Source: Opitutaceae bacterium | Lineage (GTDB): Bacteria > Verrucomicrobiota > Verrucomicrobiia > Opitutales > Opitutaceae | Assembly: GCA_030693515.1 (NCBI GenBank) | Contig: JAUYAK010000122.1 | Span: 1 to 32,962, forward strand | Length of the DNA: 32,962 nucleotides | Direction of reading: 5' to 3' | Shown: piece by piece, positions 1-32,962 of the stretch | Layout: every line of letters begins with the position of its first letter | How positions within the stretch are numbered: position 1 is the stretch's first letter | Translations under genes and position numbers: made by a program | Notes under the pieces: model-generated | What the model was told of the DNA's origin: nothing | Database searches by the model: none | The model's input: the letters and a program-made list of their open reading frames with translations, nothing else

Positions 1-101
1 GCGCTCGCGGCCGCGTAGGCGGCGCTTTTCCTTGCCCGCGCCTGAACCTCGCGAACAATCCTTCGCTACTCCGCTCATTCACGTTCCGATTGCCAACGCA
101 C

Positions 102-139
102 CCTTTTGAGACGGTCTCAAAGACCCCGCCCTACTTTGC
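102..139 (-). repeat. Degenerate single REP arm (CAAAGTAG family)
   Basis: Read on the minus strand, positions 138-131 give CAAAGTAG, followed by GGCGGGGTC (130-122) and TTTGAGACC, with a partly palindromic continuation (TTTGAGAC-G-GTCTCAAA). The CAAAGTAGGGC start and the GGTC-TTT-GA apex match the better preserved element at 1531-1558, so this looks like a decayed member of the same family. The remaining sequence from 1 to 228 shows no gene I can support. Confidence 0.5.
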
Positions 140-228
140 GAGCCGCGCCCCCCACCTCGGACTGTCCATCCCCGAAGCCGCACACCCTCCGCCGTCGGCC
201 GTTCGTCTCACCGCGCATACCACCTCCC

Positions 229-1551
229 ATGCGCCACCCCGCCCGCCTGCTCTTGCTGCTCACCTTCGCTGCGCCCCCGGCTTTCGCCGCCGAGTCCCCC
301 GCGCTCCCGCCGCTGCCGCGTGACTGGATCGATGAGAAAACCGGCCACCGCGTCATCCGCCTCTCGCCCGATGAGGGCGGCGGCACGCTCTATTTCCACC
401 AGCACGCGTTCACGCCCGAGGGCGACAAGGTCGTCCTCCGCACCCGCGCCGGCATCGTGTCCATCGATATCACCAAGCTCGGCACCGAGCCCGTGAAACC
501 CGAGCTCGTCCTCGCCAATGCGGCCCCGATCACGACGGCGTGGCGCACGCGCGAGGCTTACTACACCGACCGCACCGCCGGCGCGATCATGGCGGTGCAT
601 CTCGACACCAAGGCCACGCGCGTCGTCGTGAAGCTCCCCTCGCAGGCGCGCGGCGCACAGTTTGCCGTGAATTGCGACGAGACGCTGCTCGTCGGCATCG
701 GCCCCGATCCCGATGGCAAGACGATCCCCCGCACCCCGCCGGCGGGCAGCGGTGGCGGCGGCAGCCTCGAACCGCAATGGGCCGCCGGCACGCCCAAGAT
801 GATCTACACGGTCAATATCAAGACCGGCGAATTCAAGGTGCTCCACCGCGAGAATGACTGGACCAATCACCTCCAGGTCTCGCCCACCGATCCGCAGCAG
901 ATGCTGTTTTGCCACGAGGGCCCGTGGCACTGGGTCGATCGCACGTGGACGATCCGCGCCGATGGCGGCCCCGCGCGCCTGCTCCACGAGCGCACGATGA
1001 ACATGGAGATCGAGGGCCACGAGTTCTTCAGCAAGGACGGCAAGATGGTCTGGTATGATCTCCAGACGCCGAAGAGCGGCGTGTTCTGGCTCGCCGGAGT
1101 GGACCTCGCGACCGGCAAGCGCACCTGGTATCACCACGAGCGCGCCGAATGGTCGGTGCACTATACCGTCTCCTACGACGGCAAGTTTTTCGCCGGCGAC
1201 GGCGGCGGGCCGGGCAGCGTCGCTTCGTCGCGCATGGACGGCACCCGCGTGCCCGGCGGCAACGGCATGTGGATGTATCTGTTTCGCCCGGTGCTGGCCC
1301 GCGGGAAATCCTTCAGCGACAAACGCGAGCTGATCGACGTGGGCTATTTCGAGTCCGAGCGGCTCGTGGACATGTCTAACCACAACTACTCGAAGGACGG
1401 CGGCGTGGAGCCCAACCTGCACTTCACGCGCGACGGCAAATGGCTGATCTTCTCCGGTAACTTCCACTCGCGCCTCCCCAACGGCCGCGGGATCACGCAC
1501 GCCTACGCCGTGGAGATTGCCAAGGCGGCCCAAAGTAGGGCAGGTCTTTGA
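229..1551 (+). CDS. ogl: Oligogalacturonate lyase (PL22-type), secreted
   Basis: Predicted 440-residue oligogalacturonide lyase, which splits short unsaturated galacturonides by beta-elimination late in pectin breakdown. The start at 229 is chosen because it opens a signal peptide (MRHPARLLLLLTFAAPPAFA, cleavage near residue 21); the frame is open further upstream but that part looks non-coding. The body is a beta-propeller-like repeat protein. Family hallmarks seen are HLQVSPTDPQQMLFCHEGPW in the middle and then EGHEFFSKDGKMVWYDL; in characterised Ogl enzymes histidines of such segments bind Mn2+ or take part in catalysis. The last residues (SRAGL) and the stop at 1549-1551 lie inside a REP element, so the C-terminus has probably been replaced by the repeat. 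It neighbours other pectin genes. The periplasmic location is inferred; classical Ogl is cytoplasmic. Confidence 0.85.
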   Translation: MRHPARLLLLLTFAAPPAFAAESPALPPLPRDWIDEKTGHRVIRLSPDEGGGTLYFHQHAFTPEGDKVVLRTRAGIVSIDITKLGTEPVKPELVLANAAPITTAWRTREAYYTDRTAGAIMAVHLDTKATRVVVKLPSQARGAQFAVNCDETLLVGIGPDPDGKTIPRTPPAGSGGGGSLEPQWAAGTPKMIYTVNIKTGEFKVLHRENDWTNHLQVSPTDPQQMLFCHEGPWHWVDRTWTIRADGGPARLLHERTMNMEIEGHEFFSKDGKMVWYDLQTPKSGVFWLAGVDLATGKRTWYHHERAEWSVHYTVSYDGKFFAGDGGGPGSVASSRMDGTRVPGGNGMWMYLFRPVLARGKSFSDKRELIDVGYFESERLVDMSNHNYSKDGGVEPNLHFTRDGKWLIFSGNFHSRLPNGRGITHAYAVEIAKAAQSRAGL

Positions 1552-1610
1552 CCTGCCCTTGGTTCTCGAACACTCATCGCGTGAAAGGGCGGGTCACAGA
1601 CCCGCCCTAC
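1535..1610. repeat. REPIN: inverted pair of GTAG hairpins (family A)
   Basis: Left arm: GTAG at 1535-1538, then GGGCAGGTC (1538-1546), loop TTT, GACCTGCCC (1550-1558), a perfect 9-bp stem. Right arm, inverted: GGGCGGGTC (1587-1595), loop ACA, GACCCGCCC (1599-1607), followed by TAC so that GTAG reads on the minus strand (1610-1607). The 28-nt spacer contains TCGAACACTCA, which returns as TCGAATACTCA in the element at 10956. The left arm overlaps the 3' end of the lyase gene. The architecture matches REP doublets mobilised by RAYT transposases. Confidence 0.85.
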
Positions 1611-1692
1611 TCGCACGCCATCGGCGTCACCTTTTGCAAAATCCTCGATCATCGAAACTAATCCGGCCCTCATATTTCATCTCAACCTCCCC

Positions 1693-2583
1693 ATGAAACC
1701 CCTCCGCTTCGCCATCCTGCTTTCCGTCTTCGCCGCGTCCGCCGCGTCCGCGGCTGACGCGAAACCCGTGGTCCCGCTCTGGCCGCAAGGCGCGCCCGGC
1801 TCCGAGGCTCGCAGGGCCGAGCCGGAGAAGCTCAACGCCACCGGCTCCAACGTGAGCAACATCCACCATCCGTCGCTCACGGTCTACCTGCCCGCGCCGG
1901 ACAAGGCCACCGGCTGCGCCGTGATCGTCGTGCCGGGCGGCGGCCACCGCAACCTCTCGATTAACAACGAGGGCTACGGCGTCGCGCAGTGGCTCGCCGA
2001 CCACGGTATCGCCGCGTTTGTGCTCAAGCACCGCCTCGGCAACGACGAGGCCAATCCCGCGGGCACGCCCCAGCCCTACAAGTGGGACGTGCACGGCGTG
2101 GCCGATGGCCAGCGCGCCGTGCGCCTCGTGCGCAGCCGCGCACAGGAGTGGGGCGTCCGCACGGGCGCCGTCGGTATGGTTGGCTTCTCGGCCGGCGGCG
2201 AAATCGTCGCCCAAGCCGCGATGCGCGCCGAGCCCGGCAAGCCCGACGCCACCGATCCCATCGAGCGCCGAGACTCGCGCCCTGATTTCCAGGGCCTGAT
2301 CTATCCGGGCAAGTCCGGGCTCATCGCGCCCGCGAAGGGCGCGCCGCCGGCCTTCCTCGCGTGCGGCTTCAACGACCGCAAGGACATCGCCGAGGGCCTC
2401 GCCAACGTCTACCTGCTCTTCAAGCAGGCTGGCGTGCCCACGGATTTCCACGTCTACGCGAGCGCCGGCCACGGCTTTGGCATCCGCGAGGCCAACAAGC
2501 CGGCGCCCCCGCCGGTCGGCGGCTGGGTCCGCCAGTTCCGCGAGTTTCTCGCCGACCAAAAGTTCCTCGCGGGAGCGAAATGA
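1693..2583 (+). CDS. Secreted alpha/beta hydrolase, probable carbohydrate esterase
   Basis: A 296-residue alpha/beta-hydrolase with a signal peptide (residues 1-20, ending SAASA). The oxyanion-hole motif is PGGGH (81-85), the nucleophile elbow GFSAGG carries Ser166, Asp228 in CGFND is the likely acid and His260 in AGHGFG the likely base, so the triad is complete. The sequence resembles esterases often labelled acetylxylan esterase or 'xylanase B-like' in polysaccharide-degradation clusters. With a galacturonide lyase upstream and a rhamnogalacturonan lyase nearby, removal of acetyl or other ester groups from pectin or hemicellulose is the likely role. The substrate is inferred. No clear Shine-Dalgarno precedes the ATG at 1693, which is chosen because it begins the signal peptide. 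Confidence 0.75.
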   Translation: MKPLRFAILLSVFAASAASAADAKPVVPLWPQGAPGSEARRAEPEKLNATGSNVSNIHHPSLTVYLPAPDKATGCAVIVVPGGGHRNLSINNEGYGVAQWLADHGIAAFVLKHRLGNDEANPAGTPQPYKWDVHGVADGQRAVRLVRSRAQEWGVRTGAVGMVGFSAGGEIVAQAAMRAEPGKPDATDPIERRDSRPDFQGLIYPGKSGLIAPAKGAPPAFLACGFNDRKDIAEGLANVYLLFKQAGVPTDFHVYASAGHGFGIREANKPAPPPVGGWVRQFREFLADQKFLAGAK

Positions 2584-2590
2584 TTTTCCG

Positions 2591-2614
2591 GTAGCCCGGC
2601 TCGGCGGAGCCGGG
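2591..2614. repeat. Single GTAG hairpin (REP-like)
   Basis: GTAG at 2591-2594 is followed directly by CCCGGCTC (2595-2602), loop GGCG, and GAGCCGGG (2607-2614), a perfect 8-bp stem. It lies 7 bp after the esterase stop and 38 bp before the next start. No T-tract follows, so a REP-type element is more likely than an intrinsic terminator. No inverted partner was seen. Confidence 0.6.
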
Positions 2615-2651
2615 ATTGCCGTCGGCCCGCGCGTGCGTCATTCGCTGCGGC

Positions 2652-3593
2652 ATGATGCGTCGTTTCGTTTCCAGTCTCCTCGCTTTGCTCGCAGCCATCA
2701 GCTGCGTCCGCGCCCAGTTGCCTGCCGACGCGGCGCTCGACGCTCTCGCGCAGCGCGCGGCGGCGGACACGCTGGCTCATTTTCGCACCCGCGGCCTCAA
2801 GCCCGAGCAGCTGGCGATCACCCTCGTCGATCTGCGGGATCCGTCCAGGCCGCGGTGCGGCAGCGTGGGGGGCGACGTGCTCATCTACCCGGCGAGCGTC
2901 ATCAAGCTCTTCTACCTCGCCGCCACGCACCGCTGGATGGAGGACGGCCGCATCGCGGACACCGCCGAGGTGCGCCGCGCGATGCGCGACATGATTGTCG
3001 ATTCATCCAACGACGCCACGCACTACCTCATCGACCTGCTCACCGGCACGACGAGTGGCCCCGAACTGCCCGATGCGGAGATCAAGCTGTGGTTCGAAAA
3101 GCGAAACGCCGTGACAAACTACTTCGCCGCCCTCGGCTACTCCGGCGTGCTCGCGCACAAGAAACCGTGGGGCGACGGTCCCTACGGCCGCGAGTCGCAG
3201 GCGATCCGGCTCTTTGAGCCGAGGCGCAACATGCTCACGACCGACGCCACCGCCCGCCTGTTGACCGAGATCGCGACAGGCCGGTGCGTCTCCGTCGCGC
3301 GCAGCGCCGAGATGATGGCGCTCCTCACCCGCGATCCGCAGGTGCAGGATGCCGATCCGGACCATCAGGCGAAATTCACCGGGCCCGCGCTGCCGCCCGG
3401 TTCGCGCCTGTGGTCCAAGGCCGGCTGGACGAGCCAGACGCGCCACGACGCCGCCTACATCGAGCTGCCGGGCGGCGCGAAGTTCGTGCTCGTCGCCTTC
3501 ACCACCGGCCACGCCAGCGAGCGCGAGATTATCCGGACGGCGGCGCGGAGCGTGGTGGCGGGAGTGGGGCCTGGGAACCCGCTGAAACCCTAG
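2652..3593 (+). CDS. Secreted serine hydrolase, class A beta-lactamase fold
   Basis: A 313-residue protein of the penicillin-recognising serine hydrolase family. The start at 2652 opens a signal peptide (about residues 1-21, ending VRA). The three active-site elements of the fold are present in order: S82-V-I-K85 (SxxK nucleophile), S118-S-N120 (SDN-like), and K256-A-G258 in place of KTG. The clear Glu166-type omega-loop motif of true class A beta-lactamases was not identified, so it may be a peptidase or esterase relative rather than a resistance enzyme. It sits between pectin genes but nothing in its sequence ties it to them. The real substrate is unknown. Confidence 0.7.
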   Translation: MMRRFVSSLLALLAAISCVRAQLPADAALDALAQRAAADTLAHFRTRGLKPEQLAITLVDLRDPSRPRCGSVGGDVLIYPASVIKLFYLAATHRWMEDGRIADTAEVRRAMRDMIVDSSNDATHYLIDLLTGTTSGPELPDAEIKLWFEKRNAVTNYFAALGYSGVLAHKKPWGDGPYGRESQAIRLFEPRRNMLTTDATARLLTEIATGRCVSVARSAEMMALLTRDPQVQDADPDHQAKFTGPALPPGSRLWSKAGWTSQTRHDAAYIELPGGAKFVLVAFTTGHASEREIIRTAARSVVAGVGPGNPLKP

Positions 3594-3684
3594 CCCGAGG
3601 CTGCTGCGGCAAGCCCGTTAATTCGCCGCGGCCCCACTGCGCTCAATCGTTCCCAGCGAGCAAACCTTGGTGGGCATCTAAAAA

Positions 3685-3768
3685 GGCGGGGCCGGATCTC
3701 CGAGCCGGCCTGGGCTCAAGGGTGATGCGCCCCTCAAACTCAGGGCGGCTCGGAGATCCGCCTCCACC
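3685..3768. repeat. Inverted hairpin pair (REPIN-like, GGATCTCCGAGCC core)
   Basis: Left arm at 3690-3710 is GGCCGG, a 9-nt loop region, then CCGGCC. The right arm is inverted at 3744-3768 and reads on the minus strand GGTGGAGGCGGATCTCCGAG followed by CCGCC. The core GGATCTCCGAGCC is shared, while the outer stem differs (CCGG/CCGG versus GCGG/CCGC) with pairing kept. GTGG precedes the right arm. It lies between convergent genes (serine hydrolase and PL11 lyase). The rest of the gap 3594-3838 shows no gene. Confidence 0.7.
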
Positions 3769-3815
3769 TTTCAGACTCTTTCTCAACGCCCTCGGGCCCT
3801 TGCCCGCGGCGAGCT

Positions 3816-3842
3816 GGCGCGGCTCCGCGCCCTGCCGGCTAC
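3816..3842 (-). repeat. Possible GTAG-tagged hairpin at the end of the PL11 gene
   Basis: On the minus strand the last codons of the lyase read CCG TAG, giving GTAG at 3842-3839; after seven bases comes GGCGCGG-AG-CCGCGCC (3831-3816), a 7-bp stem. This resembles the other tagged hairpins of the window, but the tag is separated from the stem and the pattern could be chance in GC-rich DNA. Confidence 0.35.
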
Positions 3843-5788
3843 GGGCGCGCCGGCACGGTGATGTTGGGCCGGGGAAATGTGGTGGTCTCCGCGCCGAGGT
3901 AAAAGCCGGTGTGCGGGGGTTGGTTGTAGGCGCTGTTTTGCCACGCGACGCTGAGCCGGTAAACGGGATCGTGCATGAGCGTGTAGCCGCGGTGCGCCGT
4001 AGGCAGCGGCGTCGTGAAGATGCGCAGCTCGCGGTTGTCGGTCGTGCGTAGGATCACTTCCTCGCGCCAGTCGCCGAGCAGATCGGCGCAGAGGGCGGGG
4101 GTGGACTTGGTGCCGTTGTTCGAGGTGCAGCCTTCGGCGACGAGGAGCGGCTCCTCGGTTTCCTTTTCCCAGTTCCATTTCGTGATGCGGTTGGTGTCGA
4201 GGATCTCGCTGAGGAAATCTCCGTCCCACCAGATCTTGAAATTGCAGGAGCGCGGTTTGCGCTCGGAGATCGGCTCGCCCTTGATGTTCCAGAGGCCGCG
4301 CAGGCCGGCGCCAGAGGCCCAGGATTCGTAGCCCGGATGGCGCGGGTCGAGGTCCGCGGCGAGGCCGCGGCCGACATCAGGCGAGGGCTTGCTCCACAGT
4401 ATTTCGCCCGTGCGCGCGTCGCGGAGATTGGTGCCGTGGGGGTGTTTGATGTTCTCGTGGATCGCGAAGACTTCGAGGCCCGGTCGCGCGGGATCGAGAT
4501 CGGAGACGTGGAGGGCGTCGCCGTGGCCGAGGCCGGTGGAGTAGAGGCCGCGGCCATCGGAGCCGATGGTGCAGGCGCCGTAGATAATGTCGTCGCGGCC
4601 GTCGCCATCGACGTCGGCGATGCTGAGGCCGTGGTTGCCCTGGCCGCGGTAGCGCTCGTTGCCGGGCGTGCCGTCGTCGCTGTCAAAGACCCACCGCTGC
4701 GTGAGCTGGCCGTCGCGCCAGTCCCAGGCTGCGAGCACGGATCGCGTGTAGTAGCCGCGGCAAAAAACCGCGCTCGGGCGCACGCCGTCGAGGTAGGCGA
4801 CGGCGGCGTTCATGCGATCGGAGCGGTTGGCGTAGGCGTCGCCCCAGTCGGCGACCGTGCCGCGCGCGGGCACGTAGTCGGTCGTGGCGAGCGCCGCGCC
4901 CGTGCGGCCGTCGAACACCGTGAGGTATTCCGGCCCGCGCAGGATGCGGCCCTCGACCGAGGCGCCGCGGCCGCCGCCCTTGGCCTCAGTGCTGCCGGTG
5001 CGATCGCGCGAGGGGACGACGGTGCCGGGCGGCTCGCGCCAGTCGGCCGCCGGGTCGCCGAGGATGCGGCCGGTGGCGTCGAGGGTGCCATCGGCGGTTT
5101 TGCACATGAGCTCGGCGCGGCCGTCGCCGTCGAAATCGTAGGCGAGGAACTGGGTGTAGTGCGCCCCGGCGCGGATGTTTTGGCCGAGGTCGATGCGCCA
5201 GAGGCGGGTGCCGTCGAGTTTGTAGGCGTCGAGGAAGACGTGGCCGGTGTAGCCGGCGAAGGCGTTGTCCTTCGCGTTCGTCGGATCCCACTTCAGGATG
5301 ATTTCGTAGTCGCCGTCGCCATCGAGGTCGGCGGCGGAGCAGTCGTTGGCCGTGTAGGTGTAGCTGCGTCCATCCGGCGTGGTGCCGCCGGGCGGCGGGG
5401 TGAGGGGGATGGAAAGATAGTTTCGCGCCGGCGCGGCCGCAGCGATCGTGAAGCGCGCACTCGGCGCCTGCTCGCGGCCGGCGAGGACGGGGCGCACAAA
5501 GTAGGCGTTGGCCAGCGCAGGATCGAAGGTGGTGTCGGTGAAGTTGCTGACGAGCAGCGGCGCGGGCGTGAGCTTTACCGGCGCGGTGTCGCCGGCCACG
5601 CGGTAGAGATTGAACGCGAGATCGTCGCGGTCCGTGCCGAGCACGCGCCACGAGACGAAGATTTTTTGGGCTTCCGTCTTCAAGGCGACGACCCCACGCC
5701 CGAGCGCTTCCATCTGGCGCGGGGCGGGAGCGGCCGAGGCGAGGGCGGGCAGAGCGAACAGGAGAGCGAGCGGGAGAAGACGTTTCAT
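3839..5788 (-). CDS. Rhamnogalacturonan lyase, PL11 family, secreted
   Basis: A 649-residue enzyme that cleaves the rhamnose-galacturonate backbone of pectin RG-I by beta-elimination, like Bacillus YesW/YesX. The start at 5788 opens a signal peptide (MKRLLPLALLFALPALASA). An N-terminal fibronectin-III-like domain (about 22-115) is followed by the eight-bladed propeller region. Characteristic calcium-binding turns are visible: DLDGDGDYE (154-162) with ILKWDPTN after it, then YDFDGDGRAE, and SIADVDGDGRDD further on. Length fits the family. The same frame stays open far upstream of 5788, but that part lies antisense to an SPFH gene and is a shadow. It faces the other pectin genes convergently. 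Family assignment is strong; endo versus exo action cannot be read from sequence. Confidence 0.9.
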   Translation of the reverse strand: MKRLLPLALLFALPALASAAPAPRQMEALGRGVVALKTEAQKIFVSWRVLGTDRDDLAFNLYRVAGDTAPVKLTPAPLLVSNFTDTTFDPALANAYFVRPVLAGREQAPSARFTIAAAAPARNYLSIPLTPPPGGTTPDGRSYTYTANDCSAADLDGDGDYEIILKWDPTNAKDNAFAGYTGHVFLDAYKLDGTRLWRIDLGQNIRAGAHYTQFLAYDFDGDGRAELMCKTADGTLDATGRILGDPAADWREPPGTVVPSRDRTGSTEAKGGGRGASVEGRILRGPEYLTVFDGRTGAALATTDYVPARGTVADWGDAYANRSDRMNAAVAYLDGVRPSAVFCRGYYTRSVLAAWDWRDGQLTQRWVFDSDDGTPGNERYRGQGNHGLSIADVDGDGRDDIIYGACTIGSDGRGLYSTGLGHGDALHVSDLDPARPGLEVFAIHENIKHPHGTNLRDARTGEILWSKPSPDVGRGLAADLDPRHPGYESWASGAGLRGLWNIKGEPISERKPRSCNFKIWWDGDFLSEILDTNRITKWNWEKETEEPLLVAEGCTSNNGTKSTPALCADLLGDWREEVILRTTDNRELRIFTTPLPTAHRGYTLMHDPVYRLSVAWQNSAYNQPPHTGFYLGAETTTFPRPNITVPARP

Positions 5789-5971
5789 CGGGGGATGCAC
5801 GGCCAAACGCAGGGCGGGGTGTTTGGATGCGCGGGACTGACTCGACAGTTTCGGCCACGCTGCTTCCGCCGGCTCCAGTTTCAGCTTCGAGCCGTCAATA
5901 TCTTGGCGGGAATTGAACACCCGGCTTGTGCGCGGGCGATTCGGCCTGTTACCGTCGTCTTTCTTCCCCCT

Positions 5972-6826
5972 ATGACTCCCCAAGCCATCGCCCGTCTGGT
6001 CGGTATCGCGATTCTGATCTTCGCCGCGACCCTCATGGCCGTGTCCGGCACCTACGTCGTCAAGCCTGGCTTCCGCGGCGTCGAGGTCACGTTGGGGCGC
6101 GTCTCGCCGGCGTTCAAACCCGAGGGCTTCGGCTTCAAGGCTCCGCTCATCACCGATATTCGCCAAATCTCCGTCCGCCAGCAGACCGCGGAGGACAAGG
6201 CGGAGTGCTACTCCTCCGACCTCCAGCAGATCGCCGTGGATATCAAGGTGCTGTTTCGCGTGCCCGAGTCGTCGGTGGTGAAACTCTTCCAGGATTTCTA
6301 CGGTGATCCGTTCCAGAGCCTCGTCGCGCCGCGCGTGCAGGAGGCGCTGAAGGAAGTCGCCGCGCTCCAGAGCGCCGAGCAGATCGTGAAGAACCGCGAA
6401 CAGGTGAAAACCCGCTCGCTCGAGATCGCGCGCCGCAAGGTCGGATCCCTCCTCGTGATCGAGGACATCGTGATCCAGAACATCGCGCTCACCAAGGAAC
6501 TCGAGCACGCCATCGAGGCCAAGATGGTGCAGGAGCAGGAAGCCTCGAAGTCCAAGTATTTCCAGCAGCGCGTGCAGATCGAGGCCGACACCGCCGTCAT
6601 CCGCGCCAAGGGCGAGGCCGAGTCGATTATGATCCGTGGCGATGCGCTGAGGAAGAACCCTGCCTTCGTCGACCTCCAGATCGTGGACAAGTGGGACGGG
6701 ATCGCGCCCATCGTAATCGGCGGTGGCGACCAGGTGATGCTCACGCTGGCGGACCTCGAACGCCTCAAAACTCAAAAATCCAATGCCAACCCCGCCCCCG
6801 CTGCGCCCAGTCCGGCCCGCCGCTGA
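5972..6826 (+). CDS. SPFH/band-7 (prohibitin-like) membrane protein, first paralogue
   Basis: A 284-residue protein with one N-terminal membrane helix (about residues 8-28, LVGIAILIFAATLMAVSG) followed by an SPFH domain (VVKPGFRGVEVTLGRV onward) and a long charged, probably coiled-coil segment (about 140-235). Proteins of this family form large ring or cage oligomers at membranes and control proteases or membrane microdomains (HflK/HflC, prohibitin, stomatin). The start at 5972 is the ATG immediately before the membrane helix. The next gene, four bases downstream, encodes a clear paralogue, so the two probably form a hetero-oligomer. The tail after the SPFH domain is short and Pro/Ala-rich. 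No FtsH, HflX or NfeD gene is adjacent, so the partner is unknown. Confidence 0.85.
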   Translation: MTPQAIARLVGIAILIFAATLMAVSGTYVVKPGFRGVEVTLGRVSPAFKPEGFGFKAPLITDIRQISVRQQTAEDKAECYSSDLQQIAVDIKVLFRVPESSVVKLFQDFYGDPFQSLVAPRVQEALKEVAALQSAEQIVKNREQVKTRSLEIARRKVGSLLVIEDIVIQNIALTKELEHAIEAKMVQEQEASKSKYFQQRVQIEADTAVIRAKGEAESIMIRGDALRKNPAFVDLQIVDKWDGIAPIVIGGGDQVMLTLADLERLKTQKSNANPAPAAPSPARR

Positions 6827-6830
6827 CGCC

Positions 6831-7640
6831 ATGAATCCCAACCCGATGCCCAAGTTGGTCGCGATGGCGATCGTGCTGTTTCTGGCGCTGATCGCCGCCT
6901 CGGCTTCGAGCTACATCATCGAGCCCGGCACGCGCGGCCTCAAGGTCACGCTCGGCAAGACCGCCGAGGATTTCCTGCCCGAAGGCTTTGGGCTCAAGAC
7001 GCCGTTTGTGACGAGCATCGTCGCCGTCAACGTCCGCCAGCGCACCCAGACTGTGAAGTCGGACTGTTTCTCCTCCGATCTTCAGCAGGTGAAGATCGAT
7101 CTGCGCGTGCTCTTCCGCGTGCCGGAGGCGTCCGTGGTGCAGATCTACCGCGAGTTTGCCGGCGACCCCTTCGACAGCCTGATCGCGCCGCGCGTGCAGG
7201 AGGCGATCAAGGAGGTGACGGCGCTGCTCACCGCCGAGCTGATCGTGAAGAGCCGGGAGGAAATCAAAAAGAAGACCCTCATCGCTGCGAAGCAGAAGAT
7301 CGGCACACTGCTGGTCGTCGAGGACATCGTGGTGCGGGACATCGTGCTTTCGAACGAACTGGAGAAGGCGATCGAGGGCAAGATGGTCGCGGAGCAGCAG
7401 GCCAACCAGGCGCGCTTCACGCAGGTCCAGACGCAGGTGGAGGCCGAGACGGCGGTCATCAGTGCGAAGGGCGAGGCCGAGGCGATCCGCGTGCGCGGCG
7501 AAGCGCTGCGGCAGAGTCCGGCCTTTCTCCGCTGGAAAATCGTGGAGCGGTGGAATGGGCGCTCGCCCATGGTCGTGCCGAGCGGACCGGACAACGCCGG
7601 CGCGGCGCTGCTTCTGCCCATCGGGCCGGCGGCCCCATGA
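6831..7640 (+). CDS. SPFH/band-7 (prohibitin-like) membrane protein, second paralogue
   Basis: A 269-residue paralogue of the preceding gene: one N-terminal helix (about 8-27), then SPFH domain and coiled-coil region. Many segments align one to one with the neighbour, for example SSDLQQVKIDLRVLFRVPEA against SSDLQQIAVDIKVLFRVPES, and SLIAPRVQEAIKEV against SLVAPRVQEALKEV, with conserved residues AKGEAE in the distal part. The start at 6831 is 4 bp after the upstream stop, and its stop overlaps the ATG of the following small gene, so the three are one transcript and translationally coupled. The arrangement recalls hflK-hflC, but sequence similarity within the pair is higher than I would expect for HflK versus HflC, so a local duplication is likely. 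Confidence 0.85.
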   Translation: MNPNPMPKLVAMAIVLFLALIAASASSYIIEPGTRGLKVTLGKTAEDFLPEGFGLKTPFVTSIVAVNVRQRTQTVKSDCFSSDLQQVKIDLRVLFRVPEASVVQIYREFAGDPFDSLIAPRVQEAIKEVTALLTAELIVKSREEIKKKTLIAAKQKIGTLLVVEDIVVRDIVLSNELEKAIEGKMVAEQQANQARFTQVQTQVEAETAVISAKGEAEAIRVRGEALRQSPAFLRWKIVERWNGRSPMVVPSGPDNAGAALLLPIGPAAP

Positions 7641-7834
7641 GTCCGCGCCGCCGTGCGTTCTGGCAGTTTGGCGCGCTCGTCGCCGTGGCGATCGCGCTGA
7701 TGCTGCTTTTCCCGCGCGCGCTGGCGTTCGTCGAGCTAGCGGCGCGCGAGCTGCGCTATTTCTGGTGGCTCATCTTGCTGCTGGCGCTCGCGGTCTGGCT
7801 CATCTGGGGCATCGGCCGCCGGCCGAAACCGTAG
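7637..7834 (+). CDS. Small two-helix membrane protein coupled to the SPFH genes
   Basis: A 65-residue protein starting at ATG 7637, which overlaps the TGA of the SPFH gene (ATGA). It has two hydrophobic segments (about residues 9-25 and 42-60) separated by a short linker with charged residues (ELAARELR), and a basic N-terminus (SPRRR) and C-terminus (GRRPKP). I recognise no family. Translational coupling to two band-7 proteins suggests it is a membrane partner or anchor of that complex. The TAG stop is followed by a GC palindrome (GCGCCGCGGCGC, 7836-7847) and a run of five T, possibly the end of the transcript. Confidence 0.7.
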   Translation: MSPRRRAFWQFGALVAVAIALMLLFPRALAFVELAARELRYFWWLILLLALAVWLIWGIGRRPKP

Positions 7835-7895
7835 CGCGCCGCGGCGCACGAAGTTTTTCCTCTGCTTTTGCGCCTTGCGCGCGCATTGTGAGGTA

Positions 7896-9653
<1,758 letters not shown>

Positions 9654-9667
9654 GCTGGTTCCCGCCC

Positions 9668-9696
9668 TTGACAGTTCCGCGGGGCGGCGGCTATTG
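9668..9696 (+). promoter_or_regulatory. Candidate promoter of the HNH gene
   Basis: TTGACA at 9668-9673 is a perfect -35 box; 17 bases further lies CTATTG (9691-9696), a poor -10. A start near 9703 would give a leader of only about 14 bases. The -35 box and spacing are seen; function is inferred. Confidence 0.35.
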
Positions 9697-9716
9697 CCGT
9701 GGCCCCGTATCCCCCT

Positions 9717-10334
9717 ATGGAAGCCGCGCTCGACCAACCAGTGCTCGTGCTCAACCGCCTCTGGCAGGCGGTCAATGTCATCGGCGCCAAGCGCGCCTTT
9801 GGCCTGCTGTCGCGCGGCCATGCGCAGGTCGTCCATCACCACGACGACGACTTCCGCACGTTCTCGATGCTCGATTGGATCGATTTCTCGACGAACAACC
9901 CGCCAATCGCCGAGCTTGAGACGGTGCGCACGCCGAGCCGCGTGATCCGCCTGCCGCGCGTGATCCTGCTCACCTTCTTCGACCGCCTGCCGTGCAAGGA
10001 GGTGAAGCTGACGCGCATCAACGTCTTCGAGCGCGACCGCAACACCTGCCAGTATTGCTCGCGCGTGCTGCCCCGCGAGCAGCTCAACCTCGACCACGTG
10101 ATCCCGCGCGACTACGGCGGGAAGACGACGTGGGAGAATATCGTCTGCTCCTGCGTGCGCTGCAACACCCGCAAGTCCAACCGCCTCCCGCACGAGGCGA
10201 GCATGCGCCTCATCCGCAAGCCGGTGCGCCCGAAGTGGCGCCCCGTGATCTCGCTCGTGCTCGGCACCAAGCGGCACGAAGGCTGGAAGGACTTCCTCGA
10301 CGTCGCGTATTGGAACGTGGAACTGGAGGAGTGA
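9717..10334 (+). CDS. HNH endonuclease family protein
   Basis: A 205-residue HNH nuclease-fold protein. The start at 9717 is preferred over 9699 because homologues typically begin with a sequence like DQPVLVLNRLWQAVNV. The N-terminal half (1-100) is the conserved domain of this bacterial HNH group; the nuclease motif follows with C111-x-x-C114, LDHVIPRDYGG (D126, H127), the TWENIV strand with N141, and C146-x-x-C149-N150, giving the two zinc-binding CxxC pairs and the HNH residues. Single chromosomal copies of this family occur in many phyla next to housekeeping genes, and no intron or intein surrounds it here, so it is likely a resident nuclease of uncertain function rather than a homing enzyme. 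Confidence 0.85.
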   Translation: MEAALDQPVLVLNRLWQAVNVIGAKRAFGLLSRGHAQVVHHHDDDFRTFSMLDWIDFSTNNPPIAELETVRTPSRVIRLPRVILLTFFDRLPCKEVKLTRINVFERDRNTCQYCSRVLPREQLNLDHVIPRDYGGKTTWENIVCSCVRCNTRKSNRLPHEASMRLIRKPVRPKWRPVISLVLGTKRHEGWKDFLDVAYWNVELEE

Positions 10335-10350
10335 CGCGCTGGCGCCACGG

Positions 10351-10367
10351 CTTCGGCGAGGCCGAAG
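10351..10367. other. Hairpin between the HNH and ACT genes
   Basis: CTTCGGC (10351-10357), loop GAG, GCCGAAG (10361-10367), a 7-bp perfect stem 17 bp after the HNH stop. No T-tract follows, so it is not a standard terminator. Confidence 0.4.
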
Positions 10368-10413
10368 GCACGGCGTGATTGCGCTGGGAGATCGTGCGTC
10401 TCATTTTCTAACC

Positions 10414-10941
10414 ATGCTTGCCACCCTCGTCATGACCGTCATCGGCGCTGATCGGCCCGGGCTGGTCCAACTCGTCGCCGCGCGGGTCGCGGATCACGGC
10501 GGCAACTGGCTCGAGAGCCGCATGTGCCACCTCGGCGGCCAGTTCGCGGGCATCGTGCGCGTCGAGGTCGCGACGGATCGCGTCGATGCGCTCGTGGGCG
10601 CGCTGCACCGGCTCGAGACCAGCGGGCTGCGGGTGATTGTGCACGCCGAGAGCGGCGCGGCGGTGAAGGCTGCGGGCTCGATCGCGACGCTCGAGCTGGT
10701 CGGCCAGGATCGGCCGGGGATCCTGCGTGGCGTGTCCGGCGTGCTCGCGGCGCATGGGATCAACGTCGAGGAGCTTTCCTCCGAGCGCGTGAGCGCGCCG
10801 ATGGGCGGAGGCACGTTGTTTCAGGCCCAGGCCACCGTCGTCGTGCCGCCGTCGGCCAATCTGGCCGCGGTGCGCGCCGACTTGGAGAAAATCGCCGCGG
10901 ACATGATGGTGGAGCTGCAATTGCGGCCGGGGAAGGGCTGA
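10414..10941 (+). CDS. Double ACT-domain protein, GcvR-like
   Basis: A 175-residue protein made of two ACT domains: about residues 5-80 (MTVIGADRPGLVQLVAARVA) and about 88-170 (LELVGQDRPGILRGVSGVLA). The repeated GxDRPG turn is the ligand-binding signature. The arrangement matches GcvR, the E. coli accessory repressor of the glycine cleavage system, and related amino-acid-sensing proteins. The start at 10414 places two residues fewer than ten before the first ACT strand; M7 (10432) is an alternative. No glycine cleavage gene is in the window, so the regulated target is unknown. Confidence 0.8.
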   Translation: MLATLVMTVIGADRPGLVQLVAARVADHGGNWLESRMCHLGGQFAGIVRVEVATDRVDALVGALHRLETSGLRVIVHAESGAAVKAAGSIATLELVGQDRPGILRGVSGVLAAHGINVEELSSERVSAPMGGGTLFQAQATVVVPPSANLAAVRADLEKIAADMMVELQLRPGKG

Positions 10942-10955
10942 CGCACGGTTCGGCC

Positions 10956-11024
10956 GTAGGGCGGGTCTGTGACCCGCCTTCGAATACTCAATGTGCGAAA
11001 GGGCGGGTCGAAGCCCCGCTCTAC
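10956..11024. repeat. REPIN, second full copy of family A
   Basis: Left arm: GTAG (10956-10959), GGGCGGGTC, loop TGT, GACCCGCC (10971-10978). Right arm: GGGCGGGTC (11001-11009), loop GAA, GCCCCGCTC, ending CTAC (11021-11024), so the right arm has two changes that weaken its stem. The spacer TTCGAATACTCAATGTGCGA followed by AA is homologous to the spacer of the element at 1535. CAAAGTAG reads on the minus strand at 11028-11021. The GTAG of this arm contains the TAG stop of the small membrane protein gene. Confidence 0.85.
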
Positions 11025-11221
11025 TTTGGCGGCGGCCGGAACTTCTGCCGCGCGACGAGCAGCAGTGCGCATCCGGCGACGATATCCGTCAGTCCGACAA
11101 GGATGCGCAGCGGAAGCGGCATCCGCGTCACCAAAAACAGCACGGCCGCGCCGCCCACAATCAGCGCGGGGCCGAGGATGAGGAGGAGGCGGCGTTGGCG
11201 CGCGCGGGGGTCGAGGCTCAT
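11021..11221 (-). CDS. Small two-helix membrane protein coupled to the histidine kinase
   Basis: A 66-residue protein with start ATG at 11221, overlapping the kinase stop (ATGA). A basic N-terminus (DPRARQRR) is followed by two hydrophobic segments (about 12-31 and 38-56) and a basic tail (RQKFRPPPK). I recognise no family. Coupling to a kinase that has no membrane segment of its own suggests, but does not show, a membrane docking or accessory role. The TAG stop (11023-11021) lies within the GTAG of the neighbouring REP element, so the present end of the gene was set or overwritten by the repeat. Confidence 0.65.
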   Translation of the reverse strand: MSLDPRARQRRLLLILGPALIVGGAAVLFLVTRMPLPLRILVGLTDIVAGCALLLVARQKFRPPPK

Positions 11222-12933
11222 GGGGCGAGAGGGAGGGTGAGGCGCATCGTGGTGCCGGCCGGGCTGGTGGCGTGGAGGATGATATCGCCGTGGTGGCTGA
11301 TGAGAATGCGTTTTGCGATGGCGAGGCCGAGGCCTGTGCCGCCGGGGCGGCCGGAGAGAAAGGAATCGAAGATGCGCTCGCGGATGGCGGGATCGACGCC
11401 CGGGCCGGTGTCGCTGAGGTCGAGGATGGCGCACGGGGCGCCGGCGTGATTGCCGGTCGCCAGCGTGATCGCGACGGTCCCGCCGGCGGGCATCGCGTGG
11501 GTGGCGTTGAGCAGGAGGTTGAGCAGCACCTGCTGGAGCTGGCCCTTGTGCGCTTCGACGAAGACGGGGTGCGGGGGCGGGGTGAACTCGACCGCCACCT
11601 GCGACTGCGCGAGCTTCAGGCGCACGAGCAGGAGCGTGTCCGCCACGATCTCGGCGAACGACCAGCGCGAGTGCAGGCTCGTCGGGGCCTGTGCAAAGCC
11701 GAGCACGCGCGTCACGATGGCCTCGAGCTGATCGAGCTTCTCGCCGATCACGCGCATATCGGTCCAGCGGGGATCGCCCGGGGGGAAATCGAGGCCGAGG
11801 CCGCCGTGCAGGAGCTTGAGCACGGTGAGGGGATTGCGGATCTCGTGGGCGATTTCGGCGGCGAGGAGGCCGAGGGTGGTGAGGCGCTCGTTTTTCCGCA
11901 GCACATCCTCGCTCTGAAACACGCGGGCGTAGAGGCGCGCGTTCTGCAAGGCCACCGCGCCCAGGCTCGCGAGCGCGGTGGAGAGCCGCAGCTCGTCGTT
12001 GTCGAACCGGTGCACCCGGTCCGTGAAGATCACCACGACCCCGAGGACCTCGCGTTCGATGACCAGCGGGGTGGCGAGGGCGGACCGCAGGCCGCGCGCC
12101 GCGGGGAGATCGAGCAGCTCGCTGTATTCGGGCGACGCGATGTCGGGAAACCAGATCGCCCGGCGCGTATGGATCGGGGAGGCGACGAGGCACGAGTCCA
12201 CGGGCAGTTCGCCGGTGGACGCCGGGCCGCCGCCGTCGGAGGAGACGCAGCGCACGCTCGCGGCGGCCGAGTCGTAGAGGTAAAGCGAACAGGCGCGGGC
12301 CTCCATGACATGGCGGGCCTCCTTGGTCAGGGTGTCGAACAGCGCCTGCGCTTCGAGCTTGGTGACGAGCGACTGGCCGGCGGTGATGAGTGATTCGAGC
12401 TGGCGGGCCTTGTTTTTGAGGTGGCCGACCTGCCAGAGGCGCTGGAGCACGAGGGCGGCTTCGGTCGCGAGCAGTTCCAGCAGCGCAAGATCCGCCGGCG
12501 TGAAGCCGCCCGGCCGATCACTCTCAAGATCGATAACGCCGATGATGTTGTCACCTTCCTGCAAGGGCGCCGCCATCTCGCAGCGGGCCGCGGGGCGCAC
12601 GGCGATGTAGCGGGGTTCGGCGGTGACGTCGGGCACGAGCAGCGAGCGGCGGTGCAGCACGCACCAGCCGGTGACGCCGTGGCCGATTTTCAGCGAGGAG
12701 GAGGTGTCGGGCCCGGCTTCCGGGAAGGAACCTGAGAGGACCTGCATCTCGAGTTCGCCGTTGTCCGGGTTGACGAGCCCGATGGCGCCGGCATCGGCGT
12801 GAAAGGTGGCGACGAGCGTCGCGAGCATCTCGCGCATGGATGCGAGCGCGTCGTCCGAGTGCGTCGCGAGCGCGGCGAAGCGATAGAGCGCGGGCAAGGC
12901 GCGCGGATCGGACGGGAGCGGAGGGCTGGACAC
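11218..12933 (-). CDS. Soluble sensor histidine kinase with two GAF domains
   Basis: A 571-residue kinase. Two GAF sensor domains (about 25-165 and 195-335) precede a short coil and the kinase core: H-box IAHEIRNPLTVLK with phospho-acceptor His363, N-box LLLNATHAM (Asn476), G1 DTGPGV (508-513) and G2 GTGLGL (532-537). The H-box and compact ATPase resemble NtrB/AtoS-type kinases, which often pair with sigma-54 regulators. No response regulator is adjacent; the NtrC-type regulator at 29891 is a possible partner by type only. There is no membrane segment, so it is cytoplasmic, possibly tethered through the coupled small membrane protein. The start is GTG at 12933. Confidence 0.9.
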   Translation of the reverse strand: MSSPPLPSDPRALPALYRFAALATHSDDALASMREMLATLVATFHADAGAIGLVNPDNGELEMQVLSGSFPEAGPDTSSSLKIGHGVTGWCVLHRRSLLVPDVTAEPRYIAVRPAARCEMAAPLQEGDNIIGVIDLESDRPGGFTPADLALLELLATEAALVLQRLWQVGHLKNKARQLESLITAGQSLVTKLEAQALFDTLTKEARHVMEARACSLYLYDSAAASVRCVSSDGGGPASTGELPVDSCLVASPIHTRRAIWFPDIASPEYSELLDLPAARGLRSALATPLVIEREVLGVVVIFTDRVHRFDNDELRLSTALASLGAVALQNARLYARVFQSEDVLRKNERLTTLGLLAAEIAHEIRNPLTVLKLLHGGLGLDFPPGDPRWTDMRVIGEKLDQLEAIVTRVLGFAQAPTSLHSRWSFAEIVADTLLLVRLKLAQSQVAVEFTPPPHPVFVEAHKGQLQQVLLNLLLNATHAMPAGGTVAITLATGNHAGAPCAILDLSDTGPGVDPAIRERIFDSFLSGRPGGTGLGLAIAKRILISHHGDIILHATSPAGTTMRLTLPLAP

Positions 12934-13001
12934 GGCCTAGAGGAATGGGCGCGGGTCGCGGTGCGGTCAATCAGAGGCAGGAGCCAACCCGGATGGACCG
13001 A

Positions 13002-13077
13002 GGTGGAGCGTGTTGGCCCAACGCGCTGGGGCTAGGGCGTGGCACCTGAACGCGTGTGGGGGGCAACGCGCTCCACC
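13002..13077. repeat. Inverted hairpin pair (GTGGAGCG family)
   Basis: Left arm: GTGG at 13003-13006, AGCGTGTTGG and then CCAACGCGCT (to 13027) with one G-T pair. Right arm, inverted, reads on the minus strand GGTGGAGCGCGTTGCCCC from 13077, with an imperfect return (CACACGCGTT). Both share GGTGGAGCG-GTTG. The pair fills the gap between the kinase promoter side and the end of glnD. Confidence 0.65.
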
Positions 13078-13086
13078 TTCAGGGCA

Positions 13087-15897
13087 TCACGCCGACTGCG
13101 CGGCCTCGACGGGTGCGGGGGCGATGACCTCGGTGAGCGCGGTTTTCAGGGCGTCGAGGCGCTCGGGCGTCTCGACGGGCTCGTTGTTGGCGGGCTCGGC
13201 GTGGAAGGTGTCGATGGCGACGCCGCGCTCGGTGCCGATGCGCGCGAAGGTGATGTCGAAGCCGTGATCCGAGATCGTCTTGGCGAGGCGGTAGAGGAGC
13301 CCGATCTGATCGCGCGCCTGCACCTCGATGATGGTGCGCTTGAGGCCGAGTTCGGAATAGACGTCGACGGTCGGCGGGAAGGAGCTTTGCAGCACTTCGC
13401 CGGTTGAGGTCGTGAGGTAGCGGGTGGCGGCGAGCTTCTTGGCCTGCGCCATGATGTCGGGCAGGAGGTCGCGGTTGGCTACGAGGGCCTCCTCGATGGT
13501 CTTGGCGAATTTCTCCTGCGCGCTCACGCTCTGGACGGGGCCGCGGCCCGGCTCGACGACGTAGAAAGTGTCGATGGCGATGTGGTCGTTGCGCGAGATG
13601 ACTTTCGATCCGAGGATGCTGAGGCCCGCGACGCTGAAGGCGCCGGCGAGCTTGTAGAAGAGGCCGGCGCGATCCCAGGTGACGACGTTGACGACGGTGA
13701 GGGAGCGGTTGAGGTCGTCCTTCCACTCGATGACGGGGCGCAGCGTGCCGACGGAGTCAGCGGTCGTGATGGAGCGGAGGAGGCGGTTGACCATCTGGAT
13801 GTGCAGCGCGATCTCGGCGGAGTCGGTATGCACGAAGTAGCGGTCCGGGAGCTGGCCGAAATGGGCCGCGATTTCATCCGAGCTGATGCCCGGGATGGTT
13901 TGGGCGACGAGTTCCTGTTGAGTCATGGCTTTCTGTTCCTTCAAGCGGTCATCGACGGCGGCACCGTGTTGCAGCCGCTCGAAGGTGGCGCGGTAAAGTG
14001 TGGTGTGCAACGTGTCCTTGTAACTATTCCACAGATCGGCGGCCGTGGCGCGCGCGTCGCAGAACGTGTGGACATAGAGGTGCCGCAGGTGATCGAGATC
14101 GCCCATGTGTTCGGCGAATTTGGCGGCGGTGGCGGGGTCATCCACGTCCCTCGTCTGCCAGAATCGTGCCATCGCGAGGTGATTCTGGATGACGAAAAGG
14201 ATCAGCTCGCGGTCCGCCGGGCCGACCCCGAAGCGCTCCAGCAGCGGGGCGGCGAGGCGCACGCCGCTCTCGGCGTGGCCCCGGATGCCCTCGGCCTTGC
14301 CGATGTCGTGCAGGAGGAGGGTGAGGTAGAGGAGGGAGGCGTCGGCCGTCTCGTGGAGGGCGGCGCGATACTTGAGGGTGATGGGCTCGGCCTCGGTGTA
14401 GACGCGGTCGAGCTCACGGATGGCGCTGAGCGTATGCACGTCCGCGGTGTAGCGGTGGTAGTATTCGTGCTGGACGAGGCAGGTGAGGCCGTCGAATTCC
14501 GGAATGAAGCGCCCGAGCACGCCGAGATCGTGCATCTTGGAGAGGGCGGGGAAGACGGCACCGGCCTCGGACATGAGGGCGAGGAAGCTCTCGCTGGCGT
14601 CCTTGGACTCGGCGACCTGCGGAGTGAGCAGGTGCAGTTCGGCGCGGATCTGTTCGGCGAGGTGGAAGTCCAGCGTGGCCTCGAGGGTCTGCAGGTGGCG
14701 GAAGACGCGCACGAGCCGCACCGGGTCGTCGTGGAAGACGGCCGGTTTTTCCGCGGCGAGTTCGCGGCCGCGGAGCAGGAAGCCGTCGAGGCGTTTGGCG
14801 CGGGTGAAGCGCGAGGCGAGCAGGGTCTCGCGCAGGGAGAGCTTCCCGCCCTGATGGTTGCGCTTGATGCTGAGCGCGAGCCGGTCCTCCACGAGGCGCG
14901 AGACGCGGTAGATCGTCTGTGCGGCGCGGTAGTAGTCCTGCATGAACCGCTCGACGCGCGCGAGCATCTCGACCTCGGTATAGCCGAGGTTTTCGGCGAT
15001 GCGGGGCTGGAGGTCGAGGGTCATGACGTCGTTGGCCCGGCCCTGGAGAAAATGCAGATCGTTGCGCACGCGCAGGAGGAAGTCGTAGCCGCGCCGAAAC
15101 GCGGTGAGGTCCTCGGCGCCGACGTAGTTCTGGGTGCCGAGTTCCTCGATGCGGGTGATGTCGAGCTTCACCCGGGCCATCCACACGGTGTTCTGATAGT
15201 CGCGCAGGCCGCCGACGCCGTTCTTGATGTCGGGCTCCTGGTTGAAGACGGTGTTGGCGAATTTGGCGCGGCGGCTCGACTGGTCGGCGAGGCGCGCGGA
15301 GATGTAGTCGGTGGGATTCTCGCTGGCGTAGTAGCTGCGGTAGGCCTGCGCGAAGGTATCGTAGAGTTTCTCGGAGCCGGCGACGAGGCGGGCCTCAAGC
15401 ATGGCGGTCTTGGACTGGATCTCGGTCCGGGCCTCGGCAAAGGCCTCGTCGAGGGTGCGCGTGGAATGCCCGACCTTGAGCGCGCAGTCCCAGAGGAGGT
15501 AGAGGATTTCGTCGGTGATGTGCTGCTGGAGCGGCTTGGCCTCGGCGGGCTTGGTCTTGGTGGGGAAAAGAAACATCACGTCGATGTCGCTGAACGGCGA
15601 CAGCTCGCCGCGGCCGTAGCCGCCGAGGGCGACGAGCGCGACCGGCGCGACCGCGCCGCCATCCGGCGCGCGGTAGATGCGCATCGCGTAGTCGAACAGC
15701 GCGCCGACCATGGCATCGATGATCCGCGTGCGCTCCTGGCAGATCGCGAGGCCGGGCGAGCCGCCGTTGTGGCGCGACCGTAACGACTCGGTTTCCGTGC
15801 GGAGAAACTCCTTGCATGCCGCGAGCCGCTCGGGTCGCGATACGACGCCCGGGAAGGCGAGGCGGCTCTGGGCGCGTTGGGCGATGTGGGCGGGCAT
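13087..15897 (-). CDS. glnD: PII uridylyltransferase / uridylyl-removing enzyme GlnD
   Basis: A 936-residue bifunctional nitrogen sensor that adds UMP to PII when glutamine is low and removes it when glutamine is high. Domains in order: nucleotidyltransferase with GGYGRGELSPFSDIDVMF (92-109; metal ligands D104 and D106), the GlnD linker domain, an HD hydrolase domain with H477-region histidines and LLLHDIGK (H530-D531), and two C-terminal ACT domains (about 735-800 and 860-930; VVTWDRAGLFYKLAGAFSVA and VQARDQIGLLYRLAKTISDH). Length fits the family. No glnB or glnK lies nearby. The gene diverges from valS across 160 bp. The long plus-strand frame running through this region is a GC-driven shadow. 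Confidence 0.95.
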   Translation of the reverse strand: MPAHIAQRAQSRLAFPGVVSRPERLAACKEFLRTETESLRSRHNGGSPGLAICQERTRIIDAMVGALFDYAMRIYRAPDGGAVAPVALVALGGYGRGELSPFSDIDVMFLFPTKTKPAEAKPLQQHITDEILYLLWDCALKVGHSTRTLDEAFAEARTEIQSKTAMLEARLVAGSEKLYDTFAQAYRSYYASENPTDYISARLADQSSRRAKFANTVFNQEPDIKNGVGGLRDYQNTVWMARVKLDITRIEELGTQNYVGAEDLTAFRRGYDFLLRVRNDLHFLQGRANDVMTLDLQPRIAENLGYTEVEMLARVERFMQDYYRAAQTIYRVSRLVEDRLALSIKRNHQGGKLSLRETLLASRFTRAKRLDGFLLRGRELAAEKPAVFHDDPVRLVRVFRHLQTLEATLDFHLAEQIRAELHLLTPQVAESKDASESFLALMSEAGAVFPALSKMHDLGVLGRFIPEFDGLTCLVQHEYYHRYTADVHTLSAIRELDRVYTEAEPITLKYRAALHETADASLLYLTLLLHDIGKAEGIRGHAESGVRLAAPLLERFGVGPADRELILFVIQNHLAMARFWQTRDVDDPATAAKFAEHMGDLDHLRHLYVHTFCDARATAADLWNSYKDTLHTTLYRATFERLQHGAAVDDRLKEQKAMTQQELVAQTIPGISSDEIAAHFGQLPDRYFVHTDSAEIALHIQMVNRLLRSITTADSVGTLRPVIEWKDDLNRSLTVVNVVTWDRAGLFYKLAGAFSVAGLSILGSKVISRNDHIAIDTFYVVEPGRGPVQSVSAQEKFAKTIEEALVANRDLLPDIMAQAKKLAATRYLTTSTGEVLQSSFPPTVDVYSELGLKRTIIEVQARDQIGLLYRLAKTISDHGFDITFARIGTERGVAIDTFHAEPANNEPVETPERLDALKTALTEVIAPAPVEAAQSA

Positions 15898-16057
15898 GGC
15901 GGGTGGTGGCTGAGGATCAGAGATCGCACACGCGGGCGCGGGCTTTCAACGACCAAGTTGCCGCCTGGACCGTCCGCCCCGGGCGCAGGGGGAACTAACC
16001 ACTTGCCTCGCGCCGGAGCGCGGAGTTTTCTGCGCGTTTCCAATCCAGCAACACCCG

Positions 16058-18793
16058 ATGGCCGAGATCACCAAGAGCTACGAATCGCACGACGTCGAAA
16101 AGAAGTGGTATGCCGCCTGGCAGGCCGCCAACGCCTTCGCCGGGAAGCCCACGCGCGGCCGCGAACCCTACGCCATCGTCATCCCGCCGCCCAATGTGAC
16201 CGGCGTGCTCACGATGGGCCACGTCCTCAACAACACGATTCAGGACATCCTCATCCGCCGCGCCCGCCTCGAGGGCAAGGCCGCCCTCTGGCTCCCCGGC
16301 ACCGACCATGCGGGCATCGCGACGCAGAACGTCGTCGAAAAGCAGCTTCGCCAGACGGAGAAGAAAACCCGCCGCGATCTCGGCCGCGAAAAATTCCTGG
16401 AGAAGGTCTGGGCCTGGCGCGACGAGAAGGGCGGCAAGATCCTCGAGCAGCTCCGCGCGCTCGGCGCCTCGTGCGACTGGGACCGCACGCAGTTCACGAT
16501 GGACCCGCACTACTCGAAGGCGGTGCTCACGTCGTTCGTCGATCTCTTCGCCAAGGGAAACATCTACCGCGGCAAGCGGATGGTAAACTGGTGCCCCGCG
16601 TCGCAGACCGCGCTCAGCGACGAGGAGGTCAACATGAAGCCCGTCAACGGCACGATCTACCGCGTGCGCTACGAGCGGGTCGATGCGCCGGGCCTCTTCG
16701 TCGAGGTGAAGACCACGCGTCCCGAGACGATTCCGGGCGACGTCGCCATCGCCGTGCATCCCGAGGATCCGCGCTACGCCGGCTGGATCGGGAAAAAAGT
16801 CCGCCGCGCCCTCGGACCCGCCGCGGAGATTCCGATCATCGCCGATGCCTCTGTGGACAAGGAGTTCGGCACCGGCGCGCTCAAGATCACGCCCGCGCAC
16901 GACAAGACCGATTTCGAAATCGGTGCCAGGCACAAGCTCCCGATCATCGACGTGCTACAGGCCAACGGCGTGCTCAACGAGTTCGCCGGCCCCGAGCTGG
17001 CGGGCCTCGAGCGCTTCGCCGGCCGCAAGAAAGCAGCCGAGCTGCTCAAGGCCTCGGGCGCGCTCGTCGCCGAGGAGCCTTACGCCAACAACGTCGGCTA
17101 CTCCGAGCGCGCCGATGTGCCGATCGAGCCGCGGCTCACGTGGCAGTGGTGGCTGCGCTACCCGCGCGTCGAGGAGGCCAAGGCGGCCGTGCGCGACGGC
17201 CACATTCAGTTTCACCCGGAGCGCTGGAGCAAAGTTTACCTCCACTGGCTGGAGAACATCCAGGACTGGTGCATCAGCCGCCAGCTCTGGTGGGGCCACC
17301 GCATCCCCGTCTGGTATCGCAAGGGCCTCGACAAGGAGACGCTCACCGAGACCGATCTTCGCGACGCCGCGAAGGTCCACGTCTCGCTCACCGGTCCGGC
17401 CGACCCGGAGAACTGGGTGCAGGAGGACGACGTGCTCGACACCTGGGCCTCGTCGTGGCTCTGGCCGTTTGCGACGATGGGCTGGCCCGACGCCGACAAG
17501 ATGAAGGCGCAGGACCTCGATTATTTCTACCCGACCACGACGCTCGTGACGGGCCCCGACATCATCTTCTTCTGGGTCGCGCGCATGATCATGGCGGGCC
17601 TCGAGTTCATGCGGCCCGGCGAATCGATCGAGCGGCGCATTCCGTTCAAGCACGTCTATTTCACCGGCATCATCCGCGACCAGCAGGGCCGCAAGATGTC
17701 GAAGTCCCTCGGCAACTCGCCCGATCCGCTCGACCTCATCGCCAAATACGGCGCCGACGGCCTCCGCTTCGGCATCGTCTCGATCGCGCCGCAGGGGCAG
17801 GACATCCGCTTCCAGGAGGACCGCATCGAGAGCGGGAAGAATTTCTGCAACAAGCTCTGGAACGCGTGCCGCTTTCGCCAGATGAGCGGTGCGGCCGGCG
17901 ACAACGCCTCCGTCGTCGCCATCGTGGCGCGCCTCGAGCCCGCAAAGTTCGACGCCGACGATCACGCGATCCTCGATCGCCTGCTCACGGCGACGCGCGA
18001 GGTGAACCGCTGCTTCTACGAGTTCGAATTCAGCGCCGCGGTGCAGGTGCTCTACGGATTTTTCTGGAACGACTTTTGCGACTGGTATGTGGAGGTCTCG
18101 AAATCGAAGCTCCAGGATCCCGCGACCAAGGCCAACTGCCTCGCCATCCAGGACCTCGTGCTGCGCCAGACGCTGCTGCTGCTGCATCCGTTCATGCCCT
18201 TCATCACCGAGGAACTCTGGCACCAGCTCGGCTACGGCCCGGCGGACAAATTCATCGAGGATGTGCAGGTGGAGAACGCCTCGCAAATCGCGACGGTCTC
18301 TTTCGCGCAAGGCCTGACGCTCGACCGCGCCGCGGTCGCCTCGGTCGATAAGCTCAAGGCCTTCATCTCGCAGACCCGCACGCTCAAGGCCGAGCACAAC
18401 GTCGCCAGCCGGCGCGACGTGAAGCTCATGGTCACCGCCGCCGACGCCGAGTGGACGATCCTCGCCGCCAACCTCGCGAAGCTCACGCGCCTCGCCGGCG
18501 CCGCCGAGATCACGCGTCAGGATAAAGTGGATGGCGCTCCCGCAGCCGTCACGCCGCTCGGCACCGTCTATCTCGATCTCGCCAGCACCGTCGATGTCGG
18601 TGCCGAGAAGGTCCGGCTCACCAAGGAACTCGAACAGATCACGAAGCACATCGCCGGCACCGAGGCGCGGCTCTCGAACGAAGCCTTCGTCAGCAAAGCC
18701 CCGCCTGCCGTGCTCGAAGGCGCGCGCAAACAGCTCGCCGATCAAAAGGCGAAGCGCGCTGAACTGGAGCGGTTGCTGAAGGCGCTGGGGTAG
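16058..18793 (+). CDS. valS: Valyl-tRNA synthetase
   Basis: A 911-residue class I aminoacyl-tRNA synthetase charging tRNA-Val. The HIGH-type motif is PPPNVTGVLTMGH (43-55) and the KMSKS motif is at 546-550 in GRKMSKSLGN. Between them lies the CP1 editing domain with TTRPETIPGD and the later catalytic-core segments DWCISRQLWWGHRIPVWY and DVLDTWASSWLWP. The anticodon-binding domain follows, then the ValRS-specific C-terminal coiled-coil arm (about 845-911). Start chosen at 16058 because MAEITKSYES is a normal ValRS beginning. It is complete and unremarkable. The stop is followed directly by a nested palindromic element. Confidence 0.97.
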   Translation: MAEITKSYESHDVEKKWYAAWQAANAFAGKPTRGREPYAIVIPPPNVTGVLTMGHVLNNTIQDILIRRARLEGKAALWLPGTDHAGIATQNVVEKQLRQTEKKTRRDLGREKFLEKVWAWRDEKGGKILEQLRALGASCDWDRTQFTMDPHYSKAVLTSFVDLFAKGNIYRGKRMVNWCPASQTALSDEEVNMKPVNGTIYRVRYERVDAPGLFVEVKTTRPETIPGDVAIAVHPEDPRYAGWIGKKVRRALGPAAEIPIIADASVDKEFGTGALKITPAHDKTDFEIGARHKLPIIDVLQANGVLNEFAGPELAGLERFAGRKKAAELLKASGALVAEEPYANNVGYSERADVPIEPRLTWQWWLRYPRVEEAKAAVRDGHIQFHPERWSKVYLHWLENIQDWCISRQLWWGHRIPVWYRKGLDKETLTETDLRDAAKVHVSLTGPADPENWVQEDDVLDTWASSWLWPFATMGWPDADKMKAQDLDYFYPTTTLVTGPDIIFFWVARMIMAGLEFMRPGESIERRIPFKHVYFTGIIRDQQGRKMSKSLGNSPDPLDLIAKYGADGLRFGIVSIAPQGQDIRFQEDRIESGKNFCNKLWNACRFRQMSGAAGDNASVVAIVARLEPAKFDADDHAILDRLLTATREVNRCFYEFEFSAAVQVLYGFFWNDFCDWYVEVSKSKLQDPATKANCLAIQDLVLRQTLLLLHPFMPFITEELWHQLGYGPADKFIEDVQVENASQIATVSFAQGLTLDRAAVASVDKLKAFISQTRTLKAEHNVASRRDVKLMVTAADAEWTILAANLAKLTRLAGAAEITRQDKVDGAPAAVTPLGTVYLDLASTVDVGAEKVRLTKELEQITKHIAGTEARLSNEAFVSKAPPAVLEGARKQLADQKAKRAELERLLKALG

Positions 18794-18803
18794 GGGCGAT
18801 TGG

Positions 18804-18914
18804 TCCCGGGGAGCGCCCGTTTCCCGCGGGCTGCCCTCGGCGTCCCGCCGAGGACGTTCGGAGGTGGCGGCGGGACGCCGCCACCAGCCCGCGGGACGCA
18901 GGCGCTCCCCGGGA
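18804..18914. repeat. Nested palindromic element: 30-bp inverted repeat enclosing two hairpins
   Basis: Outer inverted repeat: 18804-18833 against 18885-18914, matching at 27 of 30 positions. Inside are two hairpins: CCTCGGC-GTCCC-GCCGAGG (18835-18853) and GGTGGCGGC-GGGAC-GCCGCCACC (18863-18885). Their loops, GTCCC and GGGAC, are complementary, and the two hairpins are inverted copies of a GGCGTCCCGCC core. The outer right arm and the second hairpin share one base at 18885. It fills the gap between valS and the FMN reductase. No open reading frame is inside. Confidence 0.8.
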
Positions 18915-18966
18915 ATCAGGCCGGGGCAGCTTGCAGAGATGGCTCGCGTCTTCATTCTTCCCGTTC

Positions 18967-19533
18967 ATGCCCACTCCTCCCCGCATCCTCGCCTTCTCCG
19001 GTAGCGCCCGTCGCGAATCGCTCAACGCCCGCTTGCTCGCCGCCGTCGTGACCGCCGTGCGCGGCGCGGGCGCAGAGGTGACGATCGTCGATCTGCGCGA
19101 ACTGGCTCTGCCGCTTTACGACGGCGATCTTGAGGACAGCGCGGGTCTGCCGGCCGGCGCACAGAAACTCGTCGATGCGATCAACGCTCATGGCGGACTG
19201 CTCATCGCTTCGCCGGAATACAACTCCCAGATCACGCCGCTGCTGAAGAACGCCATCGATTGGTGCACGCGCGCGGACGAGAATCCGTTTCGTGGCAAGG
19301 TGGCCGCGGTGGTCTCGGCCTCGCCGGGCGCGTTTGGCGGCATCCGCTCGATGACGCTTGCGCGCCAGCTTCTCACACACCTCGGCTGCCACGTGATTCC
19401 TGCGCAGTGCGTGCTGCCGCAAGCGGACAAGGCCTTCGACGAGCACGGCGCGCTCAAGGACGACCGGCCGCGCAAGGCCGCGCAGGCGGTCGCGACGGAG
19501 CTGGTGCGCGTGACGACGCGGCTCGCGGGCTGA
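18967..19533 (+). CDS. NADPH-dependent FMN reductase family protein
   Basis: A 188-residue flavodoxin-like oxidoreductase. The FMN phosphate loop is SGSARRESLNARL (about residues 11-23) and the second flavin-binding segment is SPEYNSQITPLLKNAIDW (about 79-96), both signatures of the FMN_red (chromate/azo/quinone reductase) family. The start at 18967 directly precedes the first beta strand (RILAFSGS). It lies alone between two repeat regions, so its partner or regulator is not evident. It could be a quinone or flavin reductase in redox defence; the substrate cannot be deduced. Confidence 0.88.
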   Translation: MPTPPRILAFSGSARRESLNARLLAAVVTAVRGAGAEVTIVDLRELALPLYDGDLEDSAGLPAGAQKLVDAINAHGGLLIASPEYNSQITPLLKNAIDWCTRADENPFRGKVAAVVSASPGAFGGIRSMTLARQLLTHLGCHVIPAQCVLPQADKAFDEHGALKDDRPRKAAQAVATELVRVTTRLAG

Positions 19534-19610
19534 GTGGCGGCGACGTGTGCGTAGCGGCGGGCGACTGGAAGTGCTCGCAAAGCGAAACGGAAAGCGCGCG
19601 GAGTGCGCTT

Positions 19611-19670
19611 GGGCGTCGAGCAAGCTCGAGCCCTACGAAATGCAGGGTAGGGCCTGAGCTTGCTCAGGCC
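19611..19670. repeat. Left REP pair flanking the RAYT gene
   Basis: Two hairpins back to back: the first, read on the minus strand, is CGTAGGGCTCGAGCTTGCTC then GACGCCC; the second, at 19648-19670, is GTAGGGCCTGAGCTTGCTCA then GGCC. Both are GTAG plus a stem with apex CTTG. The two GTAG tags face each other across GAAATGCAGG (CTAC at 19632-19635 and GTAG at 19647-19650). The 60-bp unit returns after the transposase gene with one difference (G to C just before the second GTAG). It ends 52 bp before the RAYT start. Confidence 0.92.
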
Positions 19671-19722
19671 TGCTTCGAAATCGCGCTTGCCGCTGCGCAG
19701 CGACTCGTGACATGCCGCGTTC

Positions 19723-20289
19723 GTGTCCACGTCCTCCTTCAGCAAAAATCCCCGGCGCCAAACCGCCGAACTGCGCAAGGGCCGGCTCTCGCTCGTGGGC
19801 GCTCGATATTTCGTCACGTTTGCGACGGCTCGCCGGGCTTCGGCGCTCGCTTCGCCATCGGCAATCGCAGCCGCACACTTGGTGTGCCAACGGCTCGTGG
19901 ACGACTGCGACATCACCGCACTCACGGCCACGATCATGCCCGACCATGTGCATCTGCTCTTTGAACTCGGCGGCACGCTCACGCTCGACCGCGTCGTCGC
20001 GAAATGGCGGACACTCGTTCGTCGCGCCGTGCCGGGCCTCACGTGGCAGGCAAATTTCTTTGAGCACCGTTTGAGCGCTGACGAGTTGAGCGAGCCCTAC
20101 GCGTGGTGTGTGTTCATGAACCCGTATCGTGCGGGTTTGATCAGATGCGACGCGCTGTGGCCCGGCTGGTGGACCGACGGTGCGGTGTCACATGAGTTTC
20201 TCGCGCTGGCTCGACCGGGGCCGTGTCCGCAGCCGGAGTGGCTGGACCAAGTGGACGAACGGGCGCGGGGATTGATTTTGGGCGAGTGA
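19723..20289 (+). CDS. REP-associated tyrosine transposase (RAYT, Y1-type)
   Basis: A 188-residue single-strand DNA transposase-like protein of the IS200/RAYT group. It has GARYFVTFAT (26-35) as the first strand, the HUH motif MPDHVHLLFEL (72-82; H75 and H77), WQANFFEHRLS (108-118) and the family's terminal motif YAWCVFMNPYRAGLI (126-140). RAYTs cut single-stranded REP DNA at a GTAG-tagged hairpin; the gene sits between two nearly identical REP pairs, as expected. In RAYTs I know, the position five residues before the NP proline (pattern YIxxNPxRAGL) is the catalytic Tyr; here it is Cys129, and the nearest Tyr is Tyr126, three residues earlier. The start is GTG at 19723, since no ATG fits. 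It lacks transposon ends of its own, as usual for RAYTs. Confidence 0.85.
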   Translation: MSTSSFSKNPRRQTAELRKGRLSLVGARYFVTFATARRASALASPSAIAAAHLVCQRLVDDCDITALTATIMPDHVHLLFELGGTLTLDRVVAKWRTLVRRAVPGLTWQANFFEHRLSADELSEPYAWCVFMNPYRAGLIRCDALWPGWWTDGAVSHEFLALARPGPCPQPEWLDQVDERARGLILGE

Positions 20290-20295
20290 GGGGAG

Positions 20296-20395
20296 GGGCG
20301 TCGAGCAAGCTCGAGCCCTACGAAATGCAGCGTAGGGCCTGAGCTTGCTCAGGCCTTTGGGCTAATTCGTATAACGGCCTCAGCAAGCTGAGGCC
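20296..20395. repeat. Right REP pair of the RAYT gene plus a third hairpin
   Basis: 20296-20355 repeats the 60-bp left unit with a single mismatch, in the same orientation, starting 6 bp after the transposase stop. A third hairpin at 20376-20395, GGCCTCAGC-AA-GCTGAGGCC, is a variant of the second arm (GGCCTGAGC-TT-GCTCAGGCC) read in the opposite direction; the third stem pair is exchanged on both sides so pairing is kept. It has no GTAG next to it. This block occupies the whole gap to the end of thrS. Confidence 0.9.
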
Positions 20396-20405
20396 CGCAA
20401 ACAAA

Positions 20406-22334
20406 TCAGGCTCCCGCGGTCGCCGCCTTTTTCTTCTCCGGCAGCGCGCGCGTCGCGACCTCGTGCTTCAGCTTCGCGAGGTAGGCGTCGGCGCTCATCA
20501 CGCCTTCGTCGCCGCGGGCGCGGCTGCGGACGGAGACGTTGCCGGCCTCGGCTTCCTTGTGGCCGATGACGAGCGTGTAGGGGATCTTGTCGAGCTCGGC
20601 GCGGCGGATCTTGGCGCCGAGTTTGTCGGAGTGCTCGTCAATCGTCGCCCGGAGGCCCTCGGCCTTCAGGCGGGTGAGGTAGGCGCGGGCGTAATCGTTC
20701 AGCTTGTCGCTGATGGGGACGAGGCGCACCTGCTCGGGCGCGAGCCACGCGGGGAAGTCGCCGCCGAAATGCTCGATGAGCACGCCGCAGAAACGCTCCA
20801 TCGAGCCGAAGGGCGCACGGTGGATCATCACGGGGCGGTGCGCCTGGTTGTCGGAGCCGATGTAGCTGAGGTCGAAGCGCACGGGGAGCACGTAGTCCAC
20901 CTGCACGGTGCCGAGCTGCCACTCGCGGCCGATCACATCCTTGATCACGAAGTCGATCTTCGGGCCGTAGAACGCGGCCTCGCCGGGCTCTTCGGTGAAG
21001 GGCACGCCGAGGGTCTTCGCGGCCTCGCGGCACGCGGACTCGGCGGCATCCCACTTCGCGGGATCGCCGGTGAACTTGGTGCTGTCGGGATCGCGCAGGC
21101 CGACGCGCACGCGATAGTCGCTCATGCCGAGCGTCGTCAGCACCGTTTTCACGAGCGAGAGGCAGCCGAGCACTTCTTCCGCGACCTGCGCCTCGGTGCA
21201 GAAGAGATGCGCGTCGTCCTGCGTGAAGCCACGGACGCGCGTCATGCCGTTGAGCTCGCCGCTCTGCTCCCAGCGATAGACGGTGCCAAACTCCGCGAGC
21301 CGCACCGGCAGGTCGCGATACGAGTGCGGCTGCGAGGCGAAGATCTTGATGTGGTGCGGGCAGTTCATCGGCTTCAGCATGAAGCCGTCGAGGAGCTTGG
21401 TCGGGTCCATCACCCGGTCCTGCGCGATGACTTCCTTGCCCGCGCGCCGGTTGATCTCGTCGGCGAACTGCTGGGTGACGCCCTCGAGCCGCGCCGTGAG
21501 ATCGGCGCACGAGCAGCCCTCGGTCGCGGCCTGCGCGAGCGCCTCGGGCTCGGCAAACGCGGTGAACTGCGACTCCTTGTAGTAGGGGAAGTGGCCGCTG
21601 GTTTTGTAGAGCGTGAGCTTGCCAATGTGCGGCGTGAAGACCTGCGAGTAGCCCTGCTTGCGCAGCTCGCCGCCGATGAAGTCCTGCAACTCCTGGCGCA
21701 CGATCGAGCCGTTGGGCGTCCAGAGGATCAGGCCCTGGCCGACATCCTCATCGACGTGGAAAAGCTTCAGCTCCTTGCCGAGCTTGCGGTGATCGCGGGC
21801 CTTGGCCTGCTCCATGCGGTCGAGGTGCTGCGCGAGCTCCTCCTTCGTGGGAAACGCCGTGCCGTAGATGCGCTGGAGCTGCTTGTTCTTCTCGTCGCCG
21901 CGGTGATACGCGCCAGCGATGGAGAGGAGCTTGAACGCCTTCAGCTTCGACGTATAGCGGACGTGCGTGCCCGCGCAGAGGTCGGTGAATTCGCCGTTGG
22001 TGTAGAACGAAATTTTTTCGTCGGCCGGGATGTCCGCGAGGCGGCCCAGCTTGTAGCGCTCCTGCTTCATCTGCGTGATGAGGGCGATGGCCTCGTCGCG
22101 GGAGACTTCCTTGCGGTCGAAGCGCTGGTTCTCCTCGGCGATCTTCTTCATCTCGGCCTCGAGCTTCGCGAGATCGTCGAGCGTGAGTTTGTGCTCCAGA
22201 TCGAGGTCGTAATAGAAGCCGGTGTCCGTGGGCGGGCCGATGTCGAGCTTGGCGTCGGGAAAGACGCGGAGGATGGCGGTCGCCAGCACGTGCGAGCACG
22301 AGTGGCGGAGTTCTTCGAGCGGAGTCATCGGCAT
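20406..22334 (-). CDS. thrS: Threonyl-tRNA synthetase lacking the TGS domain
   Basis: A 642-residue class II synthetase charging tRNA-Thr. The editing domain starts almost at residue 1: H11-SCS-H15 and C120-AGT-H124 are the four catalytic-site residues of the N2 domain that hydrolyses Ser-tRNA-Thr. The usual ubiquitin-like N-terminal TGS domain (about 60 residues) is absent. The catalytic core has the motif 1 region, NCPHH (Zn ligand C325), motif 2 (GTVYRWEQSGELNGMTRVRG) and motif 3 (HRAPFGSMERF), followed by the anticodon domain (VRLVPISDKLNDYA on). An extra segment of about 50 residues (260-315, with EGCSCADLTARLEGVTQQF and ending before VMDPTKLLDGFMLKPMN) lies between the YKESQF strand and LKPMNCP. 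It follows cysS on the same strand. Confidence 0.95.
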   Translation of the reverse strand: MPMTPLEELRHSCSHVLATAILRVFPDAKLDIGPPTDTGFYYDLDLEHKLTLDDLAKLEAEMKKIAEENQRFDRKEVSRDEAIALITQMKQERYKLGRLADIPADEKISFYTNGEFTDLCAGTHVRYTSKLKAFKLLSIAGAYHRGDEKNKQLQRIYGTAFPTKEELAQHLDRMEQAKARDHRKLGKELKLFHVDEDVGQGLILWTPNGSIVRQELQDFIGGELRKQGYSQVFTPHIGKLTLYKTSGHFPYYKESQFTAFAEPEALAQAATEGCSCADLTARLEGVTQQFADEINRRAGKEVIAQDRVMDPTKLLDGFMLKPMNCPHHIKIFASQPHSYRDLPVRLAEFGTVYRWEQSGELNGMTRVRGFTQDDAHLFCTEAQVAEEVLGCLSLVKTVLTTLGMSDYRVRVGLRDPDSTKFTGDPAKWDAAESACREAAKTLGVPFTEEPGEAAFYGPKIDFVIKDVIGREWQLGTVQVDYVLPVRFDLSYIGSDNQAHRPVMIHRAPFGSMERFCGVLIEHFGGDFPAWLAPEQVRLVPISDKLNDYARAYLTRLKAEGLRATIDEHSDKLGAKIRRAELDKIPYTLVIGHKEAEAGNVSVRSRARGDEGVMSADAYLAKLKHEVATRALPEKKKAATAGA

Positions 22335-22353
22335 GGTCGGAAATATTTTTGGG

Positions 22354-22441
22354 ACACAGAGGTCACAGAGGAGGCACGGAGGTCACGGAGCAATGCTTCT
22401 GCATCTCTGTGTCCTCTGTGCAATCTCCGTGAACTCGGTGT
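22354..22441. repeat. Array of CACAGAGG-type units forming a long imperfect hairpin
   Basis: Between cysS and thrS, units ACACAGAGG, TCACAGAGG, CACGGAGG and TCACGGAG (22354-22390) are followed, after CAATGCTTCTGCAT, by the complementary series CTCTGTG, CCTCTGTG, CTCCGTG, ACTCGGTG (22405-22441). The arms of about 37 nt can pair imperfectly. Similar 'CTCTGTGTCCTCTGTG' repeats are familiar from many environmental bacterial genomes. It may affect transcript processing between the two synthetase genes; that is inference. Confidence 0.75.
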
Positions 22442-22461
22442 CGAAAGAATGGTTGTTCGGA

Positions 22462-23946
<1,485 letters not shown>

Positions 23947-24275
23947 GGAGCGGAAGTGATCGGCGAAAAACGAAGGGGGAGCGCTATCAGGTTTTCCGCC
24001 GCGGCGGAAAGGTGTTTTTGCGGCGTCAACCGAAGGTTTGCCGCGCCCGGCTCCACCGGGCTCGCAATGACAACGAAAAGGGGAGCAGGTCGCCACTCCG
24101 AACCGAGGCGGATGAATCATTCAAACCGGCCCGGACGCCCGTGGAGCAAGGCGTGCCTTCAAAAGGCCGAATTTCGCCCTATCGAGTTCGCGTAGGTCAG
24201 CTCGCTTGCGAGCGCGGATTGGGCGCGCGCAAGCGCGCTGGCCTACTCAAACGCCATTTTGAAAACACGTCCCGA
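23947..24275. other. Intergenic region rich in palindromes upstream of cysS
   Basis: This 329-bp gap holds no gene I can support. Seen in it are an 18-base perfect palindrome TTTCCGCCGCGGCGGAAA (23993-24010), 47 bp upstream of the cysS start; a hairpin GCCCGG-CTCCA-CCGGGC (24045-24061) which on the minus strand follows GTCATTGCGA, a context common in dispersed repeats of other genomes; and the REPIN at 24192-24246. The palindrome could be an operator or a repeat; nothing distinguishes these. Confidence 0.6.
24192..24246. repeat. REPIN with CTTG-apex hairpins and outward GTAG tags
   Basis: Left arm: GTAG (24192-24195), GTCA, then GCTCGC-TT-GCGAGC (24200-24213). Right arm, read on the minus strand from 24246: GTAGGCCAGCGCGCTTGCGC then GCGCCC. 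The two arms share GTAGG-CAGC-CGCTTGCG-GCGC, with T/G and A/C exchanged at paired stem positions. GTAG tags are at the outer ends, the reverse of the arrangement beside the RAYT gene. Confidence 0.85.
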
Positions 24276-25241
24276 TCACGCCAGCGCGTCGCGGCAGTAT
24301 TTCACGGCGCGCGCGATCTCGGCCATTCGGGTCGAGGACTCGGGCACTTTATACTCGAATTCGATCGTGGCCTGGATGGCCCACTTGTTGTCGCGGATGA
24401 GGCGGAGCACGTCCTTGATTGGGGTGTCGCCCTCGCCGAACGGTGTGTTGGGGCCGTTGCCTTTTTTCCGGTCCTTGATGTGGACGTGCGAGATGCGGGC
24501 GTGGTTCTTCTTGATGAAGTCCACGGGCGAGCCGTTGTCGCCGGCGACGTAGTGGCCGATGTCGAGGTTGGAGCCGACGAACTTGCCGTGGGCGTAGGCG
24601 CGCTCGTAGTCGGCGCCCGTGGTCGTCGCGTGGCCGTGGAGCGCGAGGAGGATCCGGTGCTTGTCGGCAAACTGGCCGACACGCTGGTGGTCCTCTTCCT
24701 TCTTGGAGATTTCGGTCGAGATCGCGCGCGCGCCGAGCGTCTTGGCGATCGTGAAGCTGTAGTCCAGCTCCTCGGGGGTCATGGCGAAGATGCCGTCCAC
24801 CTTGAGAATCTCGATGGCCACGCCGCCGTTGTCGAACATGCGGCGAAAGTCGGCCACGCGGGCGAGCGGGGCGGTGCGGCGCCATTCGCGGAGCTTCATC
24901 GTGTTGTTGTCGGGGGCGTCGCCGGTCTTGGCGGCCTTGGGCGTGCCGGCCTTGGTGGCGCCGACGATGGCGGGCAGGCCGAGAAACGCCTCGACGGGCT
25001 GCATGCGCAGCTCGAGGCCGCTCACGTTGAGCTCGCGGCAGTTCTTCAGGATTTCATCCCCGGGCATGGTGCGGCCGCCGAAGCTGTAGGGCACGTTGAG
25101 CCCGATCATCACGCCGTTGACCTTGGAATTGGGTTTGCCGGTGGCGGCGCGGAGGGCGGACGGGGCGGAGAGCAGTCCGGCGGCGGGAATCGCCGCGAGG
25201 GCGAACTTGGCAAAGTCACGGCGAGTGTAGGGGGTAGTCAT
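24276..25241 (-). CDS. Tat-exported sugar phosphate isomerase/epimerase-like TIM barrel
   Basis: A 321-residue protein beginning with a twin-arginine signal (YTRRDFAKFALAAIPAAG, cleavage near residue 33). The mature part matches the xylose-isomerase-like TIM-barrel (AP endonuclease 2) superfamily: MIGLNVPYSFGG as strand one, ISTEIS in the middle, LALHGHATT, GSNLDIGHYVAGD and ISHVHIKDRKK with the metal-binding His/Asp/Glu residues, and ATIEFEY near the end. Such Tat-exported members are common in Verrucomicrobiota and Planctomycetota and are thought to act on sugars outside the cytoplasm; the substrate is not known. It lies next to a secreted esterase on the same strand, so a carbohydrate role is plausible. 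Confidence 0.8.
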   Translation of the reverse strand: MTTPYTRRDFAKFALAAIPAAGLLSAPSALRAATGKPNSKVNGVMIGLNVPYSFGGRTMPGDEILKNCRELNVSGLELRMQPVEAFLGLPAIVGATKAGTPKAAKTGDAPDNNTMKLREWRRTAPLARVADFRRMFDNGGVAIEILKVDGIFAMTPEELDYSFTIAKTLGARAISTEISKKEEDHQRVGQFADKHRILLALHGHATTTGADYERAYAHGKFVGSNLDIGHYVAGDNGSPVDFIKKNHARISHVHIKDRKKGNGPNTPFGEGDTPIKDVLRLIRDNKWAIQATIEFEYKVPESSTRMAEIARAVKYCRDALA

Positions 25242-25324
25242 GGGAAAGGAATTCGTGGCAGCGGGACGCGTGGCGTCAACTGCGCGCGTGGGGCAGGGTG
25301 TCGGTCAGTCAGGGTGCTCGCGGA

Positions 25325-26128
25325 TTATTTTTCCGCGGCGAGTTTCAGGAAGGCCGCGGCATAGCGCCGGCCAAACTCCCGCAGTGAGTCGGAGTCGAAA
25401 TGCACTTGGTCGCCCTTGTGCTGCAGGCCGTCCGAGCCGACGAAGGCGGTGTGCGCGACGCGGCGCGGCAGCTCGCGATGCGCCTGATCGACCTGGGTGC
25501 GAAACTCGTCCCACGGCTTGTCGGCAAACCGGCCGAGCTGGCCGGCGACAAACGGCACGCGCGGCGCGCGCAGCTCAGCCCGCAGGCGCGCGACGAGATC
25601 GTCGAGCTTGGCGGCGTAGCCGGGGGCGAGCGCGCGGTTGGAGTCGGACTCGCCTTGGTGCCAGAGGATGCCGTGCAAGGTGCCGGCTTGCAGCGCGAGC
25701 TTCGCGCGGCGCAGCGCATCGTCCCACGGATGGCTTTTCGTGGCGTCGTAGAAAACGCCCGGGCGCCAGGTGTCGATCGGCGAACCGCCGACGGCGCATG
25801 GAATCAGCCCGATGGTCACGCCGGGGCGAGCGGCCGCGACAACCTCCGCGAAGGAGCGGCCGAGGCCGACGCCGACGACATTGGGTTTGTCGAAGTGCAG
25901 CGGATCGACGGCCGGCACCCAGGCGCCGGCTTTGTCGAGCATGAGCACGCGCGCAGTCGGTGTCCGATCCGCGGGCGAGACGACGCCGCGACCGGCCATG
26001 TTGGACTGGCCGATGAGGAGGAAGAGATGGAAGTCCTCCTTGTCCGGGAGTGGTTGGGCGGTCGCCGAGCCGGCGAGCAGACAACCAACGATCGCGAGCA
26101 ATCGAGCGGGCAGTGAGATTGAATTCAT
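25325..26128 (-). CDS. Secreted SASA/CE6-type carbohydrate esterase
   Basis: A 267-residue SGNH-type esterase of the sialate O-acetylesterase / acetylxylan esterase (CE6) group. A signal peptide (residues 1-24, ending SATA) precedes the nucleophile block LLIGQSNMAGRG (Ser42). The family's second block, ILWHQGESDSN, and the C-terminal VHFDSDSLREFG with its catalytic-type His, are present, as is an AVGGSPID Gly block. The start at 26128 is chosen by the signal peptide; the longer open frame upstream runs antisense to hemB. Deacetylation of plant hemicellulose or pectin fits the other enzymes of the window, but the substrate is inferred. Confidence 0.85.
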   Translation of the reverse strand: MNSISLPARLLAIVGCLLAGSATAQPLPDKEDFHLFLLIGQSNMAGRGVVSPADRTPTARVLMLDKAGAWVPAVDPLHFDKPNVVGVGLGRSFAEVVAAARPGVTIGLIPCAVGGSPIDTWRPGVFYDATKSHPWDDALRRAKLALQAGTLHGILWHQGESDSNRALAPGYAAKLDDLVARLRAELRAPRVPFVAGQLGRFADKPWDEFRTQVDQAHRELPRRVAHTAFVGSDGLQHKGDQVHFDSDSLREFGRRYAAAFLKLAAEK

Positions 26129-26257
26129 GGGGTGGGAGGGCGACGCGGGTGGCGGCCCGGCACCAGTGAGCCCGCCGGCGGCCCGGCGACAACCACGAAC
26201 GCGGCGTGAAAACATGTCGCGGGCCGGGCGGATGCCTGTTCCATTGCGGCTTCGCTT

Positions 26258-27268
26258 ATGGCCGATTCCCACCCTCTCGACCTCGCGCAGCGTCCGCGCC
26301 GCCTCCGCCGCACCGCCAGTCTGCGGGCCATGACGGAGGAGACCGTGCTGCGACCGGCGGATTTCATCGCCCCGCTTTTCGTGGTCGAAGGCCGCGCCGC
26401 GCCCGATCCGATTGCGTCGATGCCGGGGGTGTTTCGCCTGAACCTCGCGGACCTCGTGAAAGAGTGCCGCGCGCTGCACAAACTCGGCGTGCCGGCCGTG
26501 GCGCTCTTTCCCAAGCTCGATCCGAAACTGAAGGACGACGAAGGCACGCAGGCACTCAACGAAGACACGCTGGTGCTCCGCGCGGTGCGCGCCGTGAAAA
26601 AAGCCCTCCCGGAGCTGACCGTCATCACCGATGTCGCGCTCGATCCCTACACCAGCCACGGGCACGACGGCGTGCTCACGCCCGCGCGCGACGATGTGGC
26701 GAACGATCGCACGGTCGCGCTCCTGGGCCGCATGGCGGTCCTGCAGGCGCGGGCCGGCGTCGATCTCGTGGCGCCGAGCGACATGATGGACGGCCGCGTG
26801 GGCGCGATTCGTCGCGCGCTGGATGCGGCGGGTTTTGCCGGCACGGGGATCCTCGCCTACTCGGCGAAATACAATTCGGCCTACTACGGGCCGTTTCGCG
26901 ACGCGGTCGGCAGTGCGCAGGCGGCGGGCACGCGGCTGCTCAGCAAGGCGACCTATCAGATGAATCCGGCCAACCGCCGCGAGGCGCTCCACGAGGCTGC
27001 GCTGGATGACGCCGAGGGCGCGGACATCCTGATGGTCAAACCCGCCGGCCCGTATCTCGACATCATCCGCGAGCTGCGCGGCGCGACGGCCAAGCCGATC
27101 GCGGCCTACCAAGTCTCCGGCGAATACGCCCAGATCCACGCCGCCGCGAAGCTCGGCTGGCTCGACCTCGCCCGCTGCCGGCACGAATCGCTGGTCGCGA
27201 TCAAGCGCGCGGGCGCGGACTTGATCCTCACTTATTTCGCAAAGGACATGGCCGCAGCGCTGGGCTAG
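26258..27268 (+). CDS. hemB: Delta-aminolevulinic acid dehydratase (porphobilinogen synthase)
   Basis: A 336-residue enzyme condensing two 5-aminolevulinate molecules to porphobilinogen in haem synthesis. Both Schiff-base lysines are visible, in YSAKYNSAYYGPFR and ILMVKPAGPYLD. The metal segment reads DVALDPYTSHGHDG, with Asp/Ala where zinc enzymes have Cys (DVCLCxYTSHGHCG), so this is the Asp-rich, magnesium-type form rather than the zinc form. The N-terminal arm (RPRRLRRTASLRAM) is typical. It diverges from the esterase gene across 129 bp and is followed by a REP element and a strong bidirectional terminator. Confidence 0.96.
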   Translation: MADSHPLDLAQRPRRLRRTASLRAMTEETVLRPADFIAPLFVVEGRAAPDPIASMPGVFRLNLADLVKECRALHKLGVPAVALFPKLDPKLKDDEGTQALNEDTLVLRAVRAVKKALPELTVITDVALDPYTSHGHDGVLTPARDDVANDRTVALLGRMAVLQARAGVDLVAPSDMMDGRVGAIRRALDAAGFAGTGILAYSAKYNSAYYGPFRDAVGSAQAAGTRLLSKATYQMNPANRREALHEAALDDAEGADILMVKPAGPYLDIIRELRGATAKPIAAYQVSGEYAQIHAAAKLGWLDLARCRHESLVAIKRAGADLILTYFAKDMAAALG

Positions 27269-27375
27269 CAGTGAGTGCGAAGCGTGTCGTTGGCGTTCGC
27301 GCCACGGGACGAGTGGAAATTCAACGGTCCGGGGCATCCCGCTGCTTCCGAAGCGGACCACCTGATTCGGTTTTT

Positions 27376-27422
27376 GTGGGAGCGACCTTGGTCGCGACCG
27401 TCGCGTGCAAGCACGCTCCCAC
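27376..27422. repeat. REPIN with GTGG tags (GTGGGAGCG family)
   Basis: Left arm: GTGGGAGCGACCTTGGTCGC (27376-27395) then GACC. Right arm inverted, reading on the minus strand from 27422: GTGGGAGCGTGCTTGCACGC then GACGG. Both keep GTGGGAGCG, a CTTG apex and CGCGAC, with the inner stem changed in pairs (AC/GT against TG/CA). TTTTT precedes the left tag, as at 31355. Confidence 0.85.
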
Positions 27423-27472
27423 AGCCGAATCAAGCGAGGAGGGATCGCCGGGGCGCCTGATGAGCACCGGAT

Positions 27473-27505
27473 AAAAAAAGGCCGCCGAATATCGGCGGCC
27501 TTTTT
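27473..27505. terminator. Bidirectional Rho-independent terminator
   Basis: AAAAAAA (27473-27479), GGCCGCCGA, loop ATA, TCGGCGGCC (27480-27500), then TTTTT (27501-27505). The 9-bp GC-rich stem with A and T tracts on both sides can end hemB transcription on the plus strand and the acidic protein gene on the minus strand. Confidence 0.92.
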
Positions 27506-27537
27506 GTCAGGCGAGATGGGCAGGAGGCGACGCGGTC

Positions 27538-28383
27538 TCAGCGCTTACTCTTGGTCTTTTTCTTGGGCTTGTCCTCGTCATCATCATCGGAGTCCTCGTC
27601 GTCTTCGTCCTCGTCGTCATCATCATCATCGTCGTCGAGGTCGTCCTCATCGTCGTCGGACTTGGCGGCACTCTTTTCCTTCTTTTTGCCGTCGGCGCCG
27701 ACTTCGTCGCCGGCGGGCTCCTCGTCCTCGTCCCACTTGAGCGACTCGTCGTTCTTGAGTTTCTCTTCCTCGGCTTCGTCGAGTTCGGGCAGATCGTCGT
27801 CACCGCCCTCGTCCTCGGCGCCCTTGGCGGGGGCTTCTTCGTCGGTGTCGTAGCCGGCGGGCATGTAGTCGAGGATGGAGGTGAGTTCCTCGAAGGTGTG
27901 GACCGCCTTCCCTTGGATGAAATTGCTGTTCTGGTCCTCGCGGATCTCGTCCTCGACCTCGTCGACGGTGAGCTTGGACTCGAACTTGAAGAGATCGTTG
28001 AGCATCTTCACGCGGCAGCGCGTGACGTGGTCAAGCAGATCGGCGTAGGGCCCGTTTTCCTCGTCGAGGATGTCGGGCAGGCCGAAGAGCTTGTCCTCGG
28101 ATTCGACGAGCGACTCCTTGACGCGCTTGAGGCGGACCGTGCCGTTGCCGAGATCCTTCTCGATGCGGAACGGGATGAACGCCGCATCGAAAATATCCTG
28201 ATTGAATCCGTAGTCGCGCACCGGATCGAGCAGCTCAATGAGGTGCTGGACCTGGCGGGGGTCGATGATGCTGAGACCATCGACGTCCCAGCGCACGGGG
28301 TCGCTGGTCTCGGAGACCCACCAGTTATGATCGTCGCCGATGCGGACGACGCACCAATTGAGTGTGGAAGTAGCTTTGGCCAT
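27538..28383 (-). CDS. Conserved-looking protein with long acidic tail and basic end
   Basis: A 281-residue protein I cannot assign to a family. Residues 1-175 look globular (MAKATSTLNWCVVRIGDDHN, WWVSETSDPVRWDVDGLSI, then mixed charged helices). From about 180 the chain is increasingly acidic, and residues 243-271 are almost wholly Asp/Glu/Ser; the last ten are basic (KPKKKTKSKR). Such acidic tails occur in the RNA polymerase delta subunit and in proteins that bind basic partners, but the N-terminal part does not look like delta. The acidic stretch is encoded by runs of GAC/GAT/GAA codons, a trinucleotide-like tract (27567-27660) that could vary in length. The frame is solid: the terminator lies just beyond its stop, and it diverges from pyrD. 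Confidence 0.8.
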   Translation of the reverse strand: MAKATSTLNWCVVRIGDDHNWWVSETSDPVRWDVDGLSIIDPRQVQHLIELLDPVRDYGFNQDIFDAAFIPFRIEKDLGNGTVRLKRVKESLVESEDKLFGLPDILDEENGPYADLLDHVTRCRVKMLNDLFKFESKLTVDEVEDEIREDQNSNFIQGKAVHTFEELTSILDYMPAGYDTDEEAPAKGAEDEGGDDDLPELDEAEEEKLKNDESLKWDEDEEPAGDEVGADGKKKEKSAAKSDDDEDDLDDDDDDDDEDEDDEDSDDDDEDKPKKKTKSKR

Positions 28384-28562
28384 GAGTGTCAGGTCTGATT
28401 TTTGGCGCAGCGTGCGAGTGGGTTTTCAAAAAACAAGCACAAAAGCCGCGAGCCCGAAATCGTGCGTGCGCAAGCGGAGGTCCGGTGGAAAAGCCTCTGG
28501 AAACGCGGCTTCGGACGCGCGATTCTTGCCAAGCACCACGGGGGGACGCAGCGTCGCGCGCG

Positions 28563-29630
28563 ATGGATAATTTCTACGAGACCGTCATCCGGCCGCAACT
28601 CTTCCGGCGCGATTCGGAGGAGGCCCACGAGCTGGGGGTGGATGCGCTGGCGCTGCTGGGTCGGCTGGCGCCGCTGCGCGCTGCGCTGGAATGGTGGACG
28701 CGCCGCGGGACGGCGCGGGCGCGCCCGGTCGAGGTCTTTGGCCTGAAGTTTCCGAACGCTGTGGGCCTCGCCGCCGGCTTCGACAAGAACGCCCGCGCCT
28801 GGCCCGCTGCCGCCGCGCTCGGCTTCGGCCACGTCGAGATCGGCACCGTCACCGCGCTCGCGCAGGACGGGAATCCGAAGCCGCGGATGTTTCGCTACCC
28901 GGCGGAGGAGGCGGTGATCAACCGGATGGGGTTCAACAACCAGGGCTCCGAGGCGGTCGCCGCCCGGCTGGCCCGGCAGCCCGGACCCGGCGCGCGCCGC
29001 ATCCCGCTCGGCGTGAATCTTGGCAAGTCCAAGGTCACCGCCATTGAGCACGCGCCGGAGGATTACCTCGCGAGCTTCCATCGGCTCGCGGGCTTCGCCG
29101 ACTACCTCGTGCTCAATGTCTCGAGCCCCAACACGCCCAACCTCCGCCAGCTGCAGGATGAGTCGCGCCTGCGCGAGCTGCTGGGCGCCGTGACGTCCGC
29201 CAACGCCGCGCGCGCCGCGCAGCCCGGCCAGCGCCGCGTGCCGCTCCTCCTCAAGATCGCGCCCGATCTCACCTGGCCGCAGATCGACGCCGTGCTGGGC
29301 GTGATCGCGGAATACCGGCTCGACGGCGTGATCGCGACCAACACCACGCTCGCGCGACCGGGCTTCTTCGCGGGCGTCAACGAAGCCGGCGGCCTCAGCG
29401 GCGCGCCCGTGCGGCGGCGCTCGACCGAGATCGTCGGCTACATCGCCCGCGCGACCGGCGGACGCCTGCCGATCATCGGGGTGGGGGGCATCACGGATGT
29501 CGAAGGCGCGGCCGAGAAACTCGATGCGGGCGCGGCGCTCGTGCAGGTTTACACCGGGATGATTTATCGCGGGCCGTTTTTCGCCGCGGAACTCGCGCGC
29601 GGCTTGGTCGAGCGGCAGCGCGCGCGGTGA
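28563..29630 (+). CDS. pyrD: Dihydroorotate dehydrogenase (quinone), class 2
   Basis: A 355-residue membrane-associated flavoenzyme oxidising dihydroorotate to orotate with quinone in pyrimidine synthesis. The class 2 type is shown by the N-terminal amphipathic extension (MDNFYETVIRPQLFRRDSEE, then AHELG) and the body: VGLAAGFDKNA, VEIGTVT, NRMGFNNQG, LGVNLGKSK, NVSSPNTPNLRQLQ with the class 2 catalytic Ser region, and the FMN phosphate motif GVGGI and VYTGMIYRGP. The start at 28563 begins the extension; the open frame upstream to 28386 is not expected for PyrD. It shares a 179-bp divergent region with the acidic protein gene. Confidence 0.95.
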   Translation: MDNFYETVIRPQLFRRDSEEAHELGVDALALLGRLAPLRAALEWWTRRGTARARPVEVFGLKFPNAVGLAAGFDKNARAWPAAAALGFGHVEIGTVTALAQDGNPKPRMFRYPAEEAVINRMGFNNQGSEAVAARLARQPGPGARRIPLGVNLGKSKVTAIEHAPEDYLASFHRLAGFADYLVLNVSSPNTPNLRQLQDESRLRELLGAVTSANAARAAQPGQRRVPLLLKIAPDLTWPQIDAVLGVIAEYRLDGVIATNTTLARPGFFAGVNEAGGLSGAPVRRRSTEIVGYIARATGGRLPIIGVGGITDVEGAAEKLDAGAALVQVYTGMIYRGPFFAAELARGLVERQRAR

Positions 29631-29664
29631 GCACCGGCGCGCGCGGGCGTTTTCATTTCAGGGC

Positions 29665-29693
29665 TGGACAAGCCCCGGGCGATCTTCCTTAGT
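29665..29693 (+). promoter_or_regulatory. Candidate promoter of tRNA-Leu
   Basis: TGGACA (29665-29670), 17 bases, CTTAGT (29688-29693), ending 22 bp before the tRNA. The box is weak, but the same (C)TTAGTCC/CTAGTCC string occurs before the tRNA-Gly gene at 31506-31513, which supports it a little. Confidence 0.3.
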
Positions 29694-29715
29694 CCGCGTT
29701 CCTCGTTTTCCAACT

Positions 29716-29800
29716 GCTCGGGTGGTGGAATTGGTAGACACACATGTTTGAGGTGCATGTGCCGCAAGGCGTGCAGGTTCGAGTCCTGTCCCGAGCACCA
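29716..29800 (+). tRNA. tRNA-Leu (anticodon GAG)
   Basis: Acceptor GCTCGGG (29716-29722) pairs with CCCGAGC (29790-29796); discriminator A and encoded CCA follow. The anticodon arm is CATGT-TTGAGGT-GCATG, so the anticodon is GAG (reads CUC/CUU). The long variable arm GCC-GCAA-GGC marks a type II tRNA, and the T arm is GCAGG-TTCGAGT-CCTGT. Confidence 0.97.
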
Positions 29801-29890
29801 GTTGGAAAAATGAGGCCGACGCAGCGACGCTGCGATTTCTGGCTGAGTAACGGCGGGCCGGGACGGTGTTTCCCGTTGACCGGCCGGAGC

Positions 29891-31324
29891 ATGGCGCGAT
29901 TCATGGAGCGCATGGCGCCCAGCGTCCTCATCGTCGACGACGAGAAACACACCCGCGAAGGACTCCAGCAGGCTCTCGCCGAGACCTACGATGTCTCCAT
30001 CGCGGCCAATGCCGAGGAGGCGTTCAACCTGCTCGACAGCCAGCCCTACGACGTGGTGCTCACCGATCTGCGGATGCCCGGCAAGTCGGGCCTCAAGGTC
30101 ATCGACAAGGCTCTCGCACTCCCGCACCGCCCCGCCGTGCTGATGATGACGGCCTACGGCAGCATCGACAGCGCGGTCGAGGCGATGAAGCGCGGCGCGG
30201 TGGATTTCCTCACCAAGCCCGTCAACATCGAGCGGCTCGAGGTGCTCATCCAGCGCGCGCTCAAGACCCGGACCCTCGAGGTCGAGGTGCAGCAGCTGCA
30301 CGAGCGCCTCGACGAGAAATTCAAGATCGAGGGCATCATCGGCACCTCCTCCAGCCTGAAGGCCGTGATCGACAAGATGAAACTCGTCGCGCCCTCGCGC
30401 GCCACGATCCTGATCGAGGGCGAGTCCGGCACCGGCAAGGAGCTGATCGCGCAGGCCATCCACCAGGCGAGCCCGCGGGCGCGCGGGGCCTTTGTGGCGG
30501 TGCATTGCGCGGCGCTCTCGGAAAACCTGCTCGAGAGCGAACTCTTCGGCCACGAGCTCGGCTCGTTCACGGGCGCGACGGAGCGCCGCATCGGCCGCTT
30601 CGAGTCCGCCGCCGGCGGCACGCTCTTCCTCGACGAGATCGGCGAGATCTCGCAGTCCACCCAGGTGAAGCTCCTGCGCTTCCTCGAGACCAAGGCGATC
30701 GAGCGCGTCGGCGGCTCCAAGCCCCTCGAGCTCGACGTGCGCCTCGTCGCCGCGACCAACCGCAACCTCGAGCAGATGGTGCGTGACGGAAAATTCCGCG
30801 AGGATCTGTTTTTTCGCCTCAACGTCGTGCGCCTGCTCATGCCGCCGCTGCGGGATCGCATCGACGACATCCCGCTGCTGCTGGCGCATTTCATCCGCGT
30901 GTTTTCCGACGAAAACGGCGTGCCGCCGCTCACGGTTGAGGCCGGCGCGCTGCGCACCCTCCAGGCCTACGCGTGGCCGGGCAATATCCGCGAGCTGCGG
31001 AATTTCTGCGAAAACGCCGTCGTGCTTCGCCGCGGCGGCAGCCTCACGGAATATGATCTCGAGCCCAAGTTCCGCGGCGAAGGCGAACCGGTGGTCGTCA
31101 GCGGCCCGGGCGTAGCGGCGGCGAATGTCGCGGCCGCGACCGCCGCGCCCGCGTCGGCGGGGCCTTCGCTCTCGGTCGAGGAAAACGAGAAACGTCTGCT
31201 GCGCGAGGCCCTGCTCAAGGCCCGCGGCAACCGCACCCAGGCCGCCGAGCTGATGGGCGTGAGCCGCCGCACCTTGCACCGCAAGATCGCCCAGTGGCCC
31301 GAGCTCGATGTGATCGATCGCTGA
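29891..31324 (+). CDS. NtrC-family sigma-54-dependent response regulator
   Basis: A 477-residue transcription activator. Receiver domain (about 12-125): acidic pair in VLIVDDE, phospho-acceptor D59 in VVLTDLRMPG, K109 in FLTKPVN. Central AAA+ domain: Walker A GESGTGKE (177-184), the sigma-54 contact loop GSFTGA (224-229, Ser for the usual Ala), TLFLDEIGE and WPGNIREL. A short Ala-rich linker (about 405-425) leads to a Fis-type helix-turn-helix (about 437-466, GNRTQAAELMGVSRRTLHRK). Three near starts are possible (29891, 29903, 29912); the last leaves MAPSVLIVDDE, the shortest reasonable form. No kinase gene is adjacent; the GAF kinase at 11218 is of a fitting type. The gene follows tRNA-Leu by about 90 bp. 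Confidence 0.93.
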   Translation: MARFMERMAPSVLIVDDEKHTREGLQQALAETYDVSIAANAEEAFNLLDSQPYDVVLTDLRMPGKSGLKVIDKALALPHRPAVLMMTAYGSIDSAVEAMKRGAVDFLTKPVNIERLEVLIQRALKTRTLEVEVQQLHERLDEKFKIEGIIGTSSSLKAVIDKMKLVAPSRATILIEGESGTGKELIAQAIHQASPRARGAFVAVHCAALSENLLESELFGHELGSFTGATERRIGRFESAAGGTLFLDEIGEISQSTQVKLLRFLETKAIERVGGSKPLELDVRLVAATNRNLEQMVRDGKFREDLFFRLNVVRLLMPPLRDRIDDIPLLLAHFIRVFSDENGVPPLTVEAGALRTLQAYAWPGNIRELRNFCENAVVLRRGGSLTEYDLEPKFRGEGEPVVVSGPGVAAANVAAATAAPASAGPSLSVEENEKRLLREALLKARGNRTQAAELMGVSRRTLHRKIAQWPELDVIDR

Positions 31325-31354
31325 GGCGGGGGCCACGGCGGTTTTTTGATTTTT

Positions 31355-31409
31355 GTGGGAGCGAGCTTGCTCGCGACTTTCCGGATGTCGCGAGCTAGCT
31401 CGCTCCCAC
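31355..31409. repeat. REPIN with GTGG tags, near-perfect inverted repeat
   Basis: Left arm 31355-31377 begins GTGGGAGCGAGCTTGCTCGC and ends GAC. The right arm (31387-31409), inverted, differs at one base of 23 (CTTG apex becomes CTAG). A 9-bp spacer separates them and TTTTT precedes the left tag. It belongs to the same family as the element at 27376. The motif is strikingly like the GTGGGAG-type REPs known from Pseudomonas. The rest of 31325-31485 has no gene. Confidence 0.9.
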
Positions 31410-31485
31410 ACGAAGCCATCGCGCGCAATTTATCGGGTGGATAACCAGGCGACGCGCACTGGATTTCTCCGTTCCAAAATAGCAG

Positions 31486-31513
31486 TTGACGGATGCGAGT
31501 GCGGGCCTAGTCC
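31486..31513 (+). promoter_or_regulatory. Candidate promoter of tRNA-Gly
   Basis: TTGACG (31486-31491), 16 bases, TAGTCC (31508-31513), 14 bp before the tRNA 5' end. The -35 is good and the -10 poor; the placement relative to the tRNA fits. Confidence 0.4.
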
Positions 31514-31527
31514 TAGCACCCTGTTTT

Positions 31528-31603
<76 letters not shown>

Positions 31604-31611
31604 TTTAAGTT

Positions 31612-31641
31612 AAGGCCCCTTGTTGCGAAACAGGGGGCCTT
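31612..31641 (+). terminator. Terminator after tRNA-Gly
   Basis: AAGGCCCC-T-TGTT (31612-31624), loop GCGA, AACA-G-GGGGCCTT (31629-31641): a 13-bp stem with one T-G pair, followed by CTTAT. It starts 8 bp after the tRNA CCA end. The T-tract is short. Confidence 0.75.
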
Positions 31642-31760
31642 CTTATGTCTAAGCGCGACAATGGGAGGGCGTTGTGGAGGTTGGCTTGAAGCGACCGACA
31701 ACGATACGCGCCGACCCGAAAAGGCAGCCTGTGACCGGGGCGTGCGTGTGTTTCTGTGTG

Positions 31761-32279
31761 TCATTTTCCGGCGAGTGATTGGTCGATCTGGCGGTGAATT
31801 TCTTTCGGATCGTAGGCCGCCTTTGCGACGACATGCAGGATCGGCAAACCAGCTGAGGCAAACACCGTGTCAACGAAGGCGTCCCTTGCGATGCGGTCAT
31901 GTTCGTCGTGAGAGCTGTCGTCTAGCTCGATACCGAGGAGCGGCGCTCCATCGGTCTGGTGCATAAGGAGGAAATCCACGTGCTTCGCGCTGATCCGATT
32001 CAAGGCCCGCTGGCGGTCCCCGCGTTCGAGGCCTTTTTTGATGCCGAACACATCGGCGAGCCGAACTTTACTGGCGATGGTCACTCCCTCGTAGTTCAGT
32101 GACTCAAGAACCCCAAGAAACGATCTCTCCGCGGGGCTGAAGAGCGATTTCTTCAGATAGTAAACATCCGGCTTCTCGGTGGTTTGTTGGGACGCGCTCT
32201 TTGCCTTGAGTGCCATCAGTGCGACAGCGACAGCTACGAGAACAACGACCAAAACGATGGCGACAATAGGGAAGCTCAT
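31761..32279 (-). CDS. DUF2726 protein with N-terminal membrane helix
   Basis: A 172-residue protein. The start at 32279 opens a strong membrane helix (about residues 3-24, FPIVAIVLVVVLVAVAVALM), followed by a DUF2726 domain: YYLKKSLFSPAERSFLGVLE, a central segment with VRLADVF, and LLGIELDDSSHDEHDRIARD followed by ILHVVAKAAY near the C-terminus. The ELDD...H and later strand pattern resembles the restriction-endonuclease-like core, so a nuclease-related or nucleic-acid-binding role is sometimes inferred for the family; the activity is not established. Composition is lower in G+C and less codon-biased than the housekeeping genes, and it lies just beyond a tRNA, which fits acquired DNA. Confidence 0.85.
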   Translation of the reverse strand: MSFPIVAIVLVVVLVAVAVALMALKAKSASQQTTEKPDVYYLKKSLFSPAERSFLGVLESLNYEGVTIASKVRLADVFGIKKGLERGDRQRALNRISAKHVDFLLMHQTDGAPLLGIELDDSSHDEHDRIARDAFVDTVFASAGLPILHVVAKAAYDPKEIHRQIDQSLAGK

Positions 32280-32962
32280 TGGAGCGCATGTTGAGTTGGC
32301 AGTGAGAAAGACGGCAACCCCGTTTCCCCCATGCCCCTCCTCCGCCGTGACGGCAAAACCGGCGCCGTCGTCCTCTCCAAAGACCGCGACCGGGTTCTTG
32401 CCGACACACTCACTCCGGACGCGTGGGCCATGCCCGCCATGACGCCATAGAGCGACAGGCTGTGCGGTTGCGAACCGACATTGATCTCGAGGCACGGCAG
32501 GCCGGCAACGAACGGCGTGAGGAGGAGGCAGAGGCGGAAGGGCGGCCGAAGTTTCATCCAGCGATGATTTCCTTCCGCCGACCAGCGCGCCAAGGGTCTG
32601 GCTACCGGCTCGGCGGTAGGAACGAAGGCAATGAGCTCAAAAAGTCAGATTGGTGGGCATTGGCTCCGAGTGCCCGTCTCGGGAGTTGATCGGTTGGACC
32701 CGTGGCCCTAGTGGAGCGGAGGCGCAGGCTGTCCTAAATAAAATGCCTGCCGGCACTCACACTTCACCTCTACCCGCAGCGGCGACCCGCATGCCCTCCC
32801 CGCGAAGCTCGAGGCAGGGGTCGAGGGTCATGGCGATTGTGAAATTCACCCGCTTAATTTTGGGGGTTATGCCATTCGATTCGCCGGTTTGCGCACGAAA
32901 GAACCGTGGTGCGAGCGGACGATGGCCATCAGCCCCGTTCGCATGGTCGCCTCGAACCTGCT
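32280..32962. other. Right end of window: no confident gene
   Basis: Only weak frames are seen. A minus-strand frame beginning at 32557 (MKLRPPFRLCLLLTPFVAG) looks like a signal peptide but its remainder reads as degenerate, low-quality protein. Near the edge both strands are open: minus strand from the window end to a stop at 32757-32759 (contains FTIAMTLDPCLELRGEGMRV) and plus strand from about 32739 to the end (contains LNFGGYAIRFAGLRTKEPWC), with no start codon on the plus frame near its beginning. Either could be part of a gene truncated by the window or a repeat. No hairpin pair like those elsewhere was found here. Confidence 0.4.

Follow-up and report, generated by a model that had tools for sequence, protein, structure and literature searches.

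The RAYT locus described here is an ordinary REPtron in its anatomy, of a known kind, with a disabled-looking enzyme. In the reading that we consider probable, a RAYT was recently disabled within this REPtron, and the REPIN population that accompanies it is at least partly inherited. The locus lies in a window of 32,962 bases (the whole stretch of DNA analysed), which is the entire contig C70 of a 6.65 Mb genome in 130 contigs (G000). Its neighbours are an FMN reductase gene on the left (18931-19533, + strand) and thrS on the right (20406-22334, - strand). The features are as follows.

19551..19562, + strand: GTAGCGGCGGGC, probably the surviving left end of an older REPIN that belonged to another family
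19612..19636, - strand: REP a, bulged type, with GTAG at its right end facing REP b (0 mismatches to the family pattern)
19637..19646, no strand: junction linker a-b, GAAATGCAGG (searched with its flanks, two places in G000)
19647..19670, + strand: REP b, perfect-stem type, left end of the gene-enclosing REPIN (pattern match and folding)
19647..20321, no strand: enlarged REPIN of 675 bp, the GTAG-outside pair b...c with the RAYT gene inside (arm orientation)
19723..20289, + strand: RAYT gene, 188 aa, open frame (NF047646 61.6 bits, Y1_Tnp PF01797 26.7 bits)
19945..19953, + strand: HUH motif, H75 and H77 (both CAT codons)
20107..20109, + strand: codon 129, TGT, Cys at the catalytic tyrosine position, so that the Y---NP signature reads C---NP (alignments)
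20297..20321, - strand: REP c, bulged type, right end of the gene-enclosing REPIN (pattern match and folding)
20322..20331, no strand: junction linker c-d, GAAATGCAGC (one change relative to linker a-b)
20332..20355, + strand: REP d, perfect-stem type, left end of the next REPIN (pattern match and folding)
20376..20399, - strand: REP e, right end of the next REPIN, with the degenerate tag TGCG (folding)

The order from left to right is REP a, a 10-base linker, REP b, the RAYT gene, REP c, the linker with one change, REP d, and REP e. REPs d and e form an ordinary GTAG-outside pair, and REPs b and c form a GTAG-outside pair stretched over the gene. REP a is the right half of a leftward neighbour, whose left half was looked for and not found. 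The remnant at 19551 is of the family that stands beside a RAYT-like gene elsewhere in the genome (G000:C120). An Rfam scan of 19400-20600 gave no match at gathering scores.

An initial annotation had described the flanks of the gene as one 60-bp unit of two GTAG-tagged hairpins, present on both sides in direct orientation. This description is accurate: the unit stands at 19612-19671 and 20297-20356, identical at 59 of 60 positions, and one further base outward also matches at both flanks, giving a 61-bp pair identical at 60/61. The gaps between the gene and the units, 52 bp upstream and 6 bp downstream (the downstream unit counted from 20296), are likewise correct, and the third hairpin reported downstream is real (20376-20399), running in the opposite direction with the tag TGCG instead of GTAG.

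When the hairpins were folded one by one as single-stranded DNA, the perfect-stem arm (19647-19671, copy 20332-20356) was more stable than its shuffles (z -3.55, with 0 of 200 as good), as was the third hairpin (z -2.81, 2/200). The bulged arm is unremarkable by itself (z -1.33, 22/200), and the entire 60-bp unit reaches z -5.23 (0/200). With up to three mismatches, the 19-base arm pattern has 104 matches in the genome, against 26 for a reversed control; 18 of the 104 are perfect, four of them at the RAYT locus. The arms of the flanking units belong to a real REP family. Pairing of neighbouring matches less than 200 bp apart, done on 100 listed matches of the 104, yielded 33 close pairs and left 34 matches unpaired. 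Many of these 34 have three mismatches and, given the control count, are likely to be chance. GTAG lies outside in 31 of the 33 pairs, which span 44-72 bp, and inside in two, which are exactly the two RAYT junctions.

Alignment of the REPINs showed stems that are either perfect or bulged, with one of each in some pairs. The perfect type accounts for 43 of 80 collected arms, and in these the stem pair 9-20 is TA in 35 and CG in 8, pair 10-19 is GC in 30 and CG in 12, and pair 12-17 is GC in 34 and CG in 8, with one arm unpaired at each of the latter two. One complementary pair is thus replaced by another at three of the nine positions of the stem, in support of the hairpin being the conserved object. 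Seven REPINs of this family in the genome (L027, L098, L101, L105, L060, L112, and L113) lie within a longer repeated palindromic context, with CGCCCAAT... and TTTTGCATCTTG-like stretches on either side, which suggests a larger compound repeat.

Since 31 of the 33 close pairs carry GTAG outside and the exceptions flank the RAYT gene, the 60-bp unit is best seen as a junction between repeat units and not as a unit that spreads. The linker with its flanks occurs at two places in G000, both of them RAYT junctions, and is absent from three relatives (G018, G016, and G001). The 60-bp GTAG-inside pair was therefore rejected as a mobile unit: none of the four genomes holds a further copy of the junction, and the dispersed form is the GTAG-outside pair. 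Of the refuting outcome named in the initial annotation, that the unit stands nowhere else in the genome, half came true: the junction is confined to this locus, but the two arms are widespread as REPIN halves. The earlier suggestion that 59/60 identity points to duplication or conversion holds in a local sense: because the linker and its flanks were found only at the two junctions, one of these was probably copied from the other. More generally, the pair found next to a RAYT need not be the mobile unit and may instead be a junction.

Direct repeats of compound REP units are a common frame for RAYTs. Flanks were compared at 84 of 88 surveyed RAYT loci, namely those with at least 150 bases on both sides, and upstream and downstream flanks matched at a score of at least 60 in direct orientation at 50 loci and in inverted orientation at nine. 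Mismatched flank pairs reached that score in one of 600 cases. The window locus ranks 28th by direct flank score. This agrees with the BIME-like flanks that are reported for one third of RAYTs in the text of PMC2817692. A rule that RAYTs lie inside REPINs was also tried and rejected: in a heuristic survey of the 88 loci, which are not independent and from which the duplicates L167 and L169 were left out, 19 lie inside, 25 between, and 25 are mixed, and 19 have no REPs detected on both sides.

Pairs of other families with GTAG or GTGG outside occur elsewhere in the window, as had been noted, and differ in this from the GTAG-inside units that flank the gene. There are five (1535-1610, 10956-11024, 24192-24246, 27376-27422, and 31355-31409), representing at least three other REP families, and the last is of the REP family that accompanies the RAYT at G000:C25. 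A poorly matched hit at 26798-26860 and a GTAG-inside hit at 2056-2171 look like chance. The same scan missed the RAYT-flanking pairs because their bulged arms fold at -6.5, above the -7 cut-off.

The gene is a RAYT by descent and sits among REPs of its own family, as proposed in the initial annotation. The match to NF047646 covers nearly the whole model at 61.6 bits, under the 80-bit cut-off, as are two paralogues that carry HUH and the tyrosine (C25, 76.3; C38, 78.9); the match to Y1_Tnp (PF01797) is above its cut-off of 23 at 26.7 bits. The HUH motif with H75 and H77, both encoded by CAT, is present as described, and both histidines are kept in 120 of 120 homologues (the best 120 of 194 found, the window protein included). 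An NPxRxG-type motif reads NPYRAG at 133-138, beside the tyrosine position, and T32 is nearly invariant in 32 aligned sequences; such a motif and an N-terminal threonine are named as RAYT features in the passages seen of PMC2817692, where the motif has L or V at the place that is Y135 in the clade of the window protein. Structure modelling predicts the REP-RAYT fold with high confidence.

The departure is at position 129, the counterpart in alignment of residue 115 in E. coli TnpA-REP (4er8). It is cysteine in the window protein and tyrosine in all 119 other homologues among the matches listed. Across the 88 surveyed RAYT loci it is tyrosine in 84, the other four being the window gene, one with methionine in a stop-bearing frame, and two that are truncated. 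Tyrosine-to-phenylalanine mutants of three RAYTs (Y115F, Y130F, and Y125F) gave no cleavage products in the experiments described in PMC8266576. At the 30 columns conserved in at least 95% of homologues, the tyrosine is the sole departure and the other 29 residues are kept, which fits a recent loss. The claims of an intact-looking REP mobilisation unit and of a current source are both unsupported, because the catalytic tyrosine is replaced by cysteine. What stands of the source-locus claim is that, among the 12 RAYT-like NF047646 matches in the genome, some of them pieces, this one alone has REPs of the family in its flanks (up to 1.5 kb each, less at contig ends). An open reading frame with an HUH motif is thus insufficient for calling a RAYT active.

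The gene had also been called single-copy, which is true in that the next best match in the genome is 37% identical, but the genome as a whole holds the 12 RAYT-like matches. The closest protein record (P0002, a sequence without genomic context) is 82% identical and keeps the tyrosine. In 252 genomes of the family, the best other homologue is 59% identical (G119), a contig search for close homologues gave 24 loci with a best identity of 39%, and the Opitutus terrae homologue Oter_2468 is 46% identical. The 59% homologue (L309, G119:C31:15303-15848) reads HVP for HVH and, judged from its sequence, appears to be another RAYT with a damaged-looking active site.

The position of the gene was compared among relatives of the genus by way of thrS, which was found at a strict cut-off in 25 of 27 genomes, with flanks of up to 1.5 kb that are shorter at contig ends. 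The thrS of G018 is 97% identical to that of G000, and that of G016 94%. Among the 25 thrS loci, an FMN reductase gene lies beside thrS only in G000, G018, and G016, and a RAYT gene in G000 alone. The intergenic site of G018 holds a full GTAG-outside pair of another family, GTAGCGGCGGGC...GCCCGCCGCTAC, whose left end also stands at 19551 in the window. RAYTs are described as single-copy and vertically inherited in the available text of PMC8049555, and a patchy distribution is described in that of PMC6006769; a thrS identity of 97% with no close RAYT in G018 is a misfit with vertical inheritance and fits better with a patchy distribution. At the position of the window's RAYT, G016 has MazE-like and PemK/MazF-like genes (L143:2250-2823). 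In some E. coli, a toxin/antitoxin operon replaces the REPtron, according to the part of PMC6006769 seen.

The REP family itself is kept in relatives. With up to two mismatches, the family pattern has 60 matches in G000 (3 for the control), 34 in G018 (2), 24 in G001 (4), and 11 in G016 (2). G017 has 17 (0), mostly of a related variant, and the other 22 genomes have 0 to 4. NF047646 matches in G018 (4), G016 (3), and G001 (8) include none with family REPs beside them. Two G018 loci (L246 and L256) have one family match or one pair about 1.2 kb from a RAYT-like match. A broken RAYT of G018 at C24:224785 was considered as a hidden cognate enzyme and rejected, its own flanks being of another family, GTAGGGGCGCGG....

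Of 30 REPIN sites in G000, 23 were located in G018, one was not located, and six were left out of the test; 12 of the 23 are shared and 11 are without a REPIN. Twenty REPIN loci were retrieved from G018, and ten of the 30 G000 loci match one of them over roughly 2 kb; at one of these ten sites, G018 retains a single recognisable arm. When 14 of the 20 unmatched loci were examined, the flanks of 13 were found in G018, two with a family pair and 11 without. At sites without a REPIN in G018, the flanks are too diverged for exact insertion boundaries. The 12 of 23 shared sites indicate that the REPIN population is at least partly older than the split between G000 and G018. Regardless of direction, the population has changed since that split, and in this two-genome comparison a REPIN present in G000 alone may have been lost from G018 and need not be a new insertion. 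At two orthologous sites (L023/L238 and L007/L224 in G000/G018), the arms differ in stem type between conserved flanks, as if arms had been exchanged. Together, the two genomes form a natural experiment on whether REPINs persist after losing their enzyme: in G000 the enzyme is apparently disabled by a missense change, in G018 no cognate gene was found, and the family is kept in both.

When a RAYT is lost or inactivated, its REPs cease to multiply and gradually fade, in the argument made in PMC3686654 as far as it was available, and the RAYT locus fits an early stage of such fading. Tag counts give no clear sign of decay in the family: the partner-arm tag is intact in 25 of 41 dimers of the window RAYT's family, against 17 of 18 in the C25 family, whose RAYT keeps the tyrosine (Fisher p 0.011), and 12 of 18 in the C38 family, whose RAYT also keeps it (p 0.77).

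The proposed history would be as follows. The REPtron comprises a RAYT inside an enlarged GTAG-outside REPIN, within a short BIME-like array in which alternating REPs follow one another in tandem and share one linker; the gene probably came into this array by tandem duplication or conversion of the junction unit. The ancestral enzyme would have bound single-stranded GTAG hairpins, cut beside them with its tyrosine, and helped REPINs to copy elsewhere. RAYTs cut at CT dinucleotides (in one case also CA) near hairpins by a phosphotyrosine step and yield cut and rejoined REP DNA, in the assays reported in the part of PMC8266576 seen. The window RAYT appears to have lost the tyrosine (C129) and kept the HUH histidines, the asparagine after the tyrosine position, and the rest of the fold. 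Cysteine at position 129 should block the phosphotyrosine step, and the protein is predicted to bind REPs at most, without cutting. The loss of activity, its recency, the direction of gain or loss, and the copying mechanism are what we infer from these comparisons. Because the protein is without its cutting tyrosine, the present REPIN copies are more likely to be inherited leftovers than current output, and the population derives at least in good part from an ancestor common to the sister species.

It is rather unlikely that the window RAYT is active and a present source of REPINs, with C129 being an assembly error, a minority allele, or a change rescued by Y126. C129 is one base in a 130-contig assembly and might reflect an error or strain mixture. 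Y126 might substitute for the missing tyrosine: it precedes C129 by three residues, both being on one predicted helix (124-136), and position 126 is Tyr in 91, Phe in 28, and Cys in one of 120 aligned proteins (the window one included). The full open frame, the other 29 highly conserved columns, the sole presence of family REPs in its flanks among the 12 RAYT-like matches, and the still common perfect arm matches (18/104, four at the locus) agree with activity. These points are countered by the tyrosine of all 119 other homologues among the matches listed, by the loss of cleavage in the phenylalanine mutants of three RAYTs in the results seen from PMC8266576, and by G018, which retains the family with no cognate RAYT found there.

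The same retention, with 34 family matches in G018, can be turned into an argument that the family is copied in trans by another RAYT of the genome and that the state of the window gene matters little. The 12 NF047646 matches include candidates, as C25 and C38, of four other RAYTs aligned, keep HUH and the tyrosine in stop-free frames. However, REPs of other families stand beside the RAYTs at C25, C38, C120, C56, and C6, and one REP family per RAYT is reported in the sections seen of PMC6006769, which makes this quite improbable. The lost tyrosine might also mark a cutting-dead RAYT that was repurposed and kept as a REP-binding regulator, for which nuclease-dead transposon proteins turned regulators are a counterpart. 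The catalytic residue is the sole departure among the 30 conserved columns, the fold is predicted with high confidence, and RAYTs acting as transcription factors on REPINs are a speculation voiced in PMC8049555, in the part available. If this were so, a dead RAYT would still recognise hairpins genome-wide and act there on expression or DNA structure. We regard it as very improbable, given that there is no second full-frame tyrosine loss, the other homologues among the matches listed keeping theirs, and that a single sequence cannot show whether selection acted once the tyrosine was gone. A recently disabled RAYT with an at least partly inherited REPIN population remains the preferred reading.

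A separate observation concerns RAYTs within essential enzymes. At G000:C44:25660-26085 (L320:1039-4401), the reading frame of alanyl-tRNA synthetase contains a complete RAYT, in frame, that scores above the NF047646 cut-off. The frame of 1,120 aa has PF01411 at 27-447 and Y1_Tnp at 482-567, followed by tRNA_SAD and DHHA1, and the embedded RAYT has HUH and the tyrosine. A search with the embedded region among proteins of similar length matched 1,792 of 3,317 candidates at E <=0.001, a count of sequence matches that does not imply an embedded RAYT in all of them. In the best 120 of the 1,792, precomputed domains and source names point to alanyl- and threonyl-tRNA synthetases, methionine synthase, and RecG-like proteins as hosts; further host parts among the matches listed are presumably DNA polymerase III alpha-like, going by their domain numbers. 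In a motif scan, an HUH-like motif and [Y/F]xxxNP stood at the right spacing in 106 of these 120, with tyrosine in 106/106, and the proteins come from Verrucomicrobiota-type organisms where the source names one. Alanyl-tRNA synthetase appears to have at least two RAYT insertion places. Nothing on RAYTs inside this enzyme was found in the open-licence literature searched. Such in-frame RAYTs may matter more than the disabled one of the window.

Among known systems, IS200/IS605 elements (IS608 and ISDra2) differ from the window unit, which has a single copy in the genome and shows no sign of moving as a whole. Multicopy mobility of that type was not seen, and the RAYT unit is also missing at the corresponding site of G018 and G016. 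The window RAYT is also unlike RAYTs known from the accounts available in that cysteine replaces its catalytic tyrosine while the frame is otherwise full; the RAYT pseudogenes described in the part of PMC3686654 seen carry a nonsense mutation, frameshift, or deletion instead. No RAYT without the tyrosine in a full frame was found described in the portions available of the open-licence literature searched.

The dispersed family resembles the REPINs of PMC3116915, going by the text available, in that an inverted REP doublet is the dispersed unit, and differs in combining bulged and perfect arms in pairs beside perfect pairs and in one enlarged copy that encloses the RAYT. Its outside tags correspond to the HH dimer in the terms used in the section seen of PMC3733652. 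The same source describes, for Opitutus terrae of the same family-level group, GTAG families, HH and TT dimers, and GTGG variants, a likeness drawn by description. The closest system is the REPtron/RAYT, as portrayed in the parts available of PMC2817692, PMC3733652, and PMC6006769. It shares with the window an HUH Y1 fold, inverted GTAG-hairpin flanks, REPs throughout the genome, BIME-like flanks, and an own REP family for each RAYT, and a patchy distribution and gene loss are described for it. Like a REPtron, the window gene is flanked by two inverted palindromic REPs tagged with GT(A/G)G, namely REPs b and c, and its cognate REPs are dispersed in the genome (104 matches against 26 for the control).
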